Source: Polynucleobacter kasalickyi (lineage in GTDB: Bacteria > Pseudomonadota > Gammaproteobacteria > Burkholderiales > Burkholderiaceae). Taken from it: a stretch of 64,000 nt of DNA. The DNA lies in contig NZ_FWXJ01000002.1 in NCBI RefSeq assembly GCF_900176405.1, forward strand, positions 62,001 through 126,000, given 5' to 3'. Of the stretch, positions 1 to 64,000 are shown one piece after another; position 1 is the stretch's first letter, and each line of letters begins with the position of its first letter. The position numbers and the translations under genes were made by a program. The notes beneath the pieces were generated by a model, which was not told the DNA's origin, made no database searches, and was given only the letters and a program-made list of their open reading frames with translations.

Positions 1-1245
1 ATAACGTTTACTGTCCAAGACCTGTTCGAGGCCCGCAGCCAATGCTAACAAGGTCTTACCGGTACCTGCTTGGCCTAGTAAAGAAACAAAATCAACCTCA
101 GGACTCATCAATAAGTTGAGCGCAAAATTTTGTTCACGGTTACGAGCCGTTACGCTCCACACATTGTTTTTCTGATGCGAGAAATCTTTTAGGGTTTGTA
201 GTAAAGCAGTTTTACCATTAATTTCTTTAACTTGGGCATAAAAGGGCGTACTACCATCGCTGTTTTCTTGGTAAACAAACTGATTTACCATCATCGAGTT
301 GACGAGAGGACCTGTGACCCGGTAAAACATCGTGCCTGATTTACCATCCGCCCAACTTTCCATTCCTTTGCCATGCTTCGGCCAAAAATCAACCGGTAAT
401 TGCAATACGCCAGCGTACATCAGATCACGATCTTCTAAAACTTGATCATTAAAGTAATCTTCAGCTGGTAACCCAAGCGCGCGGGCTTTAATCCGCATAT
501 TGATATCTTTAGATACCAGGACTACTTCTTTATCCGGATGGGTCTCTTGCAACGAACGGACCACACCCAAAATCATATTATCGCCTTTACCCTCTGGTAA
601 ACCTTCTGGCAATTTGAATTCTTTTAAGTCGGTTTGGAAAAATAATTTACCAGTGGCATCTTTGTTCCCTAATTTATCTAAGGGAATCCCTTCATTGAGC
701 AGTCCACTGGTAGTGTCGACGAGACCGTCTAAGGCACGACTGACAGAACGGGCATTTCTAGCAACTTCACTCATCCCTTTTTTATGATTATCTAATTCTT
801 CCAAGGTGGTCATTGGTAAATAAACATCATGCTCTTCAAAACGGAACAATGAAGACGGATCGTGCATCAGTACGTTCGTGTCGAGGACAAACAGGCGTTT
901 TTTAGTTGAAACCGTGGTACTCACTCTGGCTCTGGAAGAGCGAGGAGTTTCTTGACGTGGCGCCTTATTGGTCTCTTTTGGAAATGATTTTGCTATTTTG
1001 GTGGCGGCATTCTCGGTCGATTTTCTCGGCGAAGTATGTTGCGTGTTCTTTGGCAAATTGTGCGGCGTTTGATGTGGCGCAGTATGTGGCATCGCTTCTT
1101 CTGGCTCAAAAGTAGCCAGGAAGCTTTCGTCATCCTCAACTACTGCCACCACTTGAGGCTTTGGTGGTTTTTTGAGTTCAGGTTTACGCATGCGGGGTAA
1201 ATTGAGTTCATCAGCTGCTTGGTTGGGTGCTGGGGGCAAAGGCAT
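1..1245 (-). CDS. PhoH-family ATPase with N-terminal PIN domain (partial, C-terminus outside window)
   Basis: This is a predicted ATP-driven RNA-processing protein of the PIN–PhoH (PhoH2-like) type. 415 codons lie in the window and the frame is still open at base 1, so the C-terminal part is missing. Residues 1–115 are a Pro/Lys-rich, low-complexity linker. A PIN ribonuclease domain starts near residue 116 with KRLFVLDTNVLMHD, where Asp122 is the first acidic metal ligand. The PhoH ATPase begins near residue 380, with the Walker A motif GQAGTGKT at 391–398. The start was set at the ATG at 1245, because the ATG 4 bases upstream is in another frame and hits a stop after 12 codons. It is the last gene of the minus-strand block, about 260 bases after bcp. 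PIN–PhoH fusions are known in bacteria as RNA helicase/nuclease proteins; the cellular role here is inferred. Confidence 0.9.
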   Translation of the reverse strand, partial: MPLPPAPNQAADELNLPRMRKPELKKPPKPQVVAVVEDDESFLATFEPEEAMPHTAPHQTPHNLPKNTQHTSPRKSTENAATKIAKSFPKETNKAPRQETPRSSRARVSTTVSTKKRLFVLDTNVLMHDPSSLFRFEEHDVYLPMTTLEELDNHKKGMSEVARNARSVSRALDGLVDTTSGLLNEGIPLDKLGNKDATGKLFFQTDLKEFKLPEGLPEGKGDNMILGVVRSLQETHPDKEVVLVSKDINMRIKARALGLPAEDYFNDQVLEDRDLMYAGVLQLPVDFWPKHGKGMESWADGKSGTMFYRVTGPLVNSMMVNQFVYQENSDGSTPFYAQVKEINGKTALLQTLKDFSHQKNNVWSVTARNREQNFALNLLMSPEVDFVSLLGQAGTGKTLLALAAGLEQVLDSKRY

Positions 1246-1504
1246 GCATTAACTCCTATAGGGTTCGTTGTAAACGGTGAATCGATGTGAGATAAAAATA
1301 GGAGAGAGATTCCCGTTAAAAATTCTAGCGGGATCCACTTGACTGAATCTTGGTTGATTGGAGGTGTTTCGATAAATCAGAAACTGCAGAATACTTCGCA
1401 AATCTTTTGGGGGTAATGCTCTGTCTTGAGAAAGTACATCAAGAATGTTGGTAAATGAGGGCTTACAACGTTTTCTTCGCATTAAGAATACATTAGCCCA
1501 AATT

Positions 1505-1972
1505 TCAAGACAATGCAACCACTGTTTTTAAAACCTCTTCCACATGACCTGGGACTTTGATACCACGCCATTCATGCTGTAAAACACCTTTAGAATCAAA
1601 CAAGAAAGTACTTCTCTCGAGGCCTCTTACTTGTTTACCGTACATATTTTTCATTTTCATGACGGCGAAGATGTTGCATAAAACTTCCTCTACGTCCGCC
1701 ACTAATTCAAAGGGTAATTCATGCTTCAATTTAAAGTTTTCGTGGGATTTTAAGGAATCGCGTGATACGCCGACAATGACAGCATTCGCTTGGGTAAACG
1801 CTTCAATCGTGTCTCTAAAATTACCTGCTTCTACCGTACATCCCGGTGTAGCATCTTTCGGATAAAAATATAAAACAAGCTTTTTGCCAAGAAAAGAATT
1901 TGGTTCAAAGACCAAACCTGAAGTCGCTGGAATAGCACACTGGGGGATTGCTTCGCCAATTTTCACTGTCAT
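1505..1972 (-). CDS. bcp: Thioredoxin-dependent peroxiredoxin, Bcp/PrxQ type
   Basis: A cytoplasmic peroxiredoxin that reduces H2O2 and organic peroxides. The protein has 155 residues, typical of the family. The active-site signature YPKDATPGCT places the peroxidatic cysteine at Cys45. The resolving cysteine found five residues later in E. coli Bcp (Cys50) is Gly50 here. The other cysteines are Cys12 and Cys99 (in VEEVLCNIF), so this is either a 1-Cys enzyme or one that resolves through Cys99. The motif YGKQVRGLERSTFLFD is typical of Bcp. The ATG at 1972 has AAGGA seven bases upstream. The gene lies between arnD and the PhoH gene on the same strand; its link to the aminoarabinose genes is positional only. 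Confidence 0.93.
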   Translation of the reverse strand: MTVKIGEAIPQCAIPATSGLVFEPNSFLGKKLVLYFYPKDATPGCTVEAGNFRDTIEAFTQANAVIVGVSRDSLKSHENFKLKHELPFELVADVEEVLCNIFAVMKMKNMYGKQVRGLERSTFLFDSKGVLQHEWRGIKVPGHVEEVLKTVVALS

Positions 1973-2081
1973 TTTTAAGTCCTTGTTGAATTAATTAAGC
2001 TGATTGTGCCAAGTATTAAATTGAAACCAAATAAGCGACTCGCATCTGCACTGAGCATTTTACCTGTTTGCAAATGATAAA

Positions 2082-3014
2082 TTAAATCGCATACTCGTCG
2101 GGCATTCGCATTAATTCCCCACTGCGATTAGGGATTTCTCCCCAAGTAAAAGGTAATTCTGCTAAATGTCGCAATTGCCCAGTTTTTTGCCAAGAAAGAT
2201 GTAATTCTTGCATACTAACTAAGTCATGTCCTTGGCTCATCCAACCAATCAGGAGTTGTTTGAACAGGGGTAAAAACTTTTGACCCTCTAATTCAGCATG
2301 TAAGGTAAAGACTTGGTCGTTTGGGTTATTAGCCGTCAATGTGAGTAAATGCGCAATGACTTCTTCACCCGTCATATCATCTACCCCAATTAATTCGTCT
2401 AAGGTGGGCAGGGTGGTGGGGTACTGAATATGCTCGCAAGTCTTGAGTCCGTCTAACTTTACACGGTAAGGTACTAAGTTGAGTGGTGCACGACCATCTG
2501 AGGAGTACTTGATCTGCCATGTATCTAAGTGTGCCAGAGCAGTAGCGTTCATTTGCCAACCCGCCGCACCATGCGTTTGGGGCGTGGTTTGGAAAATCTC
2601 ACCAAACCGATCCCAAGCGCAGTTCATTTGGCGCAGGGTCCACTCGGGCGTTGCGTCTCTTACATAGTCTTGCCAAACGCGATGATCCCAGGTATGAATA
2701 CCCACTTCATGGCCACTGCTTGCGACGGAGCGCATTTCTGCGCGCGCTTTTACACCAATATCTGGTGCAGGCAATAAAACCCCGTAACTCAGGGTTTTGA
2801 GACCGTAGTGTTCAATTACCGAGGTACGAGAAACTTTTTGAAAAAAACCAGGCCTAAAGATGTTTTTGAGGGCCCAGCCAGTATGATCAAAACCTAAGCT
2901 AAATAAGAAAGTAGCCTGAATACGACATTCATCAAGTAGCTGTTGTAGACGTGGAACACCTTCTTGGGTTCCGCGTAATGTATCTACATCGACTTTAAGG
3001 GCAATTCTTGCCAT
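2082..3014 (-). CDS. arnD: 4-deoxy-4-formamido-L-arabinose-phosphoundecaprenol deformylase ArnD
   Basis: ArnD removes the formyl group from undecaprenyl-phosphate-L-Ara4FN to give undecaprenyl-phosphate-L-Ara4N, at the cytoplasmic face of the inner membrane. The protein has 310 residues. Its N-terminus RIALKVDVDTLRGTQEGVPRL aligns by eye with the E. coli ArnD start (RIDVDTFRGTREGVPRL). The polysaccharide-deacetylase metal motif HTWDHRVWQ is present near residue 107, followed by AAGW and FTLHAELEG. The start ATG overlaps the stop of the upstream dehydrogenase by one base (TAATG), which indicates translational coupling. It completes the arn pathway encoded upstream. Confidence 0.92.
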   Translation of the reverse strand: MARIALKVDVDTLRGTQEGVPRLQQLLDECRIQATFLFSLGFDHTGWALKNIFRPGFFQKVSRTSVIEHYGLKTLSYGVLLPAPDIGVKARAEMRSVASSGHEVGIHTWDHRVWQDYVRDATPEWTLRQMNCAWDRFGEIFQTTPQTHGAAGWQMNATALAHLDTWQIKYSSDGRAPLNLVPYRVKLDGLKTCEHIQYPTTLPTLDELIGVDDMTGEEVIAHLLTLTANNPNDQVFTLHAELEGQKFLPLFKQLLIGWMSQGHDLVSMQELHLSWQKTGQLRHLAELPFTWGEIPNRSGELMRMPDEYAI

Positions 3015-4060
3015 TAATGGTCCACTAAACTGCGGGCATGGACCACATCATTGCGATAGGCTTCGAAAATATGTTCGAGAGCATCTTCCATCGTCGTCGT
3101 TGGCTTCCAACCTAACTCGTTCATGGTATTTTCGATTTTAGGGACACGGTTTTGGACATCTTGATAGCCTGTGCCGTAATAAGCATTCGCAGTCGTTTCC
3201 TGAATTTGTACTAACTTGGCAGAAGCTTGATATTCAGGAATACGATTAGCAATCGTGAGCATCATATTGGCCAACTCTTTGACAGAATGGTTATTGCTTG
3301 GATTACCAATGTTGTAAATTTTGCCGTTTGCAATATCATTTTTATTTTCTAGGATTAAAGCCAAAGCGTCGATCCCGTCGTTGATATAAGTAAAGGCTCT
3401 TTTTTGCATTCCACCGTCGACCAAATTAATTGGTTCACCACGGACGATATGACCTAAAAACTGCGTCACCACTCTAGAGGAACCTTCTTTGGCGGTGTAA
3501 ATACTATCTAAACCAGGGCCAATCCAGTTAAATGGGCGGAACAAAGTAAAGCGCAAGCCTTCCATGCCGTAACCCCAAATCACACGATCCATTAACTGTT
3601 TTGCACAGGCATAAATCCATCTTGGTTTATTGATTGGACCATAAATGAGAGGCGAGGATTCAGGATCAAACTCAGCGTCGGTACTCATGCCATAAACTTC
3701 CGAAGTGGAAGGAAAGACTAGATGTTTGCCATACTTATGGGCCGAACGTACGATCGGTAAATTAGCTTCAAAGTCGAGTTCAAATACTTTCAGTGGTTGT
3801 TGCACGTAGGTCGCTGGTGTGGCAATGGCAACGAGTGGCAAGATCACGTCACATTTGCGCACATGATATTCCACCCACTCTTTATTAATCGTAATATCGC
3901 CTTCGAAAAAATGCATTCTAGGGTGATTGACGATATCGCCGAGACGGTCGTTTTGCATATCCATGCCATACACTTCCCAATCAGTTGTCTCAAGGATACG
4001 TTTGGAAAGATGGTGGCCGATAAAACCGTTCACACCTAAAATTAAGATTTTTTTAGTCAT
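3014..4060 (-). CDS. UDP-glucuronate decarboxylase half of ArnA (separate gene)
   Basis: Oxidative decarboxylation of UDP-glucuronate to UDP-4-keto-arabinose, the first step towards L-Ara4N. In E. coli this is the C-terminal domain of the ArnA fusion; here it is a free-standing 348-residue protein. It begins with the Rossmann motif ILILGVNGFIGHHL (GxxGxxG). The SDR catalytic Ser/Thr–Tyr–Lys set appears as FPSTSEVYGM and YACAKQLMDR, and FRPFNWIGPG and YQDVQNR follow as in E. coli ArnA. It lies 59 bases downstream of the formyltransferase half and overlaps arnD by one base. It could also be named ArnA2 or ArnA_DH. Family assignment is strong. Whether the two halves assemble into one complex is unknown. 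Confidence 0.92.
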   Translation of the reverse strand: MTKKILILGVNGFIGHHLSKRILETTDWEVYGMDMQNDRLGDIVNHPRMHFFEGDITINKEWVEYHVRKCDVILPLVAIATPATYVQQPLKVFELDFEANLPIVRSAHKYGKHLVFPSTSEVYGMSTDAEFDPESSPLIYGPINKPRWIYACAKQLMDRVIWGYGMEGLRFTLFRPFNWIGPGLDSIYTAKEGSSRVVTQFLGHIVRGEPINLVDGGMQKRAFTYINDGIDALALILENKNDIANGKIYNIGNPSNNHSVKELANMMLTIANRIPEYQASAKLVQIQETTANAYYGTGYQDVQNRVPKIENTMNELGWKPTTTMEDALEHIFEAYRNDVVHARSLVDH

Positions 4061-4119
4061 ATTGAGAAGTTAGCCTCGGATATTAGAAAAGGGAAATACT
4101 GTTAACAATACTCAGTATT

Positions 4120-5061
4120 TTAAGCGTTTGTAAGATTGTTCAGTAATTTTTGTAGGTTCTGCGCGTTGATGACGGCGTCATTCAGTCGTAGCTCCTCAAT
4201 CAAGAGACCTCCAAAATCAGCACAAACGCCAATAATTTGCTCATTTTGGACCCGGAGTCCTAAGCCCATTGAACTTGGTAAAGAGTACGGTGGAAGCTTT
4301 TTTGCCTTGGTCACAATGAGTTGGTTTTTGCCTAGCATGGTAAATGCTCCAGGGTATGGCGGGGCTACTGCTCGGTACAGGTTATAAACATCCGCAGAAC
4401 TTGACTCCCAATGAATCAGACCATCAGCTGGTTTTCGACCGCCAAAGTAACTACCCTTTGATAAATCATTAGGACTTCTTGGCATCTGGCCACGAATCAG
4501 TGCAGGTAAGACTTTTTGTAAGGCCGTCACTGCGGCAAGACTGACCTCATTGAAAACTTCATAGGCAGTTTGGTCTGGACCGATGGCGACTGCCTCTTGG
4601 CTGACGATATCGCCTGCATCAGGTTTGACTTCCATCACGTGCAAAGTTGCCCCTGTTTCGGTTTCACCATGAATGACGGCCCAGTTCACAGGTACCCGTC
4701 CACGATACTTTGGCAGGAGTGAACCATGCATATTAAGGGCGGCAAGCTGAGCAAGTGCCAATACTTGGGTTGGAATCATTTGCCTGAAATAAAATGAAAA
4801 CAAATAATCTGGCTGTATCCTGGCAATTTGCGCTTGAATGTCGGGCTGATGAAGATCAGGATCAAGCAGAATTGGAATCTGATGTTTTTGACATAAGGCT
4901 GCCACCGATTCAAACCAAATATTTTCCTCAGGATTATCAGCGTGCGAAATCACGAGAGGGATTTCAAATCCGCCATCAATTAAGGCTTGTAAACACCGCA
5001 CCCCAACTGTATGGTACGCAAATACTACCGCGGTTTTATGACTCGTCGTCAAGCGTATCAC
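4120..5061 (-). CDS. UDP-L-Ara4N formyltransferase half of ArnA (separate gene)
   Basis: Transfers a formyl group from 10-formyl-tetrahydrofolate to UDP-L-Ara4N; this is the N-terminal activity of E. coli ArnA. The reading frame gives 313 residues from a GTG at 5061. The catalytic triad is intact: Asn110 and His112 in NMHGSLLPKYRGR, and Asp148 in KPDAGD, matching E. coli Asn102, His104 and Asp140 with a constant offset of 8. The frame overlaps the end of arnC by 26 bases. A TTG at 5052 is an alternative start, with AAGGGTG about six bases upstream, and would give a length closer to the E. coli domain. The protein ends where the E. coli linker to the dehydrogenase domain begins, so the two activities are split. 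Confidence 0.91.
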   Translation of the reverse strand: MIRLTTSHKTAVVFAYHTVGVRCLQALIDGGFEIPLVISHADNPEENIWFESVAALCQKHQIPILLDPDLHQPDIQAQIARIQPDYLFSFYFRQMIPTQVLALAQLAALNMHGSLLPKYRGRVPVNWAVIHGETETGATLHVMEVKPDAGDIVSQEAVAIGPDQTAYEVFNEVSLAAVTALQKVLPALIRGQMPRSPNDLSKGSYFGGRKPADGLIHWESSSADVYNLYRAVAPPYPGAFTMLGKNQLIVTKAKKLPPYSLPSSMGLGLRVQNEQIIGVCADFGGLLIEELRLNDAVINAQNLQKLLNNLTNA

Positions 5062-6073
5062 CCTTGTTCATTGCCTCTTCCTCAAGGACACCCATCACAA
5101 TATAACGGGGACGTTTACGGACTTGTTCATAAATACGACCGACATATTCTCCAAGCAAGCCCACTCCAAATAACAAGACACCGAGCAGGAAAAAGTTGAG
5201 GGCGAAGAGGGTAAAGACGCCCTCTACTTCGGCACCAATAATAAAACGTCTAACTAACAGTAATACAAAGAGAAAAGCGGAGGCAATGGCCAGCAAAATT
5301 CCGATTAAAGAAAAGGCCTGAAGCGGCATCACAGAAAAGCCCGTCACCAAATCAAAATTTAAACGAATCAGTTGGTATAAAGAGTATTTTGACTCACCTG
5401 CAAAGCGTTCTTCATGTTTAATTTCAATCTCTACCCGTTTGCTCGCATAGGTAAATCCAAGTGCTGGGATAAAAGTATTAATTTCTTTACTTTTTTTCAT
5501 TAAATTGACCACCCGACGATCATAACCGCGCATCATGCAACCTTGGTCAGTCATCGTGATGCGTGTAATACGGTCTCTTAATTGATTCATCGCGCGCGAT
5601 GCATAGCGTCTGAAAAAACTATCTTTGCGGGCAACTCGGATCGTGCCAACGTAGTCGTAACCTTCAATTAATAACTCGGCAATCCGAATAATCTCTTCGG
5701 GCGGATTTTGTAAATCGGCATCCAAGGTAATAAGGTAGTCGCCATTGGAATAGGAAAAGCCGGCCATAATAGCCATATGTTGGCCAAAATTACCGTTAAA
5801 TAGCACAACTCTTGTCGTGTCCGGGCGTTGCTCAAATTGCTTTCCTAATAGTTGTGCTGACTGATCGCGACTGCCATCGTTAATAAAAACGACTTCATAG
5901 CGCACATTCAGAGCAATCACCATCGCATCTAAGGCAGGATATAGGCGGTCAAACAGGGCCTGTAAGCCATCTTCCTCGTTATAAACTGGGATCACTATGG
6001 AGATCAGTGGATGCGCCGGCTTGGGAGGGATCAAATGATCGATCGAGGTGCTACGAATGATATTTTTTGACAT
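5036..6073 (-). CDS. arnC: Undecaprenyl-phosphate 4-deoxy-4-formamido-L-arabinose transferase ArnC
   Basis: A family 2 glycosyltransferase that attaches formylated aminoarabinose to undecaprenyl phosphate at the inner membrane. It has 345 residues. The GT-A domain starts at ISIVIPVYNEEDGLQALF and carries the DxD-type motif TLDADLQNPPEE and the conserved TMTDQGCMMRGY. Two hydrophobic segments near the C-terminus (about residues 230–260 and 275–305) are the expected membrane anchors. The C-terminus IVMGVLEEE resembles ArnC. A 233-base gap with a tandem repeat separates it from arnB, and its end overlaps the formyltransferase gene. Related polyprenyl-phosphate transferases such as GtrB look similar, but the neighbours decide for ArnC. 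Confidence 0.92.
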   Translation of the reverse strand: MSKNIIRSTSIDHLIPPKPAHPLISIVIPVYNEEDGLQALFDRLYPALDAMVIALNVRYEVVFINDGSRDQSAQLLGKQFEQRPDTTRVVLFNGNFGQHMAIMAGFSYSNGDYLITLDADLQNPPEEIIRIAELLIEGYDYVGTIRVARKDSFFRRYASRAMNQLRDRITRITMTDQGCMMRGYDRRVVNLMKKSKEINTFIPALGFTYASKRVEIEIKHEERFAGESKYSLYQLIRLNFDLVTGFSVMPLQAFSLIGILLAIASAFLFVLLLVRRFIIGAEVEGVFTLFALNFFLLGVLLFGVGLLGEYVGRIYEQVRKRPRYIVMGVLEEEAMNKGDTLDDES

Positions 6074-6224
6074 AGCCTGATTTTAAATCTTTTTTGTGAA
6101 GTAACTATAAAAAATGTCTAGAAAAAGTATCCAGATCGCTGTCCCAGACCAATACGCTCAAAAGTAGATAAGATATGCCGCAGTTCCGATGGGCATCCAC
6201 CGCTTGCAAGAAAGACTCTGTAAC

Positions 6225-6286
6225 ACGCATGCGCATAATATACGCATGCGCATAATATACGCATACGCATAATATACGCATACGCA
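6225..6286. repeat. 17-bp tandem repeat, about 3.6 copies, between arnB and arnC
   Basis: Three complete 17-base units (ACGCATGCGCATAATAT, 6225–6241, 6242–6258 and 6259–6275) are followed by a partial fourth copy. Units 1 and 2 are identical; unit 3 and the partial copy carry one change (GCATGCGC to GCATACGC). Each unit contains a self-complementary core. The array lies in the 233-base gap upstream of arnC, just after the arnB stop. A function in arn expression is possible but not shown. Confidence 0.9.
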
Positions 6287-6306
6287 ATACTTACACTGAG
6301 CGTACT

Positions 6307-7485
6307 CTAAGCGTGTCCTAAGGCAGAGCGCATAGCGTTTTCCAAACTGGTCACAACGCGTTCTACATCGGCATGCGTCATCTGTGCAAACAAGGGCAAG
6401 GTGACAATCGATTTACCCACGCGTACTGCCTGCGGAGTGGCCTGAGGGTCATAGCCGAGCTCGCGGTAGAGAGCAAATTGCGTAATGATGGGGTAGTGCA
6501 AACCACAGCCAATCTGCTGATCTTTCATTTTTTGCATGATGTCAGCGCGATGACTTTGCCGGGCCTCTAAGGCCTCAATCGGTAACACTACTTGAAACAT
6601 GTGCCAATTGGAGTTTGTGAAATCTGCGATCGGTAATTGCAAGCCCATGGTAGCTAAGCTGGTTTTAGCAAAACAGTCAAAATAATGCTGTGCTAACACT
6701 TTGCGCTGGGCTGTGAAGTCGTCCAGCTTCGCAAATTGGTGTAAGCCAATCACGGCATTGACATCCGTTAAATTGTGTTTGCCACCAAGTACATCTACTT
6801 CCATGCCATCAAGACCAGTGCGAGTGACCCCTTGTAAGCGGTATTTACTGGCTAGAATGGCTTCTTCTTCGGTATTCATGACGAGGCAACCACCTTCAAT
6901 ACTGGTGATATTTTTATTGGCCTGAAAACTGAAACTCACTAAATCAGAACGTGTATTTTGATTAGTCCCAATCAAGTTGCCCTGCCATGAACTACCTAAT
7001 GCTTGGGCGGCATCTTCAATCACTCGCAACTGGTGTTTGTCAGCAATGGCATATAGTGCATCTAAATCAACCGGCAAACCTGCCAGATAGACGGGCATGA
7101 TGGCTTTCGTAGCGGGCGTAATGGCTTGTTCAATTAGCTGAAGATTAATATTGCGGGTGTGCGGATCGACATCCACAAAGACGGGTTTTGCACCCACGGT
7201 CAAAATCACATTAGAGGTGGATACCCAAGAGATAGGGGTGGTAATTACTTCATCGCCAGGGCCAATTCCGGCAATTCTTAAGGCGATTTCCATGGTGGCG
7301 GTACCGTTAGCAAAACAACGCACGGGCCTGCCCCCAAAATAGTTGGACAAGGTTTTTTCTAAAGCAGCACATTGAGGACCCGTCGTAATCCAACCGGAAC
7401 GCAATACTTCGCCTACGGCCGCGATGGTTTCTTCATCAATCGTCGGTTTGGTAAATGGCAAAAAAGGTAATGGAGTATTAGTCAT
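6307..7485 (-). CDS. arnB: UDP-4-amino-4-deoxy-L-arabinose aminotransferase ArnB
   Basis: A PLP-dependent aminotransferase of the DegT/DnrJ/EryC1/StrS family that converts UDP-4-keto-arabinose to UDP-L-Ara4N using glutamate. The ATG at 7485 gives 392 residues, close to E. coli ArnB, and the N-terminus PFLPFTKPTIDEETI matches the E. coli start. The frame stays open further upstream, but that part overlaps the transporter gene and has no family resemblance. SGWITTGP, TPISWVSTSN and the PLP lysine Lys191 in FSFQANKN are present. HxxYPI and the C-terminal LPLFAQMTHADV also fit ArnB. The gene follows the ArnE-like transporter. Confidence 0.92.
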   Translation of the reverse strand: MTNTPLPFLPFTKPTIDEETIAAVGEVLRSGWITTGPQCAALEKTLSNYFGGRPVRCFANGTATMEIALRIAGIGPGDEVITTPISWVSTSNVILTVGAKPVFVDVDPHTRNINLQLIEQAITPATKAIMPVYLAGLPVDLDALYAIADKHQLRVIEDAAQALGSSWQGNLIGTNQNTRSDLVSFSFQANKNITSIEGGCLVMNTEEEAILASKYRLQGVTRTGLDGMEVDVLGGKHNLTDVNAVIGLHQFAKLDDFTAQRKVLAQHYFDCFAKTSLATMGLQLPIADFTNSNWHMFQVVLPIEALEARQSHRADIMQKMKDQQIGCGLHYPIITQFALYRELGYDPQATPQAVRVGKSIVTLPLFAQMTHADVERVVTSLENAMRSALGHA

Positions 7486-7511
7486 AGTAGGTAGTCTAAT
7501 AAAAGTAGTGA

Positions 7512-7883
7512 TTAAGATCTTGCCAAAATATACACGCCGACTAAGATAATCCCGATGGCTAGTAGTCTTTGCGTGGAGAGGACTTCGCCAAATAAATAAT
7601 AGGCGGCAATCGCATTGACGACATAGCCCAGCGATAACAGGGGATAAGCAATCGAGACATCTACTCTGGATAGACCAGCAATCCAAGTGAGTACCGATAA
7701 GCCGTATAAAGCAAGTCCACCCAAGATGGGTAAATTCGTGCCGAGTTGGAGGAGGGTTGGGAGGAGGGTCGCGGGGGCTAGTGAAACTTCACCCAAACGA
7801 TTGGCACCAGCCTTGAGAAGAAGTTGGGCACAGGCATTCAGTAAGATCCCTGCAAACAAATAAGAAAAACTCGTTAGATTCAT
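7512..7883 (-). CDS. Small EamA/SMR-type membrane protein, ArnE-like
   Basis: A 123-residue integral membrane protein with four hydrophobic segments (about residues 2–20, 38–58, 70–90 and 98–120). Its size and position beside arnT suggest an ArnE/ArnF-like subunit that flips undecaprenyl-phosphate-L-Ara4N across the inner membrane. Only one such gene is present, whereas E. coli uses the ArnE–ArnF pair. The ATG at 7883 was chosen because the longer frame would run 29 bases into arnT and its extra 19 residues are polar and unlike the family; AAGG lies upstream of this ATG. The motifs NACAQLLLKAG and VSIAYPLLSLGYV are typical of EamA/SMR half-transporters. Function is inferred from context. Confidence 0.8.
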   Translation of the reverse strand: MNLTSFSYLFAGILLNACAQLLLKAGANRLGEVSLAPATLLPTLLQLGTNLPILGGLALYGLSVLTWIAGLSRVDVSIAYPLLSLGYVVNAIAAYYLFGEVLSTQRLLAIGIILVGVYILARS

Positions 7884-7911
7884 AGATGAGGGCCTTGGGC
7901 GATAGCTTACT

Positions 7912-9639
7912 TTATTGGCTAGCAAGTGGTTTACGAACAATGACTCTTAAGTGATCCTGGGCAATCAGTTGCATCGGGAATGCTTGTTGAGTCAGCTCAT
8001 GATACTTGGGCTGGGTCAGGATTGCAAAAGCATCTTGATGCGGATTGGCTTGCCACTCCTGCATCCAATCGGCTGTCCTGCTGATCCATTTTTTGGGTTC
8101 TTGGCCAATTCCGAAAGCCAGTTCATCTTCGAAGTTCACCATGATACTTGGGTGTTCTAGATAAAAAGGTAGCGTATGTTCTAAGGTTTCCACAGAATAA
8201 AGAGGGGTACTTGGTTTGAGTAAAGGTTTTACTTGTTGGGCGATTTCGATACCCGATAAAAGTCGCCCAACATGCTCATGGGATAAACCGGCTGTTAAGG
8301 TAACGAATAAAAAGGTGGCGGAGTAGATTCCCAGGCTGAGCATTTTTCGTTTATAAAACGACAAGGACAAAATGCAACCTATTACCCCAATGATGAGAGC
8401 CAGTCGGATGGCTTTGGCATAAGCCAAATAACTTTCTGCCTCGTAGGTTTCCCCAGAGTTTTCGATCAGCGAAATTTGCGTAAGGCCGACCAAAAAAATC
8501 AACAAGAAAAGACTGACTTGCCATAACCAGGCAACCGGAAAGAGCTTACTTTTAGTGCTAGCTAGAGTAAAGCCATGATCAATCGAAATTGCTATCATCA
8601 TCGCCAGAGCTGGGATGACAGGAATGATATAACCAGGGAGCTTGGAGTGGGAAGCACTAAAAAAGCCAAGAATCACCACAAACCAAATAAAACAAAGCCA
8701 TAAGGTTTTAGAGCTAGGTGAGTTGAGTGGTAATTTGAATCGGAAGGTGAGAATCTGCACGTTGGCCATGATGAGTTGCCACAGCCATGGAATCAGTCCC
8801 ACGCAGATCAGGGTAATAAAGAAATGCCAAGGCGCTACTCGGGCATGTTCATTGGTCGTAAAACGTTCAAAATGTTCGTGGATAAAAAAGAAGTGTAAAA
8901 AGGCCGGGTGCTCGATCGAAATCAAGATAAACCAAGGTGCACAGAGGAGGAAAAAGAGTCCAAGACCTTTTATCCAAAGCATCTGGGTCCAGCATTTCCA
9001 ATCCCAACTCGTGACGGAATATACGATCAGTACCGCACCTGGTAACACGACGCCAATTAAGCCTTTACTTAATACGGCTAAGGCCATACTTGCCCAGCAC
9101 AATAGCATCCAATATTGTTGCGACTTGGTACCTTGCGGTGCTTCCCAAGCTAATAATAGGGAGCATAAGGTAGCGCCCATGAAAAATGCCATACCCATAT
9201 CGAGCGAATTAAAGTGCCCCCCTAAAATCCATAAGGGGCTAGAGGCTAGTATCATGGCCGTACATTGACCAACCCGAGCTCCCCAAACTTTTCTAGCGGT
9301 GTAGGAGAAAAAGAAAATACCGAATAGACTAGTCAGACCACTCCAAAGTCTTGCTTGCCATTCGCCTAGCCCAAATAATTTGAATGCCAAGGCTGTCATC
9401 CAAAGATGTAATGGCGGCTTTTCGAAATATAAGTAATCGTTGTACTTCGGCACTAACCAATTGCCACTGACTAGCATTTCCCTAGCGATTTCAGCATATC
9501 TGCCTTCGTCGGAGGGGATTAAGTGACGAAACCCCAGGGTGCCTAGCCAAACCAAAGCCAGTACGAAATACAACAACCAATGACCCTGTTGCTGTAATCG
9601 GCCTAAAAAGTTAAGGGGTATTTGCTTGGTTTGCGTCAT
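7912..9639 (-). CDS. arnT: Lipid A L-Ara4N transferase ArnT (PMT/GT83 family)
   Basis: Transfers L-Ara4N from undecaprenyl phosphate to lipid A phosphates on the periplasmic side, lowering the negative surface charge and raising resistance to cationic peptides. The protein is 575 residues from the ATG at 9639 and has about a dozen hydrophobic segments. The first periplasmic loop HLIPSDEGRYAEIAREM carries the conserved acidic residue of PMT-family enzymes, and NDYLYFEKPPLHLWM is characteristic of ArnT. A TTG at 9651 would add four residues and overlap the preceding stop by four bases. E. coli ArnT has 550 residues, so the length fits. Other PMT-family glycosyltransferases are possible by domain alone, but the adjacent arn genes support ArnT. 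Confidence 0.9.
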   Translation of the reverse strand: MTQTKQIPLNFLGRLQQQGHWLLYFVLALVWLGTLGFRHLIPSDEGRYAEIAREMLVSGNWLVPKYNDYLYFEKPPLHLWMTALAFKLFGLGEWQARLWSGLTSLFGIFFFSYTARKVWGARVGQCTAMILASSPLWILGGHFNSLDMGMAFFMGATLCSLLLAWEAPQGTKSQQYWMLLCWASMALAVLSKGLIGVVLPGAVLIVYSVTSWDWKCWTQMLWIKGLGLFFLLCAPWFILISIEHPAFLHFFFIHEHFERFTTNEHARVAPWHFFITLICVGLIPWLWQLIMANVQILTFRFKLPLNSPSSKTLWLCFIWFVVILGFFSASHSKLPGYIIPVIPALAMMIAISIDHGFTLASTKSKLFPVAWLWQVSLFLLIFLVGLTQISLIENSGETYEAESYLAYAKAIRLALIIGVIGCILSLSFYKRKMLSLGIYSATFLFVTLTAGLSHEHVGRLLSGIEIAQQVKPLLKPSTPLYSVETLEHTLPFYLEHPSIMVNFEDELAFGIGQEPKKWISRTADWMQEWQANPHQDAFAILTQPKYHELTQQAFPMQLIAQDHLRVIVRKPLASQ

Positions 9640-9647
9640 CTTTGAAG

Positions 9648-10040
9648 TCAATTGGCTACCACTGGTGTCGTTTCAATTAAAAAGGCACCGAGCACTAACC
9701 TGCCTTCACCCATTAAAATATTGTAGGTTCTACAGGCTGCTTGGGTGGTCATTGCTTCAAAGCCAATCTTGGCTTTATACAAGTCTTGCATGAGATTTGG
9801 ACTGACAAAGCGATGTTTTAAACCACTGCCAAGGATCACCAACTCAGGACGTAACTCCGTAATGAGCTCGAAATGGGAGCGCTCAAGAAGATTGAAATTC
9901 GTGATATTCCAAGGGGTAATCGCACCTTCAGGCATCACTAAAATGGAAGATTCATATCGTACGGTATTAATCTCGATATAAGAATCTTCAATTCTAGTAA
10001 CTGTATTGAGGGCGGAGAGTGGGTCAGGTTGGAGTTTCAA
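9648..10040 (-). CDS. Mth938/NDUFAF3-like domain protein (DUF498)
   Basis: A 130-residue protein with the Mth938-like fold signature: the strand VMPEGAITPWNI, then ELVILGSGLKHRFV, and the C-terminal GFEAMTTQAACRTYNILMGEGR. The family includes the mitochondrial complex I assembly factor NDUFAF3; its bacterial role is not established. The start is a TTG at 10040 with GAGG about seven bases upstream, and no ATG or GTG precedes the conserved region. It is the first gene of the minus-strand arn block, and its stop lies within a few bases of the arnT start. Its presence there may simply reflect a shared promoter. Confidence 0.82.
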   Translation of the reverse strand: MKLQPDPLSALNTVTRIEDSYIEINTVRYESSILVMPEGAITPWNITNFNLLERSHFELITELRPELVILGSGLKHRFVSPNLMQDLYKAKIGFEAMTTQAACRTYNILMGEGRLVLGAFLIETTPVVAN

Positions 10041-10113
10041 GGCTTACCTCTGTCATAATATGACTATTATAACTAGCGTTTGTCCGCTAAAAGTTTGAGA
10101 GATCTAATTTACC

Positions 10114-11352
10114 GTGAAAACTTTTTTAAAATCCGAAAAACTAAATAATGTTTGTTACGACATTCGTGGGCCTGTGCTCGAGCTAGCCACGCGTATGGAA
10201 GAAGAAGGTCAAAAAATTATCAAATTGAACATTGGTAATGTAGGGGTATTTGGCTTTGATCCACCGGAAGAAATTCAGTTGGATATGATTCGTAATCTAC
10301 ATCATGCTGCCGCATATTCTGATTCCAAAGGTATTTTTACTGCGCGTAAAGCAATCATGCATTATTGCCAACAAAAAAATATCCAAGGCGTTGAAGTAGA
10401 TGATATCTACACTGGCAACGGTGTTTCCGAGTTAATTGTCCTAGCGATGAATGCACTTCTGAATGACGGCGATGAAATTTTAGTGCCAACGCCAGACTAT
10501 CCTTTATGGACCGCGGCGGTCAGCTTGTCGAGTGGTAAGCCGATTCATTATTTGTGCGATGAAAGTAAAGACTGGGCGCCAGATTTAGAGGATTTAAAGT
10601 CAAAGATTAGTAGTAAGACCAAGGGTATTGTCATCATTAACCCGAATAATCCAACGGGTGCGATTTATTCTGATGAGGTCTTACAGCAAATTGTGCAAAT
10701 GGCAAGAGAGCATGGCTTGATTATTTTTGCTGACGAGATTTACGATAAGACCTTGTACGACGGTCATACCCATACTTCGATTGCTTCTTTAGCAACAGAT
10801 GTTCTGATGATTACTTTTAACGGACTGTCTAAAAATTATCGTGCTTGTGGTTACCGTGCGGGTTGGATGATTGTTTCTGGCGATAAAAGTGGTGCGAAAG
10901 ACTATATTGAAGGTTTAAACATGCTTTCCTCCATGCGTTTATGTGCCAACGTCCCAGGTCAGTGGGCGATACAAACCGCCTTGGGGGGGTATCAAAGTAT
11001 TAATGAACTGGTTGGCGAGGGTGGACGTTTGCGTCGTCAGCGGGATTTGGCTTATGACTTAATTACCAAAATACCGGGTGTCAGTTGCGTAAAACCCGCC
11101 GCGGCCCTTTATTTATTTCCAAAACTGGATCCAAAAATCTATCCAATTCAGGATGACCAAGCCTTTATTGCGGATTTACTCCGAGATGAAAAAGTACTGT
11201 TAGTACAAGGAAGTGGTTTTAACTGGCCGCATCCTGATCACTTCCGGGTGGTCTTTTTACCGAATGAGGATGTTTTGCGAGATGCAATCAAACGACTGGC
11301 CCGTTTTCTGGAAAAATACCGAAAAAAAATGGGAACTGAGTCTCTCGTTTAA
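10114..11352 (+). CDS. alaA: Glutamate–pyruvate aminotransferase (AlaA type)
   Basis: A class I PLP aminotransferase that makes alanine from pyruvate and glutamate. The 412-residue protein matches E. coli AlaA (YfbQ) closely by eye: LNNVCYDIRGPVLELA near the start, YTGNGVSELIV, PTPDYPLWTAAVSLSSGKP, IINPNNPTGA, then the PLP lysine Lys240 in TFNGLSKNYR, and SMRLCANVPGQWAIQTALGGYQSI. One departure is NIGNVGVFGFD, where AlaA proteins have Pro after the Asn (NIGNPAPFGFD). The start is a GTG at 10114. It stands upstream of hom–thrC, so the three form an amino-acid biosynthesis group. AlaC is the alternative, but the sequence is nearer AlaA. Confidence 0.88.
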   Translation: MKTFLKSEKLNNVCYDIRGPVLELATRMEEEGQKIIKLNIGNVGVFGFDPPEEIQLDMIRNLHHAAAYSDSKGIFTARKAIMHYCQQKNIQGVEVDDIYTGNGVSELIVLAMNALLNDGDEILVPTPDYPLWTAAVSLSSGKPIHYLCDESKDWAPDLEDLKSKISSKTKGIVIINPNNPTGAIYSDEVLQQIVQMAREHGLIIFADEIYDKTLYDGHTHTSIASLATDVLMITFNGLSKNYRACGYRAGWMIVSGDKSGAKDYIEGLNMLSSMRLCANVPGQWAIQTALGGYQSINELVGEGGRLRRQRDLAYDLITKIPGVSCVKPAAALYLFPKLDPKIYPIQDDQAFIADLLRDEKVLLVQGSGFNWPHPDHFRVVFLPNEDVLRDAIKRLARFLEKYRKKMGTESLV

Positions 11353-11424
11353 CTTGCGACTAAAATAGTAGTTTTAGGACCTCAGCCTCGTTGAGGTCAT
11401 CGATCATTAAATAAGAATTTGAAC

Positions 11425-12735
11425 ATGAAACCAATACAAGTAGGATTATTAGGCGCGGGCACCGTGGGTGGTGGAGTATTTACTGTTTTACAACGTAATC
11501 ATGAAGAAATTGAGCGGCGTGCTGGGCGTGGCATTGAGATTGCGGTAGTCGCTGATCTTGATCAAGAACGTGCGGCGCAAATTGTGCAAAATCGCGCCAA
11601 GATTGTGACCGATGCTTATCAAGTGATTAATGATCCAACAGTTGAAGTGGTGATTGAATTGATTGGTGGTTATGGGATCGCTAAAACTTTGGTGTTAGCA
11701 GCGATTGCAGCCGGTAAACATGTTGTCACGGCGAATAAAGCGCTCATCGCGGTCCATGGTAACGAAATTTTCGCGGCGGCTAGAGAGAAGGGCGTGATTG
11801 TCGCCTTTGAAGCGGCTGTTGCTGGCGGTATTCCAATTATCAAAGCTCTACGAGAAGGTCTAACAGCGAATCGGATTGAGTGGATTGCGGGCATCATCAA
11901 TGGCACTACTAACTTTATTTTGAGCGAAATGCGTGATAAAGGTTTGGATTTTGAGGTGGTGTTAAAGGAAGCGCAGCGTTTAGGCTATGCTGAGGCAGAT
12001 CCAACCTTTGATATTGAAGGGATTGATGCCGCTCACAAAGCTTCAATTATGAGTGCGATTGCTTTTGGGGTGCCGGTACAGTTTGACAAAGCGCATGTTG
12101 AAGGTATTACCAATTTAGCTGCGATCGACATTAAGTATGCTGAGGAACTGGGCTATCGAATTAAATTACTCGGTATTACGAAGCGCACTCCAGACGGTAT
12201 TGAATTGCGCGTGCATCCTACCTTGATTCCAAAAGATCGTTTAATTGCCAATGTCGAAGGTGCTATGAATGCAGTACAAGTCTTTGGTGATGCAGTTGGT
12301 ACGACACTCTATTACGGCAAAGGTGCCGGTTCCGAACCAACCGCCTCAGCGGTGATTGCGGATCTGGTCGATGTGGTCCGTTACCAATCGGTGCCAGCAG
12401 ATAAACGGGTGCCCTACTTAGCTTTCCAAGAAGACAAAGTGATTAATACCGTAGTGATGCCAATTGGTGAAATCACGACGAGTTATTATTTGCGTCTGAA
12501 AGTGGCGGATGAAACGGGTGTGCTTGCCAACATTACTAAAATCTTGGCAGATCAAGATATTTCGATTGATGCTTTATTGCAAAAAGAAGCTTTAGCTGGT
12601 CAAAATCAAACGGATTTGATTATTTTGACGCACAAAACTCAAGAAAAGCGGATGTTATCTGCGATTGAACATATGACGAAATTACCTACCGTTTTAGGTG
12701 GTGTCATCAAAATTCGTTTGGAAGAACTCAGTTAA
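11425..12735 (+). CDS. hom: Homoserine dehydrogenase
   Basis: NAD(P)-dependent reduction of aspartate semialdehyde to homoserine in the threonine/methionine pathway. The protein has 436 residues from the ATG at 11425; a TTG two codons upstream is open but unnecessary. The N-terminal Rossmann motif is VGLLGAGTVGGGVF. The catalytic region IAGIINGTTNFIL and LGYAEADPTFDIEGIDAAHKASI, with the conserved Asp and Lys, is complete. A C-terminal ACT domain starts at about residue 350 (YYLRLKVADETGVLANITKIL), which suggests feedback control by threonine. It is monofunctional, without an aspartokinase domain. thrC follows after 14 bases. Confidence 0.96.
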   Translation: MKPIQVGLLGAGTVGGGVFTVLQRNHEEIERRAGRGIEIAVVADLDQERAAQIVQNRAKIVTDAYQVINDPTVEVVIELIGGYGIAKTLVLAAIAAGKHVVTANKALIAVHGNEIFAAAREKGVIVAFEAAVAGGIPIIKALREGLTANRIEWIAGIINGTTNFILSEMRDKGLDFEVVLKEAQRLGYAEADPTFDIEGIDAAHKASIMSAIAFGVPVQFDKAHVEGITNLAAIDIKYAEELGYRIKLLGITKRTPDGIELRVHPTLIPKDRLIANVEGAMNAVQVFGDAVGTTLYYGKGAGSEPTASAVIADLVDVVRYQSVPADKRVPYLAFQEDKVINTVVMPIGEITTSYYLRLKVADETGVLANITKILADQDISIDALLQKEALAGQNQTDLIILTHKTQEKRMLSAIEHMTKLPTVLGGVIKIRLEELS

Positions 12736-12749
12736 TTAAGGCCGTTTTT

Positions 12750-14210
12750 ATGCGTTATATCTCCACTAGAGGTAGTCAACAAAACCTCTCTTTTTTACAA
12801 ATTTTGTTAGCTGGTTTAGCGCCTGATGGTGGCTTGTATTTGCCAGAAACTTATCCGCAAGTTAGTCAGGCAACTGTAGACAGTTGGCGTGGTCTGAGTT
12901 ATGCACAATTAGCATTTGAGGTGTTAAGTCTGTATGCGGATGATATTCCAGCGGAAGATTTACGGGCGATTTGTGAAAAAACTTATACCAAAGAAGTCTA
13001 TTGCCACGCTCGCGCAGGTGATCAACCGAGTGATATTACGCCGGTACACTGGTTAGGCGAAGAAACAGTGGTCAATGGTCAAGGAACCACGTCGATTGGC
13101 CTCTTAAGCTTATCCAATGGTCCCACCTTGGCTTTTAAAGACATGGCGATGCAACTCTTAGGGAATTTATTTGAATATGCTTTGGCGCGTGAAAATAAAG
13201 AATTGAATATCCTGGGTGCCACTTCAGGGGATACTGGGAGTGCTGCGGAATACGCGATGCGCGGCAAAAAAGGGATTAAGGTGTTCATGTTGTCCCCTAA
13301 AGGCAAGATGAGCCCCTTCCAATGTGCCCAAATGTATTCTTTAACCGATGAAAACATCTTTAATATCGCCATTGAAGGTGTGTTTGATGATGCGCAAGAT
13401 ATTGTGAAAGCCGTCAGTAATGACCTTAGCTTTAAAGCAGAGCATCAAATTGGCACGGTGAACTCGATTAACTGGGCGCGGGTTGTGGCGCAAGTGGTTT
13501 ATTATTTTGCTGGTTACCTAAGATCGACTAATAATAGTTCTGAGAAAGTGTCATTTTGTGTCCCAAGCGGCAATTTTGGTAATGTCTGTGCGGGTCATAT
13601 TGCTCGCATGATGGGTCTGCCGATTGAAAAATTAATCGTGGCGACGAATGAAAACGATGTCTTAGATGAGTTTTTCAAAACTGGGGTATACCGCGCCAGA
13701 AAATCTGCGGAAACTTTTCATACCTCGAGTCCATCCATGGATATCTCCAAAGCCAGTAACTTTGAGCGCTTTGTATTTGACTGGTTAGGGCGCGATGGTG
13801 CTCAAGTCGCGAAATTATTTAAACAAGTCGATACTACCGGTGGCTTTGATTATTCCAATACGGAACAGTTGCAGGCGATTGCGCAATATGGCTTTGTATC
13901 AGGCAGAAGTACCCATACGGATCGGATTCATACGATTCAGAGTGTTGCCAGTTTATACGACACTGTCATTGATACCCATACCGCAGATGGTATGAAAGTG
14001 GCACGCGAATATTTAACTGCCGGTGTCAAGATGTTGGTGTTAGAAACGGCTTTACCGATTAAGTTTGCCAGTACGATTGAAGAAGCCTTAGGACATCCAC
14101 CAAGTCGACCGAGTGCTTTCGAGGGGATTGAAGATTTACCTCAGCAAGTTACCGAGATGGCGCCGGATGTGCAAGTTGTAAAACAATTTATTGTTGACCA
14201 TACTGTATGA
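12750..14210 (+). CDS. thrC: Threonine synthase
   Basis: PLP-dependent conversion of O-phosphohomoserine to threonine. The protein has 486 residues. It begins MRYISTRG and has LLAGLAPDGGLYLPE, typical of the proteobacterial thrC subfamily. The PLP lysine is Lys130 in PTLAFKDMAMQ. GATSGDTGSAAEYAMRGK supplies the phosphate-binding loop, and FCVPSGNFGNVCAGHIA is also conserved. TAAGG lies eight bases before the ATG. The stop overlaps the moeA start by four bases (ATGA), so hom, thrC and moeA are probably on one transcript. thrB is not in the window. Confidence 0.96.
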   Translation: MRYISTRGSQQNLSFLQILLAGLAPDGGLYLPETYPQVSQATVDSWRGLSYAQLAFEVLSLYADDIPAEDLRAICEKTYTKEVYCHARAGDQPSDITPVHWLGEETVVNGQGTTSIGLLSLSNGPTLAFKDMAMQLLGNLFEYALARENKELNILGATSGDTGSAAEYAMRGKKGIKVFMLSPKGKMSPFQCAQMYSLTDENIFNIAIEGVFDDAQDIVKAVSNDLSFKAEHQIGTVNSINWARVVAQVVYYFAGYLRSTNNSSEKVSFCVPSGNFGNVCAGHIARMMGLPIEKLIVATNENDVLDEFFKTGVYRARKSAETFHTSSPSMDISKASNFERFVFDWLGRDGAQVAKLFKQVDTTGGFDYSNTEQLQAIAQYGFVSGRSTHTDRIHTIQSVASLYDTVIDTHTADGMKVAREYLTAGVKMLVLETALPIKFASTIEEALGHPPSRPSAFEGIEDLPQQVTEMAPDVQVVKQFIVDHTV

Positions 14211-15457
14211 GTGAGCCAAAGAAGCAAGCGATGAAAACTGCAGCCGATGCCCTAGAGTTATTATTGGCTAGGGCACAAACGGTCAAAGAGTCTGAATTGG
14301 TAACGGTTCAAGAGGCCTTGGGTCGTGTCTTGGCAGTAGATCAAATCAGTCAAGTGAGTGTGCCACCGGCCGATAATACCCAAATGGATGGCTATGTGAT
14401 GCGTGCGGCGGATATTACCGAAGCGGGTGCTGTGCTGACTGTTTCCCAGCGGATTCCAGCAGGCAGTGTGGGGGCGACCTTAATGCCTGGCACCATTGCA
14501 CGGATTTTTACGGGTGCAAATATTCCGGCAGGGGCGGATGCCGTGGTCATGCAAGAAGATTGCGAAGTCATTACGCAGCCAAATAGTGAAGGCGTTGATT
14601 ACACGGTGCGAGTCAAGCAAGTGCCACAAAGTGGTCAGTGGATTCGTAGCTGTGGTGAAGATATCCAAGCAGGGCAAGTGGTTTTGCAACGAGGAACTTT
14701 ATTAAGACCTCAGGAACTTGGCGTTGCTGCATCGGCAGGCATTACCCATTTAGAAGTCTTTCGTCGTGTAAAAGTAGCGGTATTCTTTACGGGTGATGAA
14801 TTAACTTTGCCTGGTCAGCCTTTAAAACCTGGTGGTATTTATAACTCGAATCGCGATACCTTACTCGCCTGTCTGAAGTCGCTTGGTTGCGAGGCGACTG
14901 ACTTTGGGATTGTGCCAGATACTTTAGAGTCTACCCGCCAAACCCTGCGACAAGCTGCAATCGGTCATGATTTGATTGTGACTTCCGGCGGTGTGTCAGT
15001 CGGAGAAGAAGATCACATTAAACCAGCAGTCACGGCTGAAGGTAGTTTAGATATGTGGCAAATTGCGATTAAGCCAGGTAAACCACTCGCTTTTGGCCAA
15101 ATTCCTAAAGGCACTGAGCAAACTTGGTTTATGGGCTTGCCGGGTAATCCCGTGTCAAGTTTTGTGACCTTCTTGTTATTTGTGCAACCCTTTATTGCGG
15201 CGCTACAAGGTAGACCAACTCGACCACTGCAGAAATATCCTTTGTTAGCAAATTTTGATTGGCTCAAACCCGATCGTAGAAATGAATTTTTGCGAGTTCG
15301 CATCAATGATGCTGGTACGGTTGATTTATTTTCGAATCAAAGCTCTGGTGTTCTGACGAGTGCTGCTTGGGGGGATGGCTTAATTGATGTGCCGGCAGGT
15401 ACCAAGATTACTAAAGGTGATACGGTACACTTTATTCCTTTTACCCAATTCTGTTAA
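14207..15457 (+). CDS. moeA: Molybdopterin molybdenumtransferase MoeA
   Basis: Inserts molybdate into adenylylated molybdopterin to complete the molybdenum cofactor. The protein has 416 residues, close to E. coli MoeA (411). Visible family motifs are PPADNTQMDGYVMRA, FTGANIPAGADAVVMQEDC, the MoCF-domain VAVFFTGDEL, IYNSNRD, TSGGVSVGEEDHI and GLPGNPVSSFV. The start codon overlaps the thrC stop. moaD and moaE follow, making a Moco synthesis group. Moco-dependent enzymes themselves are not in this window; SoxCD, which would use Moco, is absent here. Confidence 0.95.
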   Translation: MSEPKKQAMKTAADALELLLARAQTVKESELVTVQEALGRVLAVDQISQVSVPPADNTQMDGYVMRAADITEAGAVLTVSQRIPAGSVGATLMPGTIARIFTGANIPAGADAVVMQEDCEVITQPNSEGVDYTVRVKQVPQSGQWIRSCGEDIQAGQVVLQRGTLLRPQELGVAASAGITHLEVFRRVKVAVFFTGDELTLPGQPLKPGGIYNSNRDTLLACLKSLGCEATDFGIVPDTLESTRQTLRQAAIGHDLIVTSGGVSVGEEDHIKPAVTAEGSLDMWQIAIKPGKPLAFGQIPKGTEQTWFMGLPGNPVSSFVTFLLFVQPFIAALQGRPTRPLQKYPLLANFDWLKPDRRNEFLRVRINDAGTVDLFSNQSSGVLTSAAWGDGLIDVPAGTKITKGDTVHFIPFTQFC

Positions 15458-15468
15458 GAAGGCCTGTC

Positions 15469-15726
15469 GTGAACATTAAACTACGCTTTTTTGCCTCGCT
15501 CAGAGAAAGTTTAGAACTCAGTGAAATGGATCTCACTGTGCCGCCTGATGTAAAAACGATTGCCCAATTACGTAACTATCTGATGAATATTGATGCGCTT
15601 TGGGCGGATACCTTGGCACTCAAAAAACCGATTCGAGTGGCACAGCATCAAACGATGGTGGAGCCGGATACGCTGCTTGAGGAGGGTGCTGAAGTGGCAT
15701 TTTTCCCACCAGTTACTGGTGGTTAG
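15469..15726 (+). CDS. moaD: Molybdopterin synthase sulfur-carrier subunit MoaD
   Basis: The small subunit of molybdopterin synthase. It carries a C-terminal thiocarboxylate that supplies the dithiolene sulfur. The protein is 85 residues with a ubiquitin-like beta-grasp fold pattern and ends in the required Gly-Gly (FFPPVTGG). The start is a GTG at 15469 with AAGG seven bases upstream. It lies 11 bases after moeA and 44 bases before moaE. Confidence 0.94.
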   Translation: MNIKLRFFASLRESLELSEMDLTVPPDVKTIAQLRNYLMNIDALWADTLALKKPIRVAQHQTMVEPDTLLEEGAEVAFFPPVTGG

Positions 15727-15770
15727 TGCTTTTTTGTCATTCAACGAACCATAGACAAGCCTCACTTAAA

Positions 15771-16229
15771 ATGAAAATTGCTATTCAAACTGAAGATTTT
15801 GATGTCTCTGCTGAATTAAAAGTTTTAAGTGAGAACCTACCGCAAATCGGCGGTATTAATGTCTTTGTCGGAACCGTACGCGCCAATCATCTTGGCGATA
15901 CTGTTTCTGCCATGAGTCTTGAACACTATCCTGGGATGACAGAAAAATCCCTAGAAGAGATTCTTCATCAAGCGAAGAAGCGTTGGGATGTGTTGAATGC
16001 CACCATTATTCATCGGGTTGGTGACCTCAAAGTCGGTGATCAAATTGTTTTGGTGGCAATTGCTAGTACCCATCGTGGCGACGCTTTTGCTGCCTGTGAG
16101 TTTGTGATGGATTATCTAAAAACCTCAGCGCCATTTTGGAAAAAAGAACAGACCGCGCAAGGAGCGCGCTGGGTAGACGCTAGAACCTCTGATGAGGAAC
16201 GCATGAAAAAATGGCAATCGACGAATTAA
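15771..16229 (+). CDS. moaE: Molybdopterin synthase catalytic subunit MoaE
   Basis: The large subunit of molybdopterin synthase, which converts precursor Z (cPMP) to molybdopterin with MoaD thiocarboxylate. The ATG at 15771 gives 152 residues, the family size; an open GTG 15 codons earlier abuts the moaD stop but adds a non-family N-terminus. The motifs FVGTVRANHLGDTVSAMSLEHYPGM, IIHRVGDLKVGDQIVLVA and APFWKKEQ (catalytic lysines) are present. This is the last gene of the moe/moa group. Confidence 0.94.
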   Translation: MKIAIQTEDFDVSAELKVLSENLPQIGGINVFVGTVRANHLGDTVSAMSLEHYPGMTEKSLEEILHQAKKRWDVLNATIIHRVGDLKVGDQIVLVAIASTHRGDAFAACEFVMDYLKTSAPFWKKEQTAQGARWVDARTSDEERMKKWQSTN

Positions 16230-16281
16230 TTCTCTGCTCGATGCCATTCCTGAAATTGGCCTAGCCCAGTCCAACTTGAAT

Positions 16282-16572
16282 TCAATTTTGATCTATATCA
16301 AAATAAGCCCTTTTATTTTTTTTAGGTAGTTTTTTTAATTGAATTTCTGCCTTTAGTGCCTCAGAATGAGTTAAGCAAGCCATTGCGTGCAGGAGTTTGA
16401 CCGGTAAGCGACCACGCGTATATTTAGCGCCTTTACCAGCATTATGGGTGGCAATTCGATCCTCTAGTGCATTGGTGATGCCCGTATAAAAGGTCCCGTC
16501 CTGGCACTCTAGTAGATATAGGTACCAAGTTTTGGGTGGTGTTGGGATACTCATTGGTTCGGTCATGAACAT
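16282..16572 (-). CDS. GIY-YIG domain protein (UPF0213/YhbQ-like)
   Basis: A 96-residue single-domain GIY-YIG protein. The catalytic pattern is seen in WYLYLLECQDGTFYTGITN, followed by the conserved Arg in LEDRIATHNAGKGAKYTRGRLPVKL. Proteins of this size are common and usually annotated as YhbQ-like putative nucleases, with no proven role. The ATG could be at 16572, 16566 or 16554; the domain begins after all three. The gene stands alone on the minus strand between moaE and clpB. Its 5' end lies only about 15 bases from the putative clpB heat-shock promoter. Confidence 0.85.
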   Translation of the reverse strand: MFMTEPMSIPTPPKTWYLYLLECQDGTFYTGITNALEDRIATHNAGKGAKYTRGRLPVKLLHAMACLTHSEALKAEIQLKKLPKKNKRAYFDIDQN

Positions 16573-16587
16573 TATTTTAGGTGAGGT

Positions 16588-16613
16588 CTTGAAATTCTGT
16601 TAAACGCACTCAT
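16588..16613 (+). promoter_or_regulatory. Sigma-32 (RpoH)-like heat-shock promoter of clpB
   Basis: CTTGAAA at 16588–16594 is followed 13 bases later by ACTCAT at 16608–16613. The enterobacterial RpoH consensus is CTTGAAA with 13–17 bases to CCCCAT. The -35 element is a perfect match and the -10 element matches four of six. It ends 41 bases before the clpB ATG. Confidence 0.75.
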
Positions 16614-16654
16614 CTAATGGTTATACCAATATTCTTATTTCTTAAGAGGAACCT

Positions 16655-19243
16655 ATGAGAATCGAAAAACTGACTACAAAATTTCAAGAAGCATTAGCTG
16701 AAGGCCAAAGCCTAGCAGTCGCTAATGATAATCAATTTATTGAGCCTGAGCATGTTCTATTAGCGATGTTGCAAGATGCAGAGGGAGCTAGTAAAAGTCT
16801 TCTCACGAGAGCTGGGGTGAGAGTGGATGCTTTAATCAATGAACTCCAACTTCGTATTAAAAAATTACCGCAAGTTCAAGGTAGTGGCGAAGTGCAAATT
16901 GGCAGAAGCTTATCTTCTTGGCTCAATCTCACTGAAAAAGAAGCTAGTAAAAAAGGCGATCAATTTATTGCGGTAGAGTTAATGTTCTTGGTCTTGGCTG
17001 ATGACAAAGGTGAGCTTGGCAAAATTGCAAAATCAGCTGGTTTAACACGCAAAAGTTTAGAGGCGACCATCGAACAAGTACGTGGTGGCCAAAGTGTAAA
17101 TAGTAATGATGCGGAGTCCCAACGTGAAGCCTTGAAAAAGTATACGGTCGATTTAACCGAACGTGCTCGCTTAGGCAAGTTAGATCCAGTAATTGGGCGG
17201 GATGATGAGATTCGTCGCGCGATTCAAATTTTATTGCGCCGTACTAAAAATAATCCCGTTTTAATTGGTGAGCCTGGCGTAGGTAAAACAGCGATTGTAG
17301 AGGGCTTAGCCCAGCGAATTATTAATGGTGAAGTTCCTGAGTCACTTAAAAACAAACGTGTCCTTGTCCTCGATATGGCTTTACTCTTGGCTGGTGCAAA
17401 ATTTCGAGGTGAATTTGAAGAGCGCCTCAAAGCCGTTCTTTCAGACATTGCAAAAGATGAAGGTCAAACCATTGTGTTTATTGATGAGATTCACACGATG
17501 GTGGGGGCAGGTAAAACAGAGGGCTCGATGGATGCTGGCAATATGCTAAAACCAGCTCTGGCTCGTGGCGAACTCCATTGTATTGGGGCAACGACGCTCG
17601 ATGAATACCGCAAATATATTGAAAAAGATGCTGCGCTAGAGCGTCGTTTCCAAAAAGTATTAGTGGATGAACCAAGTGTGGAGGCAACGATTGCTATCCT
17701 TCGCGGCCTGCAAGAAAAATATGAATTGCATCACGGTGTTGAAATTACCGATCCAGCGATTGTCGCTGCTGCTGAGTTATCACACCGCTATATTACTGAT
17801 CGCTTCCTGCCAGATAAGGCAATTGATTTAATTGATGAAGCGGCTTCGCGAATTAAGATGGAAATTGATTCGAAGCCGGAAGTCATGGATAAGCTAGACC
17901 GCCGGATTATTCAATTAAAAATTGAACGAGAAGCTGTCAAAAAAGAAAAAGATGAAGCCTCGAAAAAGCGTTTTGCTTTGATAGAAGATGAGATTCATAA
18001 ACTGAGTAAAGAGTATGCGGACCTAGAAGAAATTTGGAAAGCAGAAAAAGGTGCTGCACAGGGTACTGCTCACATTAAAGAAGAAATTGACCACATTAAG
18101 ATGGAAATTGTACGTTTCCAACGAGAAGGTAAATTAGATAAAGTGGCTGAATTACAGTACGGCAAACTACCTGAATTAGAGGGTAAGCTGAAGTCTGCTG
18201 CGAGTGCGGAAGAGAAGGGTGGAGCGACGCCTAATAAATTATTACGCACGCATGTAGGCGCCGAAGAAATTGCGGAAGTAGTATCGCGTGCTACCGGGAT
18301 TCCAGTTGCAAAAATGATGCAGGGTGAACGCGATAAATTATTAACCATGGAGTCCTACCTCCATCAGCGTGTCGTAGGTCAAGACGATGCGATTGTGGCT
18401 GTTTCTAATGCGATTCGACGCTCTCGGGCTGGTTTATCGGATGAGGGACGCCCTTATGGCTCCTTCCTTTTCTTGGGACCGACTGGTGTTGGTAAAACGG
18501 AATTATGTAAGGCACTCGCAAACTTCTTATTTGATAGCGAAGAGCATTTGATTCGGGTGGATATGAGTGAGTTCATGGAAAAGCATAGTGTCTCTCGTTT
18601 AATTGGTGCGCCTCCGGGGTATGTGGGCTATGAAGAGGGTGGTTACTTGACTGAACTCGTACGCCGTAAACCTTACAGTGTTATTTTGTTAGACGAGGTC
18701 GAGAAAGCCCATCCCGATGTATTTAATGTACTGTTGCAAGTGTTGGATGATGGACGGATGACGGATGGTCAAGGTAGAACGGTTGATTTCAAAAATACCG
18801 TCATTGTGATGACCAGTAATTTAGGTTCACAGATGATTCAAGCGATGGTGGATAAACCACAAGAAGAAATTAAGGATGCGGTGTGGGAAGAAGTAAAAGA
18901 CCATTTCCGTCCTGAATTCTTGAACCGGATCGATGAGGTCGTCGTGTTCCACTCCTTAGATCAACGCCAAATTGGGTCGATTGCAAAGATTCAATTACAA
19001 CGCTTAACGGATCGTTTAGCGAAGATGGAAATGCAACTCGATGTCAGTGATGAAGCCTTATTGAAAATTGCAGAAGCTGGTTTTGATCCACTCTTTGGGG
19101 CAAGACCATTAAAAAGGGCTATCCAGCAATATATCGAAAATCCGATTGCACTGCGAATTTTAGAAGGTAAATTCGGACCGAAAGATATTATTCCAGTCAA
19201 TGTAGAAAACAATGAATTTGTTTTTGAAAGAAAGGTTCATTGA
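16655..19243 (+). CDS. clpB: ATP-dependent disaggregase ClpB
   Basis: A hexameric AAA+ chaperone that rescues aggregated proteins together with DnaK. The protein has 862 residues, the usual ClpB length. It has an N-terminal Clp repeat domain (about 1–145). AAA domain 1 has Walker A GEPGVGKT near residue 206 and Walker B VFIDEIH. The coiled-coil middle domain (about 400–525) is rich in Lys/Glu ([16 protein letters not shown]). AAA domain 2 has GPTGVGKT near 608 and [13 protein letters not shown]. ClpA/ClpC are excluded by the long middle domain and the absence of the ClpP-binding tripeptide loop region. AAGAGGA lies five bases before the ATG. A sigma-32-like promoter precedes it. Confidence 0.97.
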
Positions 19244-19262
19244 TTCTTGCTAAAATGGGGAG

Positions 19263-20486
19263 ATGAGACAAAATAACAATGATGTCGAGTTAATTACTTT
19301 AATCGGTATTGCTCATAGCATCTCCCACTTTTTTCATTTATTAATTGCCCCTTTATTCCCCTGGATTAAAGCGGAATTCGGCCTGAGCTATTCCGAACTT
19401 GGTTTGCTCATGACGGTTTTCTACGTATGTTCTTTTATTACCCAATCCATTAGTGGTATTTGGGTCGATCGGCACGGGGCTCGACCAATTTTGTATATTG
19501 GGATTGGTTTACTGATTGCCGGTTCTTTAGTGGTGGGCGTCTCACACTATTATTGGATGTTGTTGCTGGCGATGGTGTTTACTGGAGTGGGTAACGGCGT
19601 GTTTCATCCGGTCAATTACACCCTCATTAATCACTTAATTAAACCTAAAAATTTACCGCATGCTTACTCAGTGCATGGCATTACTGGCTATCTAGGCTGG
19701 GCTGCTGCGCCACTTTTTCTCTTAGCCATTACATCCTTCACAGGTAGCTGGCGTGTAGCCGTGTTTAGTGCTGGTATCTTGGCAGCATTAGTACTAGGCT
19801 TGATGGTTCTGCGCAAGGACCAACTGAATGATCTACCGGTGGCTCATGCGCATGCCGAAATTCAAAGTACGCCTTTATTTAGCATGCATACGGTCGCTTT
19901 TTTAAAACTACCTAATATTTGGCTAAGCTGGTTGTTCTTCTACTTAACGTCCTTTAGTTTTGTTGGTATTCAGAGTTTTTCTTCGACCGCACTCGTCGAT
20001 ATCTATCATGTGGCCATTACCCAAACAACTGCGTCTTATACCCTGTATATGGTGAGTAGTGCGATTGGCTTGATTGCTGGTGGTTTTGTTGCTGCTAAAG
20101 TAGATCAACCAGACCGAGTCATTACTGGTGCCTTTTTGGCCTCAGGTATAGCCACGATTTTTGCCGGTATTGGTTTGTTTGATGCTTGGAGTATTCCGTT
20201 GCTATTTGCCTTAATGGGCTTTGGTTCCGGCATGGCTTCACCATCCAGAGACTTGATGGTGCGTGCTGCAACGCCAAAGGGATCCTCTGGTAAAGTGTTT
20301 GGTCTAGTCTACTCAGGGATTGATTGTGGTAGCGCCACTGGACCGATCTTGTTTGGGCTCTTTATGGATTGGAAAAGTCCACAAATCATTTTTTATGGCA
20401 TTGCCTTTTTCCAGATTATTGCTATTTTCGTGGCCTCTCAACTCAATACAATCAATAACGCAAAGCTCGCGGCTCAGCCAAACTAA
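19263..20486 (+). CDS. Major facilitator superfamily transporter, Fsr-like
   Basis: A 407-residue inner-membrane transporter with about 12 hydrophobic segments. MFS signatures are visible: GIWVDRHGARPILYIG between helices 2 and 3, and the inter-domain loop around residue 190 (LRKDQLNDLPVAHAHAE). GVGNGVFHPVNYTLIN and SYSELGLLMTVFYV resemble the fosmidomycin-resistance (Fsr) subgroup, so a drug or small-metabolite efflux role is possible but the substrate is unknown. The only start is the ATG at 19263, with a GGGGAG that abuts it directly. A rho-independent terminator follows. It is 19 bases after clpB and may be read through from it. Confidence 0.85.
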   Translation: MRQNNNDVELITLIGIAHSISHFFHLLIAPLFPWIKAEFGLSYSELGLLMTVFYVCSFITQSISGIWVDRHGARPILYIGIGLLIAGSLVVGVSHYYWMLLLAMVFTGVGNGVFHPVNYTLINHLIKPKNLPHAYSVHGITGYLGWAAAPLFLLAITSFTGSWRVAVFSAGILAALVLGLMVLRKDQLNDLPVAHAHAEIQSTPLFSMHTVAFLKLPNIWLSWLFFYLTSFSFVGIQSFSSTALVDIYHVAITQTTASYTLYMVSSAIGLIAGGFVAAKVDQPDRVITGAFLASGIATIFAGIGLFDAWSIPLLFALMGFGSGMASPSRDLMVRAATPKGSSGKVFGLVYSGIDCGSATGPILFGLFMDWKSPQIIFYGIAFFQIIAIFVASQLNTINNAKLAAQPN

Positions 20487-20503
20487 CCACTTTTAGTCGA
20501 TCC

Positions 20504-20536
20504 AATCCCTCACGATGCAAATCATGAGGGATTTTT
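20504..20536 (+). terminator. Rho-independent terminator after the MFS gene
   Basis: The perfect 9-bp inverted repeat AATCCCTCA (20504–20512) and TGAGGGATT (20525–20533) encloses a 12-base loop and is followed by a T-rich tract. Confidence 0.85.
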
Positions 20537-20881
20537 ATTGCATTGCACACCGAAAATTCCACATTGTGAAATGACATTTTCATTGGTAAAAACCCTAGTT
20601 GAAACTCTTCAAAAAATTATATTGAATGGCGATTTATCGTTTCATATCTTGAAATTTATCATTTAAGTCATTGATTAATATTGATTAAATATTTTAAAAA
20701 TTATTGTGAAATCGTATTGTTAGCGCGTTGAAATTTTCTTATAGTTAATTAACAGTTTGAATTCAACAATGAGTAGAAAACATTCACGAACCTCAAACAA
20801 GAATTAAAGGGTGTAAGTAAGTTGTGAAATCTGTAATTGATCTGAAAATTGAAAATTAACTAAGGCTAAGGAAAAATAGAA
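20537..20881 (+). promoter_or_regulatory. AT-rich leader and sigma-70-like promoter of aceA
   Basis: This 345-base stretch holds no convincing gene. It is strongly AT-rich. A good sigma-70 promoter is TTGTTA at 20717–20722, a 17-base spacer, and TATAGT at 20740–20745. Transcription would start near 20752, leaving an untranslated leader of about 130 bases before aceA. That leader has no obvious riboswitch fold. AAGGA precedes the ATG. Confidence 0.65.
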
Positions 20882-22180
20882 ATGACATCAAGGAAAGAAG
20901 CAGCAGTAGCATTGCAAAAAGATTGGGATACGAATCCACGTTGGAAAGGCATCACTCGTAACTACACAGCAGATGACGTGATTCGTTTACGTGGTTCATT
21001 ACAGATTGAACATACCCTGGCCAAACGTGGCGCACAAAAATTATGGGATCTAGTGAATAACGAAGCCTATATCAATACCCTTGGTGCGTTAACTGGTGGT
21101 CAAGCAATGCAACAAGTAAAAGCTGGAATTAAGGCAATTTATTTATCTGGCTGGCAAGTAGCTGCTGATGCTAATAGTGGCATGGAGATGTATCCTGATC
21201 AATCTTTGTATCCAGTTGACTCTGTTCCAAAAGTCGTTGAGCGGATTAATAATACTTTTAAACGTGCGGATGAGATTCAATGGTCAAAAGGCATGAATCC
21301 TGGCGATGCAGGTTATATCGATTATTTTGCACCAATCGTTGCTGATGCCGAAGCTGGCTTTGGTGGTGTATTAAACGGTTTTGAACTCATGAAATCAATG
21401 ATTCATGCTGGAGCTGCTGGCGTTCACTTTGAAGATCAATTAGCCTCAGTTAAGAAATGTGGACATATGGGCGGTAAAGTATTAGTTCCAACGCAAGAAG
21501 CGATTCAAAAATTGAATTCTGCACGTTTAGCAGCTGACGTATTGGGTGTTCCAACCGTAATTCTTGCTCGTACGGATGCTGAGGCAGCGGATTTGATTAC
21601 GAGTGATTATGATGAAAACGATAAACCATTCGTAACCGGTGAGCGCACTGGAGAAGGCTTCTTTAAAACACGTAAAGGAATTGATCAGGCGATTTCACGG
21701 GGTCTGGCTTATGCAGCCTACGCGGATATGGTTTGGTGCGAAACTGGTACGCCTGACCTTGAGTTTGCCCGTAAATTTGCTGAAGCATTGCGTTCGAAGT
21801 ACCCAGGTAAAATGTTGGCTTACAATTGTTCACCATCCTTTAACTGGCGTAAAAACTTGGATGATGCAACGATTGCAAAATTCCAACGTGAACTCGGTGC
21901 AATGGGCTATAAGTATCAATTTATTACCTTGGCTGGTATCCACTCCATGTGGTACAACATGTTCGATTTGGCGCAAGATTACTCAAAACGTGGCATGTCA
22001 GCTTATGTTGAAAAAGTACAAGAGCCAGAATTCGCAGCACGGGATCGTGGTTATACTTTCGTTTCTCATCAACAAGAAGTTGGAACTGGTTATTTTGATG
22101 ATGTTACAACAGTCATTCAAGGTGGTACTTCATCCGTTACAGCACTCACTGGTTCAACTGAAGAAGAACAGTTTCACTAA
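20882..22180 (+). CDS. aceA: Isocitrate lyase
   Basis: Cleaves isocitrate to glyoxylate and succinate, the first step of the glyoxylate shunt, allowing growth on acetate, fatty acids or stored polyhydroxybutyrate. The protein has 432 residues, like E. coli AceA. The catalytic signature [12 protein letters not shown] places the active-site cysteine at Cys193. [17 protein letters not shown] and NCSPSFNW, which bind substrate and Mg2+, are also present. Methylisocitrate lyase (PrpB) is shorter and lacks this KKCGH context. The gene has its own promoter and terminator. Malate synthase is not in the window. Confidence 0.96.
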
Positions 22181-22216
22181 AAGTTTTCAGCCTCGACTAT
22201 CCGTCTAGGCCTGAAG

Positions 22217-22247
22217 CCCAGCGACAAAATCGCTGGGTTTTTTATTT
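22217..22247 (+). terminator. Rho-independent terminator after aceA
   Basis: CCCAGCG (22217–22223) pairs perfectly with CGCTGGG (22231–22237) across a 7-base loop and is followed by TTTTTTATTTT. It lies 37 bases after the aceA stop. Confidence 0.92.
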
Positions 22248-22352
22248 TCGGAATAAATAGGCTTCACTATGACAAGCCCGCGCTTAGGATTGTTGAACCG
22301 ATTAGGTAAAAAGCCACTGCAGGTTTTGGCCAAATCTTGTTAAACTAAGCTG

Positions 22353-22790
22353 ATGAATTTAAATGATTGCCCACTTTGTTTAACTGACGGCGGCCACTGC
22401 CTGTATCGTGGTGAGCATTTACGCGTGATTGCTCCTCAGGAAGAGGAGTTCCCTGGACTTATTCGCGTCATATGGCACCAACATATCGCGGAGATGACCG
22501 ATTTATTACCCGCGCAGAGAAGCCAAATCATGATGACAGTTTGTATCGTCGAAGATATTGTGCGTAAAGTCATGCAACCCGATAAGATAAATTTGGCAGC
22601 ACTAGGTAATTTTGTCCCGCATTTACATTGGCACATTATTCCTCGTTGGCATAATGACCCTTACTTTCCACATCCTATTTGGGGCGTAAAACAACGTGAG
22701 GTGACTTTAGTGCAGCAGGAATGGCGTAAAGACCAAGAAAAACAATTAATGGCTATTCTTGAACAACATTTTTTAGCACACCCAGTGTGA
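22353..22790 (+). CDS. HIT-family (histidine triad) protein
   Basis: A 145-residue HIT-domain protein. The triad motif is PHLHWHIIPRW (His-x-His-x-His) near residue 88, preceded by NLAALGNFV, with two cysteines in the N-terminal CPLCLTDGG. Members hydrolyse nucleotide phosphoramidates or dinucleoside polyphosphates; the substrate here is unknown. It is followed after 13 bases by nth, so the two are probably co-transcribed. The Cys pair resembles zinc-binding HIT proteins, but only one pair is present. Confidence 0.88.
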   Translation: MNLNDCPLCLTDGGHCLYRGEHLRVIAPQEEEFPGLIRVIWHQHIAEMTDLLPAQRSQIMMTVCIVEDIVRKVMQPDKINLAALGNFVPHLHWHIIPRWHNDPYFPHPIWGVKQREVTLVQQEWRKDQEKQLMAILEQHFLAHPV

Positions 22791-22803
22791 AAGATGGATA
22801 AAA

Positions 22804-23457
22804 ATGACAAAGCTCATGACCCTCGCCCAGCGAGAAGCCTTTTTTTCGACTTTACAGAAATCGAATCCTCATCCTGAAACAGAACTTGCTTACACTTCTC
22901 CTTTTGAGCTGTTAACGGCAGTTCTGTTATCTGCCCAAGCAACAGATATTTCAGTGAATAAGGCAACTCGTAAATTGTTTCTGGTTGCCAATACACCGCA
23001 AAAAATATTGAACTTAGGGGAGAACGGGTTATTGCCCTATATTGCTTCGATTGGTTTATACAGGATGAAAGGTAAGCACCTCTTACAAACTTGCCAATTA
23101 CTGATCGATTTGCATGAAGGACGGGTACCTAGAGATCGCGAGTCACTTGAAGCCTTACCGGGGGTAGGTCGTAAAACAGCGAATGTATTGCTAAATACCT
23201 TGTTTGGGGAAATCGCCATGGCGGTAGATACACATATTTTTAGAGTATCCAACCGAACTGGTTTGGCACCTGGTAAAGATGTGCTAGTGGTTGAACAGCA
23301 GTTACTCAAAAGGGTGCCAAAGCAGTATTTACTACATGCCCATCACTGGTTAATTCTGTTAGGTCGATATGTCTGTAAAGCACGCTCGCCTGAGTGTTCA
23401 CTGTGTACGGTTGAGCCTGTTTGCCAATCCAAAGAAAAAAATTTTAAATTACGGTGA
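22804..23457 (+). CDS. nth: Endonuclease III
   Basis: A DNA glycosylase/AP lyase for oxidised pyrimidines in base excision repair. The protein has 217 residues. The helix–hairpin–helix is LPGVGRKTANVLL, with catalytic Lys124, and the catalytic Asp142 is in AVDTHIFRV; these match E. coli Lys120 and Asp138. The C-terminal [4Fe-4S] loop is complete, with the spacing C-x6-C-x2-C-x5-C in CKARSPECSLCTVEPVC. Its neighbours DUF1841 and rnfB form a block commonly found beside nth in betaproteobacteria. Confidence 0.96.
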   Translation: MTKLMTLAQREAFFSTLQKSNPHPETELAYTSPFELLTAVLLSAQATDISVNKATRKLFLVANTPQKILNLGENGLLPYIASIGLYRMKGKHLLQTCQLLIDLHEGRVPRDRESLEALPGVGRKTANVLLNTLFGEIAMAVDTHIFRVSNRTGLAPGKDVLVVEQQLLKRVPKQYLLHAHHWLILLGRYVCKARSPECSLCTVEPVCQSKEKNFKLR

Positions 23458-23472
23458 TTGAATTATTGAACC

Positions 23473-23901
23473 ATGAATTTATTTAATCCTACTAAAGATC
23501 AGGTCCGAGAGTTTTTCTGTACCGCTTGGCAAAAACAAGTAGCTAACGGCATATTGACACCCCTCGAATCGATTGCCGCAAGGTGGATGGTAGAACACCC
23601 TGAATACCATGATGTGTTGAATCAGTTAGAACTTGCAAAAGAAAAAGACTTTTCTGTCGAAAATGGGCAAACTAATCCATTTTTACACTTATCGATGCAT
23701 CTCAGTATGACGGAAATGGTGCAAGTCGATCAACCGAAGGGAATTAATGCGATCAGTAAGGAGTTGACCTTGAAGCTAGACTCTGAACATGCTGCCCAAC
23801 ATCAAATGATGGAGTGTTTAGGGCAAATTTTGTGGGAGTCTCAACGGAATGGGACAGAGCCCAATATGCAAGAATATTTGTTGCTCTTACAACGACTTTA
23901 A
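23473..23901 (+). CDS. DUF1841 family protein
   Basis: A conserved 142-residue protein of the betaproteobacterial/gammaproteobacterial DUF1841 type, with no known function. Features seen are MNLFNPTKDQVREFFCTAWQK at the start, PLESIAARWMVEHPEYHDVL, NPFLHLSMHLSMTEMVQVDQPKGI, and a His/Glu-rich segment EHAAQHQMMECLGQILWESQRNG that could bind a metal. It follows nth by 15 bases and converges with rnfB. Confidence 0.85.
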   Translation: MNLFNPTKDQVREFFCTAWQKQVANGILTPLESIAARWMVEHPEYHDVLNQLELAKEKDFSVENGQTNPFLHLSMHLSMTEMVQVDQPKGINAISKELTLKLDSEHAAQHQMMECLGQILWESQRNGTEPNMQEYLLLLQRL

Positions 23902-23940
23902 TACGTCGGATGGGTTTGCTCAGCGCTTAAACCTTACTGA

Positions 23941-24612
23941 TTAAGATTCGCTGAGTTTTTGCTTTGCGCGTGCCATAGCTGCTTCAATAATGGCTTTTTT
24001 CCGAGCTTTTTCTGTCGCATCCTGCTCAGAGGGTAAAGCCGCTAACTTCTGAGCCGCCTTATTCGATTGGCGAATGAGTAAATCTCTTTCTTCTCTAGCT
24101 TGCCTTGTTTGATGGGCTTGGTAATTCTTTTTCGCAAAGTCTGCTTGCTCAACGGACCACGCTTTCCATCCAGTTTGTTGCTCTGTCACAGGTACCATGT
24201 CAATACAGTCAACCGGGCAGGGGGCTACACATAAATCGCAACCTGTGCAACGCTCCTTGATGATGAAGTGTAATTTTTTGGGAGCACCAATAATCGCATC
24301 TACCGGACAGGCTTTAATGCATAAAGTACACCCGATACACTGTTTCTCATCAATCACTGCTAAAGGACGAGGACGCTCTATGCCATGTGTTTCATCGAGT
24401 GGTAAAAGGGGTTGGTTTAATATTTTTGCAAGTCTTGCAATACCTTCTGCACCCCCAGGAGGGCAACGGTTATAGAGGGCCTCATTCAAACTCATCGCTT
24501 TGGCATAGGCATGGCAATCAGGATAGCCACACTTCGTACATTGGGTTTGAGGTAAGGCGTTGTCTAACTCGGTGAGTAGCGCGTTATCGATGGGAAGGTT
24601 ACTTGTATTCAA
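23941..24612 (-). CDS. rnfB: RnfB/RsxB-type iron–sulfur protein, stand-alone and without membrane anchor
   Basis: A 223-residue ferredoxin-like electron carrier. The N-terminal Fe-S domain has C-x2-C-x4-C in CTKCGYPDC and a fourth Cys in RCPPGG. Two ferredoxin motifs follow: CIGCTLCIKACPVDAI and CTGCDLCVAPCPVDCI. The C-terminal 60 residues are charged and rich in Ala/Lys. The hydrophobic N-terminal anchor of E. coli RsxB is missing, and no other rnf/rsx genes are nearby. The only usable start is a TTG at 24612, because an in-frame stop lies three codons upstream. Its partner may be outside the window, or it may act as a soluble electron carrier, perhaps for Fe-S proteins such as Nth. Confidence 0.88.
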   Translation of the reverse strand: MNTSNLPIDNALLTELDNALPQTQCTKCGYPDCHAYAKAMSLNEALYNRCPPGGAEGIARLAKILNQPLLPLDETHGIERPRPLAVIDEKQCIGCTLCIKACPVDAIIGAPKKLHFIIKERCTGCDLCVAPCPVDCIDMVPVTEQQTGWKAWSVEQADFAKKNYQAHQTRQAREERDLLIRQSNKAAQKLAALPSEQDATEKARKKAIIEAAMARAKQKLSES

Positions 24613-24699
24613 GCTTCTATTTTACCCATAATTTACAGATAACTTGGGGATTCCTTGCGTTTGTAAAAGTGATTTCTGCACAGACTACAAGGAAAAGCG

Positions 24700-24742
24700 A
24701 GGTAAAGAAAAACCTCTTGATAACATGCATCATCAAGAGGTT
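24700..24742 (-). terminator. Rho-independent terminator after the nitroreductase gene
   Basis: The perfect 11-bp inverted repeat AACCTCTTGAT (24711–24721) and ATCAAGAGGTT (24732–24742) has a 10-base loop. Read on the minus strand it is followed by a TTTTTCTTT tract. It serves the minus-strand gene ending at 24788. Confidence 0.88.
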
Positions 24743-24787
24743 AACTAATTACGTTGATTGAGTTCACTCAGTGTGAACTAAAAAGCA

Positions 24788-25423
24788 TCACTCAAACCAA
24801 GTAATAAATTCTTCTTTTGGTTTTCTGACCTTCGGCATTTTTAAGAGCCAGTCTTCATCAGCTTTTCTGTAACCTAAAGGTAATAAAGCAGCACTACGCA
24901 AACCTTTTTCTTTGAGGTTCAATAGAATGTCTAATTCAGCAGCGTTAAAGCCTTCCATCGGAGTTGCGTCAACTTCTTCTTCAGCCGCTGCAATTAAAGC
25001 AGTACCAAGACCAATGTAAGCCTGTTTAGCAGCATGACTAAAGTTCACTTCTGGATCTCTGGCTGTGAAATTTTTGATCAAGTTAGCACGATAGGCATTA
25101 CCCGCTTCACTTCTGAAGTTACGAATTTCTTCAGTCGTGTCAAATACCTTGTTAATACGATCTGCTGTGTATGTATCCCATGCAGCAAATATGATGAGGT
25201 GTGAACCATCCGTAATTTGCGCTTGGTTATTGGCTACAGCTTTAATTTTTTCGCGTAGATCTTTGTTGGTAATGACTAGTAATTCGTAAGGTTGTAAGCC
25301 GCTTGAGCTAGCTGAGAGTCTGACTGCTTCTAAAATACGTTCTACTTTTTCTTGTGGAACAGATTTTGTGGAATCCATTTTTTTAGTAGCATAACGCCAT
25401 TGTAATTTTTCGATAAGACTCAT
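24788..25423 (-). CDS. NfsB-like nitroreductase / NAD(P)H-dependent flavin oxidoreductase
   Basis: A 211-residue FMN enzyme of the nitroreductase family. The N-terminus has WRYATKKMD, then RLSASSSGLQPYELLVI (FMN-phosphate binding), AAKQAYIGLGTALIAAAEEEVDATPMEGF, and LLPLGYRKADEDW. These are close to NfsB-like quinone/nitro reductases. The natural substrate is unknown. The ATG has AAGGA seven bases upstream. It is a single-gene unit with its own terminator. Confidence 0.9.
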   Translation of the reverse strand: MSLIEKLQWRYATKKMDSTKSVPQEKVERILEAVRLSASSSGLQPYELLVITNKDLREKIKAVANNQAQITDGSHLIIFAAWDTYTADRINKVFDTTEEIRNFRSEAGNAYRANLIKNFTARDPEVNFSHAAKQAYIGLGTALIAAAEEEVDATPMEGFNAAELDILLNLKEKGLRSAALLPLGYRKADEDWLLKMPKVRKPKEEFITWFE

Positions 25424-25542
25424 TTACATTCCTTTTAATTCGATTAATAAAATAATTATTCTAATTTTACTCAACTTTTGTTAATTGACTTTGGCAATTG
25501 TGACAAAGTGCCTTTAAGGCACTTTGCATTCCTCAAGCTCGA

Positions 25543-27078
25543 TTATTCGATAGAATTTTTTACCGCGGGTTTTTTAATCGTACTCGCTTTTTTGGCCACT
25601 ACCTTTTTCGCCACGGGTTCTGACTGTTCAAGGGTATTTACCATGTTAGAGATTGCTGGTAAGGTCTTAGGTGTTGTCTTTCTGGCCGGTTTTACAATGA
25701 GGTCAGACACCAATTTAGTGGCAACTTTTGTCGTTACTTTGTTCTCAGCAGTGGATACAACTGGTGTTTCTTGCTTTGGAGTCGGTTTAGCTACTGCAGT
25801 TGGTTTTTTTGCAACCGGTTTGACAGTCGCCGGAGTTGCCTGATGCGCACGAATGAATTGTGAAATCACTGGATGAACTTTTTCGCGCCAACGGCGACCA
25901 GAAAAGATGCCATAGTGTCCGGCACCTTTTACTTCGTAAAAGGATTTATTGGTATTATTAATTCCTTTACATAAATCAATTGCTGCTCGGGTTTGTCCGC
26001 TGCCAGAAATATCATCCAGCTCACCTTCGATAGCTAAAAGAGCAGTAGTCTTAATATCTTGTGGTCTCACTAATTGACCTTTAATTTTCCAGGTACCGAG
26101 TGGTAGAGCAAATTCTTGAAAAACGGTCTTAATGGTTTCTAGATAATACTTTGCATCCATATCAAGCACTGCATTGTATTCATCATAGAACCTACGATGT
26201 GCTTGGGTATCTTGAGAATCGCCTTTGATCAAGTCTTGAAAGTAATCCCAATGCGATTTCATGTGTCGATCAGGGTTCATCGCCACAAAACCTGCATGCT
26301 GTAAAAATCCTGGATAGACCTTACGGCCAGCACCTGGATGATTTGCCGGGACCGTGTAAATCACATTATTTTCAAACCACTCAAATGATTTTGTCATAGC
26401 AAGTGAATTGACGGCAGTAGGTGATTTACGGGCATCAATTGGCCCACCCATCATGGTCATCGTGAGAGGTGTTTTTTCACCGTTGGTTGCCATGAGAGAA
26501 ATCGCTGCTAAGACTGGCACGGTTGGTTGACAGACCGAAACAACGTGTAAGTTTTCTGCGCCTATAAAGCGAATGAACTCTTGGATATAGAACACGTAAT
26601 CGTCTAGTCCAAATGTACCCTCAGATTCGGGGACGAGTCTGGCATCCGTCCAATCTGTGACATAAACCTTGTGATTTTGCAAAAGCGTTTTAACTGAATC
26701 ACGTAATAAAGAAGCGTGGTGTCCAGACAGCGGAGCAACTAAAAGTACTATAGGATCATCTTTCAAGTTCTTGATGGTTGCCACATCATCTGAAAAGCGC
26801 TTAAACCGAAGTAAACGACAAAACGGTTTTTTAATGGACTCAATTTCAGCGATGGCAACTGTTTTACCATGGGCTTGTACGCTCTTGATATTGAAATCAG
26901 GTTTCTCGTATTCTTTACCTAGGCGATGTAACAACTCGTAACCTGCAGCCGTTCTCTGCGATAAGGGCGAGTGGGACATTGGATTACTAGGGTTTGTAAA
27001 AATTTTGGCAGTGGTTTTCGCCCATGAACTTAGGGGCTCGAGCATGGCTCTTTGGAATTCTTGTAGTTGATACAGCAT
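25543..27078 (-). CDS. phaZ: Intracellular polyhydroxybutyrate depolymerase with basic C-terminal tail
   Basis: Mobilises stored poly-3-hydroxybutyrate granules. The protein has 511 residues from the ATG at 27078 (AAGGA upstream; an open TTG lies six codons earlier). The catalytic residues fall exactly at the positions reported for Ralstonia eutropha PhaZ1: Cys183 in SVCQP, Asp355 in EGELDD and His388 in GAGHYG. The core ends near residue 420, the length of PhaZ1. The remaining 90 residues are a Lys/Ala/Pro/Thr-rich tail (for example KPTAVAKPTPK and KKVVAKKASTIKKPA) like histone H1 or PhaM-type tails. The tail may bind DNA or the granule surface; this is inference. The gene is divergent from the toxin–antitoxin-like pair. 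Confidence 0.93.
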   Translation of the reverse strand: MLYQLQEFQRAMLEPLSSWAKTTAKIFTNPSNPMSHSPLSQRTAAGYELLHRLGKEYEKPDFNIKSVQAHGKTVAIAEIESIKKPFCRLLRFKRFSDDVATIKNLKDDPIVLLVAPLSGHHASLLRDSVKTLLQNHKVYVTDWTDARLVPESEGTFGLDDYVFYIQEFIRFIGAENLHVVSVCQPTVPVLAAISLMATNGEKTPLTMTMMGGPIDARKSPTAVNSLAMTKSFEWFENNVIYTVPANHPGAGRKVYPGFLQHAGFVAMNPDRHMKSHWDYFQDLIKGDSQDTQAHRRFYDEYNAVLDMDAKYYLETIKTVFQEFALPLGTWKIKGQLVRPQDIKTTALLAIEGELDDISGSGQTRAAIDLCKGINNTNKSFYEVKGAGHYGIFSGRRWREKVHPVISQFIRAHQATPATVKPVAKKPTAVAKPTPKQETPVVSTAENKVTTKVATKLVSDLIVKPARKTTPKTLPAISNMVNTLEQSEPVAKKVVAKKASTIKKPAVKNSIE

Positions 27079-27406
27079 GGCATCAATCCTTCGCAATTAA
27101 ATTGTATGTTCCAAACGCAACGAGATGGTCTTCTTATATTGCGTTGCAACAACAATATATTACAAATTGAAAAAAACAACAACTTATTTATTTAAAAACT
27201 TGTTTAAAAAATGGTTACAAAATTACTTACTGAACAAAAAGCTTTGTGTCTAATTTTTACTAAAATTTTCATTGATTAAAGTCTAACAACGGCTATTTTA
27301 GGTTTATTTTATCTAGTTAAAGAAAAATATAGAAAAAAGTAATGATGATTGTAAATCCAAGTAATGAATGTTATCATTTAATTGATAACATTTTTTTTAG
27401 AGATCA
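27079..27406. other. AT-rich divergent intergenic region with terminator-like palindrome
   Basis: This 328-base gap between phaZ and the toxin-like gene holds no gene. It is very AT-rich, with A and T runs and no clear consensus promoter. The only strong structure is the 10-bp inverted repeat AATGTTATCA (27367–27376) and TGATAACATT (27383–27392), followed by a run of T. It ends 14 bases before the start codon at 27407. Confidence 0.75.
27367..27398 (+). promoter_or_regulatory. Palindrome plus T-run just before the toxin-like gene: operator or attenuator
   Basis: AATGTTATCA and TGATAACATT are perfectly complementary around a 6-base loop and are followed by a run of eight or more T. The structure would work as a rho-independent terminator, yet it sits directly upstream of a start codon. 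It may be the operator bound by the downstream winged-helix protein, an attenuator, or an upstream insulating terminator. Confidence 0.6.
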
Positions 27407-27937
27407 ATGAGCTGGAAATTTGAAGAAGTCAACGCATTAAAGTCCCTTGTAGGTGTTTATCGATTACCTGAGGGGTGTTGGGCGGTATTTAAAGTAAAGG
27501 AAAGAGATGTATCCGGTGAAGAACGTCAAGCTTTGCCAGAGGGTATCGAATATTCTTGGGCGATTTTAATGCCTGGGGAATCCCCAATGTTACGAGGCGA
27601 TAGAATGGCAGGTGTCGATAACGCTGATGATGCGACGGTGAGGAGAAAAAATCAGAAAGATCCTACTGGACCGCAACACCGTGCACACAAGCATAAACCA
27701 GACTGGAAAAAAACAAAAGTAATTGGAGGTCAAGAGTGGCCTTTGTCTGGTAGGGGAGAAAGGCTTGATTTTCCTCCTTTAAGTCCTGGACATTTATGGC
27801 TAGAGTGTATGCAATGTTTGGAACAACTATTTGAAGATTTGGGGATCGATATCCCAACTTCTGAAAAATTGTTGGGCGCAAAGATGACGGAGGAAAGTTT
27901 TCGTTATTTACAAAAGAATACCAAGGTGAGTATATAA
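27407..27937 (+). CDS. Putative toxin, TumE/DUF6516-like
   Basis: A 176-residue soluble protein that I do not recognise with certainty. The order of features is like DUF6516 (TumE) toxins: a beta-rich N-terminal half, YSWAILMPG, RGDRMAGVDNADD, then a His-rich patch GPQHRAHKHKPDW, and a C-terminal helix LWLECMQCLEQLFEDLGIDI. In that family a conserved Asp-Asn and a His-x-His pair are typical. The strongest argument is the next gene, which encodes a winged-helix protein of the type that accompanies DUF6516. The stop is five bases before that start. There is no signal peptide or membrane segment. An unrelated regulatory protein cannot be excluded. Confidence 0.5.
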   Translation: MSWKFEEVNALKSLVGVYRLPEGCWAVFKVKERDVSGEERQALPEGIEYSWAILMPGESPMLRGDRMAGVDNADDATVRRKNQKDPTGPQHRAHKHKPDWKKTKVIGGQEWPLSGRGERLDFPPLSPGHLWLECMQCLEQLFEDLGIDIPTSEKLLGAKMTEESFRYLQKNTKVSI

Positions 27938-27942
27938 AGACA

Positions 27943-28620
27943 GTGGCTAGCTATTTAGAAGTAAAAGAAAAGATGGAGGCATTGATCATGGCAAGAAAGA
28001 AAAATAATGAAAATCTTTCAGAAAAACATGCAACAGTATTGAAGTTTTTGTCTGGAAAAGGTCCAAGTCCTATTGGTTCTGAAATGCAGGGAGCCTCAGG
28101 ACCGCTTGAAAAGCAATTTGTAGATGATGTTGAGGCACATATCATCAATCAAGATCAGGAAAATGAATCCTGTCCAAAGCCAACTGCTTTTGAAGATCTC
28201 ATCGTGGTACTTCGCTTGGTGATAGATAATCGCGAAATGTTAATCCTTATTGAGCAAGGAAATTGTGCGTCAGTTTCGGAACTCGCTCGGAAATTAGGCA
28301 GAGAACTGTCTAACGTATCACGCACCCTTTCAAAGCTGGTGGCTTATGGATTAGTAGATTTCGTGAAAGGTGAAGGACAGGTATCCAAAAAACCAGTTCT
28401 GCTAGTCAATCTGCCTAAAGGAACTCAAACAGATGATTGGGCGGAGGCGTATTGTGTTGCCAGAGCAGTCAGAGGGGGTGGGTTAACACGCATCGAACCA
28501 GGAAAATTTACTGTTGCGGAGGAGGCGGTCCGTTCCGCTTTAGGGGAGGCTGCAAAAGCTTTTAACACTCTGATCGCACCTTCAGAAAATTTGCAAACTT
28601 TAAAGCATCTACCAGTTTAA
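27943..28620 (+). CDS. Winged-helix transcriptional regulator, HVO_A0114-like (putative antitoxin)
   Basis: A 225-residue DNA-binding protein. Residues 85–155 hold a MarR/ArsR-like winged helix: AFEDLIVVLRLVIDN, then the HTH VSELARKLGRELSNVSRTLSKLVAYGLVDF and a wing. This matches the HVO_A0114 type that is paired with DUF6516 toxins. About 80 residues precede the domain, and about 65 follow it (RIEPGKFTVAEEAVRSALGEAAKAFNTL), which is longer than the usual single-domain antitoxin of about 110. The start is a GTG at 27943. The toxin-like gene lies just upstream, so the order is toxin then antitoxin. The palindrome before the pair is a candidate operator. Confidence 0.65.
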   Translation: MASYLEVKEKMEALIMARKKNNENLSEKHATVLKFLSGKGPSPIGSEMQGASGPLEKQFVDDVEAHIINQDQENESCPKPTAFEDLIVVLRLVIDNREMLILIEQGNCASVSELARKLGRELSNVSRTLSKLVAYGLVDFVKGEGQVSKKPVLLVNLPKGTQTDDWAEAYCVARAVRGGGLTRIEPGKFTVAEEAVRSALGEAAKAFNTLIAPSENLQTLKHLPV

Positions 28621-28665
28621 ATTTGAATAATTATCTGTGCTTTTTAGCCTGCATCGCAATAAAAA

Positions 28666-28717
28666 AATCCCCATTAAAAGCCAAACCTACTAGGCTAAGA
28701 ATGGGGATTATTTTTTT
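28666..28717. terminator. Bidirectional rho-independent terminator
   Basis: AATCCCCATT (28666–28675) and AATGGGGATT (28700–28709) are perfectly complementary, with a smaller AGCC/GGCT stem inside. A-rich sequence on the left and T-rich sequence on the right make it work on both strands. It separates the plus-strand regulator gene from the converging aminotransferase, whose stop codon overlaps the T tract. Confidence 0.93.
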
Positions 28718-29912
28718 ACAGAACAGCAGCAATACCTTGGGCAACAGTTTTGATATTCTTTGTATTCAAAGATGCTACACAAATTCTACCGGTACCCACT
28801 GCATACACACTATGTTCATTGATTAAACGATCCACTTGTTCTTTGGAAAGTCCAGTATAGGAGAACATACCTCGTTGCACTTTAATAAATTCAAAGTCTT
28901 TGTTAGCGCCAGCTGCTTTGAGTTCGGTGACTAATAGTTCTCTCATCGCCTTTATACGATCACGCATTTCCATTAACTCTTGCTCCCACATATTGCGCAG
29001 CGCAGTATCGTTTAAAACAGTTGCCACAATGGTTGCACCATGCGTTGGGGGATTGGAGTAGTTCGTACGAATAACACGCTTAATTTGAGACACCACTTTG
29101 GCAGTTTCTTCTTTGGACTGGGTCACAACGGATAAAGCACCAACCCGTTCCCCGTACAAGGAGAATGATTTGGAGAAAGAACTAGCGATGAAAAATGACA
29201 AGCCTGATTGGGTGAAGAGGCGCACTGCTAGCCCATCTTCGAAAATACCATCGGCAAATCCTTGGTAAGCAAGATCAAGGAAGGGAATTAATTTTTTCTC
29301 TTGGCAAATCGTAACCACTTCTTCCCATTGCGCTGGGCTCAAATCAGCCCCGGTAGGATTGTGACAGCAAGCATGGAGCACAATGATGCTATCCGCTGGC
29401 ATTGCAGATAAATACGCCTTCATCTCCGTAAAATTAACACCACGGGTAGTAGGGTCATAATAAGGGTAATTAACCACTTCAAAGCCAGCGCCTTCAAACA
29501 AGGCACGATGATTTTCCCAACTTGGGTCACTAATTGCTACTTTAGCGTTGGGTTTGAGTCGTTTTAAGAAATCTGCGCCAACCTTCAGGGCTCCAGTTCC
29601 GCCCAGAGTTTCAAAGCTAGCAGAGCGTCCAGCACCAGTCATCTCAGTTTCTGAGCTAAAAAGGAGTTGTTGAACGCCATTGTTATAAGCGGCAATACCT
29701 TCAATGGGCAGGTACCCACGGGCTTTTGGATTCTCCAAAATCATTTTCTCAGCAACTTGAACTGCGCGTAATAAAGGAATCTTGCCTTCTTCAGTAAAGT
29801 AGACGCCGACACCCAGGTTCACTTTATTAGGGTTTGAGTCCGCATTGAATGTCTCATAGAGACCGAGGATAGGATCGCGAGGTGCTAATTCAACAGATGA
29901 AAATAGGGTCAT
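28716..29912 (-). CDS. Aromatic-amino-acid / aspartate aminotransferase
   Basis: A class I PLP aminotransferase of the AspC/TyrB group, 398 residues. Family motifs are APRDPILGLYETFNADSNPNKVNLGVGVY near the start, GGTGALKVGADFL, HACCHNPTGADLS, LDLAYQGFADG and the PLP-lysine motif SSFSKSFSLYGERVGAL. AspC and TyrB have similar motifs; the sequence does not settle whether aspartate or tyrosine/phenylalanine is the main substrate, so no gene symbol is given. It is divergent from uvrB over 129 bases. Confidence 0.92.
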   Translation of the reverse strand: MTLFSSVELAPRDPILGLYETFNADSNPNKVNLGVGVYFTEEGKIPLLRAVQVAEKMILENPKARGYLPIEGIAAYNNGVQQLLFSSETEMTGAGRSASFETLGGTGALKVGADFLKRLKPNAKVAISDPSWENHRALFEGAGFEVVNYPYYDPTTRGVNFTEMKAYLSAMPADSIIVLHACCHNPTGADLSPAQWEEVVTICQEKKLIPFLDLAYQGFADGIFEDGLAVRLFTQSGLSFFIASSFSKSFSLYGERVGALSVVTQSKEETAKVVSQIKRVIRTNYSNPPTHGATIVATVLNDTALRNMWEQELMEMRDRIKAMRELLVTELKAAGANKDFEFIKVQRGMFSYTGLSKEQVDRLINEHSVYAVGTGRICVASLNTKNIKTVAQGIAAVL

Positions 29913-30041
29913 TTAGGCTTATTGTTTCTTAAAGTAGTAAAAAGGTTAAAAAATGAAATGATTCTGTCAATAATCAAAAAAAACTGCATAATTGACTGCT
30001 TAAATTATTAAAACTAGCAATAGTATTTTACCCAAACTCTC

Positions 30042-32165
30042 ATGGCTACTCGACAATCCAAGGCAAAAAACCCTAGTGGCAAAGAAAAATCAGGAGTTGC
30101 GCCTGCGCCAAGCCTTGACGAATCGAAGTTTGTACACTTTGAAAACTCGCCTTATGCGCTTTATCAACCCTTTTTACCAGCTGGTGATCAACCGACTGCC
30201 ATTGCAGGTTTGGTAGAAGGTATTGAAGATGGTTTATCTTATCAAACTTTGCTTGGGGTAACCGGTTCTGGTAAGACATATACCATGGCGAATGTGATCG
30301 CCAGGATGGGCCGGCCAGCCATTATTTTTGCCCCGAACAAGACCTTGGCAGCGCAGTTATATAGTGAGTTTCGAGAATTTTTTCCACGCAATGCGGTGGA
30401 ATACTTTGTGAGTTACTACGATTATTACCAACCTGAAGCCTATGTGCCACAACGTGATTTGTTTATCGAAAAGGATTCCTCGATTAATGAGCATATTGAA
30501 CAGATGCGCTTATCCGCCACTAAAAGTTTATTAGAGCGACGCGATGTAATTATCGTAGCCAGCGTTTCAGCGATTTACGGTATCGGTAATCCAGGTGATT
30601 ATCACAAGATGGTATTGGTACTGCGTCAAGGGGATAAATTATCCCAGTCAGACATTGTGAAGCGTTTAGTCGCGATGCAATATGACCGTAATGATGTTGA
30701 TTTTCACCGAGGAACTTTTCGGGTACGGGGCGATACGATTGATATTTTCCCAGCCGAGCATAATGAACTCGCGGTGCGCGTCGAATTATTTGATGATCAA
30801 GTCGATTCTTTACAGTTTTTTGATCCACTTACCGGCAAAATTAAACAACGAGTTGCTCGTTTTACCGTCTATCCCGGCTCACATTATGTAACCCCGCGTG
30901 AAACCGTGATGCGGGCGATTGAGCAAATTAAAGAAGAGTTGCGGGATCGGTTGGCAGAACTTTATAAAGATAATAAGTTGGTAGAAGCGCAACGACTCGA
31001 ACAAAGAACTAGGTTTGATTTAGAGATGTTGGCAGAGTTAGGTTTTTGTAAAGGAATTGAAAACTACTCTAGGCATTTATCCGGTGGTCAACCAGGTGAG
31101 GCGCCTCCTACTTTAATCGATTACTTGCCGCCTGATGCTTTGATGTTCTTAGATGAGTCTCATGTTCTGATTGGTCAATTTAATGGCATGTATAACGGTG
31201 ACCGAGCTCGTAAAGTCACGCTGGTAGATTTTGGTTTTCGATTGCCTTCCGCTTTAGATAATCGCCCCCTAAAATTCCCCGAGTTTGAAACAAAAATGCG
31301 TCAGACGGTATTTGTGAGCGCAACCCCTGCTGATTACGAGAATAACAAGACGAGTAATACGGTAGAGCAGGTAGTAAGGCCTACTGGGCTGGTTGATCCC
31401 ATCATTGAAGTATTACCGGCGACGACCCAAGTCGATGACCTCTTAAGTCAAATTAAAGAGCGTACGGTTCAAAATGAAAGAATATTGGTTACTGTTTTAA
31501 CGAAAAGGATGGCTGAGCAATTAACCGACTTTTTGTCGGATCATGGCGTCAAAGTACGATATGTGCACTCTGATATCGATACCGTCGAGCGCGTAGAAAT
31601 TATTCGTGATTTACGATTGGGGATGTTTGATGTCTTGGTGGGTATCAACTTGCTCCGCGAAGGTTTAGATATTCCGGAAGTGTCCTTGGTCGCTATTTTA
31701 GATGCTGATAAAGAAGGCTTTTTGCGTTCTGAGCGAAGTTTGATTCAGACGATTGGTCGAGCAGCTCGACATGTGAATGGGAAAGCAATCCTCTACGCTG
31801 ATCGGATTACGAACTCCATGAAAAGAGCCATGGATGAAACTGAGCGACGACGGATTAAACAAACTAGTTATAACTTAGAGCACGGTATTACTCCTAAAGG
31901 GGTTTCAAAGCGAATCAAAGACATCATTGACGGTGTTTATGATGTGGATGACGAAAAAGCGCAATGGCAGAACGCAAAAGAAAAAGCCAAGTTTGAGGAA
32001 ATGAACGAAAAAGATCTGGCGAAAGAAATTAAGCGTCTTGAAAAAGAAATGGTGGAGTTTGCCCGTAATCTGGAATTTGAGAAGGCGGCTCAAGCGCGAG
32101 ACCGTTTAGCTAAAATTCGTGCCATGGCTTTTGGGGCTCTACCCGTAGATCATCCTATTGTTTAA
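30042..32165 (+). CDS. uvrB: UvrABC system protein B
   Basis: The damage-verifying helicase of nucleotide excision repair. The protein has 707 residues, about 35 more than E. coli UvrB because of a Lys-rich N-terminal extension. The helicase motifs are [10 protein letters not shown] (Walker A), [12 protein letters not shown] and [11 protein letters not shown]. The beta-hairpin region is [16 protein letters not shown], followed by [32 protein letters not shown] and [11 protein letters not shown]-terminal UVR domain starts near residue 660 ([18 protein letters not shown]). soxY starts only 42 bases after its stop. Confidence 0.97.
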
Positions 32166-32207
32166 AACGGTTTAAAATATAAAAAAAAGTTACTTAAGGA
32201 TCAATTA

Positions 32208-32654
32208 ATGAATCGTCGCGAATTATTGAAAATGACGACCCTGTTTGGCTTAATGGCCAGTAGTGGTCTGATTACACAAGCTCAAGCTAATGAGTGGGAA
32301 AAACAAGCATTCGAGGGTAAATCCTTGGATGATGTGGTCAAAGCACTAGGTGGTGGTGGCACCGAAAAATCATCCGGCGTCAATCTTACAGCACCTGATA
32401 TTGCAGAAAATGGTGCAGTGGTTCCCATTGTGATTGCAACCACCTTGAAAGCTAGTCAGATGGCCATTATTGTGGAAAAGAATCCGACTGCTTTGTCCGG
32501 TATTTTTTATTTCCCCGAAGGGGCTGAGCCTTTTGTATCAACACGCGTGAAGATGGCTCAAACATCCAACGTCTATGCGTTAGTAAAGGCTGATCAAAAG
32601 TGGTACATCGCTTCTAAAGAAGTGAAAGTAACACTTGGTGGTTGTGGCGGTTAA
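32208..32654 (+). CDS. soxY: Thiosulfate-oxidation carrier protein SoxY
   Basis: The periplasmic carrier half of SoxYZ. Sulfur intermediates are bound to its C-terminal cysteine and presented to SoxAX and SoxB. The protein has 148 residues. It begins with a Tat-type signal, NRRELLKM, then a hydrophobic stretch ending in AQA near residue 27. The last residues are TLGGCGG, the swinging-arm motif with carrier Cys146. AAGGA precedes the ATG. It is the first gene of soxYZAXB. SoxZ follows after 29 bases. Confidence 0.96.
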   Translation: MNRRELLKMTTLFGLMASSGLITQAQANEWEKQAFEGKSLDDVVKALGGGGTEKSSGVNLTAPDIAENGAVVPIVIATTLKASQMAIIVEKNPTALSGIFYFPEGAEPFVSTRVKMAQTSNVYALVKADQKWYIASKEVKVTLGGCGG

Positions 32655-32683
32655 TTGATTGATCTTCAATAAAAGGAATTGAT

Positions 32684-32995
32684 ATGGCAGATCCAATGCG
32701 CGTTAGAGCATCTGAAGTAAATGGTTTAGTAGATGTAAAAGTATTAATGAAACATGATATGGAAACTGGGCAGCGTAAAGACGCAGCTGGCAAAGTGATT
32801 CCAGCTTGGTTTATTACTAATTTGGTGGCTAAAGTTGGTGCTAAAGAAGTTTTTAAAGCCCAGTTTGGCACCGCAATTTCGAAAGACCCATTTTTGAATT
32901 TCAAAATTAAAGGTCCTAAAAAAGGCGACGAAATTACAATTACTTGGTTTGACTCAAAAGGCGAAACGAGAACTGATCGCGCTTTGATTGCGTAA
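32684..32995 (+). CDS. soxZ: Thiosulfate-oxidation carrier protein SoxZ
   Basis: The partner of SoxY, 103 residues with an immunoglobulin-like beta-sandwich pattern. It begins with DPMRVRASEVNGLVDVKVLMKHDMETGQRKDAAG and includes PAWFITNL and DPFLNFKIKGPKKGDEITITWFDSKGE, as in known SoxZ. No signal peptide is present, as expected: SoxYZ is exported as a complex using the SoxY signal. AAAAGGAATT lies upstream of the ATG. Confidence 0.96.
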   Translation: MADPMRVRASEVNGLVDVKVLMKHDMETGQRKDAAGKVIPAWFITNLVAKVGAKEVFKAQFGTAISKDPFLNFKIKGPKKGDEITITWFDSKGETRTDRALIA

Positions 32996-33036
32996 TATTT
33001 GATGTCGATTCCTTTTACCTTGTAAGGCTTTATCCA

Positions 33037-33831
33037 ATGAAAAAATCTTTAGTACTGTTGTTTACTCTCGGCTGTTTAAGTCAAGTGGTGTTTGGGCAAA
33101 ATATTTCAGATGAAATTGCCAAGTACAGAGAAATGATTGCCGATGGCAACCCTGCTGAGTTATACGCGGCGGCAGGTGAGGAACTTTGGGTCAAACCAAA
33201 TGGCCCGAAGCAAGCAACTTTGCAACAGTGTGATTTGGGTAAGGGCCCTGGAGTCGTGAAAGGGGCATTCGCTGAATTGCCAAGATATTTCTCTGATACC
33301 AATCGGGTCCAAGACCTTGAGTCACGTTTAATGTCCTGCATGGAAACTTTGCAGGGAATTGCGTCAAGCGATGTCATCAAAGATGCTTTTGGTAAAGGCT
33401 TGCGAAAAGACTTAGAAGCCGTAGTTGCTTATGTGGTGACTGAGTCTAAAGACTTACCGATTAAAGTGGTACCTAAACATCCGAAAGAAAAAGAAATGGC
33501 GCAACTAGGCGCCAAGATATTCTTTTATCAAGCGGGTCCGATGGACTTTTCTTGTGCAACCTGTCACTCCCAAAATAATAAACGGATTCGTTTACAAGAT
33601 CTTCCAAACATCACCACTGCAAAAGGGGCTGCTGAAGGCTGGGGATCTTGGCCTGCTTACCGAGTTTCTAGTGGTGAGTTTTGGACCATGCAACGACGGT
33701 TAAACGATTGTTTTAGACAACAACGACTCCCGATGCCGATTTACGGCTCTGATGCTACGGTTGCCCTATCGATGTATATGGCCTCAAAAGGCAATGGGGG
33801 AATCATTCAGACCCCTGGTCTGAAACGCTAA
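33037..33831 (+). CDS. soxA: SoxA, L-cysteine S-thiosulfotransferase c-type cytochrome subunit (monoheme form)
   Basis: With SoxX it joins thiosulfate to the SoxY carrier cysteine. The protein has 264 residues with an Sec signal ending near VVFG (residue 20). There is only one haem-binding motif, CATCH (Cys173, Cys176 and His177). In diheme SoxA a second CxxCH occurs in the N-terminal half; here that region keeps only Cys65 (LQQCDLGKGPG) and Cys101, a likely disulfide. Cys225 in LNDCFRQQRLP is the expected distal haem ligand, known in SoxA to be modified to a persulfide. It therefore belongs to the monoheme SoxA group. Confidence 0.94.
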   Translation: MKKSLVLLFTLGCLSQVVFGQNISDEIAKYREMIADGNPAELYAAAGEELWVKPNGPKQATLQQCDLGKGPGVVKGAFAELPRYFSDTNRVQDLESRLMSCMETLQGIASSDVIKDAFGKGLRKDLEAVVAYVVTESKDLPIKVVPKHPKEKEMAQLGAKIFFYQAGPMDFSCATCHSQNNKRIRLQDLPNITTAKGAAEGWGSWPAYRVSSGEFWTMQRRLNDCFRQQRLPMPIYGSDATVALSMYMASKGNGGIIQTPGLKR

Positions 33832-33849
33832 AATCAGGAAGCGAACATA

Positions 33850-34476
33850 ATGAACCAAATTTTAAAAATATCTTTTGCTTTGATGGTATTGATCATTGGT
33901 ATTAATCCAACGATTCATGCGGCTGAAAAAGCAGATCCCAAAGTCGTGCAAATGATGCAAAGTAGTTTTGTTGCTGCCGGCGTCGCTGATTTAAGTCGTT
34001 TAACGCAAGATGAATTGCAACTCCTTTGTTCAGATGAGAAATATCGCGATTCAAAGGCAGGCAAGGCAAAAGCTATCACACTCCAAACTGAAGCCTTAGC
34101 CAAGATCCCTAAACCAGTCGATGGTGTTTTCCTCGGTGATTGGAAAAAAGGTGAACAGGTTGCTCAGAGTGGACGTGGTGCAACTTTTACCGATGGTCCC
34201 AATACGGTCAACGGTGGTGGTTGTTATAACTGTCACCAGATTGATCCAAAAGAAATTTCTCATGGCACCATGGGCCCTTCCTTAGCAGCTTATGGCAAAA
34301 CTAGAGGGAATTCTGCGCCCATTGTTGAATATACATGGAACCGGATTTACAACTCAAAGTCCTATAATGCCTGCAGTAACATGCCACGCTTTGGCCACTT
34401 TAATTTGTTAACCCAAGAGCAAATGAAGGACTTAATGGCCTTATTATTAGATCCAAATTCACCAGTTAATCAATAA
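33850..34476 (+). CDS. soxX: SoxX, L-cysteine S-thiosulfotransferase c-type cytochrome subunit
   Basis: The second subunit of SoxAX. The protein is 208 residues with an Sec signal (hydrophobic segment 5–22, likely cut after IHA). Its haem c motif is GGGCYNCHQID near residue 126, and the probable axial Met is in CSNMPRFGHF. Other SoxX features are QSGRGATFTDGPNTVNGGGC and GTMGPSLAAYG. An N-terminal insertion of roughly 75 residues before the cytochrome domain is typical of longer SoxX proteins. AGGAAG lies upstream of the ATG. Confidence 0.94.
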   Translation: MNQILKISFALMVLIIGINPTIHAAEKADPKVVQMMQSSFVAAGVADLSRLTQDELQLLCSDEKYRDSKAGKAKAITLQTEALAKIPKPVDGVFLGDWKKGEQVAQSGRGATFTDGPNTVNGGGCYNCHQIDPKEISHGTMGPSLAAYGKTRGNSAPIVEYTWNRIYNSKSYNACSNMPRFGHFNLLTQEQMKDLMALLLDPNSPVNQ

Positions 34477-34488
34477 AGTCTGACTGAC

Positions 34489-36219
34489 ATGAGTCTTGAT
34501 CGTCGAGAATTTTTAAAGATTCTGTCTGTTGCTTCAAGTGCTGGATTAAGTCTGTCGAGTGAGATCGCTAGCGCGGAAGTTCAGGCGAAAAATTTTTATG
34601 ATTTACCGAAATTTGGTAATTTACATTTTTTGCACTTTACGGATTGTCATGCGCAGTTAAATCCCATTTACTTTAGAGAGCCACAATTTAATATTGGTGT
34701 TGCCTCGCAATTGAATCGTCCGCCACATTTAGTCGGTCAGGAATATCTAAAGGCTTTCAACATTGCCCCCAAGTCTGCAAAGGCTTATGCTTTTACCCAT
34801 TTAGACTTTACTAGTGCCGCGCATGCGTACGGTAAGGTCGGTGGCTTTGCACATCTCGCCACTCTCGTGAAACAATTGCGAGCAGATAGACCAGGAGCCT
34901 TACTCCTCGATGGTGGAGATACTTGGCAAGGAAGTGCGACGGCGCTTTGGACCAAAGGGCAAGATATGGTAGACGCTGCCTTGTTGCTAGGGGTGGACGT
35001 GATGACGGCCCATTGGGAAATGACACTTGGAGCTGAGCGTGTTCAACAGATTGTGGAGCGTGACTTTAAGGATAAGGTGTCCTTCATTGCCCAAAATATT
35101 CAGACGAGTGATTTTGGCGATCCGGTCTTTGAGCCTTACGTTCTGAAAGAAATGAATGGTGTGTTAGTGGCTGTGATTGGTCAAGCATTTCCGTATACGC
35201 CAATTGCTAATCCAAGATATTTCACACCCGATTGGACTTTTGGTATTAAAGAAGAAAATCTCCAAAAAACTGTTGATGAAGCCAGATCTAAAGGGGCTAA
35301 AGTAGTCGTTCTGTTGTCACATAATGGCATGGATGTGGACTTGAAATTAGCGACTAGAGTACGCGGTATTGATGCAATCTTAGGTGGGCATACGCATGAT
35401 GGCATCGCCCAGGCAATTCATGTAAAGAATGCTGGCGGCGTTACTTTAGTCACCAATGCTGGTTCGAATGGAAAGTTTTTGGGTGTCCTCGATTTCGCCT
35501 ACAAACAAGGTCGAATTACTGAGTTTCGTTACCAATTAGTACCTGTCTTCTCGAATCTCATTCCTGCTGATGGGTCAATGCAAGCATTGATCAATCAGGT
35601 CAGACGACCTTATGAGGAAAAGTTACAACAAGTTCTCGCTAAGACCGATACACTGTTGTATCGTCGCGGGAACTTTAATGGCACCTTTGATCAATTGATT
35701 GTCGATGGCTTGATGAAAGTGCAAGATGCACCAATCGCTTTTTCCCCTGGTTTTCGATGGGGTACTACTTTGTTACCCGGGCAAGATATCACCATGGAAC
35801 ATTTAATGGATCAAACGGCCATTACGTATCCACAAGCCACAGTGTCGATGCAGAAGGGCGAGGATCTCAAGAATATCTTAGAAGATGTCGCCGATAATCT
35901 ATTTAATCCTGATCCGTATTATCAACAAGGAGGGGATATGGTTCGTACCGGTGGCCTCACTTATGCGATCGATCCTTTTGCCAAGATGGGTAATCGCATT
36001 TCTGATATGCGCATCAATGGTCAACTATTAGAGGCTAGTAAAGTGTATAAAGTCGCTGGATGGGCTTCCGTCAATCCCGACGTGCAAGGTTCTTCTGCAC
36101 CACCGGTTTGGGATATTATTTCAAAATATTTGGCGGATCTAAAAGTAGTCACGCAATTGCGTCCGAATATTCCACTGATTAAAAATGTGACCGGCAACAA
36201 AGGTCTCAGTAAGACTTAA
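34489..36219 (+). CDS. soxB: Sulfate thiol esterase SoxB
   Basis: A dimanganese hydrolase that removes sulfate from SoxY-bound S-thiosulfonate. The protein has 576 residues with a Tat signal (DRREFLKILSVASSAGL). Metallophosphoesterase motifs are HFTDCHAQLNP, LLDGGDTWQGS, MTAHWEMTLG, LLSHNGMDVD and GGHTHDG. The C-terminal 5'-nucleotidase domain starts near residue 365. It is the last catalytic sox gene here. SoxCD, SoxV, SoxW and a SoxR-type regulator are not in the window. Confidence 0.96.
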   Translation: MSLDRREFLKILSVASSAGLSLSSEIASAEVQAKNFYDLPKFGNLHFLHFTDCHAQLNPIYFREPQFNIGVASQLNRPPHLVGQEYLKAFNIAPKSAKAYAFTHLDFTSAAHAYGKVGGFAHLATLVKQLRADRPGALLLDGGDTWQGSATALWTKGQDMVDAALLLGVDVMTAHWEMTLGAERVQQIVERDFKDKVSFIAQNIQTSDFGDPVFEPYVLKEMNGVLVAVIGQAFPYTPIANPRYFTPDWTFGIKEENLQKTVDEARSKGAKVVVLLSHNGMDVDLKLATRVRGIDAILGGHTHDGIAQAIHVKNAGGVTLVTNAGSNGKFLGVLDFAYKQGRITEFRYQLVPVFSNLIPADGSMQALINQVRRPYEEKLQQVLAKTDTLLYRRGNFNGTFDQLIVDGLMKVQDAPIAFSPGFRWGTTLLPGQDITMEHLMDQTAITYPQATVSMQKGEDLKNILEDVADNLFNPDPYYQQGGDMVRTGGLTYAIDPFAKMGNRISDMRINGQLLEASKVYKVAGWASVNPDVQGSSAPPVWDIISKYLADLKVVTQLRPNIPLIKNVTGNKGLSKT

Positions 36220-36243
36220 AGAGTATATTAAAAAGGAGTTGTC

Positions 36244-36669
36244 ATGAAAAAAGTGTTCATTAGCTTGTTGTGGGTTCTATCCGTTATGGGTATGAATGTA
36301 GCCTTGGCTGCACCAGATCAAGTGGTATATCACTTTGATGATACGCAAAGTCAAGGTTTAAAAGGACTTCGTAATCTTCGTAATCATTTGGACGCAGCGC
36401 CTGATACGCAAATTGTGGTGGTAACCCATGCGCAAGGCGTTGATATGCTAATGGAGGGCATGCGTGATACGAAAAGTGGTACAGAGTACGCGCCATTAGT
36501 AGCTGCGCTGAAATCTAGGGGCGTGCGTTTTGAGGTGTGTGAGATTACGCTACAAAATCGACAATTAAATAAAAATCAGTTCGTATTAGATGCTGACTTT
36601 ACCCCGTCTGGCGTCGTGCGCATTGCGCAGTTACAGTCGCGCAATCATTTTGCTTACATCAAACCTTAA
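36244..36669 (+). CDS. Periplasmic DsrE/DsrF-like protein
   Basis: A 141-residue DsrE-superfamily protein with an Sec signal peptide (MKKVFISLLWVLSVMGMNVALAA). The conserved Cys is in VRFEVCEITLQN, the position used for sulfur binding or transfer in DsrE-like proteins. AAAAGGAG precedes the ATG. It follows soxB by 24 bases and is probably co-transcribed. A periplasmic sulfur-relay role with SoxYZ is plausible but inferred. Confidence 0.85.
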   Translation: MKKVFISLLWVLSVMGMNVALAAPDQVVYHFDDTQSQGLKGLRNLRNHLDAAPDTQIVVVTHAQGVDMLMEGMRDTKSGTEYAPLVAALKSRGVRFEVCEITLQNRQLNKNQFVLDADFTPSGVVRIAQLQSRNHFAYIKP

Positions 36670-36725
36670 GCTATATTCCCACAAACAAGGCCTTTTTTCT
36701 TGGGGATTGATAGAGCGGATAGAGC

Positions 36726-37565
36726 TTAAGATAGGCCTTTAATGCCCATCATTACCGCAACGCAAAATGAAAAAATAGCAAAGATTTGTTGAATCGTCGG
36801 ACCTGCTAATTTTTTCGCAATGGTTCTGCCAATCATCAAACCAACGAGGGAGCCCCCGGCAAAGGGAATCGCAATGGGCCACATCATTAAGCCTGCTAGG
36901 GTTGAATTGATGACGCCCCCTAGCGAGACGATGGTTAGGACTCCAAGCGAGGTGGCAACAATCGAAGCTACAGGCAAGTCAGTTACTTTTTTGAGAGCTG
37001 GCACAATAATAAAGCCACCACCGACGCCCAGTAGACCAGAAAAAAATCCCGCAACACCACCAGCTAAAGCCAATGAGCGAGCACAGGGGACGGTCCAAAT
37101 GAGTTTGCCAATCGATTGATTTAAGAGGCAAGGAACGATTTTCTGTTGTTCATTCAAAATGCCTTTTGCTTCTTTATAAGATTGAATCATCATCCGGATT
37201 GAGGCGTAAAACAAGACGATAGAAAATATTAAGGTTAAGGGTTTATTGGGTAATTGATGTGCTGCATACAGGCCGATGGGGGATAGCGTCAGGCCAAACA
37301 TGGCCATGAGTCCAGCTGCTTTATATCGTAAGATGCGCTCTTTAAGGCCAAAAATTGAGCCAATCCCCGCCGAAATGCTGACTGCTAATAAGCCAATTGG
37401 CCCAGCTTGGCTAACCGAAAGTCCCATTCCGAATACCAGGAGGGGAACGGATAGAATTGCTCCACCAGCTCCCGTCAGAGACAGGATAAAACCGACCACA
37501 AATCCCAATGACGTTGGTAGAAGTTCATTAGCGAGCTGAATTTGATCAAGTAAATGAGTCGTCAT
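36726..37565 (-). CDS. TauE/SafE-family sulfite or organosulfonate exporter
   Basis: A 279-residue inner-membrane permease with about eight hydrophobic segments. It has the two TauE-type repeats: LPTSLGFVVGFILSLTGAGGAILSVPLLVFGMG near the N-terminus, and GGVAGFFSGLLGVGGGFIIVPALKKVTDLPV in the middle. The GxGGG loops are typical of the family. The substrate is inferred as sulfite from the sulfur-oxidation context. It is divergent from the persulfide dioxygenase and shares its 97-base promoter region. Confidence 0.88.
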   Translation of the reverse strand: MTTHLLDQIQLANELLPTSLGFVVGFILSLTGAGGAILSVPLLVFGMGLSVSQAGPIGLLAVSISAGIGSIFGLKERILRYKAAGLMAMFGLTLSPIGLYAAHQLPNKPLTLIFSIVLFYASIRMMIQSYKEAKGILNEQQKIVPCLLNQSIGKLIWTVPCARSLALAGGVAGFFSGLLGVGGGFIIVPALKKVTDLPVASIVATSLGVLTIVSLGGVINSTLAGLMMWPIAIPFAGGSLVGLMIGRTIAKKLAGPTIQQIFAIFSFCVAVMMGIKGLS

Positions 37566-37597
37566 AGATAAATATTTTAAGACTTAAAGGTTATAAG

Positions 37598-37618
37598 TAT
37601 ATTATTTATAGTAATATA
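37598..37618. promoter_or_regulatory. AT-rich dyad in divergent promoter, BigR/SqrR-type operator candidate
   Basis: TATATTA (37598–37604) and TAATATA (37612–37618) form a 7-7-7 inverted repeat in the intergenic region between the TauE gene and the persulfide dioxygenase gene. ArsR-family persulfide sensors (BigR, SqrR, YgaV) bind TA-rich palindromes in front of such genes. No such regulator gene is in the window. Confidence 0.5.
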
Positions 37619-37662
37619 AAGACTGATTCTATACCTTATTGCCGTTTTTTGGGAGTTAAATT

Positions 37663-38535
37663 TTGAAATCCACATCGCAACCAATCGTAAAAACATTTTT
37701 TGATCCGGTTACTTGGACTTTTACTCATGTCGTTTATGAAGCAATTAATACCCCTTGCATCATCATTGACTCGGTTTTGAACTATGATCCGAAGTCTGGC
37801 AGAACCTCTACCCATAGTGCCGATGAAGTGATTCAGTTTGTCAAGGAGAGTGGCTTGCAGTGTCAGTGGATTTTAGAGACTCACGCCCATGCTGATCATG
37901 TCAGTGCCGCCCCTTACTTACAAACCCATTTAGGTGGCAAGATTGCTATTGGTAACCAAATCACGAAAATTCAAACCGTATTTAAAGACATCTTTCATTT
38001 AGAGTCGAGTTTTCCAGTCGATGGCTCGCAGTTTGATGAGTTGCTAGTTCCTGATGAGATCTGGTCCTTTGGCAATTTAGCATGTAAAGCAATCTTTGTC
38101 CCTGGGCATACCCCTGCTTGTGTTGCATACCAAGTGGGAGATGCCATATTTGTGGGCGATACCTTATTTATGCCAGATGTTGGTACGGCTAGATGTGACT
38201 TCCCAGGAGGGAATGCTGAGCATTTATATCAATCGATCCAAAAAATCTTATCAAACCCACCGGAGACACGTTTATTTATGTGTCATGACTACCCGCCTAC
38301 CAATCGGCCAGTCGCTTATCTCACAACGGTGAGAGAGGAGCAGCAGTCGAACATTCATGTCCATGAGGGAGTGAGTGGTGAGGCATTTGTTGCGATGCGC
38401 ACTAAAAGAGATCAAACTCTAGATATGCCAGTACTCATTTTGCCATCTATTCAAATCAATATTAGAGCTGGACACTTGCCACCGCCAGAAGAAAATGGTG
38501 TGTCTTATTTGAAAATTCCTTTAAATCAGCTATAG
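37663..38535 (+). CDS. ETHE1/Blh-like persulfide dioxygenase (metallo-beta-lactamase fold)
   Basis: Expected to oxidise glutathione persulfide to sulfite, detoxifying sulfide. The protein has 290 residues. The iron-binding signature THAHADHVSAAPYL supplies His74, His76, Asp78 and His79; VPGHTPACVAYQVGDAIFVGDTLF and GTARCDFPGG are characteristic of ETHE1/Blh-type persulfide dioxygenases. There is no rhodanese domain. The start is a TTG at 37663 with GGGAG about eight bases upstream and no nearby ATG. The YeeE/YedE pair follows after 12 bases, and TauE is divergent. This set equals the targets of BigR in other proteobacteria. Confidence 0.88.
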   Translation: MKSTSQPIVKTFFDPVTWTFTHVVYEAINTPCIIIDSVLNYDPKSGRTSTHSADEVIQFVKESGLQCQWILETHAHADHVSAAPYLQTHLGGKIAIGNQITKIQTVFKDIFHLESSFPVDGSQFDELLVPDEIWSFGNLACKAIFVPGHTPACVAYQVGDAIFVGDTLFMPDVGTARCDFPGGNAEHLYQSIQKILSNPPETRLFMCHDYPPTNRPVAYLTTVREEQQSNIHVHEGVSGEAFVAMRTKRDQTLDMPVLILPSIQINIRAGHLPPPEENGVSYLKIPLNQL

Positions 38536-38547
38536 AAAAGTAACACT

Positions 38548-38994
38548 ATGATCACAATTAATTGGCATGAATTTACTCCGCAAAGTGCTTTAGCTGGCGG
38601 TATTTTGATTGGTTTAGCAGCAGCTATATTGGCGCTGTTTAACGGTCGGATTATGGGTGTATCGGGCATCGTTTCACAGTTGTTTACCGCTGGTACGCCA
38701 CCCAAGGAACATTTTCGTTGGCATTTGTTATTTATTTTTGGAATGTTGCTTGCGCCCATGTTTTACCGGTCGGTAGCTTATATTCCGAAAGCGCAAGATC
38801 ATGCCACGATACTGCAACTGATCATCGCCGGAACTTTAGTCGGGATTGGTACTCGCCTAGGCTCAGGTTGTACCAGTGGACACGGTGTTTGTGGCTTAGG
38901 GCGCTTATCACCGCGCTCGCTCATTGCCACCCTATGCTTTATGGGCTCTGGCTTTATCGCAGGCTATTACTTTTTACACGGAGTGAATTCATGA
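38548..38994 (+). CDS. YeeE/YedE (PmpA-like) sulfur-compound membrane protein
   Basis: A 148-residue membrane protein with about four hydrophobic segments. It carries the YeeE/YedE signature [24 protein letters not shown], with a conserved Cys that in this family takes part in uptake of thiosulfate or other sulfur compounds. It is the N-terminal half of what is a single protein in some species. Its stop overlaps the next start by four bases (ATGA). Confidence 0.88.
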
Positions 38995-39410
38995 ATCAAC
39001 TTACGGCACTCATTAGTGGACTCGTTTTCGGCTTTGGTCTTATTTTATCGGGGATGACCAATCCCGCTAAAGTAATTGGCTTTTTAGACTTGTTCGGGAA
39101 TTGGGATCCTTCATTAGGTTTCGTGATGGCCGGGGCGATTGCAGTGACCTTCATTGCCTTTCAGTGGTTAAAAAAGCGTCAAAAAACTTTACTGGGAGAA
39201 TCTTTACACTTTCCAGGTACCACGCATATTGATCCCAGACTTATGGTCGGTAGCTTATTGTTTGGCATTGGTTGGGCCTACGCGGGTTACTGCCCAGGCC
39301 CAGCGATTGTCGCTTTAGGCGATGGTCGTTACCAACTCCTATTTTTCCTCATTCCCATGATTCTAGGAATGAAAGCGGTTGATCTGGCATCCCATTACTG
39401 GAAAAAATAA
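38991..39410 (+). CDS. YeeE/YedE second half (DUF6691, PmpB-like)
   Basis: A 139-residue membrane protein, the partner of the preceding gene. Features are VFGFGLILSGMTNPAKVIGFLDLFGNWDPSL, a charged loop KKRQKTLLG, and GIGWAYAGYCPGPAIVALGDG with the conserved Cys. The ATG at 38991 overlaps the stop of the upstream gene, so the two subunits are translationally coupled. A longer frame open upstream of this ATG was rejected because it runs through the other gene out of phase. Confidence 0.88.
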   Translation: MNQLTALISGLVFGFGLILSGMTNPAKVIGFLDLFGNWDPSLGFVMAGAIAVTFIAFQWLKKRQKTLLGESLHFPGTTHIDPRLMVGSLLFGIGWAYAGYCPGPAIVALGDGRYQLLFFLIPMILGMKAVDLASHYWKK

Positions 39411-39460
39411 TGGCACAGGCCTCGTTTTTGTCGTCGGTTGAGTAAATAAAGGAGTTTTAA

Positions 39461-39646
39461 ATGAACAATATCGGTTTGAATGATCGTATCGTACGCATCG
39501 TGGTGGGTTTAATGCTGGTGTTTTTAACCCTCATCAGTGTGATTGGCGTTTGGGGTTGGGTTGGTTTAATTCTGATTGTGACCGGTCTCATGCGCTTTTG
39601 CCCAGCTTATAAGATTCTTGGCTTTAAGACTACACCGAAAGAATAA
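39461..39646 (+). CDS. DUF2892 small membrane protein
   Basis: A 61-residue protein with two hydrophobic segments (about 12–31 and 33–47), DUF2892 type. It has RIVRIVVGLMLVFL and GLMRFCPAYKILG. The same domain forms the membrane part of the rhodanese YgaP in E. coli, so it may be a sulfur-related membrane anchor, but the rhodanese domain is absent. AAAGGAG lies upstream of the ATG. It closes the persulfide-dioxygenase operon. Confidence 0.85.
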   Translation: MNNIGLNDRIVRIVVGLMLVFLTLISVIGVWGWVGLILIVTGLMRFCPAYKILGFKTTPKE

Positions 39647-39720
39647 TTGTTGATCCGCTTCAAAAGAGTGGTGGTAACGCATACATTGTAAGGCTGGAAG
39701 CTTAGGCCTAATTGCTATCC

Positions 39721-39750
39721 TTCGTGTGACTCAACGCACGCTCTTTTTTC
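39721..39750 (+). terminator. Rho-independent terminator of the sulfur operon
   Basis: CGTGTG (39723–39728) pairs with CGCACG (39735–39740; five pairs plus one G·U) around a 6-base loop, followed by CTCTTTTTTCT. It lies about 75 bases after the DUF2892 gene. Confidence 0.8.
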
Positions 39751-39799
39751 TAAAACATCGGTATTGCCCAAATGGGGACCTTAAAACAGTGGTATTTCT

Positions 39800-39834
39800 A
39801 ATCCCGAGCATTTCAGTCGGGTATTTGTTATAAT
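39800..39834 (+). promoter_or_regulatory. IscR type-1 binding site over the iscR promoter
   Basis: The 25-base site at 39800–39824 fits the E. coli [2Fe-2S]-IscR type-1 consensus (ATASYYGACTRWWWYAGTCRRSTAT) at 21 of 25 positions. Its core is CCCGAGCATTTCAGTCGGG. A perfect -10 box, TATAAT, lies at 39829–39834, so the site covers the -35 region. This predicts repression of the operon by [2Fe-2S]-IscR. Confidence 0.85.
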
Positions 39835-39928
39835 GAAAGTAATTTGATGGGTTTACCAAGCTCTCAAAGATATTTAAAGCGCTGGACACCAATCCGGCTG
39901 TTGACTAAATGATGAAAGTTGGAGAAAT

Positions 39929-40510
39929 ATGAGATTGACAACTAAAGGTAGGTTTGCAGTAACCGCAATGATCGATTTGGCGATGAGGCAGCATAACGGC
40001 CCGGTCACTTTATCCGAGATCAGTTCTAGGCAAGATATATCGTTATCTTACTTGGAACAGTTGTTTGGGAAGTTACGTCGCGTCAATATTGTACAAAGTA
40101 CCCGCGGTCCTGGAGGTGGTTATTCCTTGTCCAGAGATGACAAAGAAATCTCGATTGCTGAAATTATTACAGCAGTGGATGAGCCAATCGATGCCACCCA
40201 ATGTGGCAATAAAGGGAACTGCCAAAGTAAGCGTGGTCATTCCGGCGAATGCATGACGCATGAATTATGGTCCAACCTCAACAAAAAAATGGTGGATTAT
40301 TTACAATCTGTTACGTTGAATGATGTTGTCGTTGCTCAAAAAGACAAAGACACTCATATTCCAACTTTTGTAAAAGGTAGTCCAATGGTCAGCGCAAATG
40401 AGCTTGAAAAGCGCCAGGCTATTATCGATAAAAGAAGAAAAAAATTAGTGGAAGCTGAAAATAAACCTTTCATCGCTAACTCTGTTTTTAATTTTGCACA
40501 ACAAACTTAG
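39929..40510 (+). CDS. iscR: Iron–sulfur cluster regulator IscR
   Basis: An Rrf2-family [2Fe-2S] transcription factor that represses the isc operon when clusters are plentiful. The protein has 193 residues. The winged helix starts with [18 protein letters not shown]. Cluster ligands are Cys92, Cys98, Cys108 and His111. Compared with E. coli (Cys92, Cys98, Cys104, His107), the loop between the second and third cysteines is four residues longer. An excellent IscR site precedes the gene. Confidence 0.95.
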
Positions 40511-40530
40511 TATATTTAATAATTGAAAAA

Positions 40531-41790
40531 ATGAGCCAGCATAACACTCCCGTTTTAAATCCATTGCCAATGTTTAGTGCTAGACACTTCCCGGTGTATA
40601 TGGACTATTCAGCTACTACCCCAGTTGATCCTAGAGTCGTCGATAAAATGCTACCTTATTTAAGAGAGCAATTTGGTAATCCAGCCTCACGCAGTCATGC
40701 ATTTGGCTGGGAAGCAGAAGAGGCAGTGGAAGAGGCTCGCACGAACGTTGCGAATCTGGTTGGTGCCGATCCAAGAGAAATCGTTTGGACGAGTGGTGCG
40801 ACGGAGAGTATTAACCTAGCGCTTAAAGGTGCAGCTCATTTTTATAAAGACAAGGGTAAGCATATTATTACCCCAAAAACAGAACATAAAGCGACTCTGG
40901 ATACCGTGCGAGAGCTCGAACGTCAGGGCTTCGACGCCACCTATTTAGATGTAAAAGAAGATGGCCTAGTTGATTTTGATCAGTTAGTAGCAGCGATCCG
41001 TCCAGATACGATTTTGATTTCTGTGATGTATGTCAATAATGAGATTGGCGTAGTCCAAGATATTGAAAAAATTGGTGAAATGTGTCGTGAAAAAGGCATT
41101 ATTTTCCACGTCGATTCAGCCCAGGCGACTGGCAAAATTGATATCAATTTGGCTAATTTAAAAGTCGATTTAATGAGTTTTTCTGCCCATAAAACCTATG
41201 GTCCCAAGGGCGTTGGTGCGCTGTATGTGCGTCGTAAACCAAGGATTCGAATTGAAGCGCAAATGCATGGTGGTGGCCATGAAAGAGGTATGCGCTCAGG
41301 CACATTGCCTACTCACCAGATTGTTGGGATGGGGGAAGCCTTCCGTATCGCCAGAGAAGAAATGGTGGAAGAGGGTGCCAGAATTAGAATGTTGCGGGAT
41401 CGCCTATGGGCTGGTTTATCAACGATTGAAGAAGTCTATTTGAATGGTGATATGAATCAACGGGTGCCCCATAATTTGAACGTCAGTTTTAATTATGTTG
41501 AAGGTGAATCGATGTTGATGGCATTAAAAGATGTTGCCATTTCCTCAGGTTCAGCTTGTACCTCAGCTTCATTAGAGCCATCCTTTGTTCTGCGAGCATT
41601 AGGCCGTAACGATGAATTAGCGCATAGTTCCATTCGTTTTAGTGTCGGACGTTTTACAACGGTCGAGGAAGTTGATTTTACAATTGAGTTAGTGAAAGAA
41701 AAGATTTCTAAATTACGCGAACTATCTCCCTTGTGGGAGATGTTTAAAGATGGTATCGATTTAGATACGATCCAGTGGGCAGCACATTAA
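40531..41790 (+). CDS. iscS: Cysteine desulfurase IscS
   Basis: A PLP enzyme that supplies sulfur for Fe-S cluster assembly from cysteine. The protein has 419 residues; E. coli IscS has 404, and the extra 15 are at the N-terminus. The PLP lysine is Lys221 in [12 protein letters not shown]. The catalytic, persulfide-carrying Cys343 is in [10 protein letters not shown]. Both are shifted by exactly 15 from E. coli Lys206 and Cys328. A Met at residue 14 is an alternative start that would nearly match the E. coli length. Confidence 0.96.
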
Positions 41791-41816
41791 ATAGATTGAA
41801 TTTTTGAGGATAAATC

Positions 41817-42203
41817 ATGGCATATAGCGATAAAGTAATTGATCATTATGAGAACCCACGCAATGTTGGTTCTTTTGAAAAAGGTGATGAGGCAGTAGGT
41901 ACTGGTATGGTGGGTGCTCCAGCTTGTGGCGATGTAATGAAATTACAAATTCGCGTGAATGATCAAGGTGTGATCGAAGATGCGAAATTTAAAACCTATG
42001 GCTGTGGTTCAGCGATTGCCTCTTCCTCTTTGGTAACAGAGTGGGTGAAAGGTAAAACTTTAGACCAAGCACTTGAGATTAAGAACGCCCAAATTGCTGA
42101 AGAGTTAGCTTTGCCACCAGTGAAGATTCACTGTTCTATTTTGGCTGAAGATGCGATTAAAGCAGCTGTGGCAGATTACCGCGAAAAACACACTGCCGCT
42201 TAG
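41817..42203 (+). CDS. iscU: Fe–S cluster scaffold IscU
   Basis: The scaffold on which [2Fe-2S] and [4Fe-4S] clusters are assembled. The protein is 128 residues, with the E. coli ligand positions kept: Cys37 (GAPACGD), Cys63 (YGCGSAIASS) and Cys106 (IHCSILAEDA). LPPVKIHC, the HscA-binding site, is intact. The stop codon lies inside the first unit of an 11-bp tandem repeat. Confidence 0.97.
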   Translation: MAYSDKVIDHYENPRNVGSFEKGDEAVGTGMVGAPACGDVMKLQIRVNDQGVIEDAKFKTYGCGSAIASSSLVTEWVKGKTLDQALEIKNAQIAEELALPPVKIHCSILAEDAIKAAVADYREKHTAA

Positions 42204-42242
42204 TTGTCACTTAGTTGCCACTTAGTTGCCACTTAGTGGCAG
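42200..42242. repeat. 11-bp tandem repeat across the iscU stop codon
   Basis: The units are TTAGTTGTCAC (42200–42210), TTAGTTGCCAC (42211–42221 and 42222–42232) and a degenerate TTAGTGGCAG (42233–42242). The last two units can form the hairpin TGCCAC/GTGGCA. The repeat lies between iscU and iscA and includes the iscU stop TAG. It may act as an RNA structure tuning downstream expression. Confidence 0.88.
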
Positions 42243-42326
42243 TTTAGTTATTAGTAATTTTAATTTGCAGAAGTCATTGAATCAAATGCATCAGAGATGT
42301 AACTTTAATCAGCAAGGAAAAGTATC

Positions 42327-42650
42327 ATGTCGATTAGTCTGACGGAAAAAGCCGCGAAGCATGTGAACCGTAATCTTACCAAGCGTGGTAAGGGGATTGG
42401 ACTGCGTCTTGGCGTAAGAACGACTGGCTGTTCTGGCCTTGCCTATGAACTCGAGTATGTAGACGAAGCACTCCCTGAGGATCAAGTATTTGAATCGCAG
42501 GGGATTAAGGTTTATGTTGATCCAAAAAGTTTGCCTTATTTGGATGGTACTGAGTTGGATTTTGCTAGAGAAGGTTTAAACGAAGGCTTTAAGTTTCAAA
42601 ATCCTAATGTAAAAGATGAGTGCGGGTGTGGTGAATCTTTCAGAGTCTAA
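42327..42650 (+). CDS. iscA: Iron–sulfur assembly protein IscA
   Basis: An A-type Fe-S carrier of 107 residues, the same as E. coli. The three conserved cysteines are Cys35 (TTGCSGLAY), Cys99 and Cys101 (DECGCGESF), identical in position to E. coli IscA. It lies 123 bases after iscU. Its 3' end overlaps hscB by up to 35 bases in a different frame. Confidence 0.96.
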
Positions 42651-43173
42651 TCCCCGTAACGCTTTTAAAGATTATTTTGATTTTTTTCAATTGCCACGGC
42701 AATTTAAAATTGATCGTACTAGCCTAGATCAAGCCTATGTAAAGATTCAGCAAGAAGTGCACCCTGATCGACATGCACAAGGGAGTGATGCACAGAAACG
42801 TCAATCTTTACAATTGGCGACCTTTGCTAATACTGCTTATCAGACTTTGAAGCAGCCGATTCCACGTGGATTTTATTTATGTGAGTTAGCTGGGTTAGAT
42901 GCAGAGTTAGAAACTAACACCGCCATGCCAAGAGCATTTTTAATGCAACAAATGGAATGGCGTGAAGCAATGGATGAGGCACGCCAGGATGTAGATGCTT
43001 TATTACAGTTGCAAGACGAGGTGACACAATCACTCAAAGATTTTACGCGTCAAATTGCGGTTCAAATTGACGAACAACACAATTTAGAGAAGGCTCTAGA
43101 ACACTTACGAGCTTGCTTATTTTTAGAACGATTTTTAGAAGAAATAGATCATCGTATTTCTGCACTTATTTAA
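42616..43173 (+). CDS. hscB: Co-chaperone HscB
   Basis: The J-domain partner of HscA, delivering IscU. The protein has 185 residues from the ATG at 42616. The J domain is [39 protein letters not shown], with the HPD motif. The IscU-binding C-terminal helices follow (LELEFRE-like [18 protein letters not shown]). The ATG gives a 35-base overlap with iscA; GTG codons at 42628 and 42631 would shorten it. The domain starts after all of them. Confidence 0.92.
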
Positions 43174-43187
43174 AACAACAAAACAAT

Positions 43188-45053
43188 ATGGCTTTACTGC
43201 AAATCTCTGAACCTGGTCAATCTAGAAACCCACATGAACGACGTATCGCGATTGGAATTGACTTAGGAACAACTAACTCTTTAGTCGCTAGTATGAAAAA
43301 TGCTTTACCAGAGGTTCTGCACAGTGATTCAGGCCAAAGAATCTTGCCTTCGATTATTCGTTATTTACCTGGCGGTAGAACCCAAGCTGGCTATGAAGCG
43401 CTGGCACATGCAGTAGAAGATCCTGAAAATACTGTCATCTCTGTCAAGCGTTTGATGGGCAGAGCTTTAGACGATATTAAAAACTTACAAAATCTACCTT
43501 ACGAATTTATTGATTCTCCTGGGATGTTACAAATACAAACGGTTGCTGGTCCTAAAAGTCCGGTAGAAATTTCAGCAGAAATTCTCGCCAGACTGCGTCA
43601 AATTGCTGAAGATTCGTTTGATGATGAGATTGAGGGAGCAGTCATTACCGTTCCCGCTTATTTTGACGATGCACAGCGACAGGCTACCAAGGATGCTGCC
43701 GAACTAGCTGGCATCAAAGTCTTGCGCTTACTCAATGAACCCACTGCAGCAGCGCTAGCCTACGGACTAGATCATGCTTCTGAGGGGATTTATGCGATCT
43801 ATGACTTAGGTGGTGGTACCTTCGACATTTCCATTTTGCGCCTTTCAAAAGGGGTCTTTGAGGTATTGTCGACCGGTGGTGACTCAGCCTTAGGTGGCGA
43901 CGATTTTGACCATGCCTTAATGCAAGCAGTGATTGACGATGCAGGAGTATCTGATTTATCCGCAGAAGATCGTCGTGCTTTACTACTGAAATCTAAAAGT
44001 GCGAAAGAGACCTTAAGTTCTCATCCAGTGGTGTTAATTGAACATACTTTTGAGTCAGGTCAAGCGGTACAGTTTTCAGTCTCTCAAGCGGAGTTTGATC
44101 AATTAACCAAACCCCTGATTCAAAGAACCCTATTAGCCGTTAAAAAAGCCATGAAGGATGCGGCGATTGATCAAGAAGAAGTGCAAGGGGTGGTCATGGT
44201 TGGTGGCTCAACCCGCAATCCAGCAGTCCAGTTGGCTGTAAAAAACCTATTTCAAAAAGACCCATTAAATGATTTAAACCCTGATGAAGTTGTTGCCCTT
44301 GGGGCTGCGAGACAGGCAGACTTATTAGTCGGGAATAAAAACAAAAATGATGAATGGTTGCTACTCGATGTGATTCCACTATCTCTCGGTGTCGAGATGA
44401 TGGGGGGCTTAGTTGAAAAAATTATTCCGCGTAATACACCGATTCCAGTCGCGAAGGCACAAGATTTTACGACGTTTAAAGATGGTCAATCCGCGATGGC
44501 AATTCATGTGGTTCAAGGGGAGCGTGAGTTAGCGCCTGACTGTCGGTCACTTGCCCGATTTGAGTTGCGCGGCATTCCGCCGATGGTCGCAGGTGCTGCC
44601 CGGATTCGCGTGACTTATCAAGTCGATGCAGATGGCCTTTTATCCGTGAGTGCGAAAGAACAAATTTCAGGAGTAGAGTCCTCTATTCACGTCAAACCGA
44701 GTTACGGATTGGCTGATGGCGATATTGCTCGAATGCTGACAGAAGGCTTCCAAAGTGCGGCAGAAGATATGAAATTACGTGCTCTGAGAGAAGAGCAGGT
44801 AGAAGCACAACGCCTATTAGAGGCAGTGATAAGTTCCTTGGCACAAGATGGAGATTTATTGTCTGCTGATGAAACTTTAGCGATTGAATCTAAGATCAAG
44901 GAATTACAAGCACTAAAAGAACATAGTGAAGCCACCGAAGAAATCCATACCGCGATTACGGCCTTATCCGATGCTACCGAAGAATTTGCAGCAAAAAGGA
45001 TGAATGCCAATATTCGTAAAGCGTTGACAGGGAAAAACCTGAACGATATTTAA
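43188..45053 (+). CDS. hscA: Fe–S chaperone HscA (Hsp66)
   Basis: A specialised Hsp70 for IscU cluster transfer. The ATG at 43188 gives 621 residues (E. coli 616). The frame is open for 25 codons upstream, but that part overlaps hscB and lacks similarity. Hsp70 signatures are [28 protein letters not shown] and [14 protein letters not shown]. The SBD region follows from about residue 395 ([14 protein letters not shown]). Confidence 0.95.
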
Positions 45054-45146
45054 CCGCAATCAAATCTAGCAACTTGTTTTTTGGCTAGTAGCAAATTTTT
45101 AGTAGCCATTTAGTATTTAATAACTCAATCTTTCACACCAAATCTT

Positions 45147-45485
45147 ATGACACAAATTGTAGTTTTACCTCACGAAGAATATTGTCCTGAAGGCGCAGTC
45201 ATCGAAGCTACTCCTGGAACCTCCATTTGCGAAGCTTTACTCGAAAATGATATTCCTATTGAGCATGCTTGTGAAATGTCGGCAGCATGCACTACTTGCC
45301 ATGTGATCGTAAGAGAGGGATTTAAATCCTTAAACCCGAGTGATGAAGTAGAAGACGACTTACTGGACCGTGCTTGGGGTCTTACCCATTTGTCACGCTT
45401 GTCATGCCAGGCATTTGTTGGTCAGGGTGAATTAGTCGTTGAAATACCAAAATACTCGATTAATCACGCTAAAGAGAACCACTAA
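45147..45485 (+). CDS. fdx: [2Fe-2S] ferredoxin of the ISC system
   Basis: Supplies electrons for cluster assembly. The protein has 112 residues, and the ligands Cys42, Cys48, Cys51 and Cys87 (HACEMSAACTTC and LSCQA) are at the same positions as in E. coli Fdx. It lies 93 bases after hscA. A strong hairpin follows between it and lysS. Confidence 0.97.
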   Translation: MTQIVVLPHEEYCPEGAVIEATPGTSICEALLENDIPIEHACEMSAACTTCHVIVREGFKSLNPSDEVEDDLLDRAWGLTHLSRLSCQAFVGQGELVVEIPKYSINHAKENH

Positions 45486-45507
45486 TAGTAAAGAATGAGT
45501 AACAACT

Positions 45508-45546
45508 CACTAGCTTCGTTCTCATCAAAGGAGAATGAAGCCAGTG
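45508..45546. terminator. 16-bp hairpin between converging fdx and lysS
   Basis: CACTAGCTTCGTTCTC (45508–45523) and GAGAATGAAGCCAGTG (45531–45546) pair over 16 positions, with one A·C mismatch and one G·U pair and a 7-base loop. No T run follows on either strand, so it may be a weak bidirectional terminator or an mRNA 3'-end stabiliser. Confidence 0.55.
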
Positions 45547-45566
45547 ATAGAGCATTCAATAATTCT

Positions 45567-47114
45567 CTAGATTTCTTCACGTCTTAGGTGAGGGAACAAG
45601 ATGACATCACGAATGTTCGGTGAGTCCGTAATTAACATCATCAAACGATCAATCCCGATACCACAGCCACCGGTTGGAGGTAACCCGTACTCTAAGGCGC
45701 GAATAAAGTCGTGATCATAGAACATGGCCTCTTCGTCGCCAGCTTCTTTTTGGGCAACTTGCTTCTGAAAACGAGCCGCTTGATCTTCCGCATCATTGAG
45801 CTCAGAAAAACCATTAGCAATCTCACGCCCAGTAATAAAGAGTTCAAAACGTTCAGTAATACCTGGGCGATCATCCGACTCTCTCGCTAATGGGCTTACT
45901 TCAATCGGGTAATCAATGATGTAGGTTGGGTGCCACAAATGTTCCTCGGCACACGCTTCAAAGAGTGCTAGTTGGAGTGCACCTAAGCCAGCATTTTTGA
46001 GGGTTGGACCATCAATATGTTCACCTGCTGCTTTGAGTTCTTGTCGAATAAAATCTCTATCCGCTAATTGCGCATCCGAGTAATTTTTGCCAGATTGTGG
46101 ACCATATTTTTGAATCGCTTCACAAATCGTCAGGCGGTCAAATGGTTCAGATAAATTTAATGCACGACCTTGATAGGTGAGTGCAGCGGTCCCATGGGCT
46201 TTGATGGCAACATCCCTGATCAACTCTTCCGTAAAAGTCATCAACCATTGATAGTCGGTGTACGCCGCATAAAATTCCATCATGGTGAACTCAGGATTAT
46301 GCCGCGGACTAACACCTTCATTTCTGAAGTTACGATTGATTTCAAAGACCCGATCAAAGCCACCAACGACTAAACGCTTCAAGTACAGCTCAGGAGCTAT
46401 TCTTAAATACATTTCCATGTCGAGGGCATTGTGATGGGTAATGAACGGCTTGGCAGCAGCACCACCTGGAATCACATGTAACATGGGCGTTTCGACTTCC
46501 ATAAAGCCAGCATCTTGCATATGATGACGAATCGCCGTCATAGCTTTGCTTCGTGTCACAAAGGTCTGACGTGTTTCACCTGAAACAATTAAATCAACAT
46601 AACGCTGACGATATTTCGTTTCGTGATCTTGTAAGCCATGAAATTTATCAGGTAAGGGACGAATCGATTTAGTCAGTAAACGGAGTGTTTTTACTTGAAC
46701 CGATAATTCACCACGATTGGTTTTGAATAAAACCCCTTCACCGGCAATAATATCGCCCATGTCCCAGTGTTTGAAATCACTATGAGACTGTGCTCCGGTG
46801 GCATCATCATTAATGTAGAACTGAATTTGACCAGTGGTATCTTGAACCGTCGCAAAGCTAGCTTTACCCATGATGCGCTTGAGCATCATCCGACCAGCCA
46901 TCTTCACTTGAATGTTTTTCTGCCCTAACTCTTCTTTGGAGAGAGCGTTGTAATTCGCGTGTAGGTCTTGCGCAAAGTGCTCTGGCACAAAGTCATTTGG
47001 ATAGGCAACGCCCTTAGCACGCAATTGAGCAATCTTTTCACGACGCTCTGCCATGATGTGGTTTTCATCAAGATGCTCGGTGGCTGGTAGGGAGGTATTG
47101 TTTTGTTCTGTCAT
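45567..47114 (-). CDS. lysS: Lysyl-tRNA synthetase (class II)
   Basis: Charges tRNA-Lys. The protein has 515 residues. The N-terminal OB-fold starts near residue 65 ([25 protein letters not shown]). Class II motif 2 is [26 protein letters not shown] and motif 3 is [18 protein letters not shown]. It follows prfB by 11 bases, as in the prfB–lysS operon of E. coli. Confidence 0.97.
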
Positions 47115-47125
47115 TCCATTACTCT

Positions 47126-48230
47126 TTAAATGTTCATTTTGAGACTGGCTTCAATAAAAGGATCTAAATCACCATCTAAAACTTTTTGGGTGTTCGAAGC
47201 TTCTACGCCTGTTCGTAAATCTTTAATACGGCTTTGATCCAAGACATAGGACCGAATTTGATGACCCCAACCCACGTCAGTTTTAGTGGCCTCTAATTTA
47301 TCGGCTTCTGCTTGACGTTTGCGGAGTTCATGTTCATACAACCTAGATTTCAGCATAGTCATCGCTTCGGCACGGTTACGATGTTGGCTTCGGTCGTTCT
47401 GACACTGCACCACAATTCCAGTTGGCATATGCGTCAAACGAACGGCTGAGTCAGTTTTGTTAATGTGCTGTCCACCGGCTCCAGAAGCGCGGTAAGTATC
47501 TGTCCGAATATCTGCTGGATTGATTTCGATTTCAATCGAGTCATCAATCTCGGGATAGACATAAATACTAGCAAAAGAAGTATGTCTACCACCGGAAGAG
47601 TCAAAAGGTGATTTACGTACCAAGCGATGAACTCCGGTTTCGGTTCTTAAAAAACCAAAGGCATATTCACCATCAATCTTTAAAGTTGCACTTTTAATTC
47701 CAGCAACATCACCGTCAGATTCCTCTAGTACCTCAACCTTGAAACCTTTTCGTTCACAGTACCGCAGGTACTGTCTTTGTAAAATACTCGCCCAGTCACA
47801 AGCCTCAGTTCCACCGGCCCCTGCTTGGATATCCAAGAAACAGTTGCAAGAGTCCATTTGGTTAGAAAACATGCGGCGGAACTCTAAGTCAGCAACAATC
47901 ACCTCGATTTGCTGTTCGTCAGCTTCGATTGCCTCGATTGTGTCTTCATCACCTTCAGCTGCAGCCAGTTCAAATAACTCGATTGCGCCAGTCAGATCAC
48001 TTTGTAATTTTTCAATATTGGTGACGACACCATCGAGTAGTTTCTTCTCTTTACCTAATGCTTGAGCGTGTTTCGGGTCATCCCAAACTTTGGAGTCTTC
48101 CAACTCCATGTTCACTTCGATTAAGCGCTGTTTTTTCGTGTCGTAGTCAAAGATACCCCCGAAGATCAGCAACGCGTGTGCGTAAGGAGGATAAATTAGT
48201 TTGTAGTGTGTTTATGCGTTCGGCTTCCAT
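47126..48230 (-). CDS. prfB: Peptide chain release factor 2, with programmed +1 frameshift
   Basis: RF2 terminates translation at UGA and UAA. The true gene is two frames: the ATG at 48230 starts a 27-codon leader (beginning [10 protein letters not shown] and ending LRGYL), which stops at TGA 48149–48147. The slippery context CTTTGAC with CGGGGGTAT just upstream is the E. coli RF2 autoregulatory site. A +1 slip on CTT skips base 48149, and reading continues from 48148 (DYDTKKQRL), giving 367 residues. The main frame has SPF in [11 protein letters not shown] (UGA recognition) and GGQ in GAGGQHINK. Coordinates should be read as join(48230..48150, 48148..47126) on the minus strand. Confidence 0.96.
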
Positions 48231-48261
48231 TCCATCATTATAAAGCCTTGCTCAAAAATGG

Positions 48262-50016
48262 TTAAATTTCTTCAGCCTCTGCTTCGATCATCAGTTGAAC
48301 CCGCGGATACGACAGGTAATTATCAAGTTGCAAACGATACGCAAGTCTAGTTTCTGAGCTGATTAATTCATGATGATGAAACCAAATGCCGGCCAATACC
48401 GGATTCGTTGAAAAGCTAGTATTCTCATCACCAATGGGTTGTAATTCCAGTTTTAAGTGTTTGTTTTTGAGGACACTTTGCTTGAGTACTTTAAAGCGGC
48501 CAGTAAACACTGGCTCAGGAAAGCCTTGCCCCCAAACCTGATTAGCAATGGTCTGTACAAGTGGAGCGGCAATCATTGCTGCGGGTAACTCGCCGTCATG
48601 CATTAAAGTACGTTGCAGCGCATCCTCACTCAGAATTTCTTTGGCGACCACTTCAAATGCCGTGCAAAAAGGTTCTAACATTGCATGGCTAATAGATAAA
48701 CCCGCTGCAGCTGAATGGCCACCAAATTTTAAAATCATGTCTGGGAATTTTTTTGAAATGACATCTAACGCATCTCTTAAATGAAAGCCACTAATGGATC
48801 TTCCAGAGCCTTTTAAGATTGCTGAACCATCCGGCATCGTTTCTTCTGCCGGCGCAAAAATAATCACAGGACGGTGATACTTTTCTTTTAAGCGAGAGGC
48901 TAGGATGCCAATCACACCCTGATGCCACGAAGCGTCAAACAGGGTTAACCCATGTTGATGATCTACGTTAATCTCTGCCATCGTGTCTAGGGCAGTTTCT
49001 TTCATTTCTGCTTCAATGGTGCGTCGATCACGATTCATCCGATCTAATTCTGAGGCGAGTGTGAGAGCTTCAGTGGAGGATTTAGCAATCAGACAACGAA
49101 TCCCAAGTGTCATATCAGCCAGTCTGCCAGCGGCATTTAAGCGCGGGCCCAAACCAAATCCTAAATCAAACGTACTCGCCTCTTCGGGTTTGCGGTCAGC
49201 AATGGTAAATAAGGCAGCAATACCGGGATGCATTCTTTGAGCCCGCATCCTTTTTAAACCTGCGCTAACTAAAATTCTATTGTTGCGATCGAGACTAGCT
49301 ACGTCGGCCACGGTACCGAGCGCCACAAAATCTAAGAGTTCTTCAATTTTGGGTTGATTCTCGGGGGTAAAAATACCATCTTCTCGCATGAGTTTACGCA
49401 GTGCCAATAAGACATAGAACATGACGCCTACGCCGGCTAATGCTTTGCTGGGGAATTGGCAGCCACGTTGATTTGGGTTCACTATATAAGGCGTGTCAGG
49501 CGTTTCATCCGCAGGTAAGTGGTGATCTGTAACGAGTACTTCCATGCCCATTGCCTTGGCGTGTGCGACCCCTGCAATACTCGCAATACCGTTGTCGACC
49601 GTAATTAAGATATCTGGTCTGGGAGTTCGCTTAGCCGCCATTTCAACGACTTCAGGAGTTAAACCATAGCCCATCGTAAAACGATTAGGGACTAAAAAAT
49701 CAACTGAAATATTAAAGGGCTTACCCAGTTCCTGCAAACCTAACAAGCCTACTGCGCAGGCAGTAGCACCATCACAATCATAATCCGCCACAATCAGTAA
49801 ATTTTTATGGGCTTGAATCGATTGCAAAAGGTACTTGGCCGCCTCAATGCAGCCTTTTAATGCCGTTGGAGGTAGCAAATGCTTGGTCTCTAAAGCAAGA
49901 TCTTCCGCCCGTTCAACGCCTCGAGAGGTCCAGAGTCTAGCCATGATCGGGTCTACGCCTGACTCGATGAACTGGTTGATGAGGGTCTGGTTTGTATGTC
50001 TTTGAATTAGTTGCAT
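48262..50016 (-). CDS. recJ: Single-stranded-DNA exonuclease RecJ
   Basis: A 5'-to-3' ssDNA exonuclease for recombination and repair. The protein has 584 residues (E. coli 577). DHH-superfamily motifs are LIVADYDCDGATACAVGLLGL (DYDCDG), LITVDNGIASIAG, LVTDHHLPAD, FKFGGH-like ILKFGGHSAAAGLSI, and a C-terminal OB domain. prfB starts 31 bases after its stop. Confidence 0.96.
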   Translation of the reverse strand: MQLIQRHTNQTLINQFIESGVDPIMARLWTSRGVERAEDLALETKHLLPPTALKGCIEAAKYLLQSIQAHKNLLIVADYDCDGATACAVGLLGLQELGKPFNISVDFLVPNRFTMGYGLTPEVVEMAAKRTPRPDILITVDNGIASIAGVAHAKAMGMEVLVTDHHLPADETPDTPYIVNPNQRGCQFPSKALAGVGVMFYVLLALRKLMREDGIFTPENQPKIEELLDFVALGTVADVASLDRNNRILVSAGLKRMRAQRMHPGIAALFTIADRKPEEASTFDLGFGLGPRLNAAGRLADMTLGIRCLIAKSSTEALTLASELDRMNRDRRTIEAEMKETALDTMAEINVDHQHGLTLFDASWHQGVIGILASRLKEKYHRPVIIFAPAEETMPDGSAILKGSGRSISGFHLRDALDVISKKFPDMILKFGGHSAAAGLSISHAMLEPFCTAFEVVAKEILSEDALQRTLMHDGELPAAMIAAPLVQTIANQVWGQGFPEPVFTGRFKVLKQSVLKNKHLKLELQPIGDENTSFSTNPVLAGIWFHHHELISSETRLAYRLQLDNYLSYPRVQLMIEAEAEEI

Positions 50017-50029
50017 ATTCTTTAATATT

Positions 50030-51043
50030 TTATGGGGCGGACTCTTCTAGTTGCCAATTCAGTTTGCTAGCAAAGTGTTCCCATTTAGGAAACCTTTTTT
50101 GTTGTGCACTTTTTTTGAAAAACAGGTTTTGCAAAAAGCCTACTTTAAAGTCGGCAAGTTGAATTTGACTAGTTAGCGTATTTCCTAGACATTCCGTCGT
50201 CAAGTGAATGTTTTTCGTTTGTTCTTGATGCAGTAGATGTATACAGGCTTGCCAAATCGACTCCCACTGATCCGGAGAAACTTGATTACGTCCATCGATA
50301 TAGTGAATGCCTGATTCTAAGCGGGTAATTTTTTCTGTAGCGATGGTATGAAAGGGTTTATTTAAAAACTGGGCTAAATTGGCTAAGTTTTCAGAATTGC
50401 CATGTAACTCCCGAGAAAATTTAATGAAGGAGTGAGGGTGAATTTGTGAGAGAGATCCAACTCCTTGCAGCCAAACTGAATTGATCGGTAGTTCGCCGCG
50501 CTCAAGGCGTGCCAAATTCACCGGGTGATCATGCCAAATCATTTGAATTTCATTTTGCATTTGACGCCATTTTTTTGCCACGCCCGCTTTTTCGGTATCT
50601 TTTGGCATCCAGATATCAATGTTTCTACCTTTGGCTAGATCGACGGTACTGGTTTTTAAAAGGCCAAATTCATTGGTGCAAAATAACCAAGAAGTTCCTG
50701 TGGGTATTACGCTATTGAATAAAAAATGCTCCAAAACTTCCACAATACTAGCTCTGAGAGCTTCTTCCTCGTCTCGAGTGATCTTGAGAATTACTGGATC
50801 AACCATCACTAAATGATCACGCGTTGCATGCAAATGGACTAGTTCTAATTGTGCCCAATCTTCTAAGGGATTCACCGCTTGATATGGAATGGCCTTAATT
50901 GCGGCTAGGGGGACTTGTGGACCCAACATAAAAATTTCATCCCATGTGCCACATTGTTCAAACTCATCCGTTTCTTGATGAAACTTCGAGTTTTTAACTA
51001 AAGCGCTTGGGGTCGGGGTAATTAAATTAATTTGCAAATTCAT
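50030..51043 (-). CDS. Conserved hypothetical protein upstream of recJ
   Basis: A 337-residue soluble protein with no signal peptide or membrane segment. Visible features are PTGTSWLFCTNEFGLLKTSTVDLAKGRNIDIWMPKD, then WRQMQNEIQMIWHDHPVNLARLERGELPINSVWLQGVG, near residues 105–200, and a Lys-rich C-terminus. This pattern occurs in betaproteobacterial proteins encoded beside recJ that are often annotated as phosphoglycerate-mutase-like or regulator-like; I do not know a proven function. It lies 13 bases upstream of recJ and is probably in the same operon. Confidence 0.75.
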   Translation of the reverse strand: MNLQINLITPTPSALVKNSKFHQETDEFEQCGTWDEIFMLGPQVPLAAIKAIPYQAVNPLEDWAQLELVHLHATRDHLVMVDPVILKITRDEEEALRASIVEVLEHFLFNSVIPTGTSWLFCTNEFGLLKTSTVDLAKGRNIDIWMPKDTEKAGVAKKWRQMQNEIQMIWHDHPVNLARLERGELPINSVWLQGVGSLSQIHPHSFIKFSRELHGNSENLANLAQFLNKPFHTIATEKITRLESGIHYIDGRNQVSPDQWESIWQACIHLLHQEQTKNIHLTTECLGNTLTSQIQLADFKVGFLQNLFFKKSAQQKRFPKWEHFASKLNWQLEESAP

Positions 51044-51087
51044 GATTTCATTTTAAAGGTTAATGAATTAGGATTTAAACTATAGTC

Positions 51088-52380
51088 ATGAACTCACCAC
51101 AAAACTACCGTAAACCTTTTTTTGAGTTGCCAATTTATATAGAAATTGGATTACGGTACGTGCGTGCTAGAAAGAAAAACTTAGCCGATAAAAAAGATGG
51201 TTTCCTCTCCTTTATCGCTACTTTATCCATGGTCGGCATCGCTTTGGGCGTGGCCGCTTTAATTGTGGTTTTATCGGTGATGAATGGATTTCAAAAGGAA
51301 GTCAGAGATAAGATGCTGTCGGTCTTATCTCATATTGAAATTCGGTCGCAAGATGGCATTGAAAATGTCCCTGCCTTATCTCAAGTATTACTTCAAAATC
51401 CCCATGTTAAAGGGGTTGCGCCCCTCTTGCAAACTCAGGGACTTTTAATTCATGCAGGCGTGATGCGCGGGGTGGAATTACGGGGCATTGATCCTCAGGC
51501 AGAGAGTAATGTTTCGGATTTGCCATCGCAATTTAGTAATGGTCGAATGCTTGATTTACGACCTGGAGAGTTTGGGATTGCCTTGGGTAGTCAATTAGCC
51601 CTTAGTTTGGGAGTGCAGTTAGGCGATAAAGTATCCGTGATGGTTCCTGATGGCGACATCACACCAGCTGGTGTCATGCCTAGGCAGAGAGTTTGTCAGG
51701 TAGTTGGTATTATTGATAGTGGTCACTATGAATACGATAGCTCCTTGGTATTGATGCACTGGCAAGATGCCGGTGCGATGACCCGATTATCTAGACCGAC
51801 CGGCTTGAGAGTCCGCTTAGATGACATGCATCTCGCGCCACTAGTTGCATATGAATTGAATCGTCGCTTACCTCGTAATTTATTTGCATCCGACTGGTCA
51901 CAGCAAAATCGAAATTGGTTTGCTGCAGTACAAACTGAAAAACGTATGATGTTTATTATTTTGGCTTTAATTATTGGCGTTGCGGCTTTTAATTTAGTCT
52001 CCACACTTGTGATGACGGTAACCGATAAACAGGCGGACATTGCCATCTTGCGAACCATGGGGGCTTCAGCTCGGATGATTCAAAAAATATTTTTTGTACA
52101 AGGTTTAGCGATTGGTATTTTGGGTTCTTTATTTGGAGTAATTTTTGGTCTTCTGATTGCTGCGAATATTGATGTGATTGTGCCAACAATTGAGGCTCTA
52201 TTTAGAGTCCAATTTTTACCAAAAGATATTTACTTTATTAGTGAGCTACCCTCGGACATTCATTTAGAGGATGTATTGAAGGTAAGTTTCATGGCCTTCT
52301 TCCTCAGTTTGTTAGCTACCCTTTATCCAAGTTGGCGTGCGGCAAAAATTAATCCTGCGGAGGCTCTGCGTTATGAATAA
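51088..52380 (+). CDS. lolC: Lipoprotein-releasing ABC transporter permease LolC/LolE
   Basis: The permease that extracts outer-membrane lipoproteins from the inner membrane for LolA. The protein has 430 residues. There is an N-terminal membrane segment near residue 45 ([32 protein letters not shown]), a large periplasmic domain, and three C-terminal segments (about 290–310, 335–360 and 395–415). [27 protein letters not shown] and the C-terminal PAEALRYE are typical. Only one permease gene is present, so it may form a homodimer (LolF-like) or pair with a partner elsewhere. Confidence 0.93.
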
Positions 52381-53083
52381 ATTAGCCGTGACTCCAGTCT
52401 TGCTAGCTCAAGGGGTGCGTAAAGTATTTCATAGTAATCATCAAGACCTTGAAGTATTAAATGGCATTGATTTAGCCGTAGCTGCTGGTGAAAAAGTGGC
52501 GATTGTAGGGGCTTCAGGTTCTGGTAAAAGTACGCTATTACATATTCTCGGTGGTTTAGACGAAGCCACTTCAGGCACAGTTTCCTTATCTGGAGTTGAT
52601 TTTTCGACTCTCGGTGAGTCAGAACGTAACTCAGTGCGTAATGAAAAACTCGGGTTTATCTATCAATTTCATCATTTATTGCCAGAGTTTACTGCACAAG
52701 AAAACGTGGCAATGCCGCTCCGTATTCGTGGTTTACCTAAAGCAGTGGCCCTGTCTGCGGCAACTGAGATGCTCTTTAAAGTAGGTCTTAAGGACCGTCT
52801 ATTACATACCCCAGGAATGCTTTCGGGAGGGGAGCGCCAACGCGTTGCTGTAGCCCGTGCCCTAGTTGGTAATCCGAGTTGTGTATTGGCTGATGAGCCG
52901 ACGGGTAACTTGGATTCTCAGACAGCTGATCAAGTATTTGATTTGATGATGGAGGTCGCGAGTCAATTAGGCACAGCCTTTGTGATTGTGACTCATGACC
53001 CGTTACGGGCGAAGCGTTGTGATCGAATTTTAAAACTCAGCTCCAGTGGTTTAGTCAACCTTACTGCTTTAGAAACTGAGTAA
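52373..53083 (+). CDS. lolD: Lipoprotein-releasing ABC transporter ATPase LolD
   Basis: The ATPase of the Lol exporter. The protein is 236 residues from the ATG at 52373, which overlaps the permease stop by eight bases with GGAGG upstream. Walker A is GASGSGKST, the signature is [15 protein letters not shown], and Walker B is [34 protein letters not shown] is the Q-loop region of LolD. Confidence 0.95.
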
Positions 53084-53086
53084 GAA

Positions 53087-53905
53087 ATGTGGTTTGATTC
53101 ACATTGTCATTTGGATGCCGAAGAGTTTTCGAAGGACCTATCCTTGGTTTTAGCTAGGGCGGCTGAGCAGGGTGTTACTGGGATTTTAATTCCAGCAGTA
53201 GATGTGAAGTCTTTTGATCGAGTGATTGCCATTGTCGAACAGTGGAGCTCCCTCATGCCTTATCTGTGTTTTACCCTTGGCATCCACCCACTATATACAC
53301 CTGCGGCCACCGCAGAGGATGTACACACTTTATTGCGATACGTAGAAAAATATCAAACCCATCCTCGGTTTGTCGGCATTGGCGAAATCGGTCTTGATTA
53401 TTTTGTGACTGATTTAGATCCAGTAAAGCAAGAATGGTTTTTTGATCAGCAACTGAAATTAGCGAAGCAGTTTGATTTGCCAGTCATTCTGCATGTCAGA
53501 AAATCCCAAGACCAAATTTTAAAACGCTTGCGGAAAATGGGCCTATCTGGTGGTATCGCACACGCCTTTAATGGCAGTATGGTGCAAGCCAATCAGTTTA
53601 TTCAGCTTAATTTTAAATTAGGCTTTGGTGGCACACTGACGTATGAGAGGTCTCTACAAATTCGGCGTTTGGCAAGGGATGTTCCGATGGATGCATACGT
53701 CTTAGAAACAGATGCGCCTGATATTCCTCCCGCTTGGTTAAAAGATACGGTTGATCAAAAGCGCCGTAATGAACCATTAGAAATTCCAGGGATTGCACAG
53801 ACCTTTGCGACTCTTAGAGAGTTATCATTATTAGAAGTATCAAGTACGAACTTACATAATTTAAAAGTCGCTTTGCCGCGTTTACATCAACTCTTTCAAG
53901 ATTAG
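53087..53905 (+). CDS. TatD-family metal-dependent DNase
   Basis: A 272-residue TatD-superfamily hydrolase. Motifs are WFDSHCHLDAEEF (His6 and His8), GIGEIGLDY (Glu), VILHVRKS, GIAHAFNGS and LETDAPDIPP (Asp). It starts four bases after lolD. TatD, YcfH and YjjV are paralogues; the sequence does not fix which, so no gene symbol is given. Confidence 0.92.
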   Translation: MWFDSHCHLDAEEFSKDLSLVLARAAEQGVTGILIPAVDVKSFDRVIAIVEQWSSLMPYLCFTLGIHPLYTPAATAEDVHTLLRYVEKYQTHPRFVGIGEIGLDYFVTDLDPVKQEWFFDQQLKLAKQFDLPVILHVRKSQDQILKRLRKMGLSGGIAHAFNGSMVQANQFIQLNFKLGFGGTLTYERSLQIRRLARDVPMDAYVLETDAPDIPPAWLKDTVDQKRRNEPLEIPGIAQTFATLRELSLLEVSSTNLHNLKVALPRLHQLFQD

Positions 53906-53951
53906 TTTAGTAATAGTTTCCTCACCAGTTCAATAATCTCTCAATGATTCG

Positions 53952-56504
53952 TTGTGGAGTAAAAACTCCCTAGAGAGGAACTGTTTGCGTATTTTTATTA
54001 CTCTATTCATGCTGGGTCAGTGGACCTGTTTATCTTTCAATCATTGGCCAGAATTTATAGAGCTCTTCATTCCTTTCGGAATACTTAGCCTTATTTATGT
54101 GGGAGTTCATTTTTATTTTTCTAAGCGAATCGTTTGGTGGGAGTTTAAACAAATAAAAACACCGATACTCATGTTAGGTATAGGTATTTTTTCGATTGGA
54201 TTTTATCAAGTTGACTATTTACTTCAACAGCGAGCGCAGTCTGTTTTACCTGCTATGCTCGATGGGCAAACGTTGCAGGTACGAGCGGTAGTGGATGACT
54301 TGCCCAAACGAACCAGTAATGGCGTGCAGTTTAATGTGGCAGTGCTTGCTTGGAAGGAACCTCAGCGTAATGTCATTCAATCCGCCCTGTCAGGCTCAAA
54401 TACCATGCCCGCCAAGCGATTGTCGATTCATTGGAAGATACCAAATCCAAAATGGCGACCAAAAAATACCAATCATTCGGAAGTATTAATTCCTGAAATT
54501 ATTCCAGGTCAGGTATGGGACCTTAGCCTCAAGCTAAAAGTCCCTAGAGGCTTAAAAAATCCCTATGGTTTTGATGTGGAGCAGTGGATGATGCAACAAC
54601 AGATTGATGGTAGTGGTTTTGTCAGTCAACCCACGCCAAAGCTAACTGCCGATTCGGTTTGGAGTTTTAAAATACTGATTGCCAAATTACGTTATCAAAT
54701 TGCGCAAAAAGTTATTCATTCTCTGGGGGAGAAAGCTCCTTACAGCGGAGTAATTAGTGCTTTAGTGATGGGTGATCAACAAGCCATCTCTCAAGAGGAT
54801 TGGCTCGTTTTTAATACGACGGGTATTGGCCACTTAATTTCTATTTCAGGCTTACATGTAACGATGTTTGCTGCGGTCGGCGCTTATGTAGCGAATTGTT
54901 TGTGGCGAAGAACCCGTCTTCCCTTAAAGTTCCCCGCGCAAAAATTTGCCGCATTAGTCGGGTTCATTAGTGCATTACTTTATACGTTTTTAGCTGGGTT
55001 TCAAGTGCCAGCTCAACGCACGATGTTGATGGTCGGGGTCGTGGGGGTATATTTGTTTTTATGTCGAGTGCCCAAGGCCTTTGACATTTGGTGGTGGGCT
55101 TTAGGTATTGTCTTATTGCTAGATCCTTGGGCAATTTTTACGCCTGGATTTTGTTTATCTTTTGGCGCGGTTGCAGCAATTCTGTATGCAATGCCTCCGC
55201 AGGAAGATGCCAAGCATACAGATATTGATTTAATTTTTTTAGAAAAGCTTAAAAAATCTCTCACAGAAGCAGTTCGAGTTCAAGCCGTGGTAACAATTGC
55301 CTTAATTCCATTAACAGTTTGGTGGTTTTACCAAATATCCTTGATCTCACCCTTTGCCAATGCCTTAGCAATTCCAATCGTTAGTTTTCTAGTGACACCA
55401 CTTGCCATGTTGGGAGTCTTATTACCCTGGTGGTTGGGGGATGCTTGTTTATGGCTAGCGCATACTTGCTTTGCTATATTGGCTTGGTTTTTGAAGCCAA
55501 TGGCCGCGTTGCCATGGTCCATTATTTATGCCGCTAAACCAAATGCTTGGTTACTTGCGATTGGAATTTTAGGGGTGATTGTCGTGATTCGACCAGGCCC
55601 TATTCTGAATTCCTGGAAATCAAGACTCCTTGGATTATTGGCTTGTCTATTGTTAATAATACCTAAAAGCTGGTTGATGGGCCATGGTATATCTTTAGGT
55701 GAGTTTAGGATGTTGGTTTGGGATATCGGGCAGGGGAGTGCGGTTTTAATCCAAACAAAGAACCATACTTTGCTATACGATACCGGTCCGGTTAGCGGTA
55801 ATTTTGATCCTGGCAAACGGATCATTTTGCCTTTTCTCAGGGCCAGTGGTATTGATAAACTTGATCAATTAGCGATTAGTCATCAAGATGCTGATCATGT
55901 CGGTGGTTTGGTTTCAATATTAGAAAACTTCCCTGTAAAACGATCGATTGGCACCATCCCAGAGGATCATCCCTTACAACAGCAGTATGTGAAACATCAT
56001 GTGACACTTTCGCCTTGCCAAGCCGGTCATTCTTGGCAGTGGGACGGCGTTGAATTTTATACTTGGCATCCCCACGCAGGGACAACTTTTGAAAAAAAAT
56101 TTCATACAGGTAAACCCAATGAGATGAGTTGTGTGATTGAAGTGAGAAATCAACATCACTCTGTATGGTTAACAGGGGATGTGGAGAAGAGGGCAGAGCA
56201 GGAAATTATTGAGAGATTACTTCAACAACCAGATCAACTTAGCAAAATTCATCAAAGAAACATTGTCTTGATGACACCGCACCACGGGAGTAAAACATCT
56301 TCAAATCCTGAATTTGTGCAGTTGCTTGATCCGAATATAGTATTTTCGCAATCGGGTTATAAAAATCGTTATAACCACCCTCATCCGAGTGTGGTGGCAC
56401 TGTATCAGTCCAGGGGAATGCAATTGTTAGATACCAACCTCACCGGAGCACAACGTTGGGATTCACAACAGTCACTTTTAAAGCATGAATTCTTTCGCAA
56501 GTAA
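53952..56504 (+). CDS. comEC: ComEC/Rec2 DNA-uptake channel
   Basis: The inner-membrane channel for natural transformation. The protein has 850 residues with many hydrophobic segments. Regions are an N-terminal membrane part, an OB-like soluble segment (about 90–220), and the competence domain, including VISALVMGDQQAIS and TTGIGHLISISGLHVTMFA. A C-terminal metallo-beta-lactamase-like domain (about 590–840) has HQDADHVGGL, VWLTGDVE and LMTPHHGSKTSS. The start is a TTG at 53952; the next in-frame ATG (54009) would cut off the first membrane segment. Natural competence in this organism is inferred, since pilus and comEA genes are not in the window. Confidence 0.93.
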   Translation: MWSKNSLERNCLRIFITLFMLGQWTCLSFNHWPEFIELFIPFGILSLIYVGVHFYFSKRIVWWEFKQIKTPILMLGIGIFSIGFYQVDYLLQQRAQSVLPAMLDGQTLQVRAVVDDLPKRTSNGVQFNVAVLAWKEPQRNVIQSALSGSNTMPAKRLSIHWKIPNPKWRPKNTNHSEVLIPEIIPGQVWDLSLKLKVPRGLKNPYGFDVEQWMMQQQIDGSGFVSQPTPKLTADSVWSFKILIAKLRYQIAQKVIHSLGEKAPYSGVISALVMGDQQAISQEDWLVFNTTGIGHLISISGLHVTMFAAVGAYVANCLWRRTRLPLKFPAQKFAALVGFISALLYTFLAGFQVPAQRTMLMVGVVGVYLFLCRVPKAFDIWWWALGIVLLLDPWAIFTPGFCLSFGAVAAILYAMPPQEDAKHTDIDLIFLEKLKKSLTEAVRVQAVVTIALIPLTVWWFYQISLISPFANALAIPIVSFLVTPLAMLGVLLPWWLGDACLWLAHTCFAILAWFLKPMAALPWSIIYAAKPNAWLLAIGILGVIVVIRPGPILNSWKSRLLGLLACLLLIIPKSWLMGHGISLGEFRMLVWDIGQGSAVLIQTKNHTLLYDTGPVSGNFDPGKRIILPFLRASGIDKLDQLAISHQDADHVGGLVSILENFPVKRSIGTIPEDHPLQQQYVKHHVTLSPCQAGHSWQWDGVEFYTWHPHAGTTFEKKFHTGKPNEMSCVIEVRNQHHSVWLTGDVEKRAEQEIIERLLQQPDQLSKIHQRNIVLMTPHHGSKTSSNPEFVQLLDPNIVFSQSGYKNRYNHPHPSVVALYQSRGMQLLDTNLTGAQRWDSQQSLLKHEFFRK

Positions 56505-56585
56505 TCATCTATTCGATTGTGAATGCAGGTCTCAGGGTTAAGCGGAAATGATTAACCTCGCAATAAAGCTGGGTCTTAAAAGCAC

Positions 56586-58859
56586 TTAATGGGCGTTAGA
56601 AGCTGCTGAAAAGTGTTCAACGAAGAGATTAAACTCATCAATTGCTGTCGGCCTGCCGTAGAGGTATCCTTGGAAAGTGCTACAACCTTCCTTGGCCAAA
56701 AAATCACGCTGTTCAGGTAATTCAATACCTTCAGCCGTTACATTTAAGGAGAGGCTATTGGCTAAAGAAAGAATCGAACGAATGATGGCTCGGTCTCCTG
56801 GGTCATTCATTAAATCGGTGACGAAACTCTTATCAATCTTAATTTCATCAAGGGGTAAACGCTTCAAATAGGTTAATGAAGAGTAACCGGTGCCAAAATC
56901 ATCAATCGAGAATCGCACTCCAATTGCTCTTAAATCTAAAATAATTTTAATGACATTATCTAAGTCATCTAATAAAACGCTTTCTGTCAGTTCAAGAGTC
57001 AGTAAGTGCGGATTTGCCCCAGTCTCTAATAAGATCTTTTTGAGTTGATTGGAGAAATCGGGTTGCCGAAATTGGAGAGCGCTAATATTGATCGCAATAC
57101 ATAGTTCGAGTGTTTGAGGATTTTTTTGCCATGCTACTAATTGTTGACAGACCGTATTCAGTGCCCAGTATCCGATGGGGATAATTAAGCCATTCTCTTC
57201 GGCCATTGGAATAAAAGAAAGAGGGGGAATCAATTCCTGATCCGGCGATTGCCACCTTAGCAAAGCCTCTGCCCCCTTTAACTTGCCATCAAAGTTCACT
57301 TGAGGCTGGTAGTGAATGATAAATTCATAGTTGTTTACCGCAGACTTTAAGCGGTCCCCTAAGCTGACACGTTCGACAAATTTATCATGCATTTCCGTAT
57401 TAAAAATACTAACCCTGTTTCGACCAGAAGTTTTTGCTTGATAAAGCGCAATATCAGCCTGCTTAAATAGCGCATTAATATCTTTATCCTCATTCGGAAA
57501 GGTCGTGACGCCGATACTAGCTGTTAGATGGTGAGTGATGCCATGAATGATTTTTGGTTGGCTTAGTAAGGTAATTAATTTATCGAGCACGACTTTAATA
57601 GCAAGTCCTGCGCTCCCTAAATCTGAGCCGAGGTCGGTGAGAAGTACCACGAACTCATCACCACCCAACCTAGCTGCCGTATCCGAGTCTCTCAAAGCAG
57701 TTCGCATACATTTAGCAACTTCAATCAAAATCTCGTCGCCAACATCATGACCATAAACATCATTGATGGTTTTGAAATGATCTAAATCGATCATTAAAAT
57801 TGCGCCATATTTACCAGAGCGGATGGCATGTAAGTGCGATTGCTGTAAGCGATCTAGTAGTAGTCGGCGGTTCGGTAAGTCAGTTAGTGGATCATAAAAA
57901 GCTAACTCTAATATTTTCCTTTCGGCTTCTCTGGGGTCTCTAATATTAGAATAAATAGCTAAAAAATGATTAATTTCATTTTTGGAATCACGAATCGCGG
58001 AAATAGAAAGCCAAACGGGGTAGACAGCACCATCTTTTCGACGATTCCAAATATTGCCTTCCCAACGCCCTTCAGACAGAATGGCTTCCCACATATTGCG
58101 ATAAAAGACGGGATCTTGATGTTCTTCAGACCTTAAAATAGAGGTACTGTTACCAATTAACTCTTCAACCGAATAACCTGTAGCCAATGAAAATGCTTCA
58201 TTCGCTTTGAGAATAATTCCTTTTGCATTTGTTACCAGCATGGGGTCTCTGGATTGAAAAGCGACTGAAGCTATATGTAACTCGCTTTCGGCAATTTTTC
58301 TTTTAGTGATATTTTCCGAGAGAATGATAATTCCCCCAATTTGCCCTTTGGCGTTTTTCCAAGGTAACATTTCCCAGCGTAACCAAGCTTCACTTCCGTC
58401 GGGTAGGATGATTAAATCTTCATCATTGCTAACAGTCTCACCATTTAAACAACGACGATGGATTTCTCTCCATTTTTCAGGCGTATTCGGAAAAAGCTCA
58501 TATTGATTATTACCAATGACGTCGTAGGATGAAATTTTTCGATCATCTAACCACCTTCGACTGGCAAATAAATAATTCATATTCGTGTCGAACATGGCTA
58601 TACCAGCAGGTGCATTGTTAATAAACAATTGCAACTTGGTATTGGCTGTGGTTAATTCGTTAGCATTAATATCGAGGGCGTTTTCTAACAGCCGTCTTTC
58701 GCGATCGGCTGAAAGATAAGCTTCATTCACTAAACTGAGTAAGGAGTGCCATTTCGTTTCAACATCTAAATCTTTTTCAGCAACCAAAGAAAGTTGACGC
58801 CGCAACAATCGGTGTGTTTTCGGCTTGAAATCAGGAAAGGATTGTAAAAGTTCACTCAT
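56586..58859 (-). CDS. PAS–PAS–GGDEF–EAL cyclic-di-GMP protein
   Basis: A 757-residue bifunctional-type c-di-GMP enzyme without membrane segments. A helical linker (1–75) precedes PAS domain 1 (about 75–190) and PAS domain 2 (about 195–312). The diguanylate-cyclase domain (about 320–485) has intact GGDEF at 399–403 and the inhibitory I-site RDSD at 390–393, five residues before it. The phosphodiesterase domain (about 500–750) has EAL at 531–533, ELTESVLL, and DDFGTGYSSLTYLKRLP. Both activities therefore look possible. Its start overlaps the FIST gene by eight bases, so FIST is probably its sensor partner. Confidence 0.94.
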   Translation of the reverse strand: MSELLQSFPDFKPKTHRLLRRQLSLVAEKDLDVETKWHSLLSLVNEAYLSADRERRLLENALDINANELTTANTKLQLFINNAPAGIAMFDTNMNYLFASRRWLDDRKISSYDVIGNNQYELFPNTPEKWREIHRRCLNGETVSNDEDLIILPDGSEAWLRWEMLPWKNAKGQIGGIIILSENITKRKIAESELHIASVAFQSRDPMLVTNAKGIILKANEAFSLATGYSVEELIGNSTSILRSEEHQDPVFYRNMWEAILSEGRWEGNIWNRRKDGAVYPVWLSISAIRDSKNEINHFLAIYSNIRDPREAERKILELAFYDPLTDLPNRRLLLDRLQQSHLHAIRSGKYGAILMIDLDHFKTINDVYGHDVGDEILIEVAKCMRTALRDSDTAARLGGDEFVVLLTDLGSDLGSAGLAIKVVLDKLITLLSQPKIIHGITHHLTASIGVTTFPNEDKDINALFKQADIALYQAKTSGRNRVSIFNTEMHDKFVERVSLGDRLKSAVNNYEFIIHYQPQVNFDGKLKGAEALLRWQSPDQELIPPLSFIPMAEENGLIIPIGYWALNTVCQQLVAWQKNPQTLELCIAINISALQFRQPDFSNQLKKILLETGANPHLLTLELTESVLLDDLDNVIKIILDLRAIGVRFSIDDFGTGYSSLTYLKRLPLDEIKIDKSFVTDLMNDPGDRAIIRSILSLANSLSLNVTAEGIELPEQRDFLAKEGCSTFQGYLYGRPTAIDEFNLFVEHFSAASNAH

Positions 58860-59973
58860 CTTCAGTAATCAGAGTGATTGTCGAGGTTTGATTATGTAAC
58901 TGACAACTTTGAAGATGGTGGGAAGCAAACTCGCCGTAAGAATAGAAGCCTGAGATACTAAAGTCATCTCCTAGTTCTGAAGCAATGAGCTCCATTTCTT
59001 CCTCAGCAATTTGATCTAGTACTAACCTCCGTCCAACGCAACTCACAACGAGGCACAAACCTTGGTTTTTTTGGTGCTGATGCTTGAGTTCAGTGATCCG
59101 GTCTTGAGTAGACTCAAGCAACCTATCGATGTTGGTTTTCATGAGGCGTGCATAGCTCGCTTCTGGAATGTCACCAGCAAAAGTTAGACTCTGATCCTCT
59201 TGATTAATCCCAAGCAGCGTTCTAATAATCGGAGCTTCCTCCTCAGTTCGACGAATAGATAAGGGGAATCGCAAACCACTGCTGGGGAGCTGGTCGGCTA
59301 ATTCACCTAAATATCTTTTATAAACATGTAGAGCTGGTTCATGATCTAACTCATAAACCGTATTTTTATGGGAACGCGTCACACGCCGCTCTGCACCAAA
59401 CTCTGTCCAACCTGTAGAAAAACCGCTTGTCACATGGATAGGCCCATAAAAACCAATGAGGACTACTTGGTTTTTTCTTGTCAACCCGTTAAACATGACG
59501 CCAGTTTTGTTAAAACGATCGCTATCGCCTGCCAAGCCTCCAGTAATAGAGAAATTGTCTAACTCAAGACTTAAACTTTGTGCTAAATCAGACGCATTGA
59601 TGTCTAGGCCATCTGACAAAACAAAACAATGCTTCAGTTGCTCCTTGGGGAAATCTTTTAAAGCCTGTTGCATTTCACTTTCATGATTTGAACTGGCATC
59701 AAGATCTACCTTGACCGAATGAATCCAACTTTTTTCAAAGTGAATCGCTAAAACTGTGAGATTATCACTGGATATTTTTGTGTCACGAATATTGCCAGCG
59801 GTTGAACAGCCGACGATATCCGCGTTTGGGTAAAAACTTGCAAGTGCTTGATAACACTCTTCTTTGTAAAAAAAATCCGAATCAGCGAAGACCAACACAA
59901 GATTTGTATCATTTAGAAAATTGGTTGTATCCCAACCATTTTGATTGTTCCAACTGATTTGTTGAAGTTTCAT
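58852..59973 (-). CDS. FIST-domain sensory protein
   Basis: A 373-residue cytoplasmic protein with FIST_N (about 25–220) and FIST_C (about 225–360) domains. Visible pattern: IVGCSTAGNI, FVLSDGLDINASDLAQSL, ITGGLAGDSDRF, VVLIGFYGP and LVVSCVGRRLVL, with SISGFYSYGEFASH at the end. FIST proteins bind small ligands, possibly amino acids, and are coupled to kinases or c-di-GMP enzymes. Here the partner gene overlaps its stop by eight bases. A dyad with a candidate promoter lies upstream. Confidence 0.92.
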   Translation of the reverse strand: MKLQQISWNNQNGWDTTNFLNDTNLVLVFADSDFFYKEECYQALASFYPNADIVGCSTAGNIRDTKISSDNLTVLAIHFEKSWIHSVKVDLDASSNHESEMQQALKDFPKEQLKHCFVLSDGLDINASDLAQSLSLELDNFSITGGLAGDSDRFNKTGVMFNGLTRKNQVVLIGFYGPIHVTSGFSTGWTEFGAERRVTRSHKNTVYELDHEPALHVYKRYLGELADQLPSSGLRFPLSIRRTEEEAPIIRTLLGINQEDQSLTFAGDIPEASYARLMKTNIDRLLESTQDRITELKHQHQKNQGLCLVVSCVGRRLVLDQIAEEEMELIASELGDDFSISGFYSYGEFASHHLQSCQLHNQTSTITLITEDE

Positions 59974-60022
59974 AGACAGAACAATTCTTTTAGAGATTGA
60001 TTAAAAGCAAGATTTCGAACAC

Positions 60023-60065
60023 ATGTTAGATAGTATAGATAATTTCATACTATTTTGTCTAACAT
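60023..60065 (-). promoter_or_regulatory. Promoter with interrupted dyad before the FIST operon
   Basis: On the minus strand TAGACA (60061–60056) and TATACT (60037–60032) are separated by 18 bases, a plausible sigma-70 promoter. The same bases form an interrupted dyad: ATGTTAGA with TCTAACAT outside and TAGTAT with ATACTA inside. A regulator could bind it. Confidence 0.5.
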
Positions 60066-60131
60066 ATTGATTCGAAAATCTAATTTTTAGCTTTTGACCC
60101 ACTAACCATAAGAATAGTTGCGGTTCATGCT

Positions 60132-61259
60132 TTAGGCGGCATCCGCATTCGTGACATAGCCAAGTCCCATTGCTTCGTTCACGCGTGGCATTACTTCATG
60201 AGCCATCAGTTCCATAGATCTTCTACCTAAAACTGGATCGACTAAGTCCATACCCGCATAAACGATTTCGCCAATATTGCAACCAATACGTTCTTGTAAA
60301 GCCAGGATTTGATCAACAACCTCATTAACTGTGCCACAAATAACTAAATCGTCTAAGATGCCATCTAAAGTAATCGTTGAGTCATCGGCTTCTTGGCTCT
60401 TCTTAAAAATCACATGGCGATTAGAAATTTTCATTTTCGTCAGCATTTGTTTGTAGTAATAGCGATAGGGGCTGTTCTCATTCGACTTACCATATGCCTG
60501 TGCAGTTTTAGAGTCATCCGCTACAAAAATGGTCCTAGCCACACGCCAATCTTTGGTTAAAGCTTGCTGACCAACATTGGTTTTACCTTGTGAGTAATTG
60601 TTCCAATGACTTGGCAACCAATTCTCCAGCAAAAAATTAGCGGACATTGGGTGGAAATCTCGTTGTCCCATCGCGATTACACCTTTGGAGAAAGGTGCTA
60701 CTACGGTACCAACGATTTCTGGATAAGGTTTCTGGAGGGGTTTCATAATGTAACCTCTACCAATTTCTAAAACTTGCGTATTTTGGACACTGACTTTAAA
60801 GCGGTTGTCAGGTAGATCAATGTTGTAGGGAGGTTCGCCCGCCCAAATCGCCAAAATGACATCAATCGCTTCCGCAAACATCTTATTACGATCTTCTTTA
60901 AAAATGCCAAGTGCTTCAGCATCGGACGCAAGTGCGCCTGGACTAATACCAAAAATAAAACGACCTTTGGCTAAACGATCGAACATAGCTGCCTGAGCAG
61001 CTATCAGTGTTGGATGGGCATGAGATAGGTTAGATGTCCCAGTACCTAATTTAATATTCTTGGTTTCAAAAATGAGCGTTGCCAAAAAAATCATGCTATT
61101 CGTGACGTTTTCTGCTTGATCGGTAAGGTGTTCACCTACAAACGCATCATAAAACCCTAACTGGTCGGCCAGAATAATTGTTTGACGATCTTCGTGTAAT
61201 GTTTCTGTGCCATCCCGCTCTAGTGGATGAAGTGGCATTGTAAAGTAACCAAGTCTCAT
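60132..61259 (-). CDS. LLM-class flavin-dependent oxidoreductase
   Basis: A 375-residue bacterial-luciferase-like monooxygenase. Features are MRLGYFTMPLHPLERD, FYDAFVGEHLTDQAENV, KLGTGTSNLSHAHPTLIAAQAAMFDRLAKGRFIFGISPGALASDAEALGI, and DDLVICGTVNEVVDQILAL near the C-terminus. These match FMN/F420 LLM enzymes, including the limonene/alkane monooxygenase-like group. The substrate is not known. It stands alone, with no flavin reductase next to it. Confidence 0.88.
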   Translation of the reverse strand: MRLGYFTMPLHPLERDGTETLHEDRQTIILADQLGFYDAFVGEHLTDQAENVTNSMIFLATLIFETKNIKLGTGTSNLSHAHPTLIAAQAAMFDRLAKGRFIFGISPGALASDAEALGIFKEDRNKMFAEAIDVILAIWAGEPPYNIDLPDNRFKVSVQNTQVLEIGRGYIMKPLQKPYPEIVGTVVAPFSKGVIAMGQRDFHPMSANFLLENWLPSHWNNYSQGKTNVGQQALTKDWRVARTIFVADDSKTAQAYGKSNENSPYRYYYKQMLTKMKISNRHVIFKKSQEADDSTITLDGILDDLVICGTVNEVVDQILALQERIGCNIGEIVYAGMDLVDPVLGRRSMELMAHEVMPRVNEAMGLGYVTNADAA

Positions 61260-61405
61260 AGTATGTCCCTAACTAAATATTTATTTATTATTTAAATCAA
61301 TCTTTCAATTTTATCTCAGCCGTGATTTTTTTGAATTTTTGAACTGCGGTTGTTGGAGATCAGGGGAAAAGAAATATTTTTTAAGTGTTTTTATTCAGTC
61401 GAGTA

Positions 61406-63956
<2,551 letters not shown>

Positions 63957-64000
63957 TTAGATATTTTTTAACTAACAGTTTGACAAATTTAATTTAAATT

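Follow-up and report, generated by a model that had tools for sequence, protein, structure and literature searches.

SoxXA loads thiosulfate onto the cysteine of SoxY, from which SoxB removes sulfate, and some Sox systems that lack SoxCD shed elemental sulfur. A persulfide dioxygenase (PDO) and YeeE/YedE transporters have already been described as acting after the loss of soxCD in Cupriavidus pinatubonensis JMP134; according to the available part of that report, thiosulfate raised transcript levels in the absence of soxCD by 31.3-fold for pdo1, 4.9-fold for pdo2, 7.8-fold for yeeE, and 18.4-fold for yedE (PMC9959259). The bigR operon of Xylella and Agrobacterium, as described in the available text, encodes BigR, the Blh-type dioxygenase, and a TauE-related transporter (PMC5823870). 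In Filomicrobium sp. Y, a SoxCD-named pair lies outside a sox cluster, in a methanesulfonate region, and its authors read it as serving sulfite oxidation (PMC4433239).

The island studied here occupies positions 32208 to 39646 of a 64,000-nucleotide stretch (the window) of the Polynucleobacter kasalickyi genome (G000), a draft of 37 contigs that is 99.94% complete with 0.18% contamination. It probably encodes an incomplete Sox system, of an already known kind, its function being read from its genes. Like JMP134 without soxCD, it combines a Sox core lacking SoxCD with PDO and YeeE/YedE-type transporters; however, soxCD was deleted from JMP134 in the laboratory (PMC9959259, in part), whereas the P. 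kasalickyi genes form a single natural island, and the genome holds a SoxCD-like pair from a different lineage at another site. The island also carries a dsrE-like gene, whereas the available text of the JMP134 paper does not contain the term "DsrE" (PMC9959259).

Gene content and borders of the island

The first plus-strand unit (32208 to 36669) begins with soxY (32208..32654; TIGR04488, 165.2 bits against a cut-off of 125), encoding the sulfur carrier, whose C-terminal GGCGG arm is intact (protein end ...KVTLGGCGG). It continues with soxZ (32684..32995; TIGR04490, 119.2 bits, cut-off 76), the c-type cytochrome genes soxA (33037..33831; TIGR04484, 241.1 bits, cut-off 110) and soxX (33850..34476; TIGR04485, 82.9 bits, cut-off 61), and the thiosulfohydrolase gene soxB (34489..36219; TIGR04486, 854.4 bits, cut-off 550), which is the only soxB match in the genome. 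All five components of SoxXA, SoxYZ, and SoxB are present, each above its curated cut-off. The unit ends with the dsrE-like gene (36244..36669; PF02635, 43.4 bits, cut-off 22.7).

A gene for a TauE/SafE-type exporter follows on the minus strand (36726..37565; PF01925, 144.5 bits, cut-off 32.6). The second plus-strand unit (37663 to 39646) consists of pdo (37663..38535; PF00753, 61.9 bits), the YeeE/YedE half-permease genes pmpA (38548..38994; PF04143, 45.8 bits) and pmpB (38991..39410; PF20398, 170.9 bits; PF04143, 34.5 bits), with the ATG of pmpB overlapping the stop codon of pmpA, and a gene for a 61-residue DUF2892/YgaP-like membrane segment (39461..39646; PF11127, YgaP-like_TM, which we take to be DUF2892; 73.4 bits). 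The gene list and coordinates of the original prediction were all confirmed by these profiles. That prediction placed the genes in one run, which the minus-strand TauE gene divides into two plus-strand units.

The PDO protein comprises the ETHE1/Blh dioxygenase part only, matching positions 138-423 of the 423 in profile NF040641 (365.6 bits, below the cut-off of 625); unlike the Blh protein of the bigR operon, it has no DUF442 sulfur-transferase part. The combination of a Blh-type dioxygenase with a TauE-type exporter resembles that operon as described in the available text, although in P. kasalickyi the exporter gene lies on the opposite strand (PMC5823870). No BigR-like ORF was noticed by eye between 30 and 40 kb of the window, and the ArsR gene of a congener had no match between 28 and 44 kb.

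Within the genus, the locus of congener G008 (L035) has the order arsR-soxC-soxD-soxYZAXB-dsrE-SoxH-like-cytochrome c-yeeE-pmpA-pmpB. The P. kasalickyi locus shares the order soxYZAXB-dsrE, with pmpAB nearby, but lacks arsR-soxCD, the SoxH-like gene, the cytochrome c gene, and the full-length yeeE, and is placed between uvrB and isc. In four congeners (G007, G011, G016, and G023) this locus likewise has no arsR-soxC-soxD, and there too the SoxH-like hydrolase is missing.

The original prediction that SoxCD is missing from the island was borne out, as no soxC or soxD ORF was seen by eye among those listed for 28 to 46 kb and genome-wide soxC and PF00174 searches gave no match on the island's contig. 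It had also described the island as joined to the isc operon. The isc genes do adjoin it, starting with iscR (39929..40510, plus strand; an ORF named from its sequence) 282 bases beyond the DUF2892 gene, but adjacency is the sole link, and a linkage to Isc was therefore dropped. A weak terminator-like hairpin lies between the two (39723..39740, plus strand), hairpins of this kind being not clearly above chance (12 found versus 8.0 +/- 2.8 in shuffles); promoter matches in the region were at chance level.

The SoxCD-like pair on contig C16

A soxCD pair elsewhere in the genome, together with full oxidation to sulfate, had been named in advance as evidence against an incomplete system, and by name such a pair exists on contig C16. 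It combines a SoxC equivalog score with a SoxD cytochrome partner: its SoxC is the genome's one match above the cut-off of the NCBI SoxC equivalog (TIGR04555, 539.6 bits, cut-off 420), and the SoxD-like partner matches 2xts_B (E 9.7e-34). However, its tree position, motif, and context place it in a lineage whose members, in our sets, were all encoded at a distance from soxB or in genomes without it. Its neighbors are PQQ (quinoprotein) dehydrogenase genes, two downstream by profile scan and one upstream by eye, with no sox gene nearby.

We compared SoxC proteins encoded near soxB (linked; within 12 kb in the class sample) with unlinked ones, and in neither of two trees did the C16 SoxC group with the soxB-adjacent proteins. 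In a 38-row tree, a 96/94 branch separates all 18 linked rows, including 15 congeners and the Paracoccus pantotrophus SoxC (PDB 2xts), from the C16 SoxC and all 18 rows that have no soxB in the fetched stretch. In a quick 66-row tree, from which nine congener rows were left out, the C16 SoxC and 39 others, none soxB linked, form a 40-row clade (SH-aLRT 97); within it lies a 22-row subclade (SH-aLRT 100) that includes the C16 SoxC but no linked member, and many of whose rows come from genomes without a soxB match. The linked proteins do not form one clade in this tree; four changes of state are needed, and they fall into several groups, none with the C16 SoxC. The 2xts-type P. pantotrophus protein stands apart, and linked rows G082 and G140 group with nine unlinked ones.

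The presumed molybdenum cysteine motif follows a similar pattern. All 23 linked SoxC proteins carry C-x-A-N, whereas C-x-G-N occurs in 40 of 51 unlinked rows, the C16 SoxC included, and in none of the 23 linked ones. The P. pantotrophus protein, of the same family and about 45% identical to the C16 SoxC, has C-A-A-N and lies across the main 38-row branch; the C16 SoxC has C-A-G-N. Because C-x-A-N is also found in 11 of the 51 unlinked proteins, 7 of them from genomes with soxB elsewhere, linkage is not function. Motif and clade disagree in two rows: G137 (C-x-G-N) falls outside the 40-row clade, and G169 (C-x-A-N) falls inside it. A Trp versus Phe/Tyr signature (in the first set, Trp in 18/18 orphan proteins, Phe in 17/18 linked ones, and Tyr in P. 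pantotrophus) was dropped, since 2 of 23 linked proteins have Trp in the wider set.

From a sample of 229 genomes of the class, we read 37 SoxC proteins besides that of P. kasalickyi, and 19 came from genomes with no soxB match at E 1e-150 (15 from genomes more than 90% complete and 4 from genomes below 90%). Five of the 37 lay within 12 kb of soxB and 13 were unlinked in genomes that have soxB, although contig ends can hide such linkage.

These 13 proteins suggest that Sox systems with a distant soxCD may exist, and the C16 pair could likewise serve the island, completing the oxidation of thiosulfate to sulfate without free sulfane sulfur. Its score above the curated cut-off, its partner matching 2xts_B, and its presence in the same nearly complete genome favor this explanation, which we nonetheless consider unlikely given the 22-row subclade described above. 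In addition, six congeners (G001, G008, G012, G014, G036, and G037) keep both a linked and an orphan SoxC, so in those genomes one does not simply stand in for the other, and the orphan SoxC of G008 sits among organosulfonate-type genes. The Filomicrobium sp. Y pair, in the part of the paper available, has TauE and GcvT neighbors, as does that of congener G001 (L049), and lies among sulfonate genes, whereas the C16 pair lies among PQQ dehydrogenases (PMC4433239).

Since tree, motif, and context place the C16 pair outside Sox, we do not count it as a plain refutation of the incomplete system. The genome probably contains no cognate SoxCD, and the likeliest role of the C16 pair is that of a sulfite dehydrogenase working independently of Sox.

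Proposed fate of the SoxY-bound sulfur

In the route that we propose, SoxXA would load thiosulfate onto SoxY and SoxB would then cut off sulfate; with no cognate SoxCD, the sulfane sulfur would remain on SoxY. It may leave to small thiols or proteins, Cys99 of the DsrE-like protein being a candidate acceptor, and could enter the cytoplasm via PmpA/PmpB, where PDO would oxidize it to sulfite. The sulfite may exit by TauE and then be oxidized by the sulfite dehydrogenase SorTU or react back to thiosulfate. SorT and SorU are both encoded in the genome above curated cut-offs, an FccB-like flavoprotein is encoded as well, and PF21342 (TsdA-type) gave three matches, on two SoxA-type proteins. Neither dsrAB nor an HdrB-type gene, indicative of a reverse-Dsr or sHdr outlet, was found genome-wide: the only frames matched by PF01077 were one of 569 aa, with two domains, and one of 818 aa, which we read from length and domain number as CysI and NirB, and PF02754 matched only frames of 444 and 1281 aa. 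We judge the account as a whole, with an incomplete Sox system, sulfane sulfur leaving SoxY through PmpAB, PDO, and TauE, and a Sox-independent C16 pair, to be slightly better than an even proposition.

The DsrE-like protein, the genome's only DsrE match, begins 24 bases after soxB, has by eye a signal-peptide-like N terminus, and matches PDB 1l1s (E 5.7e-8). Its single cysteine, Cys99, is kept in 19 of 19 aligned rows, its own included, a count biased upward because rows were selected on a motif in another part of the sequence. A contig search with this protein found two loci, both in betaproteobacterial MAGs, with no Sox gene recognized by the reference set in the surrounding 14 to 20 kb.

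The original prediction offered the DsrE-like protein and PDO as an alternative outlet. PDO with YeeE/YedE is a published mechanism, in the available part of its source (PMC9959259), but neither the dsrE-like gene nor pdo showed an association with the absence of soxCD. Of the 39 congeners whose soxC is close to soxB, 31 have DsrE next to soxB and 31 have PDO; among the 6 others the count is 4 in each case (Fisher p 0.60 for each, a value that overstates certainty by treating related genomes as independent). Before counting, G015 and G017 were dropped for want of soxB, and G028 and G041 were excluded from the soxCD-less loci, since their soxB and soxC lie on separate contigs, probably as a result of assembly breaks; G022 and G042, whose soxB is fragmented, were retained. 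These figures led us to reject the DsrE-like protein as a SoxCD substitute and PDO as a replacement acquired when SoxCD was lost; five loci that keep soxC (G010, G026, G033, G034, and G044) also have PDO within 12 kb of soxB. Being unassociated with soxCD loss, the two need not be the outlet.

The same independence of soxCD, together with the proximity of PDO to soxB in only 5 of 39 soxC-linked congeners, would suit two separate modules with no sulfur flow between them, one (soxYZAXB-dsrE) oxidizing thiosulfate partially and the other (pdo-pmpAB with TauE) detoxifying sulfide or persulfide. The convergent TauE gene parts the two units, and such detoxification would parallel the bigR operons (PMC5823870, in part). 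We find this arrangement improbable, however: pmpA lies inside the sox locus in 17 of the 21 genus loci read, P. kasalickyi included, and the JMP134 PDO and YeeE/YedE genes, in the available data, answer thiosulfate once soxCD is gone (PMC9959259).

Significance for pathway prediction

Release of the SoxY sulfane sulfur as elemental sulfur is a known outcome in some other incomplete Sox systems, and the JMP134 paper states that SoxCD-less systems may accumulate sulfane sulfur (PMC9959259). We consider such release very improbable here, given PDO and half permeases in the same island and an FccB-like flavoprotein that could also recycle sulfide. Returning to the route through PmpAB and PDO, we advance a broader view only tentatively, as falling somewhat short of even chances: the C-x-G-N SoxCD lineage, to which the current curated model gives the name SoxC, may be a sulfite dehydrogenase in its own right, working apart from Sox, in which case soxC-model counts of complete Sox systems are inflated; P. 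kasalickyi may represent a natural loss of soxCD with a PDO and PmpAB outlet; and the SoxH-like protein may act with SoxCD, because both vanish together.

The call of a full thiosulfate-to-sulfate oxidizer often hinges on finding soxC, and here the standard soxC model fires on a gene that seems, from its tree position, motif, and context, not to belong to Sox. Going by gene names, a search would be likely to score the P. kasalickyi pathway as complete when it probably is not. Should the C-x-G-N lineage be a sulfite dehydrogenase, many pathway predictions would have to be corrected, and the genus, with soxCD present in some members and absent from others at a single syntenic locus, provides a natural experiment on the fate of sulfane sulfur.

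Organization of the sox island and its counterparts in the genus

The Polynucleobacter kasalickyi genome (G000) is a 2.91-Mb draft of 37 contigs that is 99.94% complete; the window covers positions 62001 to 126000 of its contig C19. Open reading frames and profile matches confirmed the gene content and coordinates originally predicted for the sulfur-oxidation island; its description as one run joined to the isc operon was overstated, since there are two plus-strand units with TauE on the minus strand (36726 to 37565), and iscR starts 282 bases past the second unit. The first unit (32208 to 36669, plus strand) encodes SoxY, SoxZ, SoxA, SoxX, and SoxB, all five of which passed the NCBI curated cutoffs in a profile search, and, 24 bases downstream of soxB, a DsrE-like protein whose start resembles a signal peptide. 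The island SoxY retains the GGCGG arm. The second unit (37663 to 39646, plus strand) comprises the persulfide dioxygenase (PDO) gene, pmpA, pmpB, and the DUF2892 gene. Unlike Blh, the island PDO has no BLH_phosphatase half. In the congener G008, a stand-alone gene for BLH_phosphatase, a DUF442-type domain, follows pmpB (L035:16379-16723), with counterparts in G007, G011, G016, and G023.

Among 49 genomes of the genus, G000 included, a soxB match was present in 47 (2 of them fragmentary), and soxC was located within 8 kb of soxB in 39; in G028 and G041 the two genes are on separate contigs. The sox locus lacks soxC in G000, G007, G011, G016, G023, and G045. G007, G011, G016, and G023 share flanking genes on both sides with G008, and have no arsR, soxC, or soxD between soxY and a gene that encodes 216 aa in G008; its counterpart has 218 aa in G007, 221 aa in G011, and 232 aa in G016 and is read as 121 aa in G023. 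On the SoxB tree of the genus rows used, three changes of soxCD state are needed, and loss is indistinguishable from gain from the tree alone.

A SoxH-like metallohydrolase was found in 13 of 15 congener loci with soxCD (for example, L035:12958-14280), the exceptions being G037, with none, and G005, with only a weak 27% match; a small cytochrome was found in 12 of the 15. Neither was found in the six loci without soxCD (Fisher test, 0.0005 and 0.0015, respectively, for related rows). Coverage was 13 to 20 kb per locus, and in G045 the contig stops roughly 1.5 kb past soxB. Because SoxH-like proteins and SoxCD are missing from the same loci, this co-loss suggests that they act together.

A SoxCD pair outside the island

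The original prediction turned on whether soxCD is encoded elsewhere in the genome. By name it is, on contig C16, but this pair is probably not the missing sulfane dehydrogenase. A genome search located molybdenum oxidoreductase family members in three places: C27, which encodes MsrP; C15, which encodes SorT (641.8 bits; cutoff, 570) followed by SorU (103.1 bits; cutoff, 100); and C16, where the gene for SoxC (TIGR04555, 539.6 bits; cutoff, 420) overlaps one for a SoxD-like cytochrome of 188 aa, which among solved structures matches 2xts_B best. Genes in the vicinity of SorT-SorU (L005:1157-8110) include one for an alternative oxidase and one of the alkyl-sulfatase type. The C16 SoxC is more divergent (540 bits) than the full-length matches of other congeners (591 to 617 bits). 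Its neighborhood contains quinoprotein dehydrogenases, a cytochrome c, and then magnesium-chelatase-type genes: the gene next to the pair passes a methanol/ethanol-type PQQ model, the following gene matches PF01011, and an upstream quinoprotein dehydrogenase was identified by eye. The chelatase genes (L004:15557-18345) include BchI, over its cutoff, and BchD, just under (568 of 571 bits); these genes suggest that P. kasalickyi may be capable of anoxygenic phototrophy.

In a tree of the G000 SoxC and SoxC from 36 other places, with SorT as the outgroup, the 18 proteins encoded beside soxB (15 from congeners) formed one side of a 96/94 branch. They included SoxC of Paracoccus pantotrophus DSM 11072 plasmid pPAN3, which aligns with the whole 390-residue chain 2xts_A, the residues shown in the alignment being identical. 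On the opposite side were 18 rows without soxB in the fetched stretch (8 to 20 kb), with G000 placed among them, closest to G077 and to pOB3b1 of Methylosinus trichosporium. Plasmid pPAN2 of P. pantotrophus DSM 2944 also carries a pair that belongs to the second type; the incomplete PLSDB table annotates no other sox gene within 8 kb of it, and neither SoxB nor SoxY was matched in the fetched stretch.

Across 229 genomes sampled from the class, SoxC exceeded the cutoff in 36 and SoxB matched in 75, with G000 in both sets. Besides that of G000, 37 SoxC proteins were read: 5 encoded within 12 kb of soxB, 13 unlinked though the genome has soxB, and 19 in genomes without a soxB match at an E value of 1e-150, 4 of which are less than 90% complete. 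A 66-row quick tree placed G000 and 39 unlinked SoxC proteins in a 40-row clade (SH-aLRT, 97), with G000 inside a 22-row subclade (SH-aLRT, 100). The linked rows were split, P. pantotrophus standing alone and linked G082 and G140 grouping with nine unlinked rows; four state changes are needed, which argues against a plain division into two clades.

At the cysteine presumed to ligate molybdenum, all 23 linked SoxC proteins carry C-x-A-N. Of the 51 unlinked proteins, 40, among them that of G000, have C-x-G-N, a motif seen in no linked protein; the remaining 11 carry C-x-A-N (Fisher test for motif versus linkage, 3e-11, with rows that are not independent). The motif matches the 40-row clade but for G137 (C-x-G-N, outside) and G169 (C-x-A-N, inside), and 15 of the 40 C-x-G-N rows come from class-sample genomes without a soxB match. 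C-x-G-N is also present in SorT and, by alignment, in sulfite oxidase 2a9d, the chicken enzyme.

The orphan SoxCD of G008 (L045:4541-10677) adjoins a sulfolactate-dehydrogenase-like gene (213 bits; cutoff, 500), altronate-dehydratase-type genes of 93 and 390 aa, which can be read as SuyAB-like, and a YeiH-type exporter; by its gene content, this group is perhaps involved in organosulfonate desulfonation. Gene sizes in three other stretches (L046 to L048) are similar. The orphan pair of G001 (L049) has TauE and a GcvT-like gene as neighbors, the same types that accompany, in the Filomicrobium sp. Y methanesulfonate region, a SoxCD pair to which the authors of that study assign sulfite oxidation (PMC4433239). 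The C16 pair, we infer, probably encodes a sulfite dehydrogenase. A partial literature search found no paper distinguishing two kinds of SoxC.

Outlets for sulfane sulfur

The original prediction also pointed to dsr and shdr genes. The only PF01077 matches in G000 are a 569-aa two-domain frame and an 818-aa frame, taken as CysI and NirB, so that no dsrAB was found; PF02754 matches only 444-aa and 1,281-aa frames, taken as glycolate-oxidase and lactate-dehydrogenase types, so that no HdrB was found either. The island DsrE is the sole DsrE match in the genome. Two betaproteobacterial metagenome-assembled genomes encode close relatives of it (73% and 69% identity), and no Sox gene was recognized near these in the fetched stretches (L023 and L024).

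Contig C15 encodes an FccB-like flavoprotein (PF21706, 144.5 bits; PF09242, 44.5 bits), followed by a two-gene xanthine-dehydrogenase-family oxidoreductase (L013:4436-8598). These adjoin a second soxY-soxZ-soxA set (L013:8661-10331, minus strand), beside which no soxX or soxB was noticed. The second SoxZ and SoxA passed curated cutoffs; the second SoxY ends in NACFDAT instead of GGCGG and scored best as SoxY_para type (64 bits versus a cutoff of 172).

It had been proposed that the DsrE-like protein and PDO provide an outlet in place of SoxCD. As replacements of SoxCD they were rejected, since counts were of equal order with and without linked soxC: DsrE lies beside soxB in 31 of 39 congeners with it versus 4 of 6 without, and PDO, anywhere in the genome, gave the same figures. 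Use of PDO as an outlet after soxCD deletion is already published for Cupriavidus pinatubonensis JMP134: the deletion leads to transient sulfane sulfur, which PDO oxidizes, and yeeE/yedE transcripts go up; incomplete Sox systems are described in 20 Betaproteobacteria, 16 of them with PDO (PMC9959259). The island is one more incomplete Sox system with PDO. The DsrE-like protein and PDO are part of the ordinary sulfur tool kit of the genus, and they may still be used as a sulfane-sulfur outlet.
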